DNA from: Flavobacteriales bacterium | GTDB lineage: Bacteria; Bacteroidota; Bacteroidia; Flavobacteriales_D; Crocinitomicaceae | DNA: 64,000 nucleotides | NCBI GenBank assembly: GCA_947462255.1 | Contig: CANHOA010000006.1 | Span: forward strand, 62,001 to 126,000 | Reading direction: 5' to 3' | Part shown: positions 1 through 64,000 of the stretch, piece by piece | Layout of the letters: the number at the start of each line of letters is the position of its first letter | Position numbering within the stretch: the first letter of the stretch is position 1 | The notes under the pieces: generated by a model | Databases searched by the model: none | What the model was told of the DNA's origin: nothing | What the model saw: the letters and a program-made list of their open reading frames with translations, nothing else | Translations under genes and position numbers: made by a program

Positions 1-302
1 AATTCGGAAGCTATCTTACTTTTCCACTTATTCAGCAAGGAGCTAAAAAAAGAGATTTTTCTTTCGGTCCGATGCTAGGCGTACATGCTTCGTTCTTAAA
101 CATTGGTAATAAGCTACGGCACTATGATATCTTGCTAGGTTATTCGATGTATTGCGGAAAGACCAAGGGAAATTTGAAATTTTTTCATCAAGCGGGCCTA
201 GGACCATTTGCGGAGTATTTTCGAACATCAACGAACACTATAGTGCAATCTTACTCATGGAATTATCATCTAACAATTGGATTAGCATATGCGATATATT
301 AA
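1..302 (+). CDS. C-terminal part of a probable outer-membrane beta-barrel protein (5' end outside window)
   Basis: The frame is open from base 3 at the left edge to the TAA at 300-302, so about 99 codons of a gene that begins upstream are visible. The visible part alternates hydrophobic and aromatic residues with polar ones (YLTFPLIQQ, DILLGYSMYCG, YHLTIGLAYAIY) and ends on an aromatic residue. This is what the last strands of small Bacteroidota outer-membrane barrels look like. No specific family can be named. The next gene starts inside it (14-base overlap), which suggests co-transcription. Confidence 0.6.
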   Translation, partial: FGSYLTFPLIQQGAKKRDFSFGPMLGVHASFLNIGNKLRHYDILLGYSMYCGKTKGNLKFFHQAGLGPFAEYFRTSTNTIVQSYSWNYHLTIGLAYAIY

Positions 303-1080
303 TTTTTTAGTGTTTGCTATGTGCTTGTGTTCATGCACGAAGACTATCATTGATAAAAAAACGAACATTATTGGTCATGCCGCAATGGGACTAAATTCTT
401 CGAGTTCTATTTATGCTGATAATTCTATGGAAGCGATTCAGTTAGCGCTTTCCTTTACTAAATGCAAAGGCATTGAATTGGATGTCCAGATGGATAATCT
501 TGGTCAATTATGGTTGTATCACGATGAAAACTTATCCACTAAAACAAATGCTGATGGCTGCATCAATACGATTGATCCCGATGTACTTTCTACTGTATTC
601 TATAAAACGATACACCACGAAAAATTAGTCAAACTTGATCATCACGTATTAGAATTATTAAAAGATAAAACAGTATTTTTTGACCTGAGGCATTTTAACT
701 CTTGCACGAATAGTATCATTGAAAGCTCTAAAATAAAAAATGCAATATTGGCTTTAGAAGTGGATAGTTTAGAAAATTATATATTTATAACCAGCAATTA
801 CGAACTGCTTGAAACACTTTCGGAACAATTTAAGGTTTTTTACTCGACTGATAATTATGAACAAGGTCTTCAAATCATGTTTGATTACCCCGAATGTGAT
901 GGCCTTGTGATTCGTAATGTATCCATTACTGCGGATGAGGTGCATGCTATTCAAGCATTGAATAAGGAAGTGGCAATCTTTGAAGTTCGATCTCCAAAAG
1001 GGACCAAAATTGCTTTTAATAAAGCACCAGATTATTTGATTACGGATGAATTGCGTACTGCTTTATCCATTGCTCATTAG
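289..1080 (+). CDS. Glycerophosphodiester phosphodiesterase-like lipoprotein with variant HRG motif
   Basis: This 263-aa protein starts with a short hydrophobic stretch ending LCSC (Cys16), which looks like a lipoprotein signal. The fold is read from GDPD landmarks: GHAAMG at 29-34, DN at 44-45, IELDVQ at 62-67 and YHDE at 77-80. In the family the two His (here His30 and His78) are catalytic, and the ELD acids bind the metal. The usual HRG arginine is replaced by Ala, and the usual PEN by ADN, so substrate preference may differ from glycerophosphodiesters. The likely role is phosphodiester cleavage outside the inner membrane. It overlaps the upstream barrel gene by 14 bases and converges on the next gene, leaving a 16-base gap. 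Family confidence is good; activity is unproven. Confidence 0.75.
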   Translation: MRYINFLVFAMCLCSCTKTIIDKKTNIIGHAAMGLNSSSSIYADNSMEAIQLALSFTKCKGIELDVQMDNLGQLWLYHDENLSTKTNADGCINTIDPDVLSTVFYKTIHHEKLVKLDHHVLELLKDKTVFFDLRHFNSCTNSIIESSKIKNAILALEVDSLENYIFITSNYELLETLSEQFKVFYSTDNYEQGLQIMFDYPECDGLVIRNVSITADEVHAIQALNKEVAIFEVRSPKGTKIAFNKAPDYLITDELRTALSIAH

Positions 1081-1096
1081 TAGCATTTATGCTAAA

Positions 1097-1666
1097 TTAA
1101 TTCATGGATTGTCTAATTCTTTCCACTTCGATTTTAAAGTCATTACTTAGCTCACCTTCGTTCTTAATTATTTCCGCTATTGTCCGAATGTTTTTTACAT
1201 GAAGATTTTTTAATTCAGAATAAAAGACCATTCGATCCAATGGTTTGGATAAAAGCATACCGCTCGGAGTGGTTAATTGACACTCATTCCAAAAGGAAAC
1301 ATATGTTGCATGTGTATGCAATAGTTGCTCACAACTTATCATAAGTTCGTGCGGTTCATTGGTAGAAGATAGGGTTAAATAGTGTTTTGAAATGGCTTGT
1401 TCATACGCAATAAATGTGGAGAGGATCTCTTTGTGAGGAATGAAAATTGGTTCTCTTTTCTCATTATTTTTAGTTGATAAACCTTTAATGGCTTCGCATG
1501 CTTGGCTTATAAGTGCTAGCTTTTTAAGCTTGCTGAAAAACGTTTTTTTTAGAATGGGTGAGGTAAGCAGAAACGACTTTATAGGAAAAACTAGCTCTTC
1601 TACCGCTTCTTCTATGGAGTCAAATTGATCGAGATTAACGAACTGCCGCGCTTCTTTCTCCGTCAT
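1097..1666 (-). CDS. Unknown mostly helical cytoplasmic protein, last gene of the men operon
   Basis: This 189-aa protein has no signal peptide or membrane segment. It is rich in Leu, Lys and Glu and looks mainly alpha-helical (for example the segment around residues 15-60). I do not recognise the family. Its ATG overlaps the stop of the upstream terC in an ATGA-type junction (1663-1666), so it is very probably translated with terC as the last gene of the thioesterase-menF-menD-terC unit. No function is proposed beyond that context. Confidence 0.7.
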   Translation of the reverse strand: MTEKEARQFVNLDQFDSIEEAVEELVFPIKSFLLTSPILKKTFFSKLKKLALISQACEAIKGLSTKNNEKREPIFIPHKEILSTFIAYEQAISKHYLTLSSTNEPHELMISCEQLLHTHATYVSFWNECQLTTPSGMLLSKPLDRMVFYSELKNLHVKNIRTIAEIIKNEGELSNDFKIEVERIRQSMN

Positions 1667-2406
1667 TTAAGGGTGCTATTCTTCCTCATTTTAATATTCA
1701 TTAATTCAACGATTAATGAAAATACAAGACCAAAATAAACATATCCTTTAGGAATATGTGCACCAAATGCTTCTGCTACTAATAATACGCCAACTGTTGC
1801 CAGAAAACTTAAGGCAATCATTTTTATGGTAGGATAATCTGATATGAATTTACTTATTTTCCCTGCAAATATCATCATAATTGCCATTGAAATCAGCACT
1901 GAAATATAGATAATAGAGAGCGGATTATGTCCAGTATCAGCCTGTATTCCATTTGTCATTCCAACCGCTGATATAATAGAATCAAAGCTGAATATCACAT
2001 CAATCAAAACTATTTGAAGGATAACAGCATACAATTTTGATTTTACTTTATGCTTTACATCTTCTGCGCCTTTTACATTCTTGTGCATTTCAATGGTGCT
2101 TTTATAGATTAAGAATAATCCCCCAATTAATAAAATGATATTTTGATAAGAAAAGCTTAGTCCCCACTTCGTATATACAGTAGTTAAAGACATGAGCCAA
2201 GCTACTGCCCCCAACAAAACTAGGCGAATTACCAATGCTAATAATAACCCTGTATTTCTAGCGGTTCGTTTTTTTGCTAAGGGTAGCTGATCGGTGACAA
2301 TGCTAATAAATATAATATTATCTATACCAAGAATGACTTCTAAGACACTTAATATGATCAAATAGACCCAGCCTTGCCATGTTAAAAAGATATCAAAGTA
2401 TTGCAT
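1663..2406 (-). CDS. TerC family integral membrane protein (short type)
   Basis: This 247-aa protein consists of about seven hydrophobic segments. It carries the TerC landmarks: Glu23 and the LGIDNIIF block (26-33) in the first helix, and IDVIFSFDSI in the middle of the protein, both with intramembrane acids. TerC proteins are linked to metal-ion efflux, mainly manganese, sometimes during loading of exported enzymes; the substrate here is inferred. The gene begins one base after the menD stop and runs into the next gene with an ATGA overlap, so it is in the men operon. A longer TerC paralogue is encoded at 17.3-18.4 kb. Confidence 0.88.
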   Translation of the reverse strand: MQYFDIFLTWQGWVYLIILSVLEVILGIDNIIFISIVTDQLPLAKKRTARNTGLLLALVIRLVLLGAVAWLMSLTTVYTKWGLSFSYQNIILLIGGLFLIYKSTIEMHKNVKGAEDVKHKVKSKLYAVILQIVLIDVIFSFDSIISAVGMTNGIQADTGHNPLSIIYISVLISMAIMMIFAGKISKFISDYPTIKMIALSFLATVGVLLVAEAFGAHIPKGYVYFGLVFSLIVELMNIKMRKNSTLK

Positions 2407-2407
2407 A

Positions 2408-4105
2408 TTATTTAGTTAGATAAGTTGTGAAAAGTGATAAATCAACGGCATTTTGATTGGCATCTGTAAAAATTTCAATAAGTTCAGGTTTATCATTATT
2501 CTTACTTGAAGCAAAAAAGGCTGTTAAATCCTCGCTTAAATTAGTATTTAATTCAATTGATTGATAGTTCCATCCAAAAGCTTCTGAAATTTTCGCTGCA
2601 TTTTGCTTGTGTTTCGCTTCAAAATAAACGTCTAATTGCTTTGATTCCCTTGCCCCCGGTATGATTCTAAAAATACCACCTCCTTGATTGTTGACGATTA
2701 TTATTTTAAGATTTTTGGCCTGATAACTATTCCATAAAGCATTACTATCGTATAAAAATGAAATATCACCACTAATCAATACATGCAGTTGTGTAGGATC
2801 GGAATAGGCTGCTCCCATCGCAGTGCTTGTACTGCCATCGATTCCACTTGTCCCGCGATTGGCTCTATATTCAATCTCTTTTTTTGGATCAAAAAGTTGG
2901 CAATAACGAACAACGGAGCTATTACTCATATGTAGTATACACGGCGGAATTTTTTCCAAAATTGTTTTGAAGACTATTATATCGGTTAATTTCTCGCTTT
3001 TATTATCAAATGAGTTTGATAATGTTTGGTTTTTAACATCAAGCGATTTCCATAAGTTATTGTAAGCCGTAAAGGAAGGCGCGCTTTTAAGTTCATTTAA
3101 TTTCGTTAGAAATGAGGTGGGATCGCTTTGCATAAGGTGCGTAAGTGCTTGATATGTATCCATTCCTGGAAAGTCATATCCTATCTTCCAGTGTTGTTGA
3201 ATTGCACTTTTTCTTAAGAAAGACTTAATTTTTTTGGAAACTATTGCTCCTCCGATTGTGATGAGTAACTCGGGTTTAAAATCTTTTTCGTTATTCGAAT
3301 TAAGTGAGTCTAAACTTCTATCGATGCAGTGATTAAAGGCATCATTTGAAAGGTTGGCGGTATTTTCAGCCAACACAACGACATTTTCGCGCTTGGCAAA
3401 TTCTGACAAGGCCGCCAATAATTCAACTGATTTTGGCAGTTGCCCACACAGCACCATAACTTTTTTGTTATCGATTGCTTGGCTTATAAAATTCTTGAAA
3501 TAATCATTCCAATCTATACTTGTTGGAACGCTTTCTATTTTTCGACCAAAAAATTCCTCTTTTACAAGGGATTGATACAAGGGCTCGCTTAAACCTACAT
3601 TGAAGTGAATTGGACCTTTCCATTTTGATAATGCGTGATCAAAAGCTAAAGCAGTTTCACGCTGGTAAAGCCATTTCTGTTCAGCTGAAAAATGTACATC
3701 ATCTAAATTTACCTGATATCGAACGTGCTCACCAAAAACATTTTGTTGCATAATGGTTTGTCCATCACCTTGATTGATCCATTCTGCTGGTCGATCGGCT
3801 GTAATTACAATGAGTGGAATAGAACGATAATAGGCTTCTGCTATAGCGGGAAAATAATTAAGTGCAGCTGAACCGGAAGTGCAACATATTGCCACCGGCT
3901 CTTGAAGTTGTTCAGCAATTCCCATGGCGAAAAAAGCAGCGCTGCGCTCATCGTGTATAACAAATGTTTTTATGTCGGGATGCTCATCAAAGGAAATAGA
4001 AAATGGCGCATTTCTAGAACCTGGAGAAATTACAACATGTCGAACGCCATGAAGATAGCATTGATCAATAACGAGTTGCACTACTTTTTTATCGCTTGTA
4101 AGCAT
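2408..4105 (-). CDS. menD: 2-succinyl-5-enolpyruvyl-6-hydroxy-3-cyclohexene-1-carboxylate synthase (MenD)
   Basis: This 565-aa thiamine-diphosphate enzyme joins isochorismate and 2-oxoglutarate to make SEPHCHC in menaquinone synthesis. The N-terminal Pyr domain has SPGSRNAPF and DERSAAFFAMGIA, which are typical of MenD. The C-terminal PP domain has the TPP/metal motif GDISFLYDSNAL, the MenD form of the GDG...N signature, followed by NNQGGGIFRIIPG. The length is normal for the family (about 550-580). It lies nine bases behind menF and one base before terC. The upstream neighbour supplies its substrate isochorismate, which supports the call. Confidence 0.96.
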   Translation of the reverse strand: MLTSDKKVVQLVIDQCYLHGVRHVVISPGSRNAPFSISFDEHPDIKTFVIHDERSAAFFAMGIAEQLQEPVAICCTSGSAALNYFPAIAEAYYRSIPLIVITADRPAEWINQGDGQTIMQQNVFGEHVRYQVNLDDVHFSAEQKWLYQRETALAFDHALSKWKGPIHFNVGLSEPLYQSLVKEEFFGRKIESVPTSIDWNDYFKNFISQAIDNKKVMVLCGQLPKSVELLAALSEFAKRENVVVLAENTANLSNDAFNHCIDRSLDSLNSNNEKDFKPELLITIGGAIVSKKIKSFLRKSAIQQHWKIGYDFPGMDTYQALTHLMQSDPTSFLTKLNELKSAPSFTAYNNLWKSLDVKNQTLSNSFDNKSEKLTDIIVFKTILEKIPPCILHMSNSSVVRYCQLFDPKKEIEYRANRGTSGIDGSTSTAMGAAYSDPTQLHVLISGDISFLYDSNALWNSYQAKNLKIIIVNNQGGGIFRIIPGARESKQLDVYFEAKHKQNAAKISEAFGWNYQSIELNTNLSEDLTAFFASSKNNDKPELIEIFTDANQNAVDLSLFTTYLTK

Positions 4106-4114
4106 GTTGTAAAA

Positions 4115-5074
4115 TTACAATTTTTGAACAAGGTCAAGTAGTGTTTTACTTTTATTTTCGGTTTCCTCCCACTCTAATTCAGGAATAGAATCAGGGGTAA
4201 AGCCGCCACCTAAATAAAGGCACATTTTCCCACGTTGAATTTGACAACACCTCAGGTTCACGTATATTTTAGAATCGCCGTCTTTAAGAATACCCAAATA
4301 ACCTGTGTAAATGGATCGCTCATGTTCTTCAATGTTTTCAATAACCTCCAATGACAATGCGCGGGGCATTCCGCTAACAGCTGGAGTAGGGTGGAGCGAC
4401 TTTAAAATAGACATCTCGTCTAGTTTTGTGCGGAATGAAAAATCCGTCCTTAAATGCTTCACTGGGCCAGCTTCAAAATCGTATGGGCCAATCATTTCTA
4501 TGTTGTGACTCGCTAATTCAGTTAGTTGTTGATTGATAAATTGACTTACAATTTCTTGTTCGTTTTGTTCTTTTTTTGTCCACGGTGTTATGTCGCTACT
4601 TTTTTTAGTTCCGGCGAGTGAAACACTAAAGCCTTGTTCTCCAACAGAACGGAGTAGTAATTCAGGACTTGCGCCCAACCAAGTTCCTAAAATCGGATCG
4701 GATATAAGGTAAACTAATGCGTTTGGATAAGTTTCAAGTAGTGCTGCGAAAAGAGCTTCAGTATTTGATTCATCAAAATCCACACATTTTATGCGTGTCA
4801 AAACGGTTTTTTGTAGTGGGATCATTTGCATTAATTGCAACAATGTTTTTGTCCCCCGAAAGTACTCTGATTGGTCAATTTGTACTATTTCTTCATCTGT
4901 AAAATGAAACTGCTCTGTTAGCGTGCTTGAAACTGTAAATCCGTAGCGCAAAGACTGCGTGAAATCACTTACTATAAATCCTTGATAATTTACAATTTCG
5001 TCAGAAAGTAAATGAAAATAGCCAGTTTGCCTCACTATTTCTTCGTTTGGAAATCGATAGCAAAGCAGACTCAT
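4115..5074 (-). CDS. menF: Isochorismate synthase (MenF type), chorismate-binding enzyme
   Basis: This 319-aa chorismate-binding protein carries the family's C-terminal catalytic blocks: GASPELLL, SLAGTKK, LHPTPAVSGMPR, ERSIYTGYLG, NLRC and GGGFTPDSIPELEWEE. Members convert chorismate to isochorismate or anthranilate/aminodeoxychorismate. Position directly before menD makes the menaquinone role, supplying isochorismate, the best reading. The N-terminal half is short compared with E. coli MenF (about 430 aa), so the protein is close to a bare chorismate-binding domain, as is usual in this phylum. Its ATG overlaps the stop of the upstream thioesterase (ATGA-type), indicating translational coupling. 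Confidence 0.92.
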   Translation of the reverse strand: MSLLCYRFPNEEIVRQTGYFHLLSDEIVNYQGFIVSDFTQSLRYGFTVSSTLTEQFHFTDEEIVQIDQSEYFRGTKTLLQLMQMIPLQKTVLTRIKCVDFDESNTEALFAALLETYPNALVYLISDPILGTWLGASPELLLRSVGEQGFSVSLAGTKKSSDITPWTKKEQNEQEIVSQFINQQLTELASHNIEMIGPYDFEAGPVKHLRTDFSFRTKLDEMSILKSLHPTPAVSGMPRALSLEVIENIEEHERSIYTGYLGILKDGDSKIYVNLRCCQIQRGKMCLYLGGGFTPDSIPELEWEETENKSKTLLDLVQKL

Positions 5075-5499
5075 TCTTCTCTTTTTTCTAAAATCATCAC
5101 GGTCAATTTACCGACACAAATCAATTTATTACTTCCTTCCTCTGTGATATCAACTTGCCATAAGTGCGTTTTTCTGCCGGCATGGATAATCTTTCCTCTC
5201 GCTAAGACAAAACCGCTCGAAATTCCATTGACATGATTCGCATTCACTTCCAGACCGACTGCGATTTCACGATTTGAATCGATAATTAATAAAGATCCCA
5301 TTGAACCAATGGTTTCAATTAATGCAGCACTTGCCCCACCATGCAATAAACCCATTGGTTGCACTGTTAGGTGATTCACTGGCATTCGCGCTACGATGTA
5401 GTCTTTTCCGACTTCAATGCATGTAATATCTAATGAAGCCATTAAGGTATTGGCATTTTTAGCGTTGATTTCTTCTAATGAAAGTTGCTTTAGCATCAT
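5071..5499 (-). CDS. PaaI-type hotdog thioesterase, probable DHNA-CoA thioesterase
   Basis: This is a single hotdog-fold domain of 142 aa. LLHGGASAALIETIGSMGS is the PaaI-family active-site helix; the HGG and the Glu in IET are the usual catalytic region. As first gene of the men operon it most likely hydrolyses 1,4-dihydroxy-2-naphthoyl-CoA (the MenI step), but PaaI-type enzymes accept several acyl-CoAs. The frame is open back to an ATG at 5520, yet the -7 element TACTTTTG lies inside that extension (5504-5511). The ATG pair at 5499 and 5496 is therefore the better start, leaving almost no leader. Confidence 0.82.
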   Translation of the reverse strand: MMLKQLSLEEINAKNANTLMASLDITCIEVGKDYIVARMPVNHLTVQPMGLLHGGASAALIETIGSMGSLLIIDSNREIAVGLEVNANHVNGISSGFVLARGKIIHAGRKTHLWQVDITEEGSNKLICVGKLTVMILEKREE

Positions 5500-5503
5500 C
5501 ACA

Positions 5504-5511
5504 CAAAAGTA
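5504..5511 (-). promoter_or_regulatory. -7 promoter element of the thioesterase-menF-menD-terC operon
   Basis: On the minus strand this reads TACTTTTG, an exact match to the Bacteroidota TAnnTTTG element. It ends five bases before the first of two adjacent ATGs (5499, 5496), so the transcript would be leaderless or nearly so. No TTG -33 box was found at the right distance. Confidence 0.5.
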
Positions 5512-5551
5512 CGTTTTCATTGCTTATGAAGGTATTTTTTTTGCTTAGTTC

Positions 5552-5581
5552 TTGTATTTCTTTAAAATAATACTACTTTTG
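5552..5581 (+). promoter_or_regulatory. Promoter of tRNA-Ser
   Basis: TTG at 5552-5554, a 19-base spacer, then TACTTTTG at 5574-5581, matches the Bacteroidota consensus TTTG-N19-TAnnTTTG. The -7 element ends six bases before the first base of the mature tRNA at 5588. Confidence 0.75.
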
Positions 5582-5587
5582 CAGTAA

Positions 5588-5675
5588 GGAGAAATGGCAG
5601 AGCGGTCGATTGCGGCAGTCTTGAAAACTGTTGAACCGAGAGGTTCCTGGGGTTCGAATCCCTATTTCTCCGCCA
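5588..5675 (+). tRNA. tRNA-Ser (anticodon UGA), CCA encoded
   Basis: The 88-base sequence folds as a class II tRNA. The acceptor stem GGAGAAA pairs with TTTCTCC (5665-5671). The anticodon arm is GCAGT-CTTGAAA-ACTGT, giving anticodon TGA. The long variable arm is GAACC-GAGA-GGTTC, and the T-loop is TTCGAAT. The discriminator is G, followed by an encoded CCA (5673-5675). It has its own promoter upstream and a strong terminator downstream. UGA reads the UCN serine box (UCA, UCG, UCU). The repeat arrays that start about 60 bases downstream may use this locus as an insertion site. Confidence 0.96.
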
Positions 5676-5683
5676 AAATAATT

Positions 5684-5712
5684 AAAGCCAAGCATGTTGC
5701 TTGGCTTTTTTT
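5684..5712 (+). terminator. Rho-independent terminator of tRNA-Ser
   Basis: An 11-bp perfect stem (AAAGCCAAGCA, 5684-5694, with TGCTTGGCTTT, 5698-5708) closes a three-base loop and runs into a T-tract. It is 9 bases after the tRNA CCA. Confidence 0.85.
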
Positions 5713-5734
5713 GTTTCTAGAACGTCAAAAGCTT

Positions 5735-6006
5735 GCTTTTGTAAGTGAAGTAGAAACAAAAAAAGCCATTATCCGTTCCGCTGGGAGCGGATAAGCTTTA
5801 ATTAGTATTAAGCCTCCCCCACCTGGGATCACGCGTCCATTCAGACGCGTAATCCGAGCAAGCTTTTGTAAGTAAAGTAGAAACAAAAAAAGCAATTATC
5901 CGCTCCGCCGCGGATAAGCTTTAATTAGTATGAAGCTTCCCCCACCTGGGATCACGCGTCCATTCAGACGCGTAATCCGAGCAAGCTTTTGTAAGTGAAG
6001 CAGAAA
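5735..6006 (+). repeat. Tandem repeat of about 125 bp (two units plus a partial third) with hairpins
   Basis: Unit 1 begins at 5735 and unit 2 at 5862 (127 bases); a partial third begins at 5985 (123 bases on) and fades near 6006. Each full unit holds two inverted repeats. One is TTATCCG...CGGATAA, with a loop that differs between units. The other is ACGCGTC-CATTCA-GACGCGT. The two full units differ at a handful of positions, mostly in the first hairpin's loop. No open reading frame is maintained across units. The array lies between the tRNA-Ser terminator and a larger repeat family. Confidence 0.85.
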
Positions 6007-6031
6007 AATCCTCACCCTTAATCCCTCTCTC

Positions 6032-6052
6032 CGCCGCGGCGGAAGAGGGAGA
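6032..6052 (+). repeat. GC-rich inverted repeat between the two repeat arrays
   Basis: A CTCCGCC-GC-GGCGGAAGAG palindrome, preceded by a CCTCACCCTTAATCCC tract, stands out as GC-rich in AT-rich DNA. It is non-coding and lies between the 125-bp array and the 420-460-bp array. Function is unknown. Confidence 0.5.
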
Positions 6053-6066
6053 TCTACTAATTTAGC

Positions 6067-7001
6067 CCTTGCAAAAGCAGGTTTTGAAGCCCTATTGAAT
6101 TTGGCAAATGCTAAGACTAGCTAAAAGCTCAGTCGCTAGCATCCAAATTTGGTGGGGATTAAAAATACTTCGAATTAACTCATGCTTGATGACATTCACG
6201 ATCCGTCGAAGTAAAGCGTATTGTTAGGCTGGCTCCTTTTTTTGTTACTTTTTTTTGAGCTAAAAAAAAGTAAAGAGATACCTCTTTCTACTTTTTTTCC
6301 GCAAAAAAGTAGCAAAAAGCTCGGTGCTGTTTTTTGTATTCTACGTTTCACTTTTGAAAACCGACCAAATCGGCGCATCTCGACTTCGCTCGATGTGCCC
6401 TCTATAAGTGGATTGAGCATAGTCGAAATCCATGGTGCCCGGTTTTCAATGCGCTATTCTTGATTAAAAAAAAAGGCGCCATATTTAAAAAATAAATTTT
6501 TATAGGTATTAACATTCAAGCATCAACCTTGCAAAAGCAGGTTTTGAAGACCCGTTGAATTTGGCAAATGCTAAGATTAGCTGAAAGCTCAGTTGCTAGC
6601 ATCCAAATTTGGTGGGGATTAAAAATACTTCGAATTAACTCATGCTTGATAACATTCACGCTCCGTCGAAGTAAAGCGTATTGTTAGGCTGGCTCCTTTT
6701 TTTGTTACTTTTTTTTGAGCTAAAAAAAAGTAAAGAGATACCTCTTTCTACTTTTTTTTCGCAAAAAAGTAGCAAAAAGCTCGGTGCTGTTTTTTGTATT
6801 CTACGTTTCACTTTTGAAAACCGACCAAATCGGCGAGCTTTCAGCTTCCTTTTGGTGCCCGGTTTGCAATGCCCTATTCTTGATTAAAAAAAAAGGCACC
6901 ATATTTAAAATATAAATTTTTATAGGTATTAACATTCAAGCATCAACCTTGCAAAAGCAGGTTTTGAAGACCTATTGAATTTGGTAAATGCTAAGATTAG
7001 G
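6067..7001 (+). repeat. Tandem array of a 420-460-bp hairpin-rich repeat (two units plus a terminal partial)
   Basis: Unit 1 spans 6067-6526 and unit 2 spans 6527-6946; a third copy of only the first ~55 bases occupies 6947-7001. Unit 1 is 40 bases longer because it carries a different segment around 6374-6432. Each unit has a 12-bp perfect hairpin (TTAC plus eight T, loop GAGCT; 6245-6273 and 6705-6733) and a 10-bp hairpin (CTAC plus six T; 6288-6312 and 6748-6772). The loop of the second hairpin varies (TCCGC, TTCGC). A related copy lies in opposite orientation at 34041-34571. Short open frames through the units look accidental. Together with the 125-bp array this accounts for the gene-free stretch 5676-7028. 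Confidence 0.88.
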
Positions 7002-7028
7002 ATCAATTCCAATTAATTTCGCAATGGA

Positions 7029-8255
7029 TTAATCCCTTTTCTGAATTAACTGATAAACACGATACGTAAAGAATATATTGATAAGGATAACAGCAATTAC
7101 AACAAATCCTAAGGTATCGAAGTGCTGCAGTGGGCTAAATTGATTTTTTTGTTGAACGATTGCTCCACCAACCAAAGCAGCGATGCCTCCCGCCATTTGT
7201 TGTAGCGATGAATTAATACTCATAAAGGCACCTCTGTCTTTTGGTGCCGGAACCGATGTGGCAAGTGCTTGTGACGGAATCATTCTAGCCATAATGCCAG
7301 CCATCATAATCATATTAACAATCACTAAAATCGAAAATGAAACATGCCCGAGATTAGTATAAATTAGAACCGCTACAACCATAAGAATAGACGAGCCAAC
7401 AAAGATGCTGTATTTATTAAACGAATCACTTAATTTTCCGATGATGGGCATTACGCATATGGTTGAAATACCAACAATCATAAACATGAGTGGTAAGTCT
7501 TTTTGACTAATTCCGACATTATTAACCGAGAATGAACTGCCCCAAGGCATCATTAAATAACCACCCAAGGACATAAATGCGGTCGCAAGGAAACCAATTC
7601 TATAGTCTCTGTTAGCGATAGTTTGCCACATGTGTTTAATCGGATTATCGCGTTGTATCGTGAGGTGACTGACGATTGGTTTTAAAACGAAAAAGCTAAG
7701 TGTAAAAATAATGGTGGCAATTCCAACAATCAAATAAAAGGGAGCCTGCCAATTCCATGTTGTTGCCAAAAATAAAGAAATTGGAATACCCAAAATTTGA
7801 CTCATTCCAAAGCCCATTTGTAAGAATCCCATGACTCGACCACGTTGATTTAAGGCAAAAATATCAGCAACAATGGCTAAGGAAATGGAGCTAATTACAC
7901 CACCAAAAATTCCTGTTACAATTCTGGCACTTACTAAAAACCAATAATTAGTTGCTAATCCACAAAGAAGTGTCCCAACGATAAATCCAGCATAAAAAAA
8001 TAATAATAATTTTTTTCGATCAAATCTGTCAGCTATACTAGCGGTTAAAAAGCCAGATATCCCTGCTGAAAATGCATAGCAAGATACAACTAATCCAAAT
8101 TGACCAGGTGTAATCTTCATATTTTTCATGATTAAATCACCTAGTGGCGACATCACCATAAAATCCAAGACGACACTAAATTGAGTAAGTGCAAGAATTA
8201 TTATCGCTAAAATTTGGTACTTGCTGAAGGGGAGAGGTTGTTCTTTTTCTTTCAT
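7029..8255 (-). CDS. Major facilitator superfamily transporter (drug/metabolite exporter type)
   Basis: This 408-aa protein has about 12 hydrophobic segments and MFS landmarks: SVVLDFMVMSPLGDLI in the first helix, ADRFDRKKLLLF (motif A, loop 2-3) and ARIVTGIFGGVISS. These features are typical of DHA-type H+-coupled exporters; the substrate cannot be read from the sequence. The frame is open to a TTG at 8267, but the -7 element TACCTTTG (8265-8272) overlaps that codon, so ATG 8255 is the chosen start. The gene is monocistronic and divergent from the ABC transporter. It ends next to the repeat array. Confidence 0.9.
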   Translation of the reverse strand: MKEKEQPLPFSKYQILAIIILALTQFSVVLDFMVMSPLGDLIMKNMKITPGQFGLVVSCYAFSAGISGFLTASIADRFDRKKLLLFFYAGFIVGTLLCGLATNYWFLVSARIVTGIFGGVISSISLAIVADIFALNQRGRVMGFLQMGFGMSQILGIPISLFLATTWNWQAPFYLIVGIATIIFTLSFFVLKPIVSHLTIQRDNPIKHMWQTIANRDYRIGFLATAFMSLGGYLMMPWGSSFSVNNVGISQKDLPLMFMIVGISTICVMPIIGKLSDSFNKYSIFVGSSILMVVAVLIYTNLGHVSFSILVIVNMIMMAGIMARMIPSQALATSVPAPKDRGAFMSINSSLQQMAGGIAALVGGAIVQQKNQFSPLQHFDTLGFVVIAVILINIFFTYRVYQLIQKRD

Positions 8256-8264
8256 AAAGGTTTG

Positions 8265-8272
8265 CAAAGGTA
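8265..8272 (-). promoter_or_regulatory. -7 promoter element of the MFS gene
   Basis: On the minus strand this reads TACCTTTG followed by CA, an exact TAnnTTTG match. It ends nine bases before the ATG at 8255, implying a leader of only a few bases. No clear -33 TTG was seen. Confidence 0.5.
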
Positions 8273-8368
8273 TTTGATTAAATTAGATACGTCCTCTATA
8301 TTTTTTTCTTTTTCGATTTTTTCCTAAATACAACACAACTGCGAAACAACTCTCTTTATAATTTGTTG

Positions 8369-8376
8369 TACCTTTG
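8369..8376 (+). promoter_or_regulatory. -7 promoter element of the ABC transporter operon
   Basis: TACCTTTG matches TAnnTTTG and lies 18 bases before the ATG at 8395. No convincing -33 box was found. Confidence 0.55.
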
Positions 8377-8394
8377 CTTTTCTAAGAATTTTTA

Positions 8395-9306
8395 ATGAAC
8401 GAACCAATAATTGAAGTAAATCATCTTTCTAAAAAATTTGGAAATTTTGAAGCTGTAAAAGATGTTTCGTTTACGGTAAATAAAGGAGATGTTTTTGGTT
8501 TTCTAGGTCCCAATGGTGCCGGAAAAAGTACCACCATCCGTTGTCTCCTATCCTTGATTTCACCCAATGCAGGCTCAATTGCTATTTTTGGAAAGCAACT
8601 TGCTAGTCATCGCAGTGAAATTTTAAATAACATTGGCTGTATTATTGAAAAACCTGATTTTTACAGGTATTTATCTGCCGAAAAAAATCTTGAGATTTTT
8701 GCACGAATATCGGGAAGTGATAGTTCCAAAAAAGATATTCAAGAAATGTTGGAATTTGTTGGCTTAGACGGCCGTGGAAAAGACAAAGTTAAAGGTTTTT
8801 CTCATGGAATGAAGCAACGCTTAGGTATCGCACAGACGCTATTGCACAAACCAGACCTGATTATACTCGATGAACCAACCACAGGATTAGATCCTCAAGG
8901 CATCATTGAAGTTCGGAATTTAATTCTTCGCTTAAAAACAGAGCAAAATAAAACAGTCGTTCTTTCTTCTCATCAGTTATCAGAGATCGAAATTATTGCC
9001 AATCGAATGGTAATTATCAATAAAGGTAAATCTGTTATTGAAGGTTCGGTTGAAGCGCTGGTCAATGAGCAAGAATTATTACTTCAAATAGAATTGAGTG
9101 ATCCTGAAAATGCCATTAAGTTGATTGAAATGGAATATCCTGCCTTGATAGTAAAACATTTGTATGGTTCAACCATTGAAATTGCATTAGATAAAGAGAT
9201 GGTTCCAAAAATCAATTATTTATTAGTTAACAAAGGATTCGAAATACATTCATTGGAGCCTAAACGCAAACTAGAAGACTTTTTCATGAAAATCATACAG
9301 GAATAA
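8395..9306 (+). CDS. ABC transporter ATP-binding protein (ABC-2 type exporter)
   Basis: This 303-aa nucleotide-binding subunit has Walker A GPNGAGKST (38-46), signature FSHGMKQRL, Walker B LIILDEP and the switch His in VVLSSHQ. An ~80-residue C-terminal extension follows the ATPase core, as in the bacitracin/Nos-type (DrrA-like) exporters. Its stop overlaps the permease ATG as TAATG (9304-9308), so the two are coupled. The transported substrate is unknown; the third gene of the operon is a periplasmic LolA-like protein, which hints at a lipid or lipoprotein. Confidence 0.93.
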   Translation: MNEPIIEVNHLSKKFGNFEAVKDVSFTVNKGDVFGFLGPNGAGKSTTIRCLLSLISPNAGSIAIFGKQLASHRSEILNNIGCIIEKPDFYRYLSAEKNLEIFARISGSDSSKKDIQEMLEFVGLDGRGKDKVKGFSHGMKQRLGIAQTLLHKPDLIILDEPTTGLDPQGIIEVRNLILRLKTEQNKTVVLSSHQLSEIEIIANRMVIINKGKSVIEGSVEALVNEQELLLQIELSDPENAIKLIEMEYPALIVKHLYGSTIEIALDKEMVPKINYLLVNKGFEIHSLEPKRKLEDFFMKIIQE

Positions 9307-10148
9307 TGTTACTAAAAAATACATACAACGAATTCATTAAAATTATTGCTAAGCCCAGAAGCTATATTGGTTTGGGTGTATTGACAGCCTTAATTTTAGT
9401 GATTTTATTCGCTATGAAAGCAGACGGATCCTCATATATCTCTTTTGTGACCGCTTCTTTTGATCAAACTCTTTCCTTCAACGGGAATATTTTAAATGGT
9501 AATTTGATTGCATTCATCATTCTTCAAATGTTAATTGTGCATATTCCCTTACTCGTAGCCTTGGTTACTGGTGATCTTATTTCTGGCGAAGCAGCTATGG
9601 GAACCATTCGAATGCTAGCTACTAAGCCCATATCACGCACAAAAATCGTATTGTCAAAATTTATAGCTGGTGCGGTTTACACCTTAATTTTAACGATTTG
9701 GTTAGCTTTCCTTGCCCTAGTTGTTGTAAAATGGATGTTTGGAACCGGTGATATGATTGTATTAAACAGTAGCGGTTTGGTCATTCTTCAAGAAGCTGAT
9801 ATTTTTTGGCGCTATGGCTGTAGTTTTATTGTGGCGTACCTTGCCTTACTTACCGTATCTTCTCTTTCAATCTGTTTATCTGCTTTCGCAGAAAATTCAA
9901 TTGGGCCGATTGTTTCAACCATGGGAATCATTATTCTTTTTACCATTATTGGTTCACTGGATGTTACCGTTTTTGATTCAATAAAGATTTTTTTATTTAC
10001 GACCCACATGGCTTCTTGGCGAAGTTTCTTTGAAGACCCAATCAGCATGAAGGATATTTGGCAATCAATTAGCATCTTGATTGTGCACAACATAGTTTTA
10101 GTAAGCATTGCAGTCATTAAATTTAATAAGAAAGATATTACCTCATGA
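9306..10148 (+). CDS. ABC-2 type transporter permease
   Basis: This 280-aa membrane protein has six predicted hydrophobic helices, starting at residues ~20-37. Between helices it has the GDLISGEAAMGTIRMLATKPISR block, which is characteristic of ABC-2 permeases of the NosY/BcrB kind. It pairs with the preceding ATPase (TAATG overlap), and its own stop overlaps the start of the next gene (ATGA). The complete transporter is probably a 2+2 half-transporter in the inner membrane. Substrate is unknown. Confidence 0.9.
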   Translation: MLLKNTYNEFIKIIAKPRSYIGLGVLTALILVILFAMKADGSSYISFVTASFDQTLSFNGNILNGNLIAFIILQMLIVHIPLLVALVTGDLISGEAAMGTIRMLATKPISRTKIVLSKFIAGAVYTLILTIWLAFLALVVVKWMFGTGDMIVLNSSGLVILQEADIFWRYGCSFIVAYLALLTVSSLSICLSAFAENSIGPIVSTMGIIILFTIIGSLDVTVFDSIKIFLFTTHMASWRSFFEDPISMKDIWQSISILIVHNIVLVSIAVIKFNKKDITS

Positions 10149-10837
10149 GAAACATCCTCTGCTCCATCTTTTTGCTATTTTCTATGACGGTAATGTGTCA
10201 AACTGCCGATCAAATCATAACGCAACTAGTGAATAAAATTAATTTAGTGACCGATTATTCTGTTACCGCTAATATCAAAGCGGATATTCCATTGATAAGA
10301 GTTCTACCTGTTAATGCTAGTATCTATTTTAAACAAAAAGACAAGTTTAAGGTAGTGTCGAAAGGGATTGCGATTTTACCGAAGCAAGGGTTTACGGATG
10401 TATCTAGTTTTCTTTCTAAGAAAGGAACTTATGTCACTGTTGATGGCGGAATTGTGACGTTGAATGATATTAAAACGCATCTGCTTACTGTTATTCCTAC
10501 CGTAGAAAATAGCGATATTGTTTTAGCTAAATTATGGGTGGATACTAAGCGAACTGTTATAGTTAAAACTGATTTAACCACCCGAGGTAGTGGCAGTGTA
10601 ACAATTGATTATTTATATGGTGCCCAAGTCTCGTTTGGCTTACCTGATAAAATAACCTTTACAGTGGATGTTAAAAAATTTAAGATGCCAAAAAGTGTTT
10701 CAGCAGATATTAATAATTCAGGAAAAAACAAAAAAGACGATCCTAAAAAAAGTAAAGTCGGAACGATTACGATTACATTGTCAAATTACCTTGTGAATAA
10801 AGGGATAAGTGATGAGGTATTTAAGAAAAAGGACTAA
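10145..10837 (+). CDS. Periplasmic LolA/LppX-like lipoprotein-sorting fold protein
   Basis: This 230-aa protein has a signal peptide (residues 1-19, cleavage near MCQ). The mature part reads as amphipathic beta strands: DYSVTANIKADIP, VNASIYFKQKDKFKVVS and TTRGSGSVTIDYLYG. This resembles the LolA-type half-barrel (outer-membrane lipoprotein-sorting family), in which a DxF(S/T)...KPGRMR-like strand order binds acyl chains. A Lys/Asp-rich linker lies at about 195-207. It overlaps the permease stop (ATGA), so the three genes form one unit. The inferred role is a periplasmic hydrophobic-cargo carrier for the ABC transporter. The family assignment is by overall pattern, not a sharp motif. Confidence 0.65.
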   Translation: MRNILCSIFLLFSMTVMCQTADQIITQLVNKINLVTDYSVTANIKADIPLIRVLPVNASIYFKQKDKFKVVSKGIAILPKQGFTDVSSFLSKKGTYVTVDGGIVTLNDIKTHLLTVIPTVENSDIVLAKLWVDTKRTVIVKTDLTTRGSGSVTIDYLYGAQVSFGLPDKITFTVDVKKFKMPKSVSADINNSGKNKKDDPKKSKVGTITITLSNYLVNKGISDEVFKKKD

Positions 10838-10856
10838 GGCTGCGCGTTTGTTTCAC

Positions 10857-11864
10857 TCACATGATATTTACCTCACGTTCTAATTCGATGTTAAATTTAG
10901 TTTTAATATCACGTATAATTTCGGATGAAAGATCGAAAACTTCTTTGCCCGTACTACCACCATAATTCACAAGTACCAAGGCTTGATTTTTATGAACACC
11001 ATAGTTACCATAGCTTTTCCCTTTCCATCCTGCTTTTTCAATAAGCCAACCTGCAGCCAGTTTTCTCATTCCTGTAACGTTTGGATAATTAGGTATATCT
11101 GGATAGATTTCTTTTAAGGTATCAACAATCGTTTCGGGAACAATTGGATTTTTGAAAAAACTACCCGCATTGCCAATTAATGCAGGGTCAGGTAATTTCG
11201 ATTGTCGGATAGCTATCACGGCCTTACTAATATCTTGAATGCTTGGATTAGAAATACCCAATTTATTCAATTCATCTTCAATAGCACCGTATGTAGTATT
11301 TTTTATGGCTTGTTTAGAAAGTTTAAATGCAACGTGGCAAATGACATATTTACCTTTTAAAGATTGCTTGAAAATACTTTCACGATAACCAAATTTGCAT
11401 TGTTCGGCATCAAATTTTTCTATTTCTTCGCTTGCAATATTATAAGCAAGTAGGTAGGCGAAAACGTCTTTTATTTCTACTCCATACGCTCCAATATTTT
11501 GCATCGGACTTGCTCCAACACTTCCCGGAATTAAACTTAAATTTTCGAGTCCTGACCAATTTTGCTTGATGCAGTGAAGAACAAAGTTGTGCCAGATTTC
11601 TCCAGCACCTGATTCAACTATCACAAAGTCATTATTCTCCTCAATAATCTTGATGCCCTTAATATCATTTTTTAAGACTAAGCCTTCAACTTTTTTAGTT
11701 AGTAAAATATTACTACCACCTCCTAGAATAAACAAGGGTTTATTTTTATTATGTTGAAGTAGTTCTGTTAATTCCTCCGAAGAATTAAACCGCGCAAACT
11801 CTTCAGCTGTTTCATTAAATCCGAAGGTATTGAATGCTTTTAATGGAATATTTTTCTCAATCAT
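10857..11864 (-). CDS. murB: UDP-N-acetylenolpyruvoylglucosamine reductase (MurB)
   Basis: This 335-aa cytoplasmic flavoenzyme reduces UDP-GlcNAc-enolpyruvate to UDP-MurNAc in peptidoglycan synthesis. It has the FAD-binding LGGGSNILLT, PGSVGASPMQNIGAYG, the YRES block and the catalytic Ser in GNAGSFFKNP. The C-terminal KNQALVLVN is also typical. The length and the full YRES-containing insert fit the type I (E. coli-like) enzyme. It is preceded by a clean -7 element and converges on the LolA-like gene. Confidence 0.96.
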   Translation of the reverse strand: MIEKNIPLKAFNTFGFNETAEEFARFNSSEELTELLQHNKNKPLFILGGGSNILLTKKVEGLVLKNDIKGIKIIEENNDFVIVESGAGEIWHNFVLHCIKQNWSGLENLSLIPGSVGASPMQNIGAYGVEIKDVFAYLLAYNIASEEIEKFDAEQCKFGYRESIFKQSLKGKYVICHVAFKLSKQAIKNTTYGAIEDELNKLGISNPSIQDISKAVIAIRQSKLPDPALIGNAGSFFKNPIVPETIVDTLKEIYPDIPNYPNVTGMRKLAAGWLIEKAGWKGKSYGNYGVHKNQALVLVNYGGSTGKEVFDLSSEIIRDIKTKFNIELEREVNIM

Positions 11865-11879
11865 TTTTGAAGCGTTTCA

Positions 11880-11887
11880 CAAAAGTA
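11880..11887 (-). promoter_or_regulatory. -7 promoter element of murB
   Basis: On the minus strand this reads TACTTTTG, lying 15 bases before the murB ATG at 11864 and just past the stop of the upstream gene. No -33 TTG at the expected spacing. Confidence 0.55.
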
Positions 11888-11891
11888 TAAT

Positions 11892-12743
11892 TCATCTTGT
11901 AAAATAACCATAATCTGTTGATTTAATATCAAAAAACCATGACCAATATTTTAAGTGGTGGCTTCGGATAAATCCTTTCTTTGCGTTTTCAGGAATAAAA
12001 ACACGACCTCCTTTATTAGTCATCATAAGCTCTAACCCTAATACTTGCTGTTGCGGCGCAATTCCATCTTGGTTGCAAATAACTTCGCTATTGGCATTCC
12101 CAAGGTTGTTACATCCGTATTGCCATACTTCTTCAAACATTGTCCAATCTGTGCCCCAATAATTAGCAGATTCCGGTGCCAATATTAAGATCTTTCCAAA
12201 TACCACTTTATTTTTTATCGCATCAATGAAACCTATGCTATACGCATAGCCAAAACTATGGCAAACAATGTCGATGGTATCTTTGATTGTATTGCATTTA
12301 TCAGCATTACAAGATAGATTTAGATAGTTTTTACCTGCTTCAGCTCCATTTTTCATTCGGATTAAAAAGCCTTCAGCGTTTACTTTTGGATTAATTATCC
12401 AACGACTTTTTTTCGAAAACCAACAAAATCGAGAGCCTAAATAAGAGGCCGTTATTTTGAAAAAGTTTTTCTGCATGGATGTTTTTATAGAATTGTGTCC
12501 ATCTAAATAGAGGGCTTTACTACTAGGGAAGCGTTTAATAATTGCATCATCATATTTCATCCAATAACCAGTAGAATCCTTTATTTTAATGTTGTTACTT
12601 GCAATGTCTTTATCGTTTTTTGGGCCTCTATGGCCATTAATAAAAACTAAATATCGATGAGCTAGTGTATCATTACTAATGGTTTGTGCATTTGTAAAAA
12701 TGCATTGAAATAAAACGAAAATGAAAATAATTTTATTTTCCAT
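11892..12743 (-). CDS. Secreted alpha/beta-hydrolase-like protein of unknown substrate
   Basis: This 283-aa protein has a signal peptide (MENKIIFIFVLFQCIF, cleavage near NAQ). An alpha/beta-hydrolase reading rests on three features: an early strand YLVFINGHRGP (like the oxyanion-strand HG), the nucleophile-elbow-like IVCHSFGYAYSIG with Ser in H-S-F-G, and a later LILAPESANYWG. A C-terminal His is present in RSHHLKYW. The lipase/esterase role is inference. The frame extends to an ATG at 12797, but ATG 12743 gives a proper signal peptide and only an 11-base overlap with the upstream gene, so it is preferred. Confidence 0.65.
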   Translation of the reverse strand: MENKIIFIFVLFQCIFTNAQTISNDTLAHRYLVFINGHRGPKNDKDIASNNIKIKDSTGYWMKYDDAIIKRFPSSKALYLDGHNSIKTSMQKNFFKITASYLGSRFCWFSKKSRWIINPKVNAEGFLIRMKNGAEAGKNYLNLSCNADKCNTIKDTIDIVCHSFGYAYSIGFIDAIKNKVVFGKILILAPESANYWGTDWTMFEEVWQYGCNNLGNANSEVICNQDGIAPQQQVLGLELMMTNKGGRVFIPENAKKGFIRSHHLKYWSWFFDIKSTDYGYFTR

Positions 12744-13461
12744 ATTGATATAATATACCTTGGGGTAATGATGTCCAAACACATGCTTTTTGTCCACTAG
12801 CTTTCAGTCCATTGTTGATCCAAGTATTACAAGATAGTATGATGCTATAACTTTGCTTTGCATCATAATAGGCATCGTGTTTTTTAAGGACGTTTTTAAA
12901 ATTTGGAATTAACATTATCGTTTCTTTGTTTTTATTGAATTTTAAACTTCCTGTAATGTATTTAATTAGTCTTTTATATTGATTTATGGTTATTGTTAGC
13001 TTAACGGTTGGTCGATCCTTTAGTATCGATGCATGATAGGTAGCATGTACTGCAGAGGTTCCTAAGCCTAATCCAGCGCTCACTGCTGTTTTTAAGGTTA
13101 AATCCGCCCATTCAGGTGTGTTTAAATAAAAGTCTTTATCTCCCCAGCCAATCGCGATAAATCTTAGTGATGTATCTTTCTCTTTGGTATTTTCAATAGG
13201 GAAATAACTCCGCCAATCAACATGCTCATTGTTTACTGGCAATACAAAATCTGTATGAACACCTGAATTCATCAAATAAACGACTATGGTAGGATTGTTT
13301 GTTTTTTCTGCCTTTACCGTTATGCGAGATAAAATAAAATAAACAAGAAAATATAGGAGTATTGCAGCAATAAAGATGACAAAAAACCACGCTATAAATT
13401 TTAATATAAAACGGATTGTTTTTTTTACTACCGATGATTCTTTTTTGCTTTTAGCAGTCAT
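12733..13461 (-). CDS. TIGR02117/DUF2459 family membrane-anchored protein
   Basis: This 242-aa protein has a basic N-terminus and one transmembrane helix at about residues 18-42, with the rest outside. Signature stretches of the TIGR02117 (DUF2459) family are present: NSGVHTDFVLP, FIAIGWGDKDFYLNTPEW and SCNTWINNGLKASG. The biochemical role of this family is not established. A longer frame starts at 13494, but it overlaps the -7 element (13492-13499), so ATG 13461 is used. It probably forms a two-gene unit with the hydrolase-like gene, which it overlaps by 11 bases. Confidence 0.8.
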   Translation of the reverse strand: MTAKSKKESSVVKKTIRFILKFIAWFFVIFIAAILLYFLVYFILSRITVKAEKTNNPTIVVYLMNSGVHTDFVLPVNNEHVDWRSYFPIENTKEKDTSLRFIAIGWGDKDFYLNTPEWADLTLKTAVSAGLGLGTSAVHATYHASILKDRPTVKLTITINQYKRLIKYITGSLKFNKNKETIMLIPNFKNVLKKHDAYYDAKQSYSIILSCNTWINNGLKASGQKACVWTSLPQGILYQYGK

Positions 13462-13491
13462 AATGAATTTTATTTCAGCGTTATCTAAAAA

Positions 13492-13499
13492 CAAATTTA
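13492..13499 (-). promoter_or_regulatory. -7 promoter element of the TIGR02117-hydrolase unit
   Basis: The minus strand reads TAAATTTG, an exact TAnnTTTG match, 30 bases before ATG 13461. This supports the shorter start for the downstream gene. Confidence 0.5.
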
Positions 13500-13540
13500 A
13501 TCTTTCTTAGAAATAAATGATTAAAATGAGTTTCTGTTAC

Positions 13541-13548
13541 TATTTTTG
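13541..13548 (+). promoter_or_regulatory. -7 promoter element of the S41 protease gene
   Basis: TATTTTTG followed by C matches TAnnTTTG and lies 31 bases before ATG 13580. The divergent neighbour has its own element 42 bases away. Confidence 0.5.
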
Positions 13549-13579
13549 CCATCTTCGTTTCAACGTCAAAATTTAATGT

Positions 13580-15172
13580 ATGAAAATTTTTAATTTTATT
13601 ATTGCCTTATTTAGTCCTATTGTTTTGTTCTCGCAAGTACAATCTGAACTAATCGGAACCACCGTTAAATTTGAGGAAGTACTTAATCATATCCAACAAC
13701 TTTATGTCGATCCAGTAAACGCTAAAAAGCTTACAGAAACTGCTATTGTCGCGATGTTGGAAGAACTGGATCCTCATTCAACCTATATTCCTGCAGAGGA
13801 TGCTGATGATGCACAGTCACAAATTAATGGCAGTTTTGTCGGTATTGGTATCCGATTTCAAATTGTGAAAGATACATTAATGGTTATTGCAACTATCCCA
13901 GGTGGGCCGTCAGAAAAATTAGGGGTTCTAGCAGGTGATAAAATTGTGATGGTTGACGGTGCAAATATTGCTGGAATTGGACTAAAAAATAATGATGTTA
14001 GAAGTAAATTAATGGGCGTTTTAGGATCTAAAGTAATAATTGGGATATTACGAGATGGTAGAGATGAACCGCTTAAATTTACTATTCTCAGGGATAAAAT
14101 TCCAATTTATTCTGTTGATGCAAGCTATATGATAACGAATGAAATTGGCTACATCAAGTTGAATAGTTTTTCTCGGACAACTGTTGAGGAGGTTCAGAAG
14201 AGTTTGAAAGAGCTAAAAGCTATGGGAATGAAACAACTGATTTTTGATCTTCAAGGAAACGGGGGTGGACTTTTAGATGCAGCACATCATCTAGTTGATG
14301 AATTTCTTTCTGGCGATAAATTAATTGTGTATTCTGAAGGTCGCGCTCAACCAAGAAGTAATCTTAGAGCTAGTAAAAAAGGCTTATGGGAAGAAGGTGG
14401 ACTTATTGTGCTAACAGATGAATATGCTGCTTCTGCAAGTGAGATTTTTTCTGGCGCAATCCAAGATTGGGACAGAGGCTTAATTGTTGGACGAAGAACT
14501 TTTGGAAAAGGGCTAGTACAGCGGCCGATTTCGCTTTCTGATGGCAGTGAAATTAGAATTACCATTGCTCGTTATTATACGCCAACAGGACGATTTATTC
14601 AGAAGCCTTATGAAGATACAAAAGAATATAGAAATGACTTAACACAACGCTATCTTAATGGTGAGTTTCAAAATGCAGATTCGATTAAATTTCCGGATTC
14701 CCTTAAATATGTTACCCTAAAAACAAAACGTACCGTATATGGTGGAGGTGGAATAATGCCTGATGTTTTCGTTGCTCTAGATACCACTGATATTACTGAT
14801 TATTTTGGTGATCTTGTTCGAGGTGGTCACATCAATAATTATGTAATTTCCTACATCAATAAAAATAGAGCAAACTTAAAATCTTCGTATCCAAATTTTG
14901 CCGCCTTTAAAAGTAAATTTACGTGCGATGAAGTTTTCATGACTGATTTTTTTAACTATGTCGAAAAGGAAGCTCCTAAATTAATTTTTAACGAAAAAGA
15001 ATATCAAATCAGTAAAAAAATGATCCAGATGCGATTAAAAGCAAACATTGCTCAAGATTTGTGGAGTAGCAGCGATTCGTATCAAGTTTTTAATGATTTT
15101 AATGAATCACTTCAGAAAGCTGTTCAAATTTATACGACCAAATCGTATGCTGGATTTAATTTAGACAAGTGA
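13580..15172 (+). CDS. S41 family carboxyl-terminal processing protease (CtpA/Prc type)
   Basis: This 530-aa exported protease has a signal peptide (residues 1-18, ending LFSQ). Its N-terminal helical part contains LDPHSTYIPAED, followed by a PDZ domain at about 90-165 (GIGIRF...GGPSEKLGVLAGD). The S41 catalytic domain has the Ser in EYAASASEIFSGA and the Lys in RTFGKGLVQ, the family's Ser-Lys dyad. Such enzymes trim or degrade periplasmic proteins from the C-terminus. A ~130-residue tail follows the catalytic domain. Its TGA overlaps the fabF GTG start (GTGA). Confidence 0.93.
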   Translation: MKIFNFIIALFSPIVLFSQVQSELIGTTVKFEEVLNHIQQLYVDPVNAKKLTETAIVAMLEELDPHSTYIPAEDADDAQSQINGSFVGIGIRFQIVKDTLMVIATIPGGPSEKLGVLAGDKIVMVDGANIAGIGLKNNDVRSKLMGVLGSKVIIGILRDGRDEPLKFTILRDKIPIYSVDASYMITNEIGYIKLNSFSRTTVEEVQKSLKELKAMGMKQLIFDLQGNGGGLLDAAHHLVDEFLSGDKLIVYSEGRAQPRSNLRASKKGLWEEGGLIVLTDEYAASASEIFSGAIQDWDRGLIVGRRTFGKGLVQRPISLSDGSEIRITIARYYTPTGRFIQKPYEDTKEYRNDLTQRYLNGEFQNADSIKFPDSLKYVTLKTKRTVYGGGGIMPDVFVALDTTDITDYFGDLVRGGHINNYVISYINKNRANLKSSYPNFAAFKSKFTCDEVFMTDFFNYVEKEAPKLIFNEKEYQISKKMIQMRLKANIAQDLWSSSDSYQVFNDFNESLQKAVQIYTTKSYAGFNLDK

Positions 15173-16410
15173 AACGTAGAGTTGTAATTACCGGAATAGG
15201 TGCGCTCACTCCAATAGGAAATGATGTGGAGTCTTTTTGGTCTTCTGTTATTAATGGGAAAAGTGGCGCTGCTCCCATTACTAAGTTTGATACCTCAAAA
15301 TTTAGGGTTCATTTCGCTTGTGAGTTAAAAGGTTATAACTCAAGTGATTTTTTCGATCCTAAAGAAAATAGAAAATACGATCTCTTTTCACAATATGCTT
15401 TAGTGGCAGTTGATGAAGCTGTTAAAAACGCGGGTATTGATTTCGATCAATTAAACAAAGATAGAATTGGTGTAATTTGGGGATCTGGCAATGGTGGAAT
15501 TCAAACGTTTCAAGATGAGATGATGGAATTTTGCCTCGGTGATGGCACTCCACGTTTCCCCCCTTATTTTATCCCAAGAATTTTAGTTGATATTGCTTCT
15601 GGAATAATTTCCATAAAATATGGTTTAAGAGGGGTTAATTTTTGTCCGGTTTCAGCATGTGCTACTTCCAATACGGCAATTATTGAGGCATTTAATTACA
15701 TCTCATGGGGGAAAGCAGAAATGATTATCTCTGGTGGCTCTGAAGCGGCTATTACGCAAGCTTCAATAGGTGGTTTCTCTTCTGCTCGCGCTTTGTCGCT
15801 TCGCAATGATTCGCCAGAGACAGCTTCTCGACCATTTGATGTTTCTCGCGATGGTTTTGTAATGGGGGAGGGTGCCGGAGCATTAATTTTAGAGGAATAT
15901 GAACACGCGATAAAAAGAGGTGCAAACATTTTGTGCGAAGTAGTTGGTGGCGGTATGGCTGCTGATGCTTACCATCTCACAGGAACACACCCTGAAGGTT
16001 TAGGTGCTGTTTTAGGCATGAATGAAGCAATTAGGGAAGCGGGTATATCTCCTGACGAAATTGATTATATAAATATGCATGCCACTTCAACAGCCCAAGG
16101 AGATCAATCTGAACTGATTGCGGCAAAAACAGTTTTTGGTGAACGGAATTCCTTATTCGTTTCTGCAACTAAATCCATGACAGGTCACTTGCTTGGCGCA
16201 GCTGGTGCAATTGAAGCCATAATCTGTGTTAAGGCGCTGCAAGATGGAAAAGTGCCGCCGACCATCAATACAAAAAATATTGAGCCTGATTTTAAGGATT
16301 TATTTCAATTTCCACTCGATAAAGCGATTCAACATCCTCTAAATTATGCTATGAGCAATACCTTTGGTTTTGGGGGACATATAGCCTCGGTTATTTTTAA
16401 AAAGATGTAA
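15169..16410 (+). CDS. fabF: 3-oxoacyl-[acyl-carrier-protein] synthase II (FabF)
   Basis: This 413-aa condensing enzyme elongates acyl-ACP with malonyl-ACP. The triad is visible: Cys in VSACATS, His in NMHATSTAQGD and His in KSMTGHLLGAAGA. The C-terminal NTFGFGGHIASVIF is also typical. It starts with GTG at 15169, overlapping the protease stop, and the product begins MKRRVVITGIGALTPIG, which fits the family's N-terminus exactly. Being coupled to a protease gene rather than to acpP is somewhat unusual, so this may be a second FabF in the genome. Confidence 0.95.
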   Translation: MKRRVVITGIGALTPIGNDVESFWSSVINGKSGAAPITKFDTSKFRVHFACELKGYNSSDFFDPKENRKYDLFSQYALVAVDEAVKNAGIDFDQLNKDRIGVIWGSGNGGIQTFQDEMMEFCLGDGTPRFPPYFIPRILVDIASGIISIKYGLRGVNFCPVSACATSNTAIIEAFNYISWGKAEMIISGGSEAAITQASIGGFSSARALSLRNDSPETASRPFDVSRDGFVMGEGAGALILEEYEHAIKRGANILCEVVGGGMAADAYHLTGTHPEGLGAVLGMNEAIREAGISPDEIDYINMHATSTAQGDQSELIAAKTVFGERNSLFVSATKSMTGHLLGAAGAIEAIICVKALQDGKVPPTINTKNIEPDFKDLFQFPLDKAIQHPLNYAMSNTFGFGGHIASVIFKKM

Positions 16411-16447
16411 TAACCATTTATTTTTGTATTTTCAAAGAAATTTCTAC

Positions 16448-16771
16448 ATGAAAAAACTAATTTTAAGTGTTGCTTGTCTGTCTATAATGTTGATGTCTTG
16501 CAATCAAAGTTCCAAAGGTAAATGGACCGAGGATGATATTTCAAAAGCTCGAAAAGATTTAATGGAAGGAATGAATTCAGGCGATGAATCAAATTTATTT
16601 TCGATGAAAGCAAAAACTAAATTTTGTGATTGTGCATTAGAAAAAGTCGAAGATACTTATGAAAATTTTTATGAGGCAAATAGCGATACAGATACAGTAA
16701 GAATGTCTGCTATAATTGCTCCTTGTATGCAATTACTTTTAGAGGACTTCGAGAAGTCATTGTTGCAATAA
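16448..16771 (+). CDS. Small lipoprotein of unknown function
   Basis: This 107-aa protein has a lipoprotein signal (LSIMLMSC, Cys at about 18). The mature part is acidic and helical with three further Cys (FCDCALEK and APCMQ), so it may hold disulfides. I do not recognise a named family. The frame extends upstream to 16424, but ATG 16448 gives the correct signal peptide. It follows fabF by 37 bases in the same direction. Confidence 0.7.
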   Translation: MKKLILSVACLSIMLMSCNQSSKGKWTEDDISKARKDLMEGMNSGDESNLFSMKAKTKFCDCALEKVEDTYENFYEANSDTDTVRMSAIIAPCMQLLLEDFEKSLLQ

Positions 16772-16780
16772 ACTATGTCT

Positions 16781-17242
16781 TTATTGCGAATCTATTTGCG
16801 GTAGATATAGCATTTCAACATGAGGAATGTCATCTTCTAGGTATTCTTTTCCGGTTGAAAAAAATAAGTGAGCATTATAGAATTTTTCTAAATGGCTCTG
16901 GGCAGAAATTTTCACAGGCACTCGACCGAATTCTTTTCTAATAAATTCCATGCATGCTTTCATTAACATATGGCCTTCTCCTTTGCCTCGAACGCTTTCA
17001 TCAGTAACAACTCGACCAATAGATACTTCTTCATAACTAATACCTTGCGGTAATATCCTTGCGGTAGCCATAATTTCACCTGTGCCATTGCGACAAATAA
17101 CGTGGTAGCTGATCTTGTCTTTGCCATCTAATTCTAGGTAGCTGCAGTTTTGTTCTACTACAAATATTTTTACTCTAAGTGCAATTAAATCGTGAAATTC
17201 AATAAGACTTAATTCATTAAAATGTTTAATCTGAAAATTCAA
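16781..17242 (-). CDS. GNAT N-acetyltransferase, ElaA family
   Basis: This is a single GNAT domain of about 153 aa. ALRVKIFVVEQNCSYLELDGKD near the N-terminus is the ElaA hallmark, and IGRVVTDESVRGKGEGHMLM is the acetyl-CoA-binding motif A (R/Q-x-x-G-x-G/A). The substrate of ElaA enzymes is not known. The start is uncertain: the frame is open to a TTG at 17260, but that codon overlaps the -7 element at 17258-17265. A TTG at 17242 is a better candidate; no ATG is available near the N-terminus. Confidence 0.85.
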   Translation of the reverse strand: MNFQIKHFNELSLIEFHDLIALRVKIFVVEQNCSYLELDGKDKISYHVICRNGTGEIMATARILPQGISYEEVSIGRVVTDESVRGKGEGHMLMKACMEFIRKEFGRVPVKISAQSHLEKFYNAHLFFSTGKEYLEDDIPHVEMLYLPQIDSQ

Positions 17243-17257
17243 AATGTTTTTTTTAAG

Positions 17258-17265
17258 CAAAAGTA
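17258..17265 (-). promoter_or_regulatory. -7 promoter element of the ElaA-like gene
   Basis: The minus strand reads TACTTTTG then C, an exact TAnnTTTG match. It overlaps the most distant possible start codon, arguing for a start downstream at 17242. Confidence 0.5.
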
Positions 17266-17317
17266 AAAAATGTATGATAATATTAATTGTTTTTGTTAGG
17301 GATGTTCAAATTCGAAT

Positions 17318-17325
17318 TATTTTTG
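17318..17325 (+). promoter_or_regulatory. -7 promoter element of the long terC gene
   Basis: TATTTTTG matches TAnnTTTG and lies 15 bases before a GTG at 17341. A TTTG lies at 17292-17295, but the 22-base spacing is longer than usual. Confidence 0.45.
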
Positions 17326-17340
17326 TGTAAAATAAAGTAC

Positions 17341-18384
17341 GTGAATTCTCCTATTGTTATAATTGTTTTTATTGTCCTAATTGTTTTAATTCTTGCTTTT
17401 GACCTGGGACTTTTAACAAAGGTGAAGCAAAACAAAATGGCATTCAAAAAAGCGCTGATGTGGACCATGATATGGGTCGGTCTAGCCATGCTTTTTAGTT
17501 TGTTTATATTGAAAATGGAAGGATTTGAAAAGTTTGTCCAATTTCAATCTGCTTATTGGATTGAAGAGGCACTTTCTGTCGATAATCTTTTTGTTTTCTT
17601 GTTGATATTTTCCTTTTTTAACCTTGATGGCTTTCGACAACAAAAGGTATTGTTATGGGGGATTATCGGAGCTATTGTCTTTCGTGCAATCTTTATTTTT
17701 TCCGGCGTTGGACTTATTAATCTAACCTATCTCCCCGAATTCTCAATCGGAAATTGGAATTTCTCTTTAGGTAATACAGGTAAAGAATCGATTGATTATT
17801 CTACTAATACCTTTCACAGAATTAATTTAATCATGACCTTATTCGGTCTATTTCTTTTATATGCTGGCATTAAATCGGGTTTTTCAAAAGATGACGAAAA
17901 AATTGATAATTATAATAATTCGTTGATGGTAAGACTAATTAGGAAAGTCATTCCCATCAGAACCAACTTTGACGGAGATAAATTTTTTCAGCGAAAAATC
18001 TATAAAAATAAAGTTCGTTGGTACGGTACAAAATTATTACTAGTTCTAATTATTATTGAATCTTCTGATTTGATTTTTGCAGTAGATTCCATACCAGCTA
18101 TTTTTGCCATTGCACCCAATGATCCTTTTATACTTTATTCATCTAACATTTTTGCCATTCTTGGATTACGATCCCTATTTTTTCTGCTATCAAATTCTAT
18201 GAATCTGTTTTCAAAACTAAAATATGGATTAGCGATTATATTGAGTTTTATCGGATTGAAAATGTTAATTGCCCCGATCTATCACATAGAAACGTTGATG
18301 TCCTTGTTAATCGTAGTGTCTGTATTGATTGGATCAATAGCGATATCGATCTTAACTAGAAATAAATCGGCAGAGCTAGAATAA
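17341..18384 (+). CDS. TerC family membrane protein (long, Alx type)
   Basis: This roughly 347-aa protein has about nine hydrophobic helices. It carries the TerC/Alx signatures: AFDLGLL in helix 1, EEALSVDNLFVFLLIFSFF, and IIESSDLIFAVDSIPAIFAI in the second half with intramembrane acids. The family is tied to Mn2+ export and, for Alx, to alkaline pH; this is inferred for this protein. GTG 17341 was chosen because it follows the -7 element and yields MNSPIVIIVFIVL, matching the usual N-terminus; the frame is open to ATG 17287. Its 3' end overlaps the convergent edd gene by nine bases. A short TerC paralogue is at 1.7-2.4 kb. Confidence 0.9.
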   Translation: MNSPIVIIVFIVLIVLILAFDLGLLTKVKQNKMAFKKALMWTMIWVGLAMLFSLFILKMEGFEKFVQFQSAYWIEEALSVDNLFVFLLIFSFFNLDGFRQQKVLLWGIIGAIVFRAIFIFSGVGLINLTYLPEFSIGNWNFSLGNTGKESIDYSTNTFHRINLIMTLFGLFLLYAGIKSGFSKDDEKIDNYNNSLMVRLIRKVIPIRTNFDGDKFFQRKIYKNKVRWYGTKLLLVLIIIESSDLIFAVDSIPAIFAIAPNDPFILYSSNIFAILGLRSLFFLLSNSMNLFSKLKYGLAIILSFIGLKMLIAPIYHIETLMSLLIVVSVLIGSIAISILTRNKSAELE

Positions 18385-20175
18385 TACGCTCGCCCCTTCT
18401 TCGCTTGCAGAAACAATTGATCTGAAATTACCAAAGAGCTCTCGTCCATAACCAATTGTATTGTCTCCATCTTTTATCATACATTCACGAAGAGATATTT
18501 CTTCATAATTTGAACATGATAGTTCTCCTTTTATCGCATCAAGATGTATGATGTCACCGGTTCTAATTTTAGCAATCATGCCGCCATCTTTTGCTTCTGG
18601 GCATAAATGAATAGCTGAAGGGACTTTCCCGGAGGCTCCCGACATTCGTCCATCAGTGACCAATGCTACTTTATAACCACGCTTTTGAAGGATGGTCAAT
18701 GTTGGCGTTAATTGATGTAACTCGGGCATGCCATTTTGTTTCGGTCCTTGAAATGGTAATACAGCAATGAAGTCTTTGTTGAGTTCATCTTTTTTAAAGG
18801 CATCAATTAAATCTTGTTGTTCTAAAAATACAATAGCAGGTGCTTCAATTTTTCGATGATCTGATTCAACAGCTGCTGTCTTAATTACTGCGCGCCCAAG
18901 ATTTCCTTGTAATATTTTAATGCCACCATCTTTTGAAAATGGTTCAGATGCAGATCGAATAATACTTTTGTTCAGACTTTCCTTAGGGCCATCAACCCAA
19001 ATTAATCGATTCGTTTCGATTTTGGGTTCTTGTGTGTAACGCTGAAGACCTAAGCCAAGGATTGTAGTAACATTTTCATGCAATAGTCCATTCTCTAAGA
19101 GCGTACTAATAACATACGACATGCCTCCGGCAGCATGGAAGTGGTTTACATCGGCTGCACCATTGGGATACATTCTTGTTATTAATGGTATCACATCAGA
19201 AAGATCCGACATGTCATCCCAATTTATAATGATTCCTGCGGCTCTAGCTATGGCAATTAAATGAATGGTGTGGTTGGTTGAACCGCCGGTAGCAAGCAAT
19301 CCAATAATACCATTAACAATAGATTCTTCTGTGATAATACGCATTAAGGATCTATCTAGTCCTAGTTTTGAATTGGTGGCTGCTACTTTTACGGCCTCTT
19401 CGGTAAGGAGTAATCTTAATTCTGTATTTGGGTTAACAAAACTCGAACCTGGTAGCTGTAAGCCCATTATTTCCATTAGCATTTGGTTGGAGTTTGCAGT
19501 ACCATAAAAAGTACAGGTGCCAGGCGAATGATATGAATCTGATTCTCCTTTTAGTAATTCATCTCTTCCTATTTTTCCTTCTGCAAAAGCTTGACGAATT
19601 TGTGATTTTTCATCGTTAGAAATACCTGAATGCATAGGTCCGCCCGGAACAAAAATTGTCGGTAAATGACCAAATCGTAAGGATCCAATTAATAAACCTG
19701 GAACGATCTTGTCGCAAATTCCTAAACAAAGAACAGCATCAAATAAATTGTGTGATAAACCTACTGCAGTCGACATGGCGACTACGTCTCGGCTAAAAAG
19801 AGATAATTCCATGCCTGGTTGACCTTGGGTAACACCGTCGCACATTGCTGGTACAGCCCCCGCAACTTGAGCAACTGCCTTATGCTTTATGGCAAAATCG
19901 CGTATTTGCTGAGGAAAGTGTTCAAAGGGCTTATGTGCTGAAAGCATATCATTGTATGCGGTGATGATGCCAATATTCGGTGTTGTATCTCCATGAAGTT
20001 CATTCTTTTCATGTGTGCCACATCCAGCCGATGCGTGCGCTAAGTTTCCGCAACTCATTCCCTGACGAGAAACTCCTTCTTGATGTGACTTCGTCATATC
20101 GGAGAGGTATTTTTCTCTAGAAGATTTACTCCTTTCTTTAATTCTCTCGGTGACCTTAGTAATACTACTGTTCAT
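18376..20175 (-). CDS. edd: Phosphogluconate dehydratase (Edd), Entner-Doudoroff pathway
   Basis: This 599-aa IlvD/Edd-family Fe-S dehydratase converts 6-phosphogluconate to 2-keto-3-deoxy-6-phosphogluconate. The cluster and active-site regions are visible: MSCGNLAHASAGCGTHEKNE near the N-terminus, IITAYNDMLSAHKP, VLCLGICDKIVPG, TCTFYGTANSNQML and DGRMSGASGKVPSAIHL. The GCGTHEKNE and NDMLSAH blocks separate Edd from IlvD. The length (about 600) is normal. It follows pgl by five bases, so zwf-pgl-edd is one transcript. The aldolase eda, usually adjacent, is not in the window. Confidence 0.95.
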   Translation of the reverse strand: MNSSITKVTERIKERSKSSREKYLSDMTKSHQEGVSRQGMSCGNLAHASAGCGTHEKNELHGDTTPNIGIITAYNDMLSAHKPFEHFPQQIRDFAIKHKAVAQVAGAVPAMCDGVTQGQPGMELSLFSRDVVAMSTAVGLSHNLFDAVLCLGICDKIVPGLLIGSLRFGHLPTIFVPGGPMHSGISNDEKSQIRQAFAEGKIGRDELLKGESDSYHSPGTCTFYGTANSNQMLMEIMGLQLPGSSFVNPNTELRLLLTEEAVKVAATNSKLGLDRSLMRIITEESIVNGIIGLLATGGSTNHTIHLIAIARAAGIIINWDDMSDLSDVIPLITRMYPNGAADVNHFHAAGGMSYVISTLLENGLLHENVTTILGLGLQRYTQEPKIETNRLIWVDGPKESLNKSIIRSASEPFSKDGGIKILQGNLGRAVIKTAAVESDHRKIEAPAIVFLEQQDLIDAFKKDELNKDFIAVLPFQGPKQNGMPELHQLTPTLTILQKRGYKVALVTDGRMSGASGKVPSAIHLCPEAKDGGMIAKIRTGDIIHLDAIKGELSCSNYEEISLRECMIKDGDNTIGYGRELFGNFRSIVSASEEGASVLF

Positions 20176-20180
20176 TTTTT

Positions 20181-20840
20181 TTAGGTGTTTTCTGTGAAAT
20201 ACACGGCACTTAGCTGATTTTCAAAATGAAATATAGGTGTTCGCTCTTGTTTAGCCAACTTAAATTTATCTAATTTTTTTAAACCGGTAAAATATAAAAA
20301 TAGATGCGACGAACTAATTAGCATAGAACGATTGCATGTTATCCTGTTTATTGGGTGATTTGGTGCGGTAGTATAACAAATTCCTGTGTCATTATCCTGC
20401 ATGGCTAGTTCACTCTCGAGGTCATTTGGAAATAGGGAGGCTGTATGTCCATCATCACCCATGCCTAATAAGACTAAATCTGCCGCAATAAATGGCGCAT
20501 AGTTTTTTGTAACATGTTCTAAATTGTTTATTGGGTCTCTTAGATCCAAAACCATGCTTGAAAGATGAAGCGTATGGGCCGATTTGAAAGCAACTCGAAT
20601 AAGTGTCTCGTTTGAAAATTCACTGCTTTGGTCTACCATCCGTTCATCAACAAGTCCAATGTGAATGTTATTCCAATCTAAATCGCATGAGGCAAGCGAT
20701 TTGTATAAGGGAATTGGCGTGCTCCCACCAGAAAGTAAAAGGTGAGCTTTACCTTTCTTTTGGATGGCGCTCTCAATGATTGAACAGATGTCCGAAGTGA
20801 GCACTTTTATTAATTCCGAATGATCATTAAATACATGCAT
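20181..20840 (-). CDS. pgl: 6-phosphogluconolactonase
   Basis: This 219-aa DevB/SOL-type lactonase hydrolyses 6-phosphogluconolactone made by Zwf. Landmarks are LLSGGSTPIPLYKSL, IGLVDERMV and LGMGDDGHTASLFP, and all are intact. The frame extends nine codons upstream to 20867, but the internal ATG at 20840 overlaps the zwf stop as TAATG. That is the usual coupling arrangement, and this start is preferred. It is the middle gene of zwf-pgl-edd. Confidence 0.94.
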   Translation of the reverse strand: MHVFNDHSELIKVLTSDICSIIESAIQKKGKAHLLLSGGSTPIPLYKSLASCDLDWNNIHIGLVDERMVDQSSEFSNETLIRVAFKSAHTLHLSSMVLDLRDPINNLEHVTKNYAPFIAADLVLLGMGDDGHTASLFPNDLESELAMQDNDTGICYTTAPNHPINRITCNRSMLISSSHLFLYFTGLKKLDKFKLAKQERTPIFHFENQLSAVYFTENT

Positions 20841-22318
20841 TAGTCTCGCCAAGATTTGGTTATCCATGTTGCGCCTTCATCTAAAATAGCATCGCCAGGA
20901 CCCCAAGTTCCTGCTTCGTAAAGTATGTTTTGCTGATTAACTGCTTTCCAATTTGAAGTAATCGTTTCAATCCACATCCACGCTGCTTCTAATTCATCTT
21001 GACGCATGAAAAGAGTTTGATTCCCTCTGATGACATCTACGATTAAACGTTCGTATGCATCGGCAAATCGCTCCTTAAACGAATCCGTGTAATCAAGTTT
21101 TAAGGCAATGGGCTTATAACGGTATCCTCCAGGACCAGGCACCTTTGTCATTTGAATAAGTTCTATGCGCTCTTCGGGTTGTAAGCGAATGATTAATTTG
21201 TTGTTGTTTAATTTTTCTTTTGATGGAAAAATATTGTGACTTACTTCCTTAAAATTGATAACAATCTCAGAGTAACGCTTCTTCAATCTTTTACCAGTGC
21301 GAAGGTAAAAAGGCACATCTTTCCATCGCCAATTATCTACATATGCTTTAACGGCAACAAATGTTTCTGTTTTAGAATTGTATTTTTCGATGTCCTCTAA
21401 GTATGAACTAACCTCTTCTCCTTGAATACTTCCACGAGAATATTGTCCTTTTACAGTGTTTGTTAGGACAGATTCTTTGGTAAACGGTCTCAAAGCGCGC
21501 AACACCTTTAATTTTTCATTTCTAACTTCATCAGCTTGAAGAACATAAGGAGGCTCCATTGCCACTAAACAAAGCAATTGAACTAAATGATTTTGAATCA
21601 TATCGAGCAAAGCGCCGCTGTTGTCGTAATAGTCAGCACGTTTTTCGACACCTAGTTTTTCAGAAACTGTAATTTGTATGTTGTCGATATTCTGATAATC
21701 CCAAGCACGCTCAAAAAGATTATTGGCAAAGCGAAGTACCATTAGGTTTTGAACGGTTTCTTTCCCCAAATAATGATCAATACGATAAACTTGTTTCTCC
21801 TCAAATGCTTGCATTATTTCTGCATTAATCGCATTTGATGATTCTAAGCTATATCCTAATGGCTTTTCTAGCACAACTTTACTATTCGGGTAAATTAAGT
21901 TGCATGCCTTTAAGGTTTGGGCAATCTTTCCAAATGCCGATGATGGGGTGGAGAAATAAAAAATATTTTGGTGATCTTTAAATTGATCAAGGTGAATTTT
22001 TAGGTTTTGGTATGCTTCTACCGTCGGCTCACTTGTTGTAATTAATGTTATTTTTTTTACAAAGTTGTGTATTTCATCCTCTTTTGTATCTTCCTCCGCT
22101 GTATTTAATAGGTGTTTTGTTAAGTCTTGATCGAATGTTGATTCGCTCTGCGCCTTCCGCGTGATTGCAATTATATTGAAGCTTGATAAAAATTGACCAT
22201 CTAATTCTCGATGCAAGAGAGCAGGATAGATTTTTCGAATGGCTAAATCTCCTTCACCACCAAAAACTACTATGTTGAAGGGCTCAAATTCTTCTGTATG
22301 TTTAATTTTTTTTGACAT
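20840..22318 (-). CDS. zwf: Glucose-6-phosphate 1-dehydrogenase
   Basis: This 492-aa cytoplasmic enzyme oxidises glucose 6-phosphate to the lactone with NAD(P)+. The dinucleotide-binding turn is VVFGGEGDLAIRKIYPAL, a variant of the usual GASGDLAxRK. The catalytic block is RIDHYLGKETVQNLMVLRFAN, and VPFYLRTGKRL is also conserved. The length is normal (about 490). It is the first gene of the operon and is led by the best consensus promoter in the window (22348-22378). Confidence 0.96.
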   Translation of the reverse strand: MSKKIKHTEEFEPFNIVVFGGEGDLAIRKIYPALLHRELDGQFLSSFNIIAITRKAQSESTFDQDLTKHLLNTAEEDTKEDEIHNFVKKITLITTSEPTVEAYQNLKIHLDQFKDHQNIFYFSTPSSAFGKIAQTLKACNLIYPNSKVVLEKPLGYSLESSNAINAEIMQAFEEKQVYRIDHYLGKETVQNLMVLRFANNLFERAWDYQNIDNIQITVSEKLGVEKRADYYDNSGALLDMIQNHLVQLLCLVAMEPPYVLQADEVRNEKLKVLRALRPFTKESVLTNTVKGQYSRGSIQGEEVSSYLEDIEKYNSKTETFVAVKAYVDNWRWKDVPFYLRTGKRLKKRYSEIVINFKEVSHNIFPSKEKLNNNKLIIRLQPEERIELIQMTKVPGPGGYRYKPIALKLDYTDSFKERFADAYERLIVDVIRGNQTLFMRQDELEAAWMWIETITSNWKAVNQQNILYEAGTWGPGDAILDEGATWITKSWRD

Positions 22319-22347
22319 ATTTTGTTGTCTTGTTAATTCAATTGTGT

Positions 22348-22378
22348 CAAAAGTACACTAAGTAATTATCATATCAAA
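22348..22378 (-). promoter_or_regulatory. Consensus promoter of zwf-pgl-edd
   Basis: On the minus strand: TTTG at 22378-22375, a 19-base spacer, then TACTTTTG at 22355-22348. Both elements and the spacing match the Bacteroidota consensus exactly. The ATG at 22318 gives a leader of about 23 bases. Confidence 0.8.
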
Positions 22379-22451
22379 GGTAATAATAATAAATAGCCAA
22401 CGATTTATTGTTAATTTCGTCTGATGAAAGTATTTTAATAATATAATTTTA

Positions 22452-24785
22452 ATGAAGCACTTTTTATTATTCTTTGGCATTCTACTTTTTTCTTTAAGAG
22501 CTTCTGCACAGACTTTTGTTTTTGGTCAATTAACTGGTTCTCCGGTATTAAACACGCAAGGTTGGAACCTGAATGGAAATGCTTATGTCGGAGATACGCC
22601 TGGTGATGTAGATAATTTTAATAACGAGTTGATTTTAACCAATGCGAGTGGGAGCCAAAGTGGTGGTATTTTCTTTGCACAGCCCTTGAATTTAGGTTTA
22701 TGTTCGAATTGGACAGTTGATTTTGATTATCGAATTTGGGGTGGAAATGCAGCCGACGGTTTAGCATTCTGCTTTTTGCAAGTTCCACCTGTTGGATTTG
22801 TTAGCGGTGGAGGAATTGGTATCCCTGGCACTGCAAATGGTCTAAAAGTAGTGTTGGATACATGGGATAACGGCTGTGGGGCAAACCCAGAATTACAAAT
22901 CTATAACGGAGTAGGTTATGGAGAATGCAATGCGGGTATTGTTAAGTTAACTAATACTGGTGGTATTTTGAATTTTATTCGTGGGAATACCTATAAACCT
23001 GTTCGAATCATCTATAACAACGGTGCCATTAGTTTATTGATAAATAACATACTTTATCTCACAGCTAATTTTCCTATAAACTTTACGGGCTATATGGGAT
23101 TTACCGCTGGAACTGGAGGTGCAAATGATCAACATTCAATACGAAATGTGGTAATTTACACAGCGCAAGCAACCTCAAATGCAGGTTTAGATGTTCAAAC
23201 TTGTCCAAATGATGCTGTTTCTATTGGTACGGCAAATAATCCTGCCTTCTCTTACTCCTGGTCTCCATCCACAGGATTAAGTAATGCAAACGTTTCTAAT
23301 CCAACGGTGAATCTACCAAACAACACAATTCTTCCAATTACCCAAACCTATACAGTTTCTTCCACATTAACGACTAGTCCTGGTGTTTGTCCCACAACGG
23401 ATCAAGTGGTGGTAACCGTTAATCCCTCATTTTTAACCCCGCTAACAGATACAATTTGCGACGGTAGCACTTATTTTTTCAACGGAACCCCACTCAATGT
23501 TTCAGGGAATTATGTGGATACATTAACATCTATATCCGGTTGTGATTCAGTCCTTACCTTGGACATTGTTTTTTCTACTAATCCTATTGTCACCTCACCC
23601 GATATGCAAATATGCCTCGGAGATTCTGCGCTATTAATTCCATCTGGTGCAACTGTATACACATGGACACCAACAGTCAATTTAGTTGATAATTTGGGTC
23701 AGATGTGGGTAAGTCCAACGCTTACTTCGAATTATGTGCTGCAAGGAACCAACATAGAGGGTTGTTTTGATTTGGATACGGTTATGGTTACCGTTTATCC
23801 ATTGCCGCCAACCCAACTCGTTGTTAGCGACAATACTGTTTGCCCAAATACATCTGTTCAATTGAATGCATCGGGTGCCACAAGCTATTCATGGTCTGGT
23901 ATTGATTTAACTTCATTTACAGGGTCATCTCAATCCATTACAGCTCAAACTAGTGGGATGTATTCGATAATAGGAACAAGTCAAAACGCTTGCATTTCCT
24001 CGGATTCGCTATATATTACTGTTCATCCTGTCCCAATATTAAGTGCCAGTCCTCTTTTAAGTGAAATTTGTTCTGGCGAACTAGTTACCATTCAAGTAGC
24101 AGGAGCAGATTTTTATCAATGGTCTAATGGTCAATCTTCCTCCATTTATACTTACCAACCCTTGACTTCAGAATCCATTACCATTATCGGAACAAATACC
24201 TTCGGTTGTGCCGACACCACTCAAGTTGGGGTGATTGTACATCCAAACCCACTCGCTTTACTTGATGCCTTATCCATTAATTTATTAAGCGATTCTCCCT
24301 TTGCTACCTTTTACAATAATTCCCTCAATGCCTTTTCTTCTACATGGTATTTTGGAGATGGCACATCTTCAAATGATAATTATTCCGAAGTAATTCATGC
24401 TTATCCGTATGAAGATGGTATCTACACCATCATTCTTTCTGTTTCCTCTGATTTCGGGTGTTTGGATTCTACCGAAATTTCTATTCAGATTTCGGGTGAT
24501 CCAATTTACTATGTTCCCAATACTTTTACACCAGATGGCGATGAGCATAACAATGTATTTCTGCCGATTTTCACAACAGGTTTTGATCCAACAAGCTATC
24601 ATTTAGCACTTTACAATCGTTGGGGAGAATGTGTCTTTGAATCGTATTCTACCGATAAAGGATGGGATGGTTATTATGGTGGGATTAAGGCTGAATTAGG
24701 AACGTATTCGTATGTTATTCAATTTTTTGATAAAAAAGCAACTAAAAAAAGACAGCTGTTGGGGCATGTCAATTTAATATATTAA
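22452..24785 (+). CDS. Secreted L-type-lectin and Ig/PKD-repeat surface protein with T9SS type B sorting domain
   Basis: This 777-aa exported protein has a signal peptide (1-20, ending SAQ). Residues ~21-237 resemble an L-type lectin fold (GWNLNGNAYVG, WTVDFDYRIWGGNAADGLAF, GYMGFTAGTGG). Several Ig-like modules follow, with SPSTGLSN, a CDG...YVDTL...GCDS module and WTPTVNL...VSPTLTSNY modules. A PKD-like domain (YFGDGTSS) lies at about 620-680. The tail from about 689 has YVPNTFTPDGDEHNNVF and LALYNRWGE, the gliding-motility-associated (CHU_C, type B) sorting signal. It is probably displayed at or released from the surface by the T9SS and may bind glycans. It shares modules with the next gene. 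Confidence 0.9.
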   Translation: MKHFLLFFGILLFSLRASAQTFVFGQLTGSPVLNTQGWNLNGNAYVGDTPGDVDNFNNELILTNASGSQSGGIFFAQPLNLGLCSNWTVDFDYRIWGGNAADGLAFCFLQVPPVGFVSGGGIGIPGTANGLKVVLDTWDNGCGANPELQIYNGVGYGECNAGIVKLTNTGGILNFIRGNTYKPVRIIYNNGAISLLINNILYLTANFPINFTGYMGFTAGTGGANDQHSIRNVVIYTAQATSNAGLDVQTCPNDAVSIGTANNPAFSYSWSPSTGLSNANVSNPTVNLPNNTILPITQTYTVSSTLTTSPGVCPTTDQVVVTVNPSFLTPLTDTICDGSTYFFNGTPLNVSGNYVDTLTSISGCDSVLTLDIVFSTNPIVTSPDMQICLGDSALLIPSGATVYTWTPTVNLVDNLGQMWVSPTLTSNYVLQGTNIEGCFDLDTVMVTVYPLPPTQLVVSDNTVCPNTSVQLNASGATSYSWSGIDLTSFTGSSQSITAQTSGMYSIIGTSQNACISSDSLYITVHPVPILSASPLLSEICSGELVTIQVAGADFYQWSNGQSSSIYTYQPLTSESITIIGTNTFGCADTTQVGVIVHPNPLALLDALSINLLSDSPFATFYNNSLNAFSSTWYFGDGTSSNDNYSEVIHAYPYEDGIYTIILSVSSDFGCLDSTEISIQISGDPIYYVPNTFTPDGDEHNNVFLPIFTTGFDPTSYHLALYNRWGECVFESYSTDKGWDGYYGGIKAELGTYSYVIQFFDKKATKKRQLLGHVNLIY

Positions 24786-24795
24786 AACCAAAATT

Positions 24796-27423
24796 ATGTT
24801 TTGGAATCATCGTTTTATCGCAGTAATTTTTTCATTATTATTGTCTTGCTTTTACGCAGAACGAACTATTGCCCAAAACATTTCAGGTATTGTAAATTCC
24901 TACAGCAATGTCACCAATGTCACCATAAATTCAGTAGCAGTATCTAATGCAACTCCTTTTAATGTCGGCGATTATGTGCTCTTAATTCAAATGAAAGGTG
25001 CTACAATAACTACTGGAAATATTCAAGCCTTCGGGACAATTACCAACCTAAATAACGCTGGAAATTTTGAATTTGCAACGATTCTTTCAAAAGTGGGAAA
25101 TACCTTGACATTTGCATCTAATCTATGTAAATCGTATACTGTTAGTGGTCTTGTTCAATTGGTAAAAGTACCAGTTTATAATAATGTTACTATTACAGGA
25201 ACGGTAACGAGTCAACCGTGGAATGGCACTACAGGAGGGATTGTAGCCATTAAAGCTACAGGTAGTATTACATTCAATGCTGGCATAAACGTTTCAGGTG
25301 CTGGTTTTATTGGTGGAACATTCACAACAAGTTTCTTTAATTGCGGAGATATGAATTGGGCCAATTCATCGGCTAATGCCGGAAAAAAAGGGGAGGGAAT
25401 AGCTGTTGCGCCAGCAGGACAAGATGGAAATCGAGCGCCGCTAGCAAATGGTGGTGGAGGTTCCAATACTGGAAATCCTGGTGCCGGTGGTGGTGGTAAT
25501 GGTGGTTCCGGTGGAAGAGGTGGGAATGAATGGTATGGAAGCTGTCAATTGAATGCTTCGTTTGGTGTGGGTGGTTTTGCATTGAATTACTCGAATTATA
25601 AAGCATTTTTAGGTGGAGGAGGAGGAGGAGGATATCGCGATAATGGGTTGCCGGCCACTGCAGGTAGTAATGGTGCTGGAATGGTATTTATAATTTCTCC
25701 ACTCATCAATGGAAACAATAATATAATCAATGCTAGTGGGGCAAATGTGATAGGTAATACGGATTCAGAAGGTGCTGGAGCAGGTGGAGCAGGTGGTTGT
25801 GTTTATCTCATTTCTAATGCTGTTTCTTCACCGCTTACCATCGATGTAAAAGGAGGAACTGGGGGCAATATTTTTAGTACTTTATGGGCTTCTGCCTGCC
25901 ACGGACCTGGTGGTGGTGGTGGTGGTGGAACGATTGCTTTTTCTACTCCAGTTGCTCCGGTAAATGCCTTAACACAACTCGCTGGAGGAAATTCCGGAAT
26001 GGTGCTGCATACAGGTCCAGCCTGCGCGGGAACTAGTCATGGTGCTATGCCGGGGACAATTGGACAGACACTTTACAATTATCAACTGCCTGTTCCTGGT
26101 TCCTTTCCTAATCTTGGAGCAGATACCGCTATTTGTTCTGGACAAAGTATCGCATTGGCCTTGGATACCATTTTTCCAAGTTATTTATGGAATAATGGAG
26201 CAAATACAGCAAGTATTCAGGTAAATACCCCGGGTGTTTATTGGGTGGAGGTTCCAAGTGGGTGTGGTTTTGTTAGGGATTCTATTGTAGTTTCCTTGAA
26301 TTCGGTTTCGGTTAATCTAGGTCCTGATTTATCTTTTTGCCAAGGGGATTCCTTGCTAATTCAAGTGAATGGAAATTTTAGTAGTCAGCTATGGTCTACT
26401 GGTTCTGTTGCTAATTCGTTAGTGAGCAATGTTGGAGGAACCTACAGTGTTTTTGTGACCGATTTCAATGGTTGTACGGATGTCGATAGCATTACGCTAA
26501 GCTTGCTGCCGGTGAACTCAATCAACATAAGTGATTCCTTTTGCATCGGTACAACATATACTTTTAATGGTCTTGTTCTTTCTGCTTCTGGCAATTACAT
26601 AGATTCCTTGCAAAATAGTTTTGGTTGTGATTCTATTGTTTACTTAAGTTTGTCAACCCTTGCCTTGCCAGTCGTTACCGCTAACGATGAATCAATGTGT
26701 GTTGGAGGGGCAGTTAGTTTAATTCCTTCAGGAGCAAATACTTACCAATGGTCGCCTGCTCTTTCTCAAACAACGAATGGAAGTGTCGTAGTGTCTCCAG
26801 CGATCTCGTCGAGCTATCAAGTTATCGGAACAAATCAAAACGGATGTGTTTCACAGCCCGAAAATGTCACTGTAACGGTATATCCGAATCCCTCGGCCAC
26901 TTTTTATTTTAGCCCATCCGTTATTTCAATGGGAGATCCTGTTGGACATATCGTAAATACCTCGCTTGGTGGAATTTCGTATACTTGGACGATAGAAGGT
27001 GTAAGTTTTAGTCAAAATCAACCTCAATTTGATTATACTTTTCCATTTTTAGAGGGAACACAAACTGCCTATTTAGTAGCTGTTTCATCTTTCGGTTGTG
27101 TTGATTCTACTTTTAATACGATTCAAATAACAAACGATTTTTCGGTGTATGTACCGAATACCTTTACCCCAGATGGTGATGAGCATAATAATGTATTTCA
27201 CCCAGTATTTTCTGGCGATGTCGATCCAACAAACTTTGGTTTATTAATTTATAATCGGTGGGGTGAATTGGTTTTTGAAAGTCATGATGTTTCTGGGTAT
27301 TGGGAAGGCAATTACGGTGAATATAAAGCACAGGATGGCGTCTATTCTTATATTTTAACCTATAGCGCAAGTACAAGCAACGAGCTAAAAACAGTAATAG
27401 GCAGTTTCTCCTTATTTAGATAG
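24796..27423 (+). CDS. Secreted glycine-rich adhesin-like protein with T9SS type B sorting domain
   Basis: This 875-aa exported protein has a signal peptide (ending TIAQ at about 27). An N-terminal beta-rich region is followed by glycine-rich tracts at about 210-400 (for example GGGGSNTGNP, GAGGGGNGGSGGRGG, GPGGGGGGG). Ig-like modules then follow (GADTAICSGQS, GPDLSFCQGD, FCIGTTYTFNG...GCDS), then a PKD-like stretch. The C-terminal type B sorting domain is YVPNTFTPDGDEHNNVF...YNRWGELVFES. The last ~300 residues mirror the preceding protein, so these are tandem paralogues with different N-termini. The gap to the preceding gene is 10 bases. Adhesion or surface-layer function is inferred. Confidence 0.9.
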   Translation: MFWNHRFIAVIFSLLLSCFYAERTIAQNISGIVNSYSNVTNVTINSVAVSNATPFNVGDYVLLIQMKGATITTGNIQAFGTITNLNNAGNFEFATILSKVGNTLTFASNLCKSYTVSGLVQLVKVPVYNNVTITGTVTSQPWNGTTGGIVAIKATGSITFNAGINVSGAGFIGGTFTTSFFNCGDMNWANSSANAGKKGEGIAVAPAGQDGNRAPLANGGGGSNTGNPGAGGGGNGGSGGRGGNEWYGSCQLNASFGVGGFALNYSNYKAFLGGGGGGGYRDNGLPATAGSNGAGMVFIISPLINGNNNIINASGANVIGNTDSEGAGAGGAGGCVYLISNAVSSPLTIDVKGGTGGNIFSTLWASACHGPGGGGGGGTIAFSTPVAPVNALTQLAGGNSGMVLHTGPACAGTSHGAMPGTIGQTLYNYQLPVPGSFPNLGADTAICSGQSIALALDTIFPSYLWNNGANTASIQVNTPGVYWVEVPSGCGFVRDSIVVSLNSVSVNLGPDLSFCQGDSLLIQVNGNFSSQLWSTGSVANSLVSNVGGTYSVFVTDFNGCTDVDSITLSLLPVNSINISDSFCIGTTYTFNGLVLSASGNYIDSLQNSFGCDSIVYLSLSTLALPVVTANDESMCVGGAVSLIPSGANTYQWSPALSQTTNGSVVVSPAISSSYQVIGTNQNGCVSQPENVTVTVYPNPSATFYFSPSVISMGDPVGHIVNTSLGGISYTWTIEGVSFSQNQPQFDYTFPFLEGTQTAYLVAVSSFGCVDSTFNTIQITNDFSVYVPNTFTPDGDEHNNVFHPVFSGDVDPTNFGLLIYNRWGELVFESHDVSGYWEGNYGEYKAQDGVYSYILTYSASTSNELKTVIGSFSLFR

Positions 27424-27434
27424 TATTATTCGTT

Positions 27435-27454
27435 TTAGGCTTAATTAGGCTTAA
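27435..27454 (+). repeat. Two tandem copies of a 10-base sequence upstream of the TonB-type receptor gene
   Basis: TTAGGCTTAA occurs twice head to tail at 27435-27444 and 27445-27454, with a looser TTAGG at 27461-27465. It sits in the 73-base gap before the receptor gene, where no TAnnTTTG element was found, so it could be a regulator-binding site. This is inference only. Confidence 0.4.
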
Positions 27455-27496
27455 TATCTAGTTAGGATTGCTTATTTTTACACGCTGATTCTCCAT

Positions 27497-29956
27497 ATGA
27501 TTATTAAAAAGTTATTTCTACTCCTTCTTCTTTCAATTGTTTATAATAGCTATGCTCAAAATTTACCCCAAGGTGAGGGAATGATTATGGGACGAATTGT
27601 TAACGTTGACAATAACAAATCCATTGAATATGCAACTGTTCGCCTCTATCTAGAAAAAGATTCGGTTTTGGTTACTGGTTTATATACCGATAAAGATGGT
27701 AAATTTTTATTTGATAAACTATTGCTGGGTTCCTACTACTTAAAGTTTTCTTTTGCGGGTTTTATGCCCAAGAATAGTGAGTCGATTTTAATATCATCAA
27801 ACTTAAAAGGAATAAATTTAGGAATCGTAAGCTTACAAGCTGATAAAACTTTAAAACTCGATCAAATAAACGTTTTCGGAACGGCTGATATTTTAACTTC
27901 AGGTATTGATAAGAAAGTATATAATGTTGGCGAAGATATGTCTGTAAAAGGTGGAACAGCTAATGATATTTTAAAAAATATTCCGTCTGTTGATATTGAT
28001 CAGGACGGGCGAATTATGTTGCGTGGAGATGGCTCGGTTACGGTACTAATCGATGGTAGACCAAGTTCTTTATCTGGTGGAAATGGAAAAACATTACTGG
28101 ATGCGCTTCCTGCTGGTTCGATTGAAAGGATTGAAATTGTAACAAATCCATCTGCCAAATATGACCCTGATGGAACATCTGGAATCATTAACATTGTCAT
28201 AAAGAAAAATAAATTAAAAGGATTCAATGGTTTAGTTAGTTCAAATATCGGTTCAGGAGATTTTACGGGAGGAAATGTTGCTGATGGTGGTTTGTCTATG
28301 AGTTATCGAAATACATTTTTTAATGTTTATGGATCGTATAATGGACGTTATTTAGCGGGTTATCGAAACAATACTTCCTTCATTCGACAAACTTTTCTTA
28401 ATGATTCTGTTTCTATTTTGGACCAAAATCGTACGGGTACTGATTTGAATGCTGGTAATACCTATCGTTTTGGGGTTGATTTTAACCTTAAAAACAGAAA
28501 AACAATGTCTTTTTCTACAACAGGTAGTAACGGAAGACGCGACAGAACTGGTGATCTTTGGAATGGCATTAAAGATATAGATCAAGAATTAGTAGGATTA
28601 ACAAGAAGGGTTTCATACGATCCATCTCAACAACATAATTATGATTTTAATGTCAATTTTAGACAAGAGTTTAAAAACAACCGAGGTAATCTAGTCGTAG
28701 ATGCTAATCAGTCGATTGGCATGGAATCAATTCAAGGGTATTACCTGCAAGGGAATTATAGTTTGGATTCAGTGGTGGATGCCTCATCATATTTGAGTCA
28801 GCGATTATTTAATGTCGAGAAAAATAATATAAGTTCCATTCAAACCGACCTTACTTATCTCTGGCCAGAAAAATTAATGCGCTCTGAGTTTGGTCTTAAA
28901 GCTATCATCCGCGATCAAGGGGTAGATACTTACTCAGAAACCTATGATCAATCTTCGTTGACTTACTTTGAAGATACTTTGGCCAATTTTTTATATCAGT
29001 ATAATGAGCAGATATACAGTGCGTATGGGATTTTTGGTCATCAAATTAATAAGTTCAAGTATCAGGGCGGTGTGCGTTTCGAAAAAGCTTATCAAATACC
29101 AAATCTGATCTCCGATTCGATAAAAATAACCAATGATTATTTTAACTTTTTCCCATCCGCTCACATTAAATATTCGTTAAACAAAAAATCAGAAATTGGT
29201 CTAAGTTATAGTCGTAGAATAACACGAGCATCTTCAGGTGATTTGAATCCATTTACTGCTTATTCAGACCCCTTTAATTTAAGGCGTGGAAATCCCTATT
29301 TACAGCCGGAGTTTGTCAATTCGTATGACTTAGCGTATACCACGGAAAAAGATAAGCTAAATTTCTCAGCTGCCATTTTTTATCGACATACTATCGGATC
29401 TATTTCGCGAATTAAGGTTTTTTATGCCGACAATTCATCAGCAGTTACCTTCGCAAATATTGGTCAATCTCATAGTTATGGAACGGAATTAATCGCGTCC
29501 TATCGCCCAACTAGTTGGTGGCGAAATACCTTTTCAACCAATGTGAATTATATTCAATACGAAACATCAGATCCAAATTGGAACCGAAGTGGCGTTAATT
29601 GGAATGTTAAGTATATGGGGTCAGTCGATTTTTGGAAAAAGACAGCTACTTTGCAATTGAACGTAAATTACATTGCCCCAAGAATTACTGTTCAAGGTAC
29701 TGCTCAGCGAAAAGGGTCTGTTGAAATATCATTTGATAAAAAATTCAATGATGGTAAATGGACAGTAGGGACAAGGGTATCGGATATATTCAACCGTCAA
29801 GGATTTTTTATGGAAGTAAATCAGCAGAATATTTATCAAGTTAGTGAATTTAAATGGTTAACAAGACGCGTTTATATTACGCTTTCATACAAATTTGGTA
29901 AATTAGAAATGGGGAATAAAAGTAAAGTTTCGGGTCAAGATCCAGGCGATCTTTAA
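27497..29956 (+). CDS. TonB-dependent-receptor-like outer-membrane protein with carboxypeptidase-regulatory N-domain
   Basis: This 819-aa protein has a signal peptide (ending YAQ at 21). A carboxypeptidase-regulatory-like domain lies at about 30-115 (GRIVNVDNNKSIEYATVRLY...DGKFLFDKL). A plug domain follows (KVYNVGEDMSVKGGTANDILKNIPSV, DGRPSSL, ERIEIVTNPSAKYDPDGTSGIINIV). The rest is a 22-strand-type barrel ending YKFGK. This is the OMP_b-brl_3 subgroup of TonB-type receptors, widespread in the phylum with mostly unknown ligands. It follows the two adhesin-like genes by 73 bases and may be separately controlled. Confidence 0.9.
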   Translation: MIIKKLFLLLLLSIVYNSYAQNLPQGEGMIMGRIVNVDNNKSIEYATVRLYLEKDSVLVTGLYTDKDGKFLFDKLLLGSYYLKFSFAGFMPKNSESILISSNLKGINLGIVSLQADKTLKLDQINVFGTADILTSGIDKKVYNVGEDMSVKGGTANDILKNIPSVDIDQDGRIMLRGDGSVTVLIDGRPSSLSGGNGKTLLDALPAGSIERIEIVTNPSAKYDPDGTSGIINIVIKKNKLKGFNGLVSSNIGSGDFTGGNVADGGLSMSYRNTFFNVYGSYNGRYLAGYRNNTSFIRQTFLNDSVSILDQNRTGTDLNAGNTYRFGVDFNLKNRKTMSFSTTGSNGRRDRTGDLWNGIKDIDQELVGLTRRVSYDPSQQHNYDFNVNFRQEFKNNRGNLVVDANQSIGMESIQGYYLQGNYSLDSVVDASSYLSQRLFNVEKNNISSIQTDLTYLWPEKLMRSEFGLKAIIRDQGVDTYSETYDQSSLTYFEDTLANFLYQYNEQIYSAYGIFGHQINKFKYQGGVRFEKAYQIPNLISDSIKITNDYFNFFPSAHIKYSLNKKSEIGLSYSRRITRASSGDLNPFTAYSDPFNLRRGNPYLQPEFVNSYDLAYTTEKDKLNFSAAIFYRHTIGSISRIKVFYADNSSAVTFANIGQSHSYGTELIASYRPTSWWRNTFSTNVNYIQYETSDPNWNRSGVNWNVKYMGSVDFWKKTATLQLNVNYIAPRITVQGTAQRKGSVEISFDKKFNDGKWTVGTRVSDIFNRQGFFMEVNQQNIYQVSEFKWLTRRVYITLSYKFGKLEMGNKSKVSGQDPGDL

Positions 29957-29973
29957 ACTTAATAAATATAGCC

Positions 29974-30321
29974 ATGTCAAAAAAAAATAAAAATATCGCT
30001 AATGTTGTATACTCAACTAATCCAAATTTTATTTACCAGTCGATTGAAGCTGATGAACAGGCAACACGCCCGTCGAATGATCAAGCGCTATATGTTTCCA
30101 TTGATAGGAAACAACGAGGAGGAAAGGAGGTAACGCTTATAGAAGGATTTATTGGAACGGAAGATGACCTCAAGGATTTGGGTAAAATGCTTAAGTCGAA
30201 ATGCGGCGTAGGTGGAACAGTAAAAGATGGTCAAATCCTTATTCAAGGAAATTTCAAGGAAAAGATTGCTGATTTGTTGCTGAAGGAAGGGTATATAAAA
30301 ACGAAAAAAAAGGGAGGCTAA
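29974..30321 (+). CDS. SUI1/YciH family translation initiation factor-like protein
   Basis: This 115-aa protein has a C-terminal SUI1 (eIF1-like) domain at about 40-110. Landmarks are RGGKEVTLIEGF and LKSKCGVGGTVKDGQILIQG, which cover the eIF1 fold's conserved loop and beta strands. Bacterial YciH influences start-codon fidelity and acts with the 30S subunit; this is known for E. coli and inferred here. A basic tail (TKKKGG) ends the protein. It is 18 bases behind the receptor gene. Confidence 0.9.
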   Translation: MSKKNKNIANVVYSTNPNFIYQSIEADEQATRPSNDQALYVSIDRKQRGGKEVTLIEGFIGTEDDLKDLGKMLKSKCGVGGTVKDGQILIQGNFKEKIADLLLKEGYIKTKKKGG

Positions 30322-30480
30322 TATCAGGTTAAGTGCACAGCTGAAGCCTTAAGATATAGTGAGTCGTGCAATCATTTGGCACTTATCTTTACTCACCAAT
30401 ACATATTCGGAATTTGTATATAAAAACACTTTTAAGTCGAAGCAAGTGCCTTAAATTTTTAACAAATCAAATTCATTTTA

Positions 30481-31932
30481 TTACAAGGCATGGCACCAGG
30501 TTTTAAGTCTTTTATTATTGAATCGATAAGTCAATCCAACGCTCAGACAATCGGCATTTCCATTGACCCTAATCTGAGTGAAAACGGGTGATTGGTTGGC
30601 TACCGTGTAGTTAAAAGGAATTACCATCCCTTTGCTCAAGCCAAACTGATGACGGTAAGCAATGGTAAAAAGAAGGTGATTACTTAATCGAAGGTCTTTA
30701 CTTACTCCGATATATGCCAAAGGAAATATTTTGTTGTTGTATTGGTAGGAATAGTTATAGGTTAACATGACTTGACTAGTATTCGGATCGAAGGAAGTAG
30801 AAAATCCTTCAGCACCACCACTGCCATTTAAGTAAGAAAAGGAGATTCCCCCATTTAAATTGCATAAATATCGATTGCTATTTGGAAAGGAAAGCATTCT
30901 TCTTTTCATGCCTAAATCAATCGTAAATAAATTGAATAGTTTAGTTCCGGTATAACCTCCACCGTATTTTTGATCATGCAACCACAACCAATAGGAATCA
31001 AGAGAAATGCCGGGTTGAAAAGACCAATTATTTTTCCAACCAATGGAAGCGTTTAATCGAATACTGGAACCCGGTCCAGAAAAGTTTTTAAAAACCTTAT
31101 CTGGATTATTCATGATCTTTGATTGATTCATAAATCCACCCTGATGTAGTTGAATTAATACAGCTTTCCAAGATTGAAACCGATTTTTTGTGGCCATCAT
31201 TTTTTTAGCTGCTTTATGATTCACACTATCCATCATAAAGGTTGCTATTTCAGCATTTTTTTTATTTTTAGTCCAAGTATAATGTAGGCCCAAATGAACA
31301 CTGTTTCCTGAATACGTGTAGGTGCCAACGAAAAAAAATGGGAAGTCGCCGCTATATTGGTGCTCCATGGAGTAGATGGGGTGAAAAGATTGCTTGTAAC
31401 TTAAATCAATTCCTAGTAAATCTTTATTCTTAAGGGGGAATTCATAACTTAATTGCAGCTTCACGAAAGGATTTACTTTTTGATCAAAATGATAAGTTGT
31501 TTTTGAATATGAAAATTCCATGGATGTTTGGTAGCTAGAATTAGAAAGCCCCGTTAACCTTGCACCTCCGTTAAGACCTATCGACAAAGCGTTATTTTTA
31601 ATTGGAATTTTATAGCGCAATCCAGCACCCAGTTCACTGCTCAATTGTGATCCAGAATTCCACCTGACTAAATAATTTGGATAAGGGAAATAACTCATGT
31701 TTTCTATGCTAAAATTGAGGTCGCAACTAAGATTTTTTGGAAGTTTTATCCCGTAGCTGAAATTAAGCGCTGTGTGAATATTAGAAAGATTGTCTAGCGG
31801 TTTATCGCCACTAAAAAAGGTGCTCTTAGTTTTTCCAATACCAGAGCTCAAACCAACCGTGAAGGTGTTCCCGCTTTGAGCGTTAATAAATTGGAAAATT
31901 GTTATGGAAAAGATGAAAAGGTAATATCTCAT
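30481..31932 (-). CDS. Outer-membrane beta-barrel protein of unknown function
   Basis: This 483-aa protein has a signal peptide (MRYYLFIFSITIFQF, cleavage near NAQ). It shows repeated amphipathic strands: ALNFSYGIKLP, GAGLRYKIP, VHLGLHYTW and LSVGLTYRF. The last of these lies close to the C-terminus, as in barrels; about ten residues follow it. A non-barrel segment at about 235-275 is Lys/Ala-rich. No named family was recognised. The frame runs open to 32001, but that would overlap the upstream DUF59 gene by 55 bases; ATG 31932 gives a correct signal peptide. It is the last gene after sufS-sufE-DUF59 and may or may not be on that transcript. Confidence 0.75.
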   Translation of the reverse strand: MRYYLFIFSITIFQFINAQSGNTFTVGLSSGIGKTKSTFFSGDKPLDNLSNIHTALNFSYGIKLPKNLSCDLNFSIENMSYFPYPNYLVRWNSGSQLSSELGAGLRYKIPIKNNALSIGLNGGARLTGLSNSSYQTSMEFSYSKTTYHFDQKVNPFVKLQLSYEFPLKNKDLLGIDLSYKQSFHPIYSMEHQYSGDFPFFFVGTYTYSGNSVHLGLHYTWTKNKKNAEIATFMMDSVNHKAAKKMMATKNRFQSWKAVLIQLHQGGFMNQSKIMNNPDKVFKNFSGPGSSIRLNASIGWKNNWSFQPGISLDSYWLWLHDQKYGGGYTGTKLFNLFTIDLGMKRRMLSFPNSNRYLCNLNGGISFSYLNGSGGAEGFSTSFDPNTSQVMLTYNYSYQYNNKIFPLAYIGVSKDLRLSNHLLFTIAYRHQFGLSKGMVIPFNYTVANQSPVFTQIRVNGNADCLSVGLTYRFNNKRLKTWCHAL

Positions 31933-31946
31933 AAGAATGTGTTTAA

Positions 31947-32273
31947 TTAAAGGAATCCCAATTCCAATTTCGCTTCTTCGCTCATCATATCTTTGTCCCA
32001 AGGTGGATCGAATACGATATGCACTTTAGCACTTTCAACGCCCTCAACACTAGCCACTTTATCTTCAACTTCTTTGGGTAAGGTTTCAGCTACTGGACAA
32101 TTAGGAGAGGTAAGGGTCATTTCAATATCAACATGGTATTCATCGGAAATTTTGACACTATAAATCAATCCCAATTCGAAAACATCAACAGGTATTTCAG
32201 GGTCATAAATTGTTTTCATTATGGCAACAATTTTGCCTTCTAACTCATGCATATCAATTTTCTCTTCGCTCAT
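31947..32273 (-). CDS. DUF59/MIP18 family iron-sulfur assembly protein (SufT-like)
   Basis: This 108-aa DUF59 domain protein has TIYDPEIPVDVFELGLIYSV and TSPNCPVAETLPKEVEDKV, including the conserved Cys in PNCP. Members (SufT, Cia2/MIP18, the N-domain of Mrp) take part in Fe-S cluster maturation. Direct linkage to sufE (one base gap) and sufS supports that role. The C-terminal FDPPWDKDMMSEEAKLELGF is conserved in the bacterial SufT-like group. Confidence 0.92.
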   Translation of the reverse strand: MSEEKIDMHELEGKIVAIMKTIYDPEIPVDVFELGLIYSVKISDEYHVDIEMTLTSPNCPVAETLPKEVEDKVASVEGVESAKVHIVFDPPWDKDMMSEEAKLELGFL

Positions 32274-32274
32274 T

Positions 32275-32703
32275 TTATTGATTTAAACTTTTGATGGCTT
32301 CAATTTTCATTTTCTTTACCATTCCAACCAATCCGTTAGAGCGGGAAGGCGATAGGTGTTCTTGTAATCCAATCTCAGAAATAAAGAATAAGTCACTTGA
32401 GGCGATTTCTTCCGGTGTTTGATGGTTCATTACGCGAATTAACAAGCCAATTATTCCTTTCGTGATAATGGCATCGGAATCTGCGCTGTAATCCATTTTT
32501 CCATCGATTAATGCGGCATGTAACCATACCTTCGATTGGCAGCCTTCAATTATATATTCATCTGTTTTGTATTTCTCATTAATTAATGGCAGGTCTTTTC
32601 CGAGATCAATGATGTATTCATATTTTTCCATCCAATCATCAAACAACATGAAATCTGAAATTATTTCATGTTGTATCTTCGTCATATCTGTATTGCTTTC
32701 CAT
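32275..32703 (-). CDS. sufE: SufE sulfur-acceptor protein
   Basis: This 142-aa SufE-fold protein accepts persulfide sulfur from SufS and passes it to the SufBCD scaffold. The active-site Cys lies in EYIIEGCQSKVWL, and an N-terminal DWMEKYEYIIDLGKDLP stretch precedes it. The length matches E. coli SufE (138). It is three bases after sufS. The scaffold genes sufBCD are not in this window. Confidence 0.94.
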   Translation of the reverse strand: MESNTDMTKIQHEIISDFMLFDDWMEKYEYIIDLGKDLPLINEKYKTDEYIIEGCQSKVWLHAALIDGKMDYSADSDAIITKGIIGLLIRVMNHQTPEEIASSDLFFISEIGLQEHLSPSRSNGLVGMVKKMKIEAIKSLNQ

Positions 32704-32706
32704 ACT

Positions 32707-33933
32707 TTATCTTAGAATATTAATACTTTTTTCTAAGGCCTCAGCAAAGAAATCAATTTCTTCTTTTGTATTGTAAAAAGCAAATGAAGCACGGACCGTT
32801 CCTGGTATCTTGTAAAAATCCATTAGGGGTTGAGTACAATGGTGGCCTGTTCTTACAGCAATTCCTTGTTTGTCTAATAAAGTACCAATATCAAATGGAT
32901 GTAATCCTTTTACATTAAAAGAAACGACACTTGTTTTGTTTTTAGCGGTACCTATAATTGTTAAATCTTCAAAAGTTTCCAATACTTGCTCAGCATAATG
33001 AGCTAGTTCGCGCTCGTATGCTTCTGATTCTATTAAATCGATAGTCGATAAAAATTCGAAAGCGGTACCCAAGCAAATTCCTCCTGCAATGTGTGGTGTT
33101 CCAGCTTCGAATTTATGAGGAAGATGATTGTATGTCGTTTTTTCAAACGTTACTTTTTCAATCATGTCTCCGCCTCCTTGATATGGCGGCATGGCATCTA
33201 GTAGGGCTTCTTTTCCATATAGAACACCAATTCCTGTAGGACCAAATACTTTGTGTCCAGAGAATACATAAAAATCGCAATCTAAGTCAGCGACATCAAT
33301 TTTCATGTGTTGAATGCTCTGAGCGCCATCGAGTAGAAATTTTGCGCCAACTGCGTGCGCTTTTTTTATCATTTCTTTCACGGGATTTACCGTTCCCAAG
33401 GTATTTGAAATATGGATTACTGAAACTAGTTTCGTTTTATTGGATAATAATCTATCGTACTCCTCCTGGATAATTTCTCCTTTAGTATTGATGGGTATTA
33501 CTTTCAAGACCAATCCTTTTCTTGCGCAAAGCATTTGCCACGGAACAATATTGCCGTGATGCTCCATGGCGGAAATGATAATTTCATCTCCTTTATTCAA
33601 TAATTCCCCATAAGAAAAGGCAACTAAATTGATGCTGTCAGTTGTTCCTTTTGTGAAAATAATTTCCTCTGATTTTCGCGCATTAAGGTGCTTTTGAATT
33701 CGTATTCTAGACGCTTCAAATTCTGTTGTAGCACGCTGACTTAAATAATGAACACCCCTATGAATATTTGCATTTTCAACAGCGTAATAACGATTAATCG
33801 CATCAATTACAACTTGGGGCTTTTGCGATGTGGCGCCATTATCAAAATAGATTAAATTCTTGCCATAAATCTTCTGGCGAAGCGCAGGAAATTGTTCTCT
33901 GATTTCACGAACATTAAAAGGAGGTATTTGCAA
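32707..33933 (-). CDS. sufS: Cysteine desulfurase SufS
   Basis: This 408-aa PLP enzyme takes sulfur from cysteine for Fe-S cluster assembly. The PLP Lys is in FYVFSGHKVFGPTGIGVLYG and the catalytic Cys in RTGHHCTQPLM, with the short loop of the group II (SufS) type. The frame begins at a TTG (33933), just after a -7 element; no in-frame ATG lies between, and the product MQIPPFNVREIREQFPAL fits the family, so TTG is probably the true start. It is the first gene of sufS-sufE-DUF59. Confidence 0.95.
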   Translation of the reverse strand: MQIPPFNVREIREQFPALRQKIYGKNLIYFDNGATSQKPQVVIDAINRYYAVENANIHRGVHYLSQRATTEFEASRIRIQKHLNARKSEEIIFTKGTTDSINLVAFSYGELLNKGDEIIISAMEHHGNIVPWQMLCARKGLVLKVIPINTKGEIIQEEYDRLLSNKTKLVSVIHISNTLGTVNPVKEMIKKAHAVGAKFLLDGAQSIQHMKIDVADLDCDFYVFSGHKVFGPTGIGVLYGKEALLDAMPPYQGGGDMIEKVTFEKTTYNHLPHKFEAGTPHIAGGICLGTAFEFLSTIDLIESEAYERELAHYAEQVLETFEDLTIIGTAKNKTSVVSFNVKGLHPFDIGTLLDKQGIAVRTGHHCTQPLMDFYKIPGTVRASFAFYNTKEEIDFFAEALEKSINILR

Positions 33934-33950
33934 AATGCTTATTGTTTCTG

Positions 33951-33958
33951 CAAAGTTA
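33951..33958 (-). promoter_or_regulatory. -7 promoter element of the sufS unit
   Basis: The minus strand reads TAACTTTG followed by CA, an exact TAnnTTTG match, 17 bases before the TTG start at 33933. No -33 TTG at the right distance. Confidence 0.5.
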
Positions 33959-34040
33959 GATAATCCTTATTTTAAATCTATCTAAATAACATAATATTTT
34001 CCCTGAAATTATTACTATTTCAATTATAATATTGTTTACC

Positions 34041-34571
34041 CGACTGATCTTTCAGATAGTCTTAACATAAACCAAATTCAATGGGTTTTAAAAACCTCTT
34101 ATTGCAAGGCCTTAAATAGAACCTGATTATTTACGAAAGATGGATTTTTTACTCTTTAGTACAAGCGGGGGGCATTTTTTTTACTGGTGCATTTTTTTTT
34201 AATCAAGAGTAGCGCATTGAAACTCGGGCACCATGAGGAAGCTGTAAGCTCGCCGAGATGGTCGATTTTTCAAAAGTGGAACGTAGATTACAAAAACCGG
34301 CACCGAGCTTTTTGCTACTTTTTTGCGGAAAAAAAGTAGAGAGATAAAGTGATTTACTTTTTTTTAGCTCAAAAAAAAGTAACAAAAAAAGGAGCTGACT
34401 TTGCAATGCGCTTTACTTCTTCGAGCACGGATTCTTCTTATTCCTGAATTGGTTCGAAGTATTTTTAATCCCCACCAAATTTGGATGCTAGCGACTGATC
34501 TTTCAGATAGTCTTAACATAAACCAAATTCAATGGGTTTCAAAAACCTCTTTTTGCAAGGTCTTAAATAGA
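34041..34571 (-). repeat. Inverted dispersed copy of the 420-460-bp hairpin repeat, flanked by 80-bp direct repeats
   Basis: Read on the minus strand, 34571 to about 34198 follows the 6067-6946 units closely, including both hairpins: TTAC plus eight T at 34354-34382, and CTAC plus six T at 34315-34339. Block order is the same. About 80 bases that begin the unit (34492-34571) recur at 34041-34121 with few changes, so the unit is bounded by direct repeats 451 bases apart, as in the tandem array at 6-7 kb. The segment between them (about 34130-34197) holds poly-T runs. This fills most of the gene-free stretch 33934-34583 between porX and sufS. Confidence 0.85.
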
Positions 34572-34583
34572 ATCAAATTATCG

Positions 34584-36131
34584 TTAATCTTTAGGACTTA
34601 AAACCACATATGGAATCAAGACTTCTTCCATCGAAATTCCACCATGCTGAAAGGTATTCTGATAATAATTTGCGAAGTGGTTGTAGTTATTTGGATAAAC
34701 GAAAAAATCTTGCCCTTTAGCAAATACGTATTCGGTCGACATTCTCACTTTCGGTAAAAAGGCATCTTGTGGATTATTTACGGTAAATACTTCCTTCGCA
34801 TTGTAGTTTAAACCTCTGCCTAATTTGTAGCGAAGATTTGAGTTGGTATTTCTTTCTCCAACAATTTTGATGGGCGAATTTACTTTTATCGTTCCATGAT
34901 CTGTGGTGACAATTAGTTTAATGCCTGCATCAGCAATCTTTTTAATTATGTCAAGTAAAGGGGAATGTTCTAACCATGAAACGGTTATGGATCGATACGC
35001 TGCCTCATCAGAAGCCAATTCTCTAATAACTTCCATTTCTGTTCGCGCATGCGACAACATATCGACGAAATTATAAACAATGAAATTCGCATCATTATCC
35101 TTCATTTGATTAAACTGATCATTTAATCGCTTTCCTGCTTCTAAATTTGTGATTTTAGTATAGCTCCACTTTATATTCTTTCCAAGGCGTTTGAGGTTGG
35201 TTTCCAATAATTCTTTTTCAAACATGTTTTTACCTCCTTCATCTTCTTCACTTTTCCAGAATTGCGGAAACTTCTTTTCAATTTCACTTGGTAATAAGCC
35301 TGAGAAAAAAGCATTGCGTGCATAATGCGTTGCAGTAGGGAGTATGGTAAAAATAATTTTTTCCTCCTCTTTCTTAAAATACTTTGAAAAAATAGGTTCA
35401 ACCATTTTCCATTGATCGTATCGTAAATTATCAATGACTAATACAGCTACTTTTTCTTTTCCGAGAAATGGGCTAATGTCATTTTTTATGGCGTTGTAAA
35501 TCATATCTGGCGACTTTTCGGTGCCATTCAGCCAGTTCAAATAGTTATCTTCAATAAAGTTGCAGAATAAAAGGTTGGCTTCTTTCTTTTGAAACTCGAG
35601 TATTTCGCGCATGCCGGAATCTTCAATTTTTTCTAATTCTAGTTCCCAAAAAACTAGTTTTGAATACATTTCTTTCCAATCATTAATATCCATACGTGAG
35701 TTAAGTGCCATGCCCAACTGCCTAAATTCTTGTTGATACGACGAATTGGTTTTTTGGGAAACTAATTTACTTTGATCTAAATTTTTCTTTAAACTCAATA
35801 ATATTTGATTCGGATTCACAGGTTTGATGAGGTAATCGGCGATTTTACTTCCTATTGCTTCCTCCATAATGTATTCTTCTTCACTCTTTGTGATCATCAC
35901 AATGGGAATTAAAGGAATTATTTCTTTAATTCTTGATAATGTTTCTAAACCAGATAATCCTGGCATATTTTCATCTAGAAAAATAATATCAAAGGTGTTT
36001 TCAGTAGCTTTATCAATGGCGTCAGAGCCATTTGTAACGGCTTCAACGCTATATCCTTTCGACTCTAGAAATAGAATGTGTGGCTTTAATAATTCAATTT
36101 CATCATCTGCCCATAGAATTTTACCTTGCAT
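34584..36131 (-). CDS. porX: PorX-type response regulator with PglZ domain, T9SS regulator
   Basis: This 515-aa two-domain protein has an N-terminal receiver at 1-120 (ILWADDEIELLKPHI, phospho-acceptor Asp in IIFLDENMPGLSG, KPVNP with Lys). A PglZ alkaline-phosphatase-superfamily domain fills the C-terminal half (VLVIDNLRYDQWK, TATHYARNAFFSGLLP, NFVDMLSHART, TTDHGTIKV), giving the metal-binding Asp/His set. This architecture and length match PorX, which controls type IX secretion genes together with PorY and an ECF sigma factor and whose PglZ domain has phosphodiesterase activity. porY is not in the window. T9SS cargo is encoded nearby. Confidence 0.95.
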   Translation of the reverse strand: MQGKILWADDEIELLKPHILFLESKGYSVEAVTNGSDAIDKATENTFDIIFLDENMPGLSGLETLSRIKEIIPLIPIVMITKSEEEYIMEEAIGSKIADYLIKPVNPNQILLSLKKNLDQSKLVSQKTNSSYQQEFRQLGMALNSRMDINDWKEMYSKLVFWELELEKIEDSGMREILEFQKKEANLLFCNFIEDNYLNWLNGTEKSPDMIYNAIKNDISPFLGKEKVAVLVIDNLRYDQWKMVEPIFSKYFKKEEEKIIFTILPTATHYARNAFFSGLLPSEIEKKFPQFWKSEEDEGGKNMFEKELLETNLKRLGKNIKWSYTKITNLEAGKRLNDQFNQMKDNDANFIVYNFVDMLSHARTEMEVIRELASDEAAYRSITVSWLEHSPLLDIIKKIADAGIKLIVTTDHGTIKVNSPIKIVGERNTNSNLRYKLGRGLNYNAKEVFTVNNPQDAFLPKVRMSTEYVFAKGQDFFVYPNNYNHFANYYQNTFQHGGISMEEVLIPYVVLSPKD

Positions 36132-36146
36132 ATGGCTAATTTTTAA

Positions 36147-36154
36147 TAGTTTTG
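36147..36154 (+). promoter_or_regulatory. -7 promoter element of the HD-domain gene
   Basis: TAGTTTTG matches TAnnTTTG, 23 bases before the TTG start at 36178, inside the 46-base gap to the divergent porX. Confidence 0.45.
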
Positions 36155-36177
36155 GTTAAGAATTTAAAAGTAATCAA

Positions 36178-37419
36178 TTGCGACCAAATCGAACGACAAA
36201 CAATAAAAAGAAAATCATCAACGATCCTGTTTATGGTTTTATTTCTATTCCTGATGAATTAATATTTGATGTACTTGAGCATCCTTATATGCAACGTTTG
36301 AGGAGGATTATGCAGTTGGGCTTGAGTCATTTGGTGTATCCAGGTGCATTACATACGCGCTTTCATCATGTACTTGGTGCCATGCACTTAATGTCTTTAG
36401 CGATCGCTACCATTCGCCGAAAAGGACATGAAATAACTATTGATGAAGAGCGCGCAGCTTTATTAGCGATTCTTTTACATGATATTGGTCACGGCCCTTT
36501 TAGCCATGCCTTGGAATATGATATCGTTTCTGGTGTTAGTCATGAAGTAATATCAGGGTATTTTATTGAACGCTTAACCGAAGAGTTTGGTAGTGATTTG
36601 AAAAATGCTCACGCGATCTTTAAAAATCAATATACAAAGCCTTTTCTTTATCAGTTGGTGTCGAGTCAATTGGATATGGACCGATTGGATTATTTAAACC
36701 GTGATAGCTTTTATAGTGGTGTGAGTGAGGGAATTATTGGAACTGATCGATTAATAGAAATGTTGAATGTGCATGAAGGCTATCTTGTATTGGAAGAAAA
36801 AGCAATCTATTCTATTGAAAAGTTTATTGTGGCACGACGCTTAATGTATTGGCAAGTTTATTTACATAAAACGGTCGTTGCTGCTGAAAATATGTTGATT
36901 CAAACATTACGACGGGCCAAGGCATTAATTAAAATGGGAAATCCTTTATTTTGTAGTCCAGCATTACAATTTTTTCTCGAAAATGATATTACTAAAGTTG
37001 ATTTTGAAACGAATACTCAAGTTCTTGATTATTTTTCCCGCTTGGATGATTACGATATTTGGAGTTCAATTAAGGTCTGGCAAGATGAAAAAGATCCCAT
37101 TTTGTCTAAATTAGCTAAGGGACTAGTAAACCGAATGCTATTTAAAATTGAAATTAGTAAAATACCTTTTAGCGCTGAGCGAATAAGCTACGAAAAAGAG
37201 CTTTGTGCCACAAATTATGGTATGAGTATGGCCGATGTTGAATACTTTGTCTATCAAGATGTTTTGACAAATAAAGCGTATAACCAAGACAAGGAAAATA
37301 TAAAGTTATTAATGAAAAACGGCGAAATAATTGATTTAAGCGCGGCATCTGACAATTTAAATATTTCGGCTTTGGCTCAACCGGTAGAAAAATATTTTTT
37401 GTGCTACCCTACCAATTAG
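36178..37419 (+). CDS. HD-domain phosphohydrolase (dGTPase-like, COG1078 type)
   Basis: This 413-aa protein has an HD domain at about 50-190: HTRFHHVLGAMHL, LLHDIGHGPFSHALE (metal-binding HD) and SSQLDMDRLDYLNRDSFYSG supply the H...HD...D ligands. This group is related to dNTP triphosphohydrolases; the exact nucleotide substrate is unknown. The N-terminal KKIINDPVYGFISIPDELI is typical of the family. The start is a TTG at 36178, since no ATG occurs before the conserved region. It is divergent from porX and converges on the next gene with a four-base gap. Confidence 0.9.
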   Translation: MRPNRTTNNKKKIINDPVYGFISIPDELIFDVLEHPYMQRLRRIMQLGLSHLVYPGALHTRFHHVLGAMHLMSLAIATIRRKGHEITIDEERAALLAILLHDIGHGPFSHALEYDIVSGVSHEVISGYFIERLTEEFGSDLKNAHAIFKNQYTKPFLYQLVSSQLDMDRLDYLNRDSFYSGVSEGIIGTDRLIEMLNVHEGYLVLEEKAIYSIEKFIVARRLMYWQVYLHKTVVAAENMLIQTLRRAKALIKMGNPLFCSPALQFFLENDITKVDFETNTQVLDYFSRLDDYDIWSSIKVWQDEKDPILSKLAKGLVNRMLFKIEISKIPFSAERISYEKELCATNYGMSMADVEYFVYQDVLTNKAYNQDKENIKLLMKNGEIIDLSAASDNLNISALAQPVEKYFLCYPTN

Positions 37420-37423
37420 TGCT

Positions 37424-38062
37424 TTATTGTCTACTTAATTTTCCTTCCTTCCAATCACTAATTAATTTAGCCCATGAATACGGGTTAAGTAAATTGTTTA
37501 CAGGAAGCTGACCATTGGTATATAATTTTGTATTTCGCTGGTTTTGAATATATCCGGAAGCTAAAGATGCATCTGCATCAAGTCGGGCAGCAACAAAAGC
37601 TAGGGATTCACCAGATAATTCTCGCTGTGCTTTTCGAAGTGCATCATCATAAGGCTGCATTTCAACAAAATACCTTGCGAAATCATCTCTAGATGGCCAA
37701 GGATAAACTGTTATTTCTGGTAAATTTTGAATGTCTTTCGTGAGCATATGAATGATGCTGTATCGATCATCCTTTAAGGTGTCAGCCACAATAAAGGAAG
37801 ATGTATTAAAGCCTGGACTTGAGAAAAAGATGGTGTCCCCAGGAAAAGATACCATTGAAAAGAAACCGTAATAGTCCGCAATTACCCCTCGCTTGATTGA
37901 CTTATCATAAACTGTTACAAAAGGAATTGGTGCTAAATCAATCTCTGAAACAATCACGCCTGAAAGTTGAATCATACTGCTAGTGTCGAGCACCATACGT
38001 TGTGCCTGAATACCAATGCAATGCAGTGCAAAAAATAGGATAAAATATCTTTTAAGTTTCAT
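37424..38062 (-). CDS. Secreted protein with carboxypeptidase-regulatory-like domain
   Basis: This 212-aa protein has a signal peptide (1-20, ending IQAQ). A carboxypeptidase-regulatory-like beta-sandwich lies at about 28-105 (LSGVIVSEIDLAPIPFVTVYD, ADYYGFFSMVSFPGDTIFFSS). A helical tail follows with YPWPSRDDFARYFVEMQP and NNLLNPYSWAKLISDWKEG. The domain usually sits at the N-terminus of TonB-type receptors; here it is free-standing. The role is unknown, periplasmic or outer-membrane associated. ATG 38062 was chosen over 38095 because it starts the signal peptide. Confidence 0.78.
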   Translation of the reverse strand: MKLKRYFILFFALHCIGIQAQRMVLDTSSMIQLSGVIVSEIDLAPIPFVTVYDKSIKRGVIADYYGFFSMVSFPGDTIFFSSPGFNTSSFIVADTLKDDRYSIIHMLTKDIQNLPEITVYPWPSRDDFARYFVEMQPYDDALRKAQRELSGESLAFVAARLDADASLASGYIQNQRNTKLYTNGQLPVNNLLNPYSWAKLISDWKEGKLSRQ

Positions 38063-38164
38063 ATGAATTACAAGATTAATCAATATTCTCGCCATCTTAA
38101 AATATTTTAGCTTTATTATGATATTTCACCTCTGTTTTATGCTGAAAAATCATCTTTTTTTTTG

Positions 38165-38173
38165 TAAATTTGC
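38165..38173 (+). promoter_or_regulatory. -7 promoter element of guaB
   Basis: TAAATTTGC matches TAnnTTTG(C), 26 bases before ATG 38200. The upstream region is T-rich but has no clear -33 TTG. Confidence 0.55.
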
Positions 38174-38199
38174 ACACATTTATTTAAATATAGCACTGA

Positions 38200-39672
38200 A
38201 TGTCATTGGATAATTTACAGAATATAACAGAAGGTCTTACGTATGATGATGTACTTTTAGTACCTGCGTATTCAGAAGTATTGCCTAGAGATGTCGTTTT
38301 GGAAAGCAAGTTTTCTCGTAACATTACCATTAAAACCCCTATTTTATCCTCGGCAATGGACACCGTTACGGAGTACAAATTAGCGATTGCGATTGCTCAG
38401 CAGGGTGGTATTGGTGTTATCCATAAAAACATGTCGATTGCTGATCAAGCGATGCATGTTCGAAAGGTTAAGCGATCTGAAAGTGGGATGATAATTGACC
38501 CAATTACTTTATTATCATCTTCATTAGTGAAAGATGCCCTTTCAATAATGCGCGAACATAGCATTGGTGGAATTCCAATTGTTGATGAAAATAGAATCTT
38601 GAAAGGAATTTTAACCAATCGGGATTTGAGATTTGAAAAAAATATTGATCGTCCAATTGTGGAAGTAATGACATCAGAAAACGTTATTACAACGGGTGAT
38701 GGCACCGATTTACTAACTGCCGAAGGAATTTTACAAGAAAATAGAATAGAGAAGTTGCCTGTTGTTGATGATCAAAATAGGTTAATTGGCTTAATTACCT
38801 ACCGTGATATTATAAAGGTTAGAGAACACCCAATTTCTTGTAAAGATAATTTAGGTCGCTTGCGTGTAGCAGCTGCCGTTGGTGTAACCTTCGATACAAT
38901 GGATCGAGTAAGCGCTTTAGTGGAAGCGGGCGTTGATGCATTAGTAATTGATACGGCTCATGGACATACAAAAGGCGTTGTTGAACAGCTAAAATTGATC
39001 AAAGAAAAATATGAGCACATAGAGGTTGTGGTTGGAAATATTGCTACTGCTGAAGCAGCAAAATATTTAGTTGCTGCTGGTGCTGATGGGATTAAGGTTG
39101 GAATTGGTCCTGGATCAATTTGTACTACTCGAATTATAGCAGGTGTTGGAGTACCGCAGCTTACTGCGATCAATGAGGTGGCTAAGGCAGTAGAAGGATC
39201 TGGTGTTCCTGTAATTGCTGATGGTGGCATTCGCTATACAGGCGATATTGTTAAAGCAATTGCTGCAGGTGCAGACAGCGTTATGCTAGGTTCAATGTTT
39301 GCAGGTGTGGAAGAATCGCCAGGGGAGACCATTATTTTTGAAGGGAGAAAATTTAAATCGTATCGTGGAATGGGATCTATTGAAGCCATGCAATTAGGAT
39401 CGAAAGACCGTTATTTTCAAGATGCCGAAGATGATATCAAAAAATTAGTACCGGAAGGAATTTCTGGTCGTGTTCCTTATAAAGGAAATATGGCCGAAGT
39501 AATGTATCAGATTATCGGAGGCTTGCGGGCTGGTATGGGATATTGTGGTGCAGCCTCTATAACGCACTTGAAAGGGGCTAGCTTTGTTCGTATCACTACT
39601 GCAGGAATGCGGGAATCTCATCCGCATGATGTCATGATCACCCGCGAAGCACCAAATTATAGTATTAAATAA
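38200..39672 (+). CDS. guaB: Inosine-5'-monophosphate dehydrogenase
   Basis: This 490-aa cytoplasmic enzyme oxidises IMP to XMP for guanine nucleotides. The TIM barrel is split by two CBS domains at about 95-210 (ALSIMREHSIGGIPIVDENR, ENRIEKLPVVDDQNRLIGLIT). The catalytic Cys is in GIGPGSICTTR; the flap and active-site regions YRGMGS and PEGISGRVPYKG are intact. The length is typical. It is monocistronic or leads into the two parvulin genes 18 bases downstream. Confidence 0.97.
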   Translation: MSLDNLQNITEGLTYDDVLLVPAYSEVLPRDVVLESKFSRNITIKTPILSSAMDTVTEYKLAIAIAQQGGIGVIHKNMSIADQAMHVRKVKRSESGMIIDPITLLSSSLVKDALSIMREHSIGGIPIVDENRILKGILTNRDLRFEKNIDRPIVEVMTSENVITTGDGTDLLTAEGILQENRIEKLPVVDDQNRLIGLITYRDIIKVREHPISCKDNLGRLRVAAAVGVTFDTMDRVSALVEAGVDALVIDTAHGHTKGVVEQLKLIKEKYEHIEVVVGNIATAEAAKYLVAAGADGIKVGIGPGSICTTRIIAGVGVPQLTAINEVAKAVEGSGVPVIADGGIRYTGDIVKAIAAGADSVMLGSMFAGVEESPGETIIFEGRKFKSYRGMGSIEAMQLGSKDRYFQDAEDDIKKLVPEGISGRVPYKGNMAEVMYQIIGGLRAGMGYCGAASITHLKGASFVRITTAGMRESHPHDVMITREAPNYSIK

Positions 39673-39689
39673 CTAAATTAATTACCAAT

Positions 39690-41642
39690 ATGAAATCTTT
39701 ATTTTTTTCGCTTGCCTTACTTTTTATCGGAACTTCTTATTCTCAAAAAGATGCTGCCGTAATGAAAATGGATGGGGAATCAGTCTATAAGTCTGAATTT
39801 TTATCTATTTATTTAAAAAATAATCCTAATCCTAAATATGATAAAGTATCATTGGATGAGTATATGGAACTATTTCAAAAATTTAAATTAAAAGTTGCTG
39901 AGGCTGAGGCTTTAGGGTATGATACCATCCCTAAATTAAAGAAAGAGCTAGAAGGATATAGAAAGCAATTGGCTTTTCCATATCTAATTGATTCCTCTCA
40001 AAATCAAGCATTGGTGATTGAGGCGTATGACCGAACTCGTTCTGAAATTCGTGCTTCCCACATTTTGATTAATTTGAATCCAAATGCTTTACCTGCTGAT
40101 ACATTGGCTGCATACAATCGATTGATGGGCTTGAAAGCTCGTCTTGATAAAGGGGAAGATTTTGCATCTGTTGCAAAGATGAAAAATGGCTCTGATGATC
40201 CTTCCGTTCAAAATAATGGTGGTGATTTAGGTTATTTTACTGCTTTTCAGATGGTATATCCCTTTGAAGATAACGCATACAAAACCGCTGTTGGACAAGT
40301 TTCTAATCCTTTTAGAACACGATATGGTTACCATATTGTAAAAGTTACAGACAAACGTCAAGCACGAGGAACGATAAAAGTGGCTCATTTGATGATTTCA
40401 ACAGGTAAAGAGGTTAGTCAAGAGGCGAAAGATAATGCCGAAAAGAAAATTAATGAGATTTATCAAAAGTTGTTAGCGGGTGCAAAATGGGATGAAATGG
40501 TTGCATTGAACTCCGATGATGCAGGTACTTCCAAAAAAGGTGGGGAATTGCCAGCTTTTGGTTCGGGTACCACTCAACGTATGGTTCCAGTGTTTGAAGA
40601 TGCAGCGTATACGCTAAAAAAAGATGGCGATATTTGCGCTCCCATCAAAACGGATTATGGTTATCATATTATTAAGCGATTAGAATGGACCGATGTTAAG
40701 TCTTTTGATCTTGCAAAGAAAGAAATTCAAATGAAAGTTAATAAAGATGAACGATCTAAAAAAACCCAAGATTCCTTTGTTGCTAAATTAAAATCTAAAT
40801 ACAAGTATTCAAATGCTGGACTTAAGCCAACTAATTGGTTTGTATCCAGTATCGATTCAACGTATTTCATGGGTAAATGGAATTACGATAACTTGAAATC
40901 AAATAAAGTGATGTTTACTCTAAACAAGAAAAAATTCGAGCAGAAAGATTTTGCCGAATACTTATTGAAAAATTACAGGGGAATTAAAAAAGACCTTCCT
41001 TCAACTGTGGTTGCAATGCAATTAAAGAATTGGGAAAAGGCTGCTATTTTAGAGTATGAAGAAAGTCAACTTGCTAACAAGTACCCAGAATACAAGGCTT
41101 TAGTTAATGAGTACCATGATGGTATTTTACTTTATGAAGTAATGTCTGATAAAGTTTGGAATAAAGCAGTAAAAGATACGAGTGGCTTAAGATTGTTCTT
41201 TAATCAAAATAGGGACAAATATCAGTGGCCAAATAGAGTGGATGCAACAATTTATGAATGTTTAAATGCTGATATTGCTTCAAAAGTATCTAGTATGATA
41301 GCAAACGACACAATTAATTCTAAGCATGTTTTAGATGTTGTTAATAAGGATAGCGAATTAAATCTTAAAGTGAAAATGAATAAGTTTGATGTTTCGCAAA
41401 CTCTTACTTTGAAAGATAGAGAATTAGATCTTGGTGTAAATAAAATGTATGAGTTTGAAGGTAAATTTTATGTGGTTAAAGTTTCCTCGAAATTACCGGT
41501 AATGAGAAAAGAATTCACAGAGGCAAAAGGTTCGATTACTTCTGATTATCAAAACTTCCTTGAACAAGAATGGATAAAGGAATTAAGAATAAAACACCCA
41601 ATCGTTATTTTTAATGATGTTCTTTACTCTTTAGGTAAATAA
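39690..41642 (+). CDS. Periplasmic parvulin-type peptidyl-prolyl isomerase with two PPIase domains
   Basis: This 650-aa exported protein has a signal peptide (ending SYSQ at 19). An N-terminal helical SurA-like segment is followed by two PpiC/parvulin domains. The first, at about 118-232, has SHILINL and GGDLGYFTAFQMV...YGYHIVKV. The second, at about 235-345, has AHLMIS and GGELPAFGSG...YGYHIIKR. The C-terminal ~300 residues are of unknown fold. The protein is likely an outer-membrane-protein chaperone/isomerase in the periplasm. Its TAA is directly followed by the ATG of the next parvulin gene, so they are co-expressed. Confidence 0.92.
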   Translation: MKSLFFSLALLFIGTSYSQKDAAVMKMDGESVYKSEFLSIYLKNNPNPKYDKVSLDEYMELFQKFKLKVAEAEALGYDTIPKLKKELEGYRKQLAFPYLIDSSQNQALVIEAYDRTRSEIRASHILINLNPNALPADTLAAYNRLMGLKARLDKGEDFASVAKMKNGSDDPSVQNNGGDLGYFTAFQMVYPFEDNAYKTAVGQVSNPFRTRYGYHIVKVTDKRQARGTIKVAHLMISTGKEVSQEAKDNAEKKINEIYQKLLAGAKWDEMVALNSDDAGTSKKGGELPAFGSGTTQRMVPVFEDAAYTLKKDGDICAPIKTDYGYHIIKRLEWTDVKSFDLAKKEIQMKVNKDERSKKTQDSFVAKLKSKYKYSNAGLKPTNWFVSSIDSTYFMGKWNYDNLKSNKVMFTLNKKKFEQKDFAEYLLKNYRGIKKDLPSTVVAMQLKNWEKAAILEYEESQLANKYPEYKALVNEYHDGILLYEVMSDKVWNKAVKDTSGLRLFFNQNRDKYQWPNRVDATIYECLNADIASKVSSMIANDTINSKHVLDVVNKDSELNLKVKMNKFDVSQTLTLKDRELDLGVNKMYEFEGKFYVVKVSSKLPVMRKEFTEAKGSITSDYQNFLEQEWIKELRIKHPIVIFNDVLYSLGK

Positions 41643-42995
41643 ATGATAAAATTAGTTCTATTCGTTTTAGTTGTTTTTGTTTCATCAACTACTTTATTTT
41701 CACAGAATGAGGTAATCGATAAAATTATTGCCCAAGTAGGCGATAATATTATTCTGCTCTCTGATATTGAAAGTCAAAAAATGCAAGCGGTTCAAGCTGG
41801 TGTTGAAGTTACATCTATGATGGATTGTTCTATTCTTGAGCAACTCATGTCTGAAGAGTTATACATCAATCAAGCGAAGTTAGACAGCCTTATTATTACT
41901 GATGAACAAGTCGATGCTGAGATGGAAAATCGCTTGAGGGTAATTCAAAGTAAAATAGGTAGCCGAGAAAAGTTAGAAGCGTTTTATGGTAAGACCATCA
42001 CTCAAATAAAAGATGAATTTAGAGTGGTAATAAAAGATAAGTTGCTGGCCCAAGAAATGCTTCGAACAATTACTGAAAATGTCACTGTTACTCCGAAAGA
42101 GGTTCATACTTATTTTAATTCTCTAAATTCCGATAGCATTCCGTTTATAAACATGAAATTAAGCTTTCAACAAATTGTTAATTATCCGCAGATTACAAAA
42201 GATGATAAGTTAATCGCCTTTAAAAAAATCGCTGCTATTAGAGTAGATATTGTTACGAATGAAAAATCATTTGAAACTCAAGCTCGGATTCAATCTGATG
42301 ATTATGGAAGCGCTCAATTGGGAGGTAAAATTTCCGGTTCTCGGGGAATGATGGTTTCTCAATTTGAATCAACTGTCTATAAATTAAAAGTTGGTGAGGT
42401 ATCAGAAATTATCGAAACGGAATTTGGATACCATATAATTAAGTTAATCAGTAGAAAGGGAGACGATTATGTTTGTCTACATATTTTAAAGAGGCCGGAA
42501 TTTAATAATAAAGCCCTTGATTTATCCTCCAACTTAATGGATTCATGTTATCTTTTGCTGAAACAAAATAAAATAACGTGGGATGAAGCAGTAATCAGAT
42601 TTTCAAATGAAGCGATCACAAAACAAAATCACGGAATTATTTCTAATCCATACACAGGTGACCAATCTTGGAGCATGGATGATTTAAATGAAATCGACCA
42701 GCAAATTTATCTCTTAACAGATGCCATGGAAAAAGGCGACATATCGAGTCCTAACTTGTATATGGATCTCTACGAAAGAAAACAAGGTATTCGAATTGTC
42801 CGCCTAATGGAAAGATATCCTCAGCATAAGGCTAATTTAGTGGATGATTATGCGCTGATTAAAGTAGCGGCAGAAAACGATAAAAAACAAAAAGTTATTG
42901 ATAATTGGCTTAAAGCAAAAATGGGCAATGCTTTTTTTAGAATTGATGATGACTATATCAATTGTAATTTTAGATTGAACTGGATCGCAAATTAA
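41643..42995 (+). CDS. SurA-like periplasmic chaperone / peptidyl-prolyl isomerase
   Basis: This 450-aa exported protein has a signal peptide (ending LFSQ at about 20). The next part has the SurA N-terminal pattern ([30 protein letters not shown]), and a parvulin domain at about 170-275 has [16 protein letters not shown] and [14 protein letters not shown] second, degenerate PPIase-like region may follow. SurA escorts nascent outer-membrane proteins to the BAM complex, which suits the many barrel proteins here. It abuts the preceding parvulin gene with no gap. moxR starts 17 bases after it. Confidence 0.9.
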
Positions 42996-43012
42996 ATGAA
43001 ATAAAAAATACT

Positions 43013-43966
43013 ATGTCAGATAAAGTAAAATTAGACGAGCTTGTAGAACATTATAAATTATTAAAGCAAGAAATTCATAAGGTTATTATTGGACAAGATG
43101 AGGTAGTTGATCAAGTTTTAATTTCTATGTTTTCACGCGGTCATTGTCTCCTGGTTGGTGTCCCTGGTTTAGCAAAAACCTTATTAATTAATACGATTGC
43201 TCAATCCTTAGGTTTAGGATTTAATAGGATTCAATTTACACCAGATTTGATGCCGTCTGACATCATAGGTTCTGAAATTTTGGATGAAACAAGGAATTTC
43301 AAGTTTATTAAAGGACCATTGTTTTCAAATATGATTTTAGCAGATGAGATCAATAGAACGCCACCAAAAACGCAATCTGCATTATTGGAAGCGATGCAGG
43401 AACGACGTGTAACTGCCGCAGGAACTACCTATACATTAGACGCTCCATTTTTTGTTTTAGCGACTCAAAATCCAATCGAACAAGAGGGAACATATCCTCT
43501 GCCTGAAGCACAACTAGATCGATTCATGTTTAATATTTGGGTAGATTATCCTTCATATACGGAAGAATTAGCCATTGTTCAATCAACGACTTCTGACTTC
43601 CATCATTCCATTAATCCTGTAATTTCTGCTCAGCAAATTATCGATTATCAAGATTTAATTCGACGAATACCTGTTGCTGATAATGTCTTGGAATATGCGG
43701 TAAAATTAGTGGGAAGCACAAGGGTAAATAGTGACAATGTGCCTGAGATTACTAAAAAATACATTACTTGGGGAGCTGGTCCAAGGGCATCCCAGTACTT
43801 AATTATTGGTGCAAAATGTCACGCCGCAATAAATGGAAGGTATTCTCCCGATATTGAGGATGTGAAAATCGTTGCTAAGCCTATTCTTCGTCATCGACTG
43901 GTTAAGAATTATAAAGCGGAAGCGGAAGGATTTAGCATGGACAAAATTATTGAAACGCTTTTATAA
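43013..43966 (+). CDS. MoxR family AAA+ ATPase
   Basis: This 317-aa cytoplasmic AAA+ ATPase has Walker A GVPGLAKT, Walker [10 protein letters not shown] and sensor/arginine regions in [21 protein letters not shown]. The C-terminal lid ([12 protein letters not shown]) is characteristic of MoxR. Family members act as chaperones that mature metal- or VWA-domain protein complexes. The usual downstream DUF58/VWA genes are absent here; the next gene encodes a TPR protein 93 bases on. It may be transcribed from guaB through the parvulin genes. Confidence 0.93.
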
Positions 43967-44059
43967 TTTTCTGTTTTAGTAAAATAATATTGTTCATAAT
44001 TATTTTTATTTACACCCTTAATTCAATTCATTAATTTTTATTTTTATACAAAATAAATT

Positions 44060-45463
44060 ATGTTCGACGACGACGACGACGATTTTGCTGAGAATAAATT
44101 GAATGAAGACATCGAGTATTTCGAAGCTCATTTAAAAGGTGATTCTATTGGATTTATGGAAAGCGATCGATTAGAAGCGCTAATTGATCATTATTTGTTA
44201 GTCGGGCAATATGCGAAAGCTCGGTCCGCATCAGAAATGGCGAACTATCATTTTTATTATAATGATTTATTTAAACTGAGATTAGCGCAATCAATGAGTG
44301 GTCTAGGTCTGCTTACTGATGCCTTGGACATCTTAAATCAAATCGAAAAAACAGCGATAAATAATTTGGAGTTATTACTCACTAAGGCTTCTATTTTTAG
44401 TCAACTCCGCGATCCTAAAAATGCGATTAAATATTTTAAGATGGCCTTGGAATATTGCGAAATTGAAGATCGTGATGAGGTTTATATTGATATCGCAATG
44501 GAGCATCAAAGTATGGGTGAATACCTTGAGGCATGCAAGATATTGAAGGAAGCGTTAAAAGCCAATCCCCAAAATGAAGCAGCCTTATACGAAATTGCGT
44601 TTTGTTATGATCAAGCTGGATTTTATGATCAAGCAATCAAATGTTATTCTGATTTTATCGATGAAAGTCCGTACTCATTTACGGCATGGTATAATTTAGG
44701 AAATGCATTTTCTAAATCAGAGAATTTTGAAAAAGCAATTTGGGCATACGACTATTCCATCTTGATTAATCCTGATTTTGGTCCTGTTTATTTTAATATG
44801 GGAAATGCTTACTTGTCCCTTGAAAAATATCATCAGGCTATTGAGCGATTTTTAACATGTATAAAGTTAGATGGTGACGATGCCATGTCTTATTGTTATA
44901 TCGGAGAAGCGCACGAGCAGTTGAATGAATTTAAGCTCGCTCGCCATTATTATCAATTAAGCATTGAATTATCCCCAACATTACCTGAAGCTTGGTTAGG
45001 TTTAGGAATCATTGAAGACTTGGAAGGGAAAACAAAAGAAGGAATTATCTTGATTCAAAAGGCTTTAGATTTTGATCCTGAAAATGCGGCAATTCACCAC
45101 GTGCTAGCTGGGGCGTATGAGAAAATTGACAATACTGTCCTAGCTGATAAGTATTATCAATCTTCCTTGATTCTCGATGCTGAAGATGAGGATTGCTTGA
45201 TGGATTATGTTGCTTTTAAAGCAAAAAATTCTTCTATGGATGCAATGGATTTCTTGCAAAATTTTATTGCTGAACATAATTCAAACCCTATTTCAGCGGT
45301 GTTAGAAGTCAATCTAAACTGGATGCTCGGTCAAAAAAAACATGCACTTGAATTATTTGCGAAATGTTTATCTAATAATGAAATTAATGCAAAGCAATTA
45401 TTTGAAATAAATCCGGCATTGTTAGATGATCAAGATTTCGTATCTTTGACGCAAGATGAATGA
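44060..45463 (+). CDS. Tetratricopeptide-repeat protein with acidic N-terminus
   Basis: This 467-aa protein has no signal peptide. The start MFDDDDDDFAEN is a run of six Asp, followed by about ten TPR-like helix pairs across 45-400. The best are AALYEIAFCYDQAGFYDQAI, AWYNLGNAFSKSENFEKAI, VYFNMGNAYLSLEKYHQAI and AWLGLGIIEDLEGK. TPRs mediate protein-protein contacts; the partner is unknown. It overlaps the ComA-like gene by eight bases, so it starts the TPR-ComA-WD40-PorG operon. Confidence 0.9.
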   Translation: MFDDDDDDFAENKLNEDIEYFEAHLKGDSIGFMESDRLEALIDHYLLVGQYAKARSASEMANYHFYYNDLFKLRLAQSMSGLGLLTDALDILNQIEKTAINNLELLLTKASIFSQLRDPKNAIKYFKMALEYCEIEDRDEVYIDIAMEHQSMGEYLEACKILKEALKANPQNEAALYEIAFCYDQAGFYDQAIKCYSDFIDESPYSFTAWYNLGNAFSKSENFEKAIWAYDYSILINPDFGPVYFNMGNAYLSLEKYHQAIERFLTCIKLDGDDAMSYCYIGEAHEQLNEFKLARHYYQLSIELSPTLPEAWLGLGIIEDLEGKTKEGIILIQKALDFDPENAAIHHVLAGAYEKIDNTVLADKYYQSSLILDAEDEDCLMDYVAFKAKNSSMDAMDFLQNFIAEHNSNPISAVLEVNLNWMLGQKKHALELFAKCLSNNEINAKQLFEINPALLDDQDFVSLTQDE

Positions 45464-46283
45464 ATTAAATTTTACACTACCTTTTATTCCAACACGATCT
45501 GATAAGCCTAGAAATCAAGGCATTACTATGATGATGGATAAAGGTCTCGGTTTAAGAGAAACCGAAGATTTTATTGAAGCCTCCGCTCATTTAACAGACA
45601 TTGTTAAGTTTGGATTTGGAACATCTTATGTTACCAAAGATTTTGCTGCTAAAATTAAATTATATAAGGAGGCAGGAATAAGGCCTTATTTAGGCGGTAC
45701 ACTATTCGAAGCTTTTTATGCTCGTGGTTGTTATGAAGATTATCTTCGTGTTTTAGATAAATATGACCTTGATTTAGCCGAGATTTCCGATGGTTCGATT
45801 ATTATCCCTCATAAAGAAAAATGTCGAATTATTAAGCAATTAGCACGGCACAAAACAGTACTATCTGAAGTTGGTTCTAAGGATTCCGGTATAATGATCT
45901 CGCCTGCTAAATGGGTTAATTCTATGAAAGCTGAGCTTGATGCAGGTAGTTGGAAAGTTATTGCTGAAGGTAGAGAAGCTGGAAATGTTGGTGTTTTTCG
46001 TCCAAATGGTACGGCCCATACTATGCTGATTAATCGAATTATTGCCAAAGTTGCGCCTGAATCTATTTTGTGGGAAGCCCCTCAAAAAAATCAACAAGTT
46101 TGGTTTATTAAGTTATTTGGTGCAGAAGTTAATCTAGGTAATATTGCTCCAAATGATATGATTCCACTAGAATGTCTTCGATTAGGACTTCGTGGTGATA
46201 CCTTCTTTGATTTCCTACCATCTGATTATGCTGATCGTTTAAAGCATGTCAATGATGATGAAATGGATATGAATGACGAGTAG
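45456..46283 (+). CDS. Phosphosulfolactate synthase (ComA) family protein
   Basis: This 275-aa TIM-barrel protein is of the ComA/HSA32 family. Family-like stretches are FIPTRSDKPRNQGITMMMDKG, VKFGFGTSYV, RPYLGGTLFEAF, LDLAEISDGSIIIP and VLSEVGSKDSG. Archaeal ComA adds sulfite to phosphoenolpyruvate to give phosphosulfolactate for coenzyme M; plant HSA32 is a heat-tolerance protein of the same fold. Coenzyme M is not expected here. A role in sulfonate or sulfonolipid metabolism, or an HSA32-like role, is inference. It overlaps TPR upstream (8 bases) and WD40 downstream (1 base). Confidence 0.88.
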   Translation: MNELNFTLPFIPTRSDKPRNQGITMMMDKGLGLRETEDFIEASAHLTDIVKFGFGTSYVTKDFAAKIKLYKEAGIRPYLGGTLFEAFYARGCYEDYLRVLDKYDLDLAEISDGSIIIPHKEKCRIIKQLARHKTVLSEVGSKDSGIMISPAKWVNSMKAELDAGSWKVIAEGREAGNVGVFRPNGTAHTMLINRIIAKVAPESILWEAPQKNQQVWFIKLFGAEVNLGNIAPNDMIPLECLRLGLRGDTFFDFLPSDYADRLKHVNDDEMDMNDE

Positions 46284-47176
46284 TGTCTGCTATTAATTTT
46301 CATAAATCTTTATCGATTTCCGGACACGCAGGTCCAGTTTATGCCATTGCAGAGGATGATTCCTATATTTATTCTGCCAGTGGCGATAAGTTTATAGCGC
46401 GTTGGTCAAAGCAATTGGGAATTCAAGATCGATTTTCTATAAAATTACATGATACGCCTTTCGCACTTTCCTTAGTAGACCAATCGAAATTGCTTGTTGT
46501 GGGTTTGCAATCAGGCGCATTACTTGTTTTTGATATTGAAAAGCGAATAGAGATTAAGCAATTGCTTGGCCATAATTATGGCATATTTGCTTTCTGTGAG
46601 CATAGAACCAATCGTCATTTATATTCTTCTGATGCAAATGGAAATATTTGTGTTTGGGATATTAGCACCTTTGATTTAGTTCTTAAAATTCCCACTAATG
46701 CGGGTAAAATTAGACGTATTATCCTCAATGAATCAGCATCTTCTTTTGTGATTTGCTGTCAGGATGGTACATTACGTTCGTTTGATTGTGATTCTTTTAA
46801 TGAAATAGCAACTTTTGGTAGCCATCTGCTCGGTGCCACTGCTTATGTTACTTTTTCGGATTTATTTTCGATTAGTGGTGGGAAAGATGCGCATTTATGT
46901 GTGTGGAATATACACACAAATGAGTTGGTTTTGCGCTTTCCTGCTCACCGTTTTGTTATCTATGATATCATAAGTTTATTGGATGGTAAAATTATCGTAA
47001 CAGCGAGTCGTGATAAAACAATTAAGGTTTGGGACACAAAAAATTGGGACTTAATTCAAAAAATAGAGGCGAAGCATGGTGGGCATAGGTTTTCTGTCAA
47101 TTCACTAATGAAACAAAATGAACATTCTTTCGTTTCTTGTTCCGACGATCAATCCATTATTTGTTGGTCTTGTTAA
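46283..47176 (+). CDS. WD40-repeat beta-propeller protein
   Basis: This 297-aa protein consists of about seven WD40 blades with no signal peptide. Blade ends read SASGDKFIARWSK, GNICVWDI, GTLRSFDC, GKDAHLCVWNI, SRDKTIKVWDT and SDDQSIICWSC. It starts with GTG at 46283, sharing a base with the ComA TAG stop. The role is probably a cytoplasmic interaction platform. It lies between ComA and a PorG-type barrel gene (7-base gap). T9SS accessory proteins with propellers exist (PorE), but those are periplasmic lipoproteins, so equivalence is not claimed. Confidence 0.9.
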   Translation: MSAINFHKSLSISGHAGPVYAIAEDDSYIYSASGDKFIARWSKQLGIQDRFSIKLHDTPFALSLVDQSKLLVVGLQSGALLVFDIEKRIEIKQLLGHNYGIFAFCEHRTNRHLYSSDANGNICVWDISTFDLVLKIPTNAGKIRRIILNESASSFVICCQDGTLRSFDCDSFNEIATFGSHLLGATAYVTFSDLFSISGGKDAHLCVWNIHTNELVLRFPAHRFVIYDIISLLDGKIIVTASRDKTIKVWDTKNWDLIQKIEAKHGGHRFSVNSLMKQNEHSFVSCSDDQSIICWSC

Positions 47177-47183
47177 AAATAAA

Positions 47184-48050
47184 ATGAACCGAAAGCATAA
47201 TCTTTATTTATTCACACCTAATCTACTTAAAATTAAGATTTTATCTTTTTTTTTAATCCTTTTTTTCTCTTCTGCTCACGCTCAGCAGGCAAATTTTTTT
47301 TCACGTTCTGAATTTGGAGTATCGATTGGTCAAATGTATTACATTGGGGACTTAAATAAATTTAAGCCTTTCTATAAAAGTAATTGGGCAGGTGGTTTAA
47401 TGTATAGATATAATTTACATTCAAGATTATCCCTTCGTTTTAACTACCTTCAAGGGAAGGTCGAGGCATATGACAGTGATGCAAAGAATCCTGTGACCAT
47501 TAACCGCAATCTTTCTTTTCAATCGCCTATCAAGGAAGTTGCCGGCGGTGTAGAATTTCATTACTTTCCTTTCCAATTTGGACAGAAAAAAAACTCTGGT
47601 ACAGCATATCTTTTAGCGCAATTAGGTGTTTTTTATATGAGTCCAAGTGTCGTAATTAATGGGGAGACCATCGATTTACAAGTGCTTGGAACAGAAGCTC
47701 AGGGCACCAGCATCAATAGCAGTAGGAAATATTCTAAGTTTCAATTGTGTGTTCCTCTTGGTTTAGGGGTGAAAGCGGCCATAGGTAAAAATGTCACGTT
47801 TAATTTTGATTTGGCTCTTCGCAAAACATTTACGGATTATATCGATGATGTTAAAGCATTTAGCTATGCCGACCCTGCAATTATAGCAAGTGAATATGGA
47901 TCCTTGGCTGCCGATTTATCAAACCAAAGCATCGTCGATAATCGTTATGCCGTGCGAGGAAACCCAACAACCAAAGATTGGTATGTTTACTGTGGCGGTA
48001 TGGTAACAATTCGCTTAGGAAGTGGAAACAAATGTCCTGTACTTCGTTGA
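47184..48050 (+). CDS. DUF6089 outer-membrane barrel, PorG-type T9SS component
   Basis: This 288-aa protein has an N-terminal signal segment (ILSFFLILFFSSAHAQ) and a small barrel. EFGVSIGQMYYIGDLN right after the signal, MYRYNLHSRLSLRFNY, and a C-terminal WYVYCGGMVTIRLG are typical of the DUF6089 family to which PorG belongs. PorG is an outer-membrane protein needed for type IX secretion, working with the PorK/PorN ring. Family membership is fairly clear; that this copy is the secretion component rather than a paralogue is inferred. ATG 47184 sits seven bases after the WD40 stop; an upstream ATG at 47118 would overlap that gene. Confidence 0.82.
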   Translation: MNRKHNLYLFTPNLLKIKILSFFLILFFSSAHAQQANFFSRSEFGVSIGQMYYIGDLNKFKPFYKSNWAGGLMYRYNLHSRLSLRFNYLQGKVEAYDSDAKNPVTINRNLSFQSPIKEVAGGVEFHYFPFQFGQKKNSGTAYLLAQLGVFYMSPSVVINGETIDLQVLGTEAQGTSINSSRKYSKFQLCVPLGLGVKAAIGKNVTFNFDLALRKTFTDYIDDVKAFSYADPAIIASEYGSLAADLSNQSIVDNRYAVRGNPTTKDWYVYCGGMVTIRLGSGNKCPVLR

Positions 48051-48051
48051 T

Positions 48052-49017
48052 CTAAAAAATAACTTCCTCTAACAGGTAATTTTTGACGTAGTCTGAAATT
48101 CCTTCTTCTAATGTGTGAAAAGGGGAGGAATACCCAACTCCAACTAATTTAGACATGTCTGCCTCGGTAAAGTATTGATACGTTGATCTAATGTCTTCAG
48201 GTGTGTCAACAAAATCTATTTTAGGACTTAGGCCTAATGAAGTAAAGGTCAAGGATGCTAAATCCATGAAGGTTCTTGCTTTTCCTGAACCTAAATTATA
48301 TATGCCACTTTTAGGCATTTCATACATTAAAAAGCAGCAAACGTTAACCACATCTTTGACATATACAAAATCGCGTAATTGTTCGCCATTTTTATAATTT
48401 GGATTATGCGAACGAAATAAGCGCATTTCACCCTTTTCTTTAATTTGATGGAAAGTATGAAAAATCACACTTGCCATTCTTCCTTTATGATATTCATTTG
48501 GACCATAAACATTAAAGAATTTTAATCCAGCCCAAAAGGGCGGACACTCAGTTTGTTCCAATACCCAACAATCAAAAGCTTGTTTTGAATCTCCATAAGG
48601 ATTTAATGGTTTCAAAGATGGAATTGTATCATGATTATCTTGGTAGCCATTTTCACCCAAACCATAGGTTGCGGCAGAGCTTGCATAGACCATTGGTATT
48701 TCGTGAAGGGTACAAATTTTCCAAATTGATTTGGAATAATTTAAATTTAATTCATTGAAAATGTCTACGCTTTTTTCAGTAGTATCTGTTCTTGCACCAA
48801 TATGAAAAACAAAATCAACGCTTGCGGCATTCGTTTCTAGCCATTCAATAAAGTTATTTCTATTAATAAATTGATGAATTTTTTTGGTGGAATAATTTAC
48901 TTTTTTATCAGATCTTTCTTCCTCATCAACGGCAATTATTTCCTGCAGCCCTTTTTGGTTTAGTTCCCCAATCAAGCAACTTCCAATAAATCCTGCAGCA
49001 CCAGTTACTACTATCAT
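48052..49017 (-). CDS. hldD: ADP-L-glycero-D-manno-heptose-6-epimerase
   Basis: This 321-aa extended SDR epimerase converts ADP-D-glycero- to ADP-L-glycero-manno-heptose for LPS core. NAD-binding GAAGFIGS is at 6-13, the catalytic Tyr-x3-Lys is in NPYGDSKQAFD, and FFNVYGPNEYHKGRMASV is a strong HldD signature. RDFVYVKDVV is also conserved. The length is slightly above the E. coli enzyme (310). It converges on the PorG-type gene with a one-base gap and precedes nothing on its strand. gmhA, of the same pathway, is at the right end of the window. Confidence 0.94.
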   Translation of the reverse strand: MIVVTGAAGFIGSCLIGELNQKGLQEIIAVDEEERSDKKVNYSTKKIHQFINRNNFIEWLETNAASVDFVFHIGARTDTTEKSVDIFNELNLNYSKSIWKICTLHEIPMVYASSAATYGLGENGYQDNHDTIPSLKPLNPYGDSKQAFDCWVLEQTECPPFWAGLKFFNVYGPNEYHKGRMASVIFHTFHQIKEKGEMRLFRSHNPNYKNGEQLRDFVYVKDVVNVCCFLMYEMPKSGIYNLGSGKARTFMDLASLTFTSLGLSPKIDFVDTPEDIRSTYQYFTEADMSKLVGVGYSSPFHTLEEGISDYVKNYLLEEVIF

Positions 49018-49022
49018 CTAGA

Positions 49023-49637
49023 TTAAAATAAACCGTTTATTTCGGCGTCTATTGAGTTGATAATCTTACCCAAATCTTCTTGGCTTTCAGTAAAGTTGTT
49101 ATTATCAATATCAATAATTAATAATTTGCCTTTATCGTAAGTAGAAATCCATGCTTCATATCGCTCGTTTAATCTTTTTAAATAATCGAGGCGAATACTT
49201 TCTTCGTAGTCTCTCCCTCTTTTTTGGATATGGTTAACGAGGGTAGGGACACTCGCACGGAGGTAGATTAATAAATCGGGTGGACTCACAAAGGAATCCA
49301 TTAAATTAAATAGTGTAAAGTAATTTTCGAAATCTCTGGTGGTCATTAAGCCCATTGAGTGCAAGTTTGGCGCAAAAATAAAGGCGTCTTCATAAATTGT
49401 TCGATCTTGTATTACCGTGCCTTCCGTATTTCTTATTTCTTGAATTTGCATGAAGCGACTATTCAAATAATAGATTTGGAGATTAAAGGACCAGCGCTGC
49501 ATGTCTTCGTAAAAGTCATTTAGGTAAGGGTTTTGATCTACATCCTCGTAATGAGTTTCCCAAGCGTAATGCTTAGATAATAAATTCGTTAGGGTTGTTT
49601 TTCCTGCGCCAATATTTCCGGCAATAGCAACGTGCAT
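49023..49637 (-). CDS. Deoxynucleoside kinase
   Basis: This 204-aa dNK-family protein has a P-loop GNIGAGKTTL (7-16), the DRTIYEDAFIFA block (DRS-like base-binding/catalytic motif) and a lid region with KRGRDYEESI. It phosphorylates deoxynucleosides in salvage; which ones cannot be told, though deoxyadenosine/deoxyguanosine kinases of this size are common. It sits five bases upstream of hldD on the same strand, so they may be co-transcribed although unrelated in function. Confidence 0.92.
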   Translation of the reverse strand: MHVAIAGNIGAGKTTLTNLLSKHYAWETHYEDVDQNPYLNDFYEDMQRWSFNLQIYYLNSRFMQIQEIRNTEGTVIQDRTIYEDAFIFAPNLHSMGLMTTRDFENYFTLFNLMDSFVSPPDLLIYLRASVPTLVNHIQKRGRDYEESIRLDYLKRLNERYEAWISTYDKGKLLIIDIDNNNFTESQEDLGKIINSIDAEINGLF

Positions 49638-49691
49638 AATGTTTTGATTTAAGAATGCTAAAATAAGAATTAATCGGCATTATTTTATGAG

Positions 49692-50492
49692 CTAATTTAA
49701 TTTCAATTGGTATTTTATTATTTTGTTTGAACTCTTAAAATAAAAGTATTCTCCAACTACTACTAATTCTTTAGATTCTATTGGTAAGTCCAGTGTGAAT
49801 TTTTCTTCGCCACGCAATGAAAATCCACATAATTTATGGTCTGATATTCCGACAATATGGTTTCCCCATTGTTGAATTTCTTTAATTGGCAGCTGAAAAC
49901 TGTAGGTTTGGTTCAAAAATAAATCAAACAAGACCATTTTTCCAGTTTCATCTGAAACATATAGGGTGGACTCAATTTCAATAATTTGATAAATGTCTTT
50001 TAAACCAACTAAGCTGCTCATATTACTGACTGATTGAATAATTTTATTACTCACGTAATCGTATAAATACAGTCCTGAATTATATTCATCATACAACCAA
50101 ACCAAATTTGGTCTATTTGAATTGCTGATTAACCTCACATTTTGAAGGTTTAGTTCCTCCATTTGAATGCAATTGCCATTATTGCTAAGTGTATTATCAA
50201 AGAAACAGATTTGTTGCTGTATTTCTGAGAACATAAGCATTTTGAGGGCGTTAATATGCACTATTTTGCTGATTCCCCCTTGTTTTTTCAGGCTCATTTG
50301 GTAGAGATTTTTCCCTTCTGAATTTGTTTTAATTATCTCTTGATTTGAACAGAAATAGTAGTTTCCTAATCCGTCTACGGCCCAACTTTCAGTATTTGAA
50401 GGAATGTTCTTTTCATCAATCTTAATCCACGAATGCGTTTGTTTATGCGCTTGAGGTTGCAGCATAGCAAGAATAAATAGGTAGATCATCAT
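49692..50492 (-). CDS. Unknown beta-propeller-like protein
   Basis: This 266-aa protein begins with a short hydrophobic stretch (MMIYLFILAML). Its repeated strand patterns resemble propeller blades: WAVDGLGNYYFCSNQEIIKTN, NLVWLYDEYNSGLYLYD, TLYVSDETGKMVLFD and GNHIVGISDHKLCGFS. No named family was recognised. It could be secreted. Its ATG overlaps the stop of the GH3-family gene upstream (ATGA), so they are coupled; the link may be structural only. Confidence 0.7.
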   Translation of the reverse strand: MMIYLFILAMLQPQAHKQTHSWIKIDEKNIPSNTESWAVDGLGNYYFCSNQEIIKTNSEGKNLYQMSLKKQGGISKIVHINALKMLMFSEIQQQICFFDNTLSNNGNCIQMEELNLQNVRLISNSNRPNLVWLYDEYNSGLYLYDYVSNKIIQSVSNMSSLVGLKDIYQIIEIESTLYVSDETGKMVLFDLFLNQTYSFQLPIKEIQQWGNHIVGISDHKLCGFSLRGEEKFTLDLPIESKELVVVGEYFYFKSSNKIIKYQLKLN

Positions 50493-52003
50493 AGCTTATT
50501 CATTAGTATTAGTTCTTCTACTATGCTCCGATCATTCATCAAACGGGGTACTTTATGTTGTCCTCCTAATTTCCCTTTTATTTTTAGCCAATTTTCGAAA
50601 GAACCTTTTGGTAAATAACGAAATTTAGGAAAACTTATATTCATATTTCGATAACGCTTAGCCTCATAATCTGAATTGTATTTTTTTAGTGCTTTATCTA
50701 TTTCTTCCTCAAAAACACTTCGTGATGCTGCTTCTCTATCAAATTCGATGAACCATTCATGGCCACCATTTGCACCTGTTTCATTAAAATATGGCGCTAC
50801 TGTAAAGTCATTTATTTGTGCATTTAGTTGGTGACAAACTTCTGTTAATGCGCTTTCAGCATGTTGAACAATCATTTTTTCACCAAAGCAGTTTATGAAA
50901 TGTGTCGTCCTTCCAGAAATTAAGAATCGGTAAGGAGAAGTGGATACAAAGTGTAGGGTATCACCAATAATGTAGCGCCACAATCCTGATGATGTGCTAA
51001 GTACTAATGCATATTCTGTATTCAATTCAACTTTGCTTAATGGGATAATTATTTTCGAGTTTAAGCCGTCGAAGGAATCCATGGGAATAAATTCATAAAA
51101 TACAGCGGAATCTGTCATTAACAGTAATTCTTTTGAGTCTAATTGATCTTGCATTCCAAAAAAACCTTCTGATGAATTATACGAATCAACATAGTTCATA
51201 TTTTTAGATGGAATCAATTTCTTGAATTCCTTCTCATAAGGAGCGAAATTCATTCCTCCATGCATATAAAGTTCTAGATTTGGCCATACCTCATGAAGGT
51301 CTTTTTTTCCGCTTAGCTCTAGTACTCGCTTAATGAGTAGCAAGGTCCAACTTGGCACACCAGTAATAATCCCAATGTTTTCTGGAATACTGGCTTTCGC
51401 CATTTCTTGTAGTTTTGATTCCCAATCAGGATTAAGGGCAATTTCTACCGATGGGGTGCGTCGATATTCGGTCCACCAGGGTAAGTTTTTCACAATGATA
51501 GCCGATAGATCTCCGATAAATCCGTTTGCGTTTTTTTGTGTTAAATCGGCGCTACCGCCTATGACTAAATGTTTTTTAGAATATAACTTTCTGGATGGAT
51601 GGTTAAGGTAGTAATTAGCCAATAAATCTTTTCCACCAGCAAAATGATTTTCATGCAAAGCATCATTGGTAATGGGAAGTATTTTTACTCGATCACCTGT
51701 AGTACCTGAGGATTTCGCAAAAGAAGTTGTTTTTCCTGGCCAAAGAACATCAAGTTCTCCGGCAATGGCTCTTTCTATAAGAGGCTTAAGTGTTGTATAA
51801 TCTTGGATGGGTACTGCCTTAGAAAAGTCTTCATAACTTGAAATATTATCAAATCTATGGTACTTTCCAAATGAGGTATTTCCTGACTTGGTAATTAAGG
51901 TAGATAATACATCTTCCTGGCAAAAAAGAGGGTTTTTTGTATAATTATCAATGCGATGAATGCGTTTTTCAATATACCATGAAAAGATCGCATCAATTGC
52001 CAT
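50489..52003 (-). CDS. GH3-family acyl-adenylating enzyme
   Basis: This 504-aa member of the GH3 (auxin-responsive promoter) family belongs to the ANL adenylate-forming superfamily. Motifs are FAKSSGTTGDRVKILPIT (ATP-binding P-loop-like), YVDSYNSSEGFFGMQD and YALVLSTSSGLWRYIIGDT. Plant GH3s conjugate amino acids to carboxylic hormones; bacterial members' substrates are largely unknown. The length is close to bacterial GH3 proteins (about 500). It follows a 32-codon membrane-protein gene (40-base gap) that has a good promoter. Confidence 0.9.
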   Translation of the reverse strand: MAIDAIFSWYIEKRIHRIDNYTKNPLFCQEDVLSTLITKSGNTSFGKYHRFDNISSYEDFSKAVPIQDYTTLKPLIERAIAGELDVLWPGKTTSFAKSSGTTGDRVKILPITNDALHENHFAGGKDLLANYYLNHPSRKLYSKKHLVIGGSADLTQKNANGFIGDLSAIIVKNLPWWTEYRRTPSVEIALNPDWESKLQEMAKASIPENIGIITGVPSWTLLLIKRVLELSGKKDLHEVWPNLELYMHGGMNFAPYEKEFKKLIPSKNMNYVDSYNSSEGFFGMQDQLDSKELLLMTDSAVFYEFIPMDSFDGLNSKIIIPLSKVELNTEYALVLSTSSGLWRYIIGDTLHFVSTSPYRFLISGRTTHFINCFGEKMIVQHAESALTEVCHQLNAQINDFTVAPYFNETGANGGHEWFIEFDREAASRSVFEEEIDKALKKYNSDYEAKRYRNMNISFPKFRYLPKGSFENWLKIKGKLGGQHKVPRLMNDRSIVEELILMNKL

Positions 52004-52043
52004 TTCGTTATTACCTTAGTGGTAGTTTAACTGTAAGGAAAAA

Positions 52044-52142
52044 TTATCCCCAAACTAAAATAGAAACAATTACGCTAATCACAAAGATTGTATATATTGT
52101 TCCAAGAGCGACAGTTGATTCTTCAAAGAAATTATTTGACAT
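52044..52142 (-). CDS. Small 32-aa single-span membrane protein
   Basis: Translating the minus strand from ATG 52142 to TAA 52044 gives 32 residues. They start MSNNFFEEST and are followed by one hydrophobic helix (VALGTIYTIFVISVIVSILV) ending in WG. It lies in the 227-base gap between the Bax-inhibitor and GH3 genes. A consensus promoter (TTG-N18-TAACTTTG, 52184-52156) ends 13 bases before the ATG, which supports expression. I do not recognise it. A short gene in front of GH3 could be an independent small protein or a leader peptide; the hydrophobic helix favours a membrane protein. Confidence 0.65.
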   Translation of the reverse strand: MSNNFFEESTVALGTIYTIFVISVIVSILVWG

Positions 52143-52155
52143 ACATTATTTTTTT

Positions 52156-52184
52156 CAAAGTTAAAAAAAGATTAGAATTGTCAA
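52156..52184 (-). promoter_or_regulatory. Promoter of the 32-aa protein (and possibly GH3)
   Basis: On the minus strand: TTG at 52184-52182, an 18-base spacer, then TAACTTTG at 52163-52156. Both boxes match the phylum consensus. Confidence 0.65.
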
Positions 52185-52230
52185 CCATTTTTTAAGGATA
52201 AATGTCGTTAATTTAACGAAGTCTTAATAA

Positions 52231-52938
52231 TCAGTTCCTTCCTCCAAAGATCCGGAGAAGCGATAAGAATAAATTGATAAATAAGATATACAATTGTAAT
52301 CCACCGATTAAGGCTAACTTATTTCGTTGCTCTTCGGAATAATCTGGTGATTCCGCAACACCTTTTAGTTGTTGCATCGAATACGCTGTTAATCCTGTAA
52401 AGACAAATACTCCCAAACAGGCAATAATGAATCCCATAGAATCGCTTTTCATAAAAATGTTTACGATTCCTGCAATGAACATTCCGATAAAAACCATATA
52501 CAATAGGCTACCGAATTTAGTAAGGTCTGTTTTCGTAGTGTATCCTAAAATAGCCATCCCTGCAAATGCACCAGCAGTCACAAAAAATGTGGAAAAAATG
52601 GCTCCTTCAGTGTATATTAGAAAAATTACGGATAAACTTAAACCCATTAAGGCGGAGTAAGCGATAAAAAGTAAGGTCAACAAACCTAGAGAAAGTTTAT
52701 TGTAAGCCATTTGAATCAATAATCCTAAGCCTACTGGAGCGAAAATAACCAGCCAAAATAGTGGTGAAAGCCCGCTTTCGGATCTGAAATAAGTATCCAT
52801 AAATTCCGGGGTGCCTGCTGTGTAGGCAATAATTCCAGAAATACCAAGTGCTCCAAACATATACGTATACACACTTCTGAAAAATGCTCTGCTAGCTGCT
52901 GCTGTTAGTGCATTATTGTTGTCTAATGTATTGCTCAT
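52231..52938 (-). CDS. Bax inhibitor-1 / YccA family membrane protein
   Basis: This 235-aa protein has seven hydrophobic helices, a UPF0005/BI-1 family pattern: YMFGALGISGIIAY near the N-terminus, ALMGLSLSVIFLIYTEGAIFSTFFVTAGAFAGMAILGYTTK in the middle, and LQLYILFINLFLSLLRIFGGRN at the end. Bacterial members (YccA, YetJ) influence FtsH or act as pH-sensitive Ca2+ channels. It is 18 bases behind folE and is probably the last gene of mtaB-queD-folE-bax. Confidence 0.92.
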   Translation of the reverse strand: MSNTLDNNNALTAAASRAFFRSVYTYMFGALGISGIIAYTAGTPEFMDTYFRSESGLSPLFWLVIFAPVGLGLLIQMAYNKLSLGLLTLLFIAYSALMGLSLSVIFLIYTEGAIFSTFFVTAGAFAGMAILGYTTKTDLTKFGSLLYMVFIGMFIAGIVNIFMKSDSMGFIIACLGVFVFTGLTAYSMQQLKGVAESPDYSEEQRNKLALIGGLQLYILFINLFLSLLRIFGGRN

Positions 52939-52956
52939 AATTTTACTATTTAAAGG

Positions 52957-53523
52957 TTAATGTAATTTCGCTTGTACTAAATTAATAAATTCTTTTCTAG
53001 TAGATTCATTATTCATAAATAATCCTGTAAATGCGCTTGTCGTGGTAACTGAATTTTGCTTTTGCACACCTCTCATTTGCATACACATGTGGCAACATTC
53101 AATTACAACGGCCACTCCTTTAGGTTCTAAGGTGCGCTGAACACAATCTCTTATTTCTATTGTCAATCTTTCTTGCACTTGCAGGCGCCTAGAATAGGCA
53201 TCTACAACCCTTGGAATTTTACTTAATCCAACTATTTTACCATCAGGAATATAAGCTACGTGAGCTTTTCCGAAAAATGGCAACATATGGTGCTCACACA
53301 TGGAGTACACTTCGATATCTTTCACAATCACCATTTCTGAATATGCTTCATGGAAAATTGCTTTTTTAATGAGATCGTCAGGATTTACATCGTATCCATT
53401 CATTAAAAAAGCCATCGCTTTAGCTACTCGCTCAGGTGTTTTTTCCAATCCTTCTCGGTTAATATCTTCACCCAAATGGCTTAGGATTGACCTGTAATTA
53501 TCTTCTAGTTCTTTTTGTTTCAA
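52957..53523 (-). CDS. folE: GTP cyclohydrolase I (FolE)
   Basis: This 188-aa enzyme opens GTP to dihydroneopterin triphosphate, the first step to folate and, via QueD, to queuosine. The zinc and catalytic residues are in [19 protein letters not shown] and [31 protein letters not shown] is the GTP-binding block. The length is normal for the bacterial enzyme. It follows queD by 36 bases. Confidence 0.96.
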
Positions 53524-53559
53524 AATTTTTCTGTTTTATATATTAAAGACACATAACAA

Positions 53560-53991
53560 TCAAAATGGTTCTTTTCCACCGAAATATTCTACAAAATTAT
53601 TTTCTGTTTCAATGAGTTTTATTTTTGCTAATTCCCCACCATTTTTTGCAATTTCATTCGCTAATTGATCCCAAATCGCAATGGCTAAATTTTCAGTTGA
53701 AGCCATTATGCCTGTAAGATAAGAAACGTCTAGGTTTAGATTTTTATGGTCAAGTGATTCAATAACCTGTGTATTTATTATTTCACTTAATTTTTTTAAA
53801 TTCATTACGAAACCTGTCTCTATATTTGGTACTCCCTTTACAGTTACAAATAAGGTAAAGTTATGTCCGTGCCAATTTTTATTCGCACATTTTCCAAAAA
53901 CTAAATTGTTTTTTTCCTCTGTCCAGTTGGGCTGATATAATTTATGTGCCGCATTGAAGGTTTCTCTCCTGGTTATGTAAATTGTTTTCAT
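53560..53991 (-). CDS. queD: 6-carboxytetrahydropterin synthase (QueD/PTPS family)
   Basis: This 143-aa PTPS-fold protein has Zn-binding His in FNAAHKL and WHGHNF, the catalytic Cys in FGKCANKNWHGH, a His in SLDHKNLN and a late Glu in IETENNF. This pattern fits QueD in 7-deazaguanine synthesis, which uses the product of FolE encoded next to it. Pyruvoyltetrahydropterin synthase is the alternative; the phylum and context favour QueD. Confidence 0.92.
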   Translation of the reverse strand: MKTIYITRRETFNAAHKLYQPNWTEEKNNLVFGKCANKNWHGHNFTLFVTVKGVPNIETGFVMNLKKLSEIINTQVIESLDHKNLNLDVSYLTGIMASTENLAIAIWDQLANEIAKNGGELAKIKLIETENNFVEYFGGKEPF

Positions 53992-53999
53992 TTTCTTTT

Positions 54000-55325
54000 T
54001 TAGTTCAATACTAATACTTCTTTATTTGGCTCGCAAAGCATAATTCCATCTCGATCTATTTCAACTAAGTTAAGGGTTTGAAATGTATTTGTTAAGGCTT
54101 TATTGTATGGAAATTTAACTTTAATGTAATTCTCTGTAAAACCATACATAAATCCTTCATCTTCTTCTTGCTCAAATAATACTTGTCTTGTTGTATCGAT
54201 ATTTGATAGGTAAAAGTTACGTTTTTTTTGCTCTGAAAGTAGATGTAAAGCTTTACTTCTCTTTCGTCTGACTTCCATGGGTACGCTTTCTCCGATTTTT
54301 ATTGCGGTGGTATTGGCTCTTTCTGAATAGGTAAATACGTGTAAGTAGGAAATATCTAAAGCACTCAGATAATTTACGGTTTCGTTAAAATCGTCATCTG
54401 TTTCGCCAGGGAAACCTACAATTACATCCACACCGATACAGGCATCAGGTCGAAGCTGTTTGATTTGATTTACACGGTCGGTGTATATATTTCGAAGGTA
54501 TTTACGCCGCATTAATACTAAGAGACGATCGGAACCTGCTTGCAAAGGAATATGAAAATGTGGTGCAAAACGAATGGAATCGCGCAGGCAAAAATCAATA
54601 ATTTCATTGCTCAACAAATTCGGCTCAATGGATGAAATTCTGTAGCGATCAATACCTTCAATTTTATCGAGTTCCTTGATTAAGGATAAGAAATTCTCGT
54701 CACTACCTTGTCCAAAATCCCCAATATTAACGCCTGTAAGTACTACTTCTTTTACGGAGGTGGCTGCAATTTTTTTTGCCTCGATGATTGTTTTTGCTAT
54801 GCTTGCATTACGGCTACTTCCTCTTGCTAATGGAATGGTACAAAAGGTGCAAAAGTAATCGCAACCATCTTGAATTTTTAGAAAAGAACGGGTTCTATCG
54901 CCATATGAATGTGAGGGGATAAATTCTTTGGTCGATTTAATACTTTGATTGGAAATATATATTCCGTTGTCTAAGGCTTCTTCGCGTTCAATATGTTCTA
55001 GCACATTGAATTTCTCATTAGCACCAAGCACCATATTTACACCGGGTATTTTTGAAATTTCTTCAGGTTTTAATTGGGCGTAACATCCAATAATGGCTAC
55101 AAAGCTATCTGGATTTATTTTTTTTGCTCGTTTCACCAATTGCTTGCATTTCTTATCAGCATTTTCAGTTACGGAACAGGTATTGATGACATAGATATCG
55201 GGCATGTCTTCAAAATCAACTTTCGCATACCCCGCATTTTCAAATAATCGCCCTATGGTTGAAGTTTCAGAGAAATTCAATTTGCACCCGAGGGTATAAA
55301 AGGCTACTTTTTTAAATGATATCAT
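54000..55325 (-). CDS. mtaB: tRNA (N6-threonylcarbamoyladenosine(37)-C2)-methylthiotransferase MtaB
   Basis: This 441-aa radical-SAM methylthiotransferase has the three N-terminal UPF0004 Cys in TLGCKLNFSE, INTCSVT and IGCYAQ, which bind the auxiliary cluster. The SAM-cluster motif is QDGCDYFCTFCTIP, and RYRISSIEPN and GFPGETDDDF follow. GCKLN rather than GCQMN marks the MtaB group, which modifies t6A37 to ms2t6A in ANN-reading tRNAs. ATG 55325 is preferred over TTG 55334, which overlaps the -7 element. It leads mtaB-queD-folE-bax. Confidence 0.95.
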   Translation of the reverse strand: MISFKKVAFYTLGCKLNFSETSTIGRLFENAGYAKVDFEDMPDIYVINTCSVTENADKKCKQLVKRAKKINPDSFVAIIGCYAQLKPEEISKIPGVNMVLGANEKFNVLEHIEREEALDNGIYISNQSIKSTKEFIPSHSYGDRTRSFLKIQDGCDYFCTFCTIPLARGSSRNASIAKTIIEAKKIAATSVKEVVLTGVNIGDFGQGSDENFLSLIKELDKIEGIDRYRISSIEPNLLSNEIIDFCLRDSIRFAPHFHIPLQAGSDRLLVLMRRKYLRNIYTDRVNQIKQLRPDACIGVDVIVGFPGETDDDFNETVNYLSALDISYLHVFTYSERANTTAIKIGESVPMEVRRKRSKALHLLSEQKKRNFYLSNIDTTRQVLFEQEEDEGFMYGFTENYIKVKFPYNKALTNTFQTLNLVEIDRDGIMLCEPNKEVLVLN

Positions 55326-55331
55326 TTTCAG

Positions 55332-55339
55332 CAAAATTA
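55332..55339 (-). promoter_or_regulatory. -7 promoter element of mtaB
   Basis: The minus strand reads TAATTTTG, ending six bases before ATG 55325. At the spacing seen for tRNA-Ser this would make transcription start about at the A of ATG, giving a leaderless mRNA. Confidence 0.5.
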
Positions 55340-55386
55340 AAGCTATTCGCTCAATTGAGCAAGAAAATTAATGGGGAATAGGAATG

Positions 55387-55415
55387 TTTGAGGCTCAAAA
55401 TAAAGATTAACTTTG
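55387..55415 (+). promoter_or_regulatory. Promoter of the cystathionine beta-synthase unit
   Basis: TTTG at 55387-55390, a 17-base spacer, then TAACTTTG at 55408-55415. ATG 55430 follows by 14 bases, ruling out the more upstream frame start at 55388. Confidence 0.65.
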
Positions 55416-55429
55416 TCAAAAATTCTGGA

Positions 55430-56791
55430 ATGAAAGTGTACAACAATATTTTGGAAACAATTGGCAACACGCCGATTGTTCGTATCAATAAGTTGGCCTC
55501 GGATGTTAAAGCTCAGGTTTTCGCTAAAATTGAAACTACTAATCCGGGTAATTCGGTTAAAGACCGAATGGCAGTAAAAATGATTGAAGACGCTGAGAAA
55601 TCTGGTCTTTTGAAACCGGGGGGTACCATTATTGAGGGTACTTCCGGGAATACGGGCATGGGTTTGGCCTTAACCGCTATTATCAAAGGGTATAAGTTGA
55701 TTTGTGTATTGAACGATAAGCAATCCAAAGAGAAAATGGATATATTGCGTGCCGTTGGTGCTGAAGTGGTAGTTTGTCCAACTGCGGTTGAACCTACTGA
55801 TCCAAGGTCTTATTACTCTGTTTCTCGTCGCTTAGCCACTGAAATTCCAAACTCCTGGTACGTAAATCAATACGATAATTTGTCAAATCGCACCGCACAT
55901 TACGAGCAAACTGGCCCTGAAATTTGGGAACAAACAGAGGGTAAAATCACTCATTTCGTGGTCGGTGTTGGTACTGGCGGAACAATTTCTGGAGTTGGTA
56001 AATACTTGAAAGAAAAGAATCCAAACATCAAAATTTGGGGCATTGACACCTATGGTTCTGTATTCAAAAAATACAAGGAAACGGGAATCTTCGACGAGAA
56101 TGAAATCTATCCTTATATCACTGAAGGCATTGGTGAGGACATCTTGCCTGCCAATGTGGATTTTGAGATTATTGATTTATTTGAGAAAGTTACTGATAAA
56201 GACGCCGCTGTTTATACACGTCGCTTGGCGAGGGAAGAGGGAATTTTTGTTGGTAACTCTGCAGGTGCAGCGATTAAAGGCTTGTTGCAGCTAAAAGATC
56301 AATTGACTGAAACGGATATAGTTATTGTATTATTCCACGATCATGGCAGTCGTTACATTGGTAAAATTTTTAATGACGATTGGATGCGAGACAGGGGGTT
56401 CTTAGAAGAGAATTTAGTAACTGCTCAGGATTTAGTGCACAAACACGGAGAAAGGCCTTTGGTATCTTTGTATGCCGAAGAATTAGTATCCCATGCCATT
56501 GCTGCCATGCGGAAATTTGGAATATCACAGATTCCTGTCATGAAAAACGGCATTTTTGTTGGATCTGTTGATGATCGCAGCGTTTATCAATTGCTGGTAG
56601 ACGAACCTAATTTAAAAGATGCGCCCATTTCAAGTATCATGCAAGCGCCATTTCCTGTTGTACAGCCGTCTGTAAGCATTGATGACCTTTGTAAATTGAT
56701 TAACCGCGATACACCAGCTGTATTGGTGGATTTGGGTCAGGGGAAATACCACATTGTGACCCGTTACGATGTCATTTCTGCGATGTCATAA
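55430..56791 (+). CDS. Cystathionine beta-synthase with C-terminal CBS-domain pair
   Basis: This 453-aa fold-type II PLP enzyme has the PLP Lys in NPGNSVKDRMA, the substrate loop EGTSGNTGMGLA and the phosphate loop GVGTGGTISGVG. Two CBS domains fill about 335-450 (ELVSHAIAAMRKFGISQIPVMKNG, ...HIVTRYDVISA). It most likely condenses serine or O-acetylserine with homocysteine, or acts as a cysteine synthase; the CBS pair favours cystathionine beta-synthase. Its end is close to the next ATG (stop at 56789-56791, next ATG 56796). Promoter position sets the start at 55430. Confidence 0.93.
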   Translation: MKVYNNILETIGNTPIVRINKLASDVKAQVFAKIETTNPGNSVKDRMAVKMIEDAEKSGLLKPGGTIIEGTSGNTGMGLALTAIIKGYKLICVLNDKQSKEKMDILRAVGAEVVVCPTAVEPTDPRSYYSVSRRLATEIPNSWYVNQYDNLSNRTAHYEQTGPEIWEQTEGKITHFVVGVGTGGTISGVGKYLKEKNPNIKIWGIDTYGSVFKKYKETGIFDENEIYPYITEGIGEDILPANVDFEIIDLFEKVTDKDAAVYTRRLAREEGIFVGNSAGAAIKGLLQLKDQLTETDIVIVLFHDHGSRYIGKIFNDDWMRDRGFLEENLVTAQDLVHKHGERPLVSLYAEELVSHAIAAMRKFGISQIPVMKNGIFVGSVDDRSVYQLLVDEPNLKDAPISSIMQAPFPVVQPSVSIDDLCKLINRDTPAVLVDLGQGKYHIVTRYDVISAMS

Positions 56792-56795
56792 TTCC

Positions 56796-57542
56796 ATGTT
56801 TCCACAAATTCATATCGATCAATTGGGTAGGGAACTTACACTTTCTGCCACGCCCAAAAGAATGGTATGCCTTGTTCCCTCTTTAACGGAATTATTGGCT
56901 TATTTTGAATTGGATCAAGAAGTGGTGGGGATTACTAAATTTTGTATTTATCCGGAGGATTGGTATAAAGATAAAGAACGAGTAGGGGGGACTAAAACTA
57001 TTGATATTGAAAAGATTAGGTCACTTAATGTGGATTTAATTATTGGCAATAAAGAAGAAAATACCAAAGAGGATATTGAAGCGTTGATGCAGATAGCTCC
57101 TGTTTGGATGAGCGATGTGAATTCCATTGAAGATACCTACCTCTTAATCGCTAGCTTGTCGAGTATTTTTAACAAAGAAGAGTTGGGTGATCAATTGAAT
57201 CGAGACCTCCAGTCTTATTTTCAGTTACATGCTTCGGAAGGTGCCGGTAAGTCGGTTCTTTATTTTATTTGGCACAACCCAGGTTTTGTGGCAGGAAAAA
57301 ATACCTACATCGATTCTTATTTGGCTGCCTTGGGCTATCGGAATTGTGTTTCAGTAGAACGCTATCCTGACGTTAATACCATTGGAGAAATAAATCCTGA
57401 TGTCGTCTTCTTGAGTTCGGAGCCTTTTCCATTCCAAGAAAACCACGTGTCGCACTATCAAAGTTTATACCCCGATGCTGAAATTATATTAGTGGATGGC
57501 GAACGTTATTCTTGGTACGGAGTCAGAACCCTACGATGTTAA
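56796..57542 (+). CDS. BtuF-like helical-backbone metal-receptor protein, no signal peptide
   Basis: This 248-aa protein is of the periplasmic-binding class III fold (BtuF/FhuD type). Landmarks are RMVCLVPSLTELLAYFEL, VVGITKFCIYP, VGGTKTIDIEKIRSLNVDLIIG, LYFIWHNPGFVAG and INPDVVFLSSEPFPF. Such proteins bind cobalamin or iron-siderophores for an ABC importer. The N-terminus (MFPQIHIDQLGREL) has no signal peptide, which is unusual, and no permease or ATPase is adjacent. It follows the CBS gene by four bases and overlaps the DCC gene. The role is uncertain: perhaps cytoplasmic, or the signal is non-classical. Confidence 0.8.
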   Translation: MFPQIHIDQLGRELTLSATPKRMVCLVPSLTELLAYFELDQEVVGITKFCIYPEDWYKDKERVGGTKTIDIEKIRSLNVDLIIGNKEENTKEDIEALMQIAPVWMSDVNSIEDTYLLIASLSSIFNKEELGDQLNRDLQSYFQLHASEGAGKSVLYFIWHNPGFVAGKNTYIDSYLAALGYRNCVSVERYPDVNTIGEINPDVVFLSSEPFPFQENHVSHYQSLYPDAEIILVDGERYSWYGVRTLRC

Positions 57543-57955
57543 AAGATCACGGCTCTCTTCCTAAAGCCATCCTATTTTTTGATGGTGATTGTCCGCTTTG
57601 CAATCGTGTACTGACATTCATATTGACGCACGAGACAAAGAAAGACTTACTGTTTTCACCACTCAATGCAAGCAACACTGTACAATGGAGGGAGGCTCAC
57701 CCAGACTTGCCAATGGACGAAGATTCCGTTTATTATTTCGATGGCTCAAAGCTCTATAAAAAATCTACTGCGGTCCTTCAATTACTCCCGAAATTGCGTT
57801 GGTATACTCTTGTTTTGAGGCTGGGGTGGTTGCTTCCCCTAAAACTAAGGGATCGATGCTATGATTTTGTTGCGCTCCGCAGAAAAAGTATCTTCAAAGA
57901 ATGTATTATGGACCCAAGACTAGCTGGGCGGATGTTGAAAGTAGGTTTGGATTAA
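57536..57955 (+). CDS. DCC-family thiol-disulfide oxidoreductase-like protein (DUF393)
   Basis: This 139-aa protein has the DCC signature FFDGDCPLCNR with CxxC near residue 20, VYYFDGSKLYKKSTAVLQLLPKL, and the C-terminal KLRDRCYDFVALRRKSIF. The family resembles thioredoxins but its partners are undefined. ATG 57536 overlaps the BtuF-like stop (ATGTTAA); a more upstream frame start at 57512 is less likely. A role in redox or heme/copper handling is speculation. Confidence 0.88.
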   Translation: MLKDHGSLPKAILFFDGDCPLCNRVLTFILTHETKKDLLFSPLNASNTVQWREAHPDLPMDEDSVYYFDGSKLYKKSTAVLQLLPKLRWYTLVLRLGWLLPLKLRDRCYDFVALRRKSIFKECIMDPRLAGRMLKVGLD

Positions 57956-58143
57956 TTATAGTCTTCAGCAAAGTTAAATTAGTTTAGCATTCCCATAGGG
58001 ATTAGTCAACTAGTTATTAAACAGCGAAATAGTGTTCATTTTCGAGAGTTTTATCATCTACTTACTTAGTATGTTTTTGTTAACTTTTCTCATTCTGAAA
58101 ATTAAGATTACATCGATTTACACCTTTTAATGATTTCATAATA

Positions 58144-58173
58144 TTGCAATTGATCTTAATTATTGTATATTTA
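58144..58173 (+). promoter_or_regulatory. Possible promoter of the DUF1800-DUF1501 operon
   Basis: TTG at 58144-58146, a 19-base spacer, then TATATTTA at 58166-58173, which has one mismatch to TAnnTTTG. ATG 58197 lies 24 bases downstream. The rest of the 241-base gap 57956-58196 shows nothing else. Confidence 0.4.
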
Positions 58174-58196
58174 ACCGCATAAATTAGTGATCATCT

Positions 58197-59840
58197 ATGG
58201 CCTCTTTAGTTCCTATATCTGGTGTATTAGGTTTGCAACGTGCCGCACACTTGTTGAGGCGTGCCACTTTGGGTCCTTCAGTTTTGGAAATAAATAGCTG
58301 GGCTAATATGACCATTCAATCGGCCATTGTTGCACTGATGCAGCCAGATACCCTACAACCTTTTCCAAAAGACCCTAATACCGGGACTGATTGGATTTAT
58401 CCCAACGTGATAGACCCCAATCAGATTAATAACGTATGGTCCGCTTACACCAAATCATGGTGGCTGGAGAATATGAGGGGGTCTTCACTTAGTTTACATG
58501 CTCGAATGATGTGGTTTTACTATACACATTTTCCGATGATCATGACTCGAATTGAATGGAAGCCTCAATTTCCCATAGATTATCTTCGATTAATTCACTT
58601 TTATGCGCTTGGTAATTATAAAGAATTAGCGAAAGCGATGTGTATAGATAATGCTATGCTCATCCACTTAGATGGCCGTTTAAATATCAAAGGTTCTCCT
58701 CAAGAGAATTTTGGAAGAGAATTTTTAGAGCTATTCACAGTGGGTAAAGGAAGTATTCAAGGACCAGGTAATTATACTTCGTTCTCAGAGGTAGATGTTC
58801 AGGCATTGACCAAATTATTGACAGGGTGGGGTGAAGATTCTACTTTTCAAACGATAGATCCTGTCACTAATATTCCACGAGGAAAAGTTAAGTCTAGCGA
58901 TGGCGTGTCTGCTTCTCAGCACGATATTAGCCAAAAGAGTTTCTCTTCGGCTTTTTCTAATACCACCATTCAAACAGGTTCTATCATAAATGGAAACGCT
59001 AGCATTTCCTCGGTATCTACCGAGTTAGATGAAAGCATCGATATGATTTTTAATTCAATCTTCACGGCAAAACATTTTTGCAGAAGAATTTATAGGGAAT
59101 TTGTATACTACAAAATAACACCAGAAATTGAAACGGACATCATTGATCCATTGGCAGCTCTCCTAGTTTCTAATAATTTCGACGTGATGCCTGTTTTGGA
59201 GATGCTTTTGAGTAGTGAGCATTTTTATGATGTAGATACCCCTGCAACCAGCGACAACAATATCGGAGCAATTATTAAATCTCCTGTCGATTTGGTGATA
59301 GGAACCATTCGCCTTTTTAATTTAAGCGTTCCATTGCCTTCTTCAGCTTTGACTAATCACTATAACTTATTTGGTCAATTGGAATCCCAACTGAGTCTTC
59401 AAGGACTAGAATTATTTGAACCCTTGGATGTTGCTGGCCACGATGCCTATTTTCAAGAACCACATTTCCAACGAAATTGGATTTCAGCCAACTATTTAGC
59501 AAACCGCTATAAATTTGCCGAGTATGTCATTTCTGGTTTTAACAGCGGATCAAGTGTGCTTATGAAACTAGATGTACTTTCTTTCATAGTAAATCATGTA
59601 TCCAATCCCTCAGATGCACAAGTTTTGGTTTCGGAGCTAGTTGCTTGGTTACTGCCTATTAATTTGGATACCACTCGTTTTGATTATTTCAAAAATGAGG
59701 TTTTCTTGAATCAAAGTGTCCTCAACTGGACATCTGAATGGCAAAATTACCAGAATACTAGTAACGAAATTGTTGTTCGAACTCAATTAGAATTACTGAT
59801 GTTAGCCCTTATGCAATCTCCTGAATATCAACTTTATTAA
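58197..59840 (+). CDS. DUF1800 family protein, no apparent signal peptide
   Basis: This 547-aa protein has hallmarks of the DUF1800 family: an N-terminal RAAHLLRRATLGPS, an HARMMWFYYTHFP block, and ENFGREFLELFTVGKGS, followed by TKLLTGWGED. The family usually pairs with DUF1501 and often contains exported proteins; its biochemical role is unknown. Here the N-terminus (MASLVPISGVLGLQ) lacks a signal peptide, and no sorting domain is present. It opens a four-gene operon and is followed by DUF1501 after eight bases. Confidence 0.92.
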   Translation: MASLVPISGVLGLQRAAHLLRRATLGPSVLEINSWANMTIQSAIVALMQPDTLQPFPKDPNTGTDWIYPNVIDPNQINNVWSAYTKSWWLENMRGSSLSLHARMMWFYYTHFPMIMTRIEWKPQFPIDYLRLIHFYALGNYKELAKAMCIDNAMLIHLDGRLNIKGSPQENFGREFLELFTVGKGSIQGPGNYTSFSEVDVQALTKLLTGWGEDSTFQTIDPVTNIPRGKVKSSDGVSASQHDISQKSFSSAFSNTTIQTGSIINGNASISSVSTELDESIDMIFNSIFTAKHFCRRIYREFVYYKITPEIETDIIDPLAALLVSNNFDVMPVLEMLLSSEHFYDVDTPATSDNNIGAIIKSPVDLVIGTIRLFNLSVPLPSSALTNHYNLFGQLESQLSLQGLELFEPLDVAGHDAYFQEPHFQRNWISANYLANRYKFAEYVISGFNSGSSVLMKLDVLSFIVNHVSNPSDAQVLVSELVAWLLPINLDTTRFDYFKNEVFLNQSVLNWTSEWQNYQNTSNEIVVRTQLELLMLALMQSPEYQLY

Positions 59841-59848
59841 GAGAAGAA

Positions 59849-61492
59849 ATGGATAGAAGATTATTTATGAAATTATCCTCGCTTACAGGATCTGGCCTCT
59901 TGCTAAGTCTTAACGGTATACCTCTACATGCGTTTCAGGGCGATAGTCTTCTGCATAAAATAGCCAAGTCAAGTTCTAACGACCGAGTTTTGGTTCTTAT
60001 TGAATTACATGGAGGAAATGACGGTTTAAATACGATTATACCAATCAATCATTACGGACAATACTATAATTCACGCGCAAACATTGCCATCCCACAGGCT
60101 GGTTTGAGGAGTTACATCACATTAGACAGCACATTGCCTGATAACCAACAAATCGGCTTGCATCCTGACATGGTTGCTGCCAAAGCAATGTACGATCAAG
60201 GCCATATGGCTGTGATTCAAAATGTGTCATATGAAAACATGAACGGGTCTCATTTTCGTAGCCGGGACATTTGGATGATGGGAGGAGATTATGACGAGTA
60301 TTTTAATTCGGGTTGGATGGGGCGCTATCTTGATCATTATTATCCAGGTTATCCAGACAATTACCCAAGTATTCAGTACCCAGATCCCTTGGCTATTGAG
60401 ATTGGAACTGGCGTGTCTTTGGCTTTTCATCGCGAAGAAGGTATACCCGCTGGCTTGTCTATTCAAAATCCGGTCGCATTTTATAACTTGATTAATAGTG
60501 TTGGTGTAGATCCGCCTGTGAGTATTCCAGATACCCATGCAGGTGATGAGATTGAATACATTATGCAAATCGAAAAACAAGCGAATAATTACGCGGAACG
60601 TCTCAAGGATGTGTATATGGCAGGATCTAATTCGGGCGCCGTCTACCCTGATCTTTATCCTTACATCGCACCTGCAAGCGCTGCCCATAATCCGCTGGCG
60701 CCTCAGTTAAAAATTATTTCTCGCTTAATCAGTGGCGGAATTGGAACAAAGATTTTTATTTGTAGGATAGGTGGATTTGATACCCATGCCAATCAAGTCG
60801 AGTCCAACAATACCACTATGGGGCCACATGCTGCTTTGCTTTATCATATATCCACTGCTATGAAAGCGTTTTATGAAGACCTTCAGAACCTTGGTTTAGC
60901 AGACCGTGTATTATCTATGACTTTTTCAGAATTTGGTCGCAGGGTGGCATCCAATGGAAGTTATGGTACAGATCATGGAAATGCTGCTCCGATGCTTGTT
61001 TTTGGAACATGCATCAACCCAGGAGTTTATGGTACAAATCCGAATTTATCGCAGCTTCAATATGGAAATGTTCCGATGCAATTCGATTACCGACAGGTGT
61101 TCACTTCAGCGGTAAAAGACTGGTTTAATTCTAGCGATGAAGCCATTCAAGCGGTGAAGTTTCAAGATTTTGTTGATAATCGTATTGATTATGTTCAGTG
61201 TAAAATACTAAGCACATCAGAGTTATTTAAAGAGAACTTTAAAATGACTTGCTATCCAAATCCAACTCAATCATCTGTGTCCATCGATTACATGATTCAA
61301 AATGATTCTGAGGTTCATATTGAAATTTTAGATCTTACAAGTCGAGTTGTCGGTACCGTTGAAAAGCCGCCATCACAAGCTGGATCTCATACTGTTGTTT
61401 TTCAATTTCCAAATGTGGCATCTGGAACCTATTTAGTTCGTTTGCGTGCTAATGAGGCGACTTTAACTGAAAAAATAATGTTGAACCATTGA
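59849..61492 (+). CDS. DUF1501 family protein with T9SS type A sorting domain
   Basis: This 547-aa exported protein begins MDRRLFMKLSSLTGSGLLLS, a twin-arginine-like N-terminus (DRRLFMK). The DUF1501 core has LIELHGGNDGLNTIIP, HPDMVAAKAMYDQGHMAVIQNV, GGFDTHANQV and MTFSEFGRRV...DHGNAAPMLVFG, a phosphatase/sulfatase-like pattern. From about 466, CYPNPTQSSVSIDY and GTYLVRLRANEATLTEKIML form a type A T9SS sorting domain. Secretion through the outer membrane is therefore expected. Its stop overlaps the next ATG (TGATG). Confidence 0.93.
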   Translation: MDRRLFMKLSSLTGSGLLLSLNGIPLHAFQGDSLLHKIAKSSSNDRVLVLIELHGGNDGLNTIIPINHYGQYYNSRANIAIPQAGLRSYITLDSTLPDNQQIGLHPDMVAAKAMYDQGHMAVIQNVSYENMNGSHFRSRDIWMMGGDYDEYFNSGWMGRYLDHYYPGYPDNYPSIQYPDPLAIEIGTGVSLAFHREEGIPAGLSIQNPVAFYNLINSVGVDPPVSIPDTHAGDEIEYIMQIEKQANNYAERLKDVYMAGSNSGAVYPDLYPYIAPASAAHNPLAPQLKIISRLISGGIGTKIFICRIGGFDTHANQVESNNTTMGPHAALLYHISTAMKAFYEDLQNLGLADRVLSMTFSEFGRRVASNGSYGTDHGNAAPMLVFGTCINPGVYGTNPNLSQLQYGNVPMQFDYRQVFTSAVKDWFNSSDEAIQAVKFQDFVDNRIDYVQCKILSTSELFKENFKMTCYPNPTQSSVSIDYMIQNDSEVHIEILDLTSRVVGTVEKPPSQAGSHTVVFQFPNVASGTYLVRLRANEATLTEKIMLNH

Positions 61493-62322
61493 TGAAACTA
61501 ACACTATTTTTTTCTTTTTTAATAGTATCAAGTCTGATGACGTCAATGTGGGGTCAAAGCCGCAAGCATTTTTATCGGAAGGATAACTATTACATTGGAA
61601 CATCTTTGGGATTTGGCTTCACTCAACCTATTATTCATGAACGCTATAATATTTTAGAACCTACTCCACAATCTGCTGCTACCGACCTTGATAAAAAGTA
61701 TGAGAGTCTATTTCAAAATATTGGTGGGAATTATGGTCTACATGTTTCATTTGTTTATACCCGTTTGTTTTCTGTGGTTTGTCAACCAACGTTTCAGACT
61801 CAGCGATTTAGCTACATGACGAATTATAATTGGTCTGATAGCCTGTCAGGCGGAGAGGTTTACAAAGAATTTCTGCACCGCCAAAAGATTTCAAATTTAT
61901 GCATTCCCATTATGGGTCGTTTGGATTTTTCTTCTAGAAAATTTTCGCCTTTCCTTCAAGCGGGTTTATCTGCAGATATTGTTTATTTTGGAAGTAAAAT
62001 CATTTACAGTGATGCGAATATTGATGGTAAAGTTGATCGAAAATCAGCTGGACACAGCAATGTAGCTGAAATAACCCAACACCTTAATCGTTTTAATGTG
62101 TCGCTTGTGGCAGGAGCTGGACTTGTTTACTACCATGAAGACTTTGCCTTGTCCATCTCTGGAAATATAAAATATGGAATGCGTCCCACGATCAATGATT
62201 CTAAAAGATTTGAAGATTTCTCAGGTTTTGCCGCTCCTTATTTAGATGTATTCGATAAGGTTAAGCTATTGAATTTGGATTTTTTAATTACGGCGATGGT
62301 GCCTCTTCATAAAAAATGGTAG
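61492..62322 (+). CDS. PorT-like outer-membrane beta-barrel protein
   Basis: This 276-aa protein has a signal peptide (cleavage near MWGQ). It has eight-strand barrel character: YYIGTSLGFGFTQP, GGNYGLHVSFVYTRLFSVVCQPTFQTQRFS, FLQAGLSADIVYFG, SLVAGAGLVYYH and SISGNIKYGM. It resembles the PorT-type/outer-membrane-protein beta-barrel family in the phylum; the named T9SS PorT is one member, and equivalence is not claimed. ATG 61492 shares a base with the DUF1501 stop; the frame is open to TTG 61489. It is the third gene of the operon. Confidence 0.8.
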   Translation: MKLTLFFSFLIVSSLMTSMWGQSRKHFYRKDNYYIGTSLGFGFTQPIIHERYNILEPTPQSAATDLDKKYESLFQNIGGNYGLHVSFVYTRLFSVVCQPTFQTQRFSYMTNYNWSDSLSGGEVYKEFLHRQKISNLCIPIMGRLDFSSRKFSPFLQAGLSADIVYFGSKIIYSDANIDGKVDRKSAGHSNVAEITQHLNRFNVSLVAGAGLVYYHEDFALSISGNIKYGMRPTINDSKRFEDFSGFAAPYLDVFDKVKLLNLDFLITAMVPLHKKW

Positions 62323-62323
62323 G

Positions 62324-63505
62324 ATGAAAAAAGCGCTATATTTCTTGGTTTTTCTTTTCTTTTACGTTCTTTTTTCTTGTGAAAAACCAGATTTAAGTTC
62401 TTTGCCTAGTATGAAGATATACGATGATAAAAATGGCAATAAATCATTTGAACCTTTGTCTATAGCCAAGTCTACGACTTCAGATGGTTATATTGTTCTC
62501 AGTGCTTTTGATGGTTGGCGCATTCAACTGATGAAAATAGATAATGATGGCGAATTTCAGTGGAATTTAGAGCTTCCTAACAAGTATATCAATGCGTCTC
62601 CAGAACTCATCATCATGCAAAATGAAGTATATATTGTTTGCATGGATCAAATTGGTTTGTTCACTCGTTTGTTAAAAATAGATGAACTTAACAAAGCGGT
62701 CATTGAGGTGTCGTCTTTTGAAAGTATTTTGTATCCTGTTTATGCCCATTATACTGGCCAACATCTGATGATTCTTAATTGTCCCTTGTCGTGGCAAGCG
62801 ATGGGCGTGCACCAAGTGAGTAGCACCTTGGATACCACCGATCAGCAAGCTTATTTAAACATCAATACAAACGTAGATGATTATATTTTGAAACATGCGA
62901 TGCATACCGGAAAACGTTGGCCCATTTTCATTAAAGCTACTCCTGATCAGCAAAATTATATTGTCAATGGATTCTATAATTACAGCTTCTCAACCGTATT
63001 TCTTGGCAGTGATTTATCGTTTCAAGGGGTTTACAACGGACCTGGATTCGGTGTAGGTATTTCTGCTTTACTGCCTTTTGGAATTGGTGATTTTGCCGTC
63101 GCACGTCAACTGAATCAAAATGTATTTTACAATTCAAAAGCGCCGTTAATGCCAACCAATATAGCCATGGCTTCATCGATAGAAGCACAAGGTAATGCCG
63201 AATTGGATACTGAAAGCCCTACCTTAATTAAGAACTTAAGCATTAAAGGAGAAGTATATCGGGCTTTCCTTTCCTCTACACGAAGTCAGCAACTTTTATT
63301 GAGTTTATACGATCAAAATGGGGTGCTAAAGGGAAGCAAATACATCGGGAAAAGTGTTCCGATTAAAGCATGCGACATGATTCAAACGCCTTATTCTGAA
63401 TTGTTGATTTTAGCGCAGGTAAGAATCATGGGAAGTTACAATCGAATTTCAACCATTAAACTTTCCAAAAGCAACCTGGAAGCCTTACTAGAAGATGGAA
63501 ACTAA
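62324..63505 (+). CDS. Unknown lipoprotein, last gene of the DUF1800-DUF1501 operon
   Basis: This 393-aa protein has a lipoprotein signal (YVLFSCEKPD, Cys at about 19). The mature part has repeating strand-turn patterns (GYIVLSAFDGWRIQLMKIDNDGEFQWNL, VYIVCMDQIGLFTRLLKID) suggestive of a propeller of about six blades. No family was recognised. It follows the barrel gene by one base, so it is in the same unit and probably in or on the outer membrane. Confidence 0.75.
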   Translation: MKKALYFLVFLFFYVLFSCEKPDLSSLPSMKIYDDKNGNKSFEPLSIAKSTTSDGYIVLSAFDGWRIQLMKIDNDGEFQWNLELPNKYINASPELIIMQNEVYIVCMDQIGLFTRLLKIDELNKAVIEVSSFESILYPVYAHYTGQHLMILNCPLSWQAMGVHQVSSTLDTTDQQAYLNINTNVDDYILKHAMHTGKRWPIFIKATPDQQNYIVNGFYNYSFSTVFLGSDLSFQGVYNGPGFGVGISALLPFGIGDFAVARQLNQNVFYNSKAPLMPTNIAMASSIEAQGNAELDTESPTLIKNLSIKGEVYRAFLSSTRSQQLLLSLYDQNGVLKGSKYIGKSVPIKACDMIQTPYSELLILAQVRIMGSYNRISTIKLSKSNLEALLEDGN

Positions 63506-63602
63506 GCGAATATACGTTTAGTAAAAAACTGAATTCCATTTACACCCGAAATTACCTTGTTATATTTACGTTGTAGAAAATAGCGCTCAAGCTTAGATAA
63601 AA

Positions 63603-64000
63603 CTAAAGCATCCGCTCAATTCCGTCAATCAATGAATGAATCACTTTGATGTGAATTTCTTGTGCTCTGTCTGCGTATTCGCTATGAGGCGCACGGATTT
63701 CTAAATCTGCTAAGGCCGCTAATTTACCGCCATCTTTTCCAGTTAATACAATCGTTTTCATGCCGATTGCTTTTGCTGCTTCAACAGCGAGTATGACATT
63801 TTTTGAATTTCCTGAGGTGGAAATACCGAGCAATACGTCTTGTGAATTTCCTAAGCCTTCAACATACCTCGAAAAGACAAAGTCGTACCCATAATCATTC
63901 GCAACACAACTTATATGTGAAGGATCTGAAATCGAAACGGCCGCTAGTGCTTTACGATTGTTTCTATATCTCCCGCTTAATTCTTCCGCAAAGTGCATGG
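63603..64000 (-). CDS. gmhA: Phosphoheptose isomerase (GmhA), 3' part; 5' end outside window
   Basis: The last ~131 codons of a SIS-domain isomerase are visible; the frame is still open at the right edge. Landmarks are [12 protein letters not shown] (which follows the substrate-binding GNGGSAADA block in full-length GmhA), [13 protein letters not shown] (SIS motif), [13 protein letters not shown] and the catalytic His in [14 protein letters not shown]. It converts sedoheptulose 7-phosphate to heptose 7-phosphate for LPS core, the same pathway as hldD at 48-49 kb. The 97-base gap to the convergent lipoprotein gene shows no clear terminator. Confidence 0.93.

Follow-up and report, generated by a model that had tools for sequence, protein, structure and literature searches.

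A hairpin-rich tandem repeat of a Flavobacteriales genus with compensatory changes in its main fold and a MITE-like sister subfamily

The repeat array found next to a tRNA-Ser in the window, the 64,000-nucleotide stretch of DNA analysed here (genome G000), belongs to a family that is confined to one Flavobacteriales genus in the genomes sampled. The best evidence on its nature is the fold of a hairpin, H1, which is more telling than the two perfect T/A hairpins of each unit. We consider it probable that the repeat is an old, end-less copy of a MITE family that carries a folded single strand inside, most likely an RNA, with a fixed H1-H2-H3 shape.

A preliminary description of the window had reported two full units and a partial third from 6947, with both T/A hairpins perfect in each unit, and a further copy near 34.5 kb; all of these are present, the last reading from 34560 on the minus strand, with a partial start after it. 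The units and their parts are:

6067 to 6526, plus strand: first full unit, 460 bp, with leading edge, H1, H2, H3, H4, H5 and an A/T-rich spacer
6527 to 6946, plus strand: second full unit, 420 bp
6947 to 7000, plus strand: partial third unit, holding the 5' portion of the leading edge, with changes past about position 54
6089 to 6160, plus strand: hairpin H1 of unit 1, 81.1 bits by covariance model, with covariation
6549 to 6620, plus strand: hairpin H1 of unit 2, 78.1 bits by covariance model
6167 to 6212, plus strand: hairpin H2 of unit 1, stem ACTTCGA / TCGAAGT, from sequence and family folds
6627 to 6672, plus strand: hairpin H2 of unit 2, from sequence and family folds
6245 to 6273, plus strand: hairpin H3 of unit 1, perfect 12-bp T/A stem, with loop complementarity
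6705 to 6733, plus strand: hairpin H3 of unit 2, perfect 12-bp T/A stem
6288 to 6312, strand not given: hairpin H4 of unit 1, perfect 10-bp T/A stem, resembling an inverted H3
6748 to 6772, strand not given: hairpin H4 of unit 2, perfect 10-bp T/A stem
34110 to 34560, minus strand: third unit, flanked by a response-regulator/PglZ-like and a sufS-like gene (names by eye)
34467 to 34538, minus strand: hairpin H1 of the third unit, 80.6 bits by covariance model
34011 to 34087, minus strand: decayed but recognisable H1, in the partial copy that follows the third unit, 47.5 bits, E 7.6e-9
34211 to 34280, plus strand (opposite to the unit): weak match to H1 inside the third unit, in its H5 part, 31.3 bits, E 6.9e-5

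Units 1 and 2 are 97% identical over their first 300 bases (96.3% over the first 215), and the first 54 bases of the partial third unit are 94% identical to them. From its base to its tip, H1 of unit 1 is made up of an outer stem, a 5-bp stem, an internal loop, a 4-bp stem, a 1-nt bulge, a 4-bp stem and a triloop. The partial start that comes after the third unit (34109-34043, minus strand) had been taken for a simple truncation; the start is there, but its H1 is still recognised, in decayed form. Because H4 resembles an inverted H3 and the H5 part holds a weak H1 on the opposite strand, one unit may consist of two facing copies of one structured element. Directly 3' of the tRNA-Ser (5588-5675), at 5730-6031, there is also a second tandem hairpin repeat, with three partial copies spaced by 123-127 bp; modules like it are present, by eye, at loci L010, L016 and L038.

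At the gathering score, the tRNA was the sole Rfam 15 match in the whole window, and a search of seven loci against Rfam at up to E 1 likewise returned nothing on the element, in agreement with the preliminary description, whose author knew of no described family of this form. A literature search found no description of this repeat, which is not proof of its being unpublished. Blastn with unit 2 (E limit 1e-5) gave no match in 50,697 phage and 72,556 plasmid records, and two exact motifs of the repeat were absent from viral contigs; we rejected a phage or plasmid origin on these empty searches. A protein-coding role was also rejected, since the ORFs (about 6196-6887) are short, of 61-80 aa, occur on both strands and run across the hairpins.

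The preliminary description had proposed selection on structure and not on protein, and this was borne out by compensatory changes in H1. The stems differ among subfamilies A to D (defined below), yet the helices, the internal loop, the one-base bulge and the triloop are kept. Both sides of the pair changed in 11 of the 27 H1 pairs in alignment A1, in 22/27 in alignment A2 (41 further matches, 28 distinct) and in 21/27 in the mixed alignment A4, compared with 6-10 in controls with slid partners; A2 and A4 were fitted to the H1 model, so that their two-sided counts lean towards it. Two covariance models of H1 were used for searching, R1, built on 29 sequences (28 of subfamily A and one diverged), and R2, built from A4. 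Outside H1, the H3 loop is complementary to the sequence just upstream, over at least five letters in 40/64 hairpins, with means of 4.3-6.4 against 3.6-4.0 for shuffled sequences, H4 hairpins being mixed into the A and D counts; this may reflect a pseudoknot or a competing pairing. A closing helix between the leading edge and the stretch after H2 pairs in many A copies and, by eye, does not pair in those starting AGCATCAACC or AGTATCAACC, so we do not claim it. Some subfamily A copies (L020, L016, L033, L051) have small palindromes, e.g. TACCGAGGCGTCGGTA, inserted in the H3 stem.

Stems maintained in this manner might also belong to purely selfish DNA, whose hairpins act as DNA, in a cruciform or as single strand at replication, or are corrected by template switching, with no RNA function. 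In A2, Watson-Crick pairs fill 458 of the 468 inner-stem cells (the rest being 2 G-U, 2 A-C and 6 other), as a DNA process would give, and subfamily E has ends like those of DNA transposons. We nevertheless find this rather unlikely, because correction would erase the internal loop and the one-base bulge that are conserved in A to D, the hairpin of E is internal and away from the element ends, and G-U pairs are distributed asymmetrically between the strands. In folded alignments of the A to D cores, distinct G-U and A-C pair types were 41:9 on the plus strand and 15:18 on the reverse complement folded in the same way; when structures were predicted without G-U pairs the ratio was 15:5 (p 0.04). 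The plus strand also gave the more stable fold in all four subfamilies. The H1 alignments alone gave 13:4 for A1, 7:4 for A2 and 2:2 for the inner stems of A2. Subfamily E alone shows a weak bias (15:8 forward, 10:9 reverse), and pooling A to E yields 56:17 forward against 25:27 reverse (Fisher p 0.0012). As far as predicted structures go, the asymmetry favours the plus strand as the folded strand.

A search of related genomes by blastn and covariance model, as the preliminary description had suggested, revealed compensatory stem changes and placed the family, with R2, in 28 of the 86 genomes of the genus. A 23-base core with up to two mismatches is present in 11/86 of them (reversed control, 0/86), and a blastn search of 60 relatives with unit 2 gave hits in 11, the window's own genome contributing 14 matches. 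R1 at E 0.05 found matches in 24/86 genus genomes and, over the order, in 13/299 genomes, all from this genus out of 65; with R2, 2/395 genomes matched in a sample of the class, both from this genus out of 196. Named records that contain the core exactly are MAGs under the title Flavobacteriales bacterium or Flavobacteriia bacterium, together with a single Crocinitomicaceae bacterium and a record bearing the label Chryseobacterium gleum; by our reading of the isolate names, the carrier MAGs come from lakes. A strict T/A-hairpin pattern was discarded as too strict for estimating spread, since over 198 genomes of the phylum it hit one, missed G000, and its reversed control hit two. In another family of the class (G531), locus L149 contains at about 1500-2650 a three-unit tandem array of about 520-bp units, in which CAAAAAGCC comes after a GTTACTTTTTGTGGGCCAAAAAGTAAC-like hairpin; it resembles H4-H5 by eye, and R2 found no H1 in this array.

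The H1 matches fall into groups by their outer stem, namely A (GAATTTGG), to which the window's units belong, B (AAAACGAG), C (GAAATTGG) and D (GTCACACG). A fifth group, E, was added through R2; it looks related to C by eye, its H1 is nearly all A/T and its own consensus fold sets the loops slightly differently; G000 holds four E copies. A shared origin of A to E is suggested by the covariance model and by the order of the parts, and not by sequence similarity.

The view that the repeat is a non-autonomous element gained support from this sister subfamily, in which both transposon-like ends and target duplications occur. When complete, E-type elements end in imperfect inverted repeats beginning TTGAGTGTTCGCAATCGTACCAGTAAAATA (30 bases shown per end); those with H1 are MITE-like, about 360-420 bp long, and carry H1 inside the element, away from the ends. 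The end pattern, allowing three mismatches in 15 genomes, was found 42 times in G075, 23 in G009 and 10 in G000, against 0, 1 and 0 for the reversed control, although it did not exceed the control in every genome (1:2 in G101, 2:1 in G021). Among copies with enough flank, both ends were within four mismatches of a 22-base pattern in 11/20 E copies and in 1/5 C copies. Twenty distinct loci have both ends, 16 of 361-418 bp and four of 153-183 bp, and exact 8-10-bp target duplications flank ten of them (7/16 long, 3/4 short), compared with a mean of 0.48 and a maximum of 3 over the 20 loci when flanks were paired at random. Of the 16 long loci, 12 have an H1 match to R2 at E 1.4e-6 or better, two a weak one and two none, and the four short loci have none either; six of the 12 long loci with a clear H1 have an 8-10-bp duplication. 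In the window's own genome, the E copy L220 has its two ends and is flanked by an exact 8-bp duplication. Subfamily E has, therefore, the inverted ends and the target duplication by which MITEs are recognised. At another locus (L275, 264-1485), two inverted E-type ends surround a 155-aa ORF that is PIN-domain-like by eye.

An IS1595-type element with such ends was seen, in parts, in G094, with the whole IS on no contig. At contig ends of this genome, E-type ends enclose a transposase start with a zinc ribbon (PF12760; E 4e-5, 23.9 bits, just under the Pfam cut-off of 25.4) and also transposase C-termini matching PF12762 above cut-off. In a profile search of the 86 genus genomes, PF12762 matched in four, and not in G000. 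No E-type end within three mismatches accompanies the full-length IS1595-type transposases of G075 and G004, the G004 locus having one site with four mismatches, and no transposase was recognised by eye among the long ORFs adjoining ends in 50 loci (L237-L286). IS1595-type ends were absent from all A (0/35), B (0/10) and D (0/25) copies with enough flank and from the window, and inspection of subfamilies B and D by eye revealed no ends; movement by an IS1595 enzyme is thus unsupported for the window's own subfamily. A match to a known IS or MITE end had been named beforehand as one of the results that would speak against the preliminary description, and this was what we found for subfamily E, but not for subfamily A.

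The history of the window's copies was followed at both loci. The gap after the response-regulator/PglZ-like gene at 34 kb, compared in 30 of 78 matching genomes, is of 62-68 bp in the close relatives G088, G099, G080 and G006, and holds the unit in G000 and G105. It is the one locus at which an empty site is known for subfamily A, with borders too blurred to read a duplication. This pattern indicates either loss or repeated gain; it could be loss, since the more distant G021 and G100 seem, by eye, to keep decayed copies in the gap. The 34-kb copies of G000 and G105 are 99.1% identical, whereas unit 2 and the 34-kb copy, both from G000, are 79.1% identical, indicating that the copies are inherited. 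Intergenic gaps adjoining the same gene are occupied in different species (L118 and L136; the window copy at 34560 and L134; L119 and L197), these pairs including four copies against one and two cases of opposite orientation.

At the tRNA-Ser locus, the orthologue L048, taken as G080 by its matching coordinates, has one unit plus a partial, and G000 two units, which are 96.3% alike and 87.4% and 86.5% identical to the G080 copy. As judged from these identities, the G000 pair would stem from a duplication or conversion that happened recently, an outcome expected of unequal recombination between leading edges, and the earlier idea of growth by recombination at the leading edge is partly supported. 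The companion claim, that the array invariably closes with the beginning of another unit, is true of the two loci of the window and of the orthologues seen, but many single copies in relatives have no such start, by eye.

The leading edge had also been proposed as the means by which a cassette of this kind moves, and spread through it as a site-specific recombination cassette, similar to the attC sites of integrons, would account for units bounded by direct repeats and for the existence of solo leading edges (L011, L012). Besides, attC sites carry a conserved bulge in their hairpin, as H1 does. Nevertheless, the units have no convincing genes, only short ORFs, the partial edges end, by eye, at differing positions, and the clear ends, those of subfamily E, are inverted repeats with target duplications; the edge of about 55 bp itself spans the 5' half of H1. 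We hold such a cassette to be highly improbable, and movement by the edge did not stand.

Genomic context was analysed for 86 distinct copies (A 42, D 27, B 11 and C 6), taking as genes ORF calls of at least 100 aa. Copies of A, C and D point either way relative to their neighbours, and 13/27 D copies are antisense to both. Subfamily B has same-strand genes on both sides in 9/11 copies and upstream in the other two, whose downstream side lies beyond the contig, and all 11 distinct copies run in sense with polysaccharide gene clusters, where they sit between genes or at the start of the cluster; the cluster genes were identified with Pfam for nine proteins and by eye for the others. A NusG paralog (PF02357) precedes a B copy by 266-801 bp in G095, G085 and G102. 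Loci L183-L188 show a long, mostly same-strand polysaccharide cluster headed by a NusG paralog, with B elements in its gaps in G087 and G102. Other copies are near RNA genes (L009, L119 and L235; 5S rRNA-like by eye, SRP RNA and tRNA-like by eye, respectively).

The core could accordingly be viewed as a cis-acting RNA signal for elongation that is read by the NusG paralog, as in long polysaccharide operons, all other copies being strays. The orientation of the B copies and the position of the paralog in those three genomes are what this predicts, but the first copy lies about 3 kb after the paralog in G087 and about 47 kb after it in G002. Further, the paralog query matches 47/86 genus genomes, and H1 is within about 1.5 kb of it in only 3/30 fetched loci, so a general link to NusG is unsupported and limited to a few relatives; G000 itself has no match to the query, and the A, C and D copies lie in either orientation. 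We consider it quite unlikely that the core is such a signal. A broader and, in our view, rather unlikely proposal is that a MITE lineage carries and spreads H1-H2-H3 as a new structured RNA, which selection would have preserved through wide turnover of its stem sequence, and which subfamily B would have recruited as a signal in polysaccharide operons of genomes with a matching NusG paralog.

Under the reading that we favour, that of an old MITE copy with a folded strand inside, subfamily A would descend from an E-like transposable element, having lost its ends, and would now be passed on vertically, and its tandem units would arise through unequal homologous recombination between repeated leading edges. 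Less surely, frequent co-transcription of the element and its neighbours may be what maintains the fold, a correctly folding strand being tolerated or useful, possibly in processing, insulation or the control of elongation. MITEs are usually viewed as passive leftovers of insertion sequences, and this lineage appears to keep an internal fold by compensatory change; should the fold prove to be a functional RNA, this would be a case of a transposon disseminating a regulatory RNA that is ready for use. The covariance models from this work make the RNA reading testable in cultured relatives.

The main text of a 2024 review of prokaryotic MITEs contains no mention of IS1595 or of 'Bacteroid' (PMC10969869). 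Subfamily E shares general features of MITEs such as RUP (PMC3049150) and QMITE2 of Coxiella (PMC10969869), which are described as A/T-rich and intergenic, with inverted ends, short direct repeats (7-9 bp in QMITE2) and a stable fold when transcribed; unlike these, the window's subfamily A lacks ends, and a conserved internal loop and bulge lie inside the element. As in our family, palindromic repeats are dispersed between genes in the REP/RAYT systems, although the unit is larger here. Going by its description, a MITE with an internal minisatellite from Porphyromonas gingivalis (PMC4596501) also combines, in the Bacteroidota, a MITE with tandem repeats. Nearest in kind, again as described, are the BOX elements of Streptococcus pneumoniae, which are intergenic and modular, with variable tandem modules and predicted RNA stem-loops, and for which an IS with similar ends was proposed as the mover (PMC3049150). 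Like BOX, the repeat reported here is modular, tandem, structured and possibly moved by an IS, but it occurs in a different phylum and the covariation of its stems spans subfamilies whose stems differ widely.
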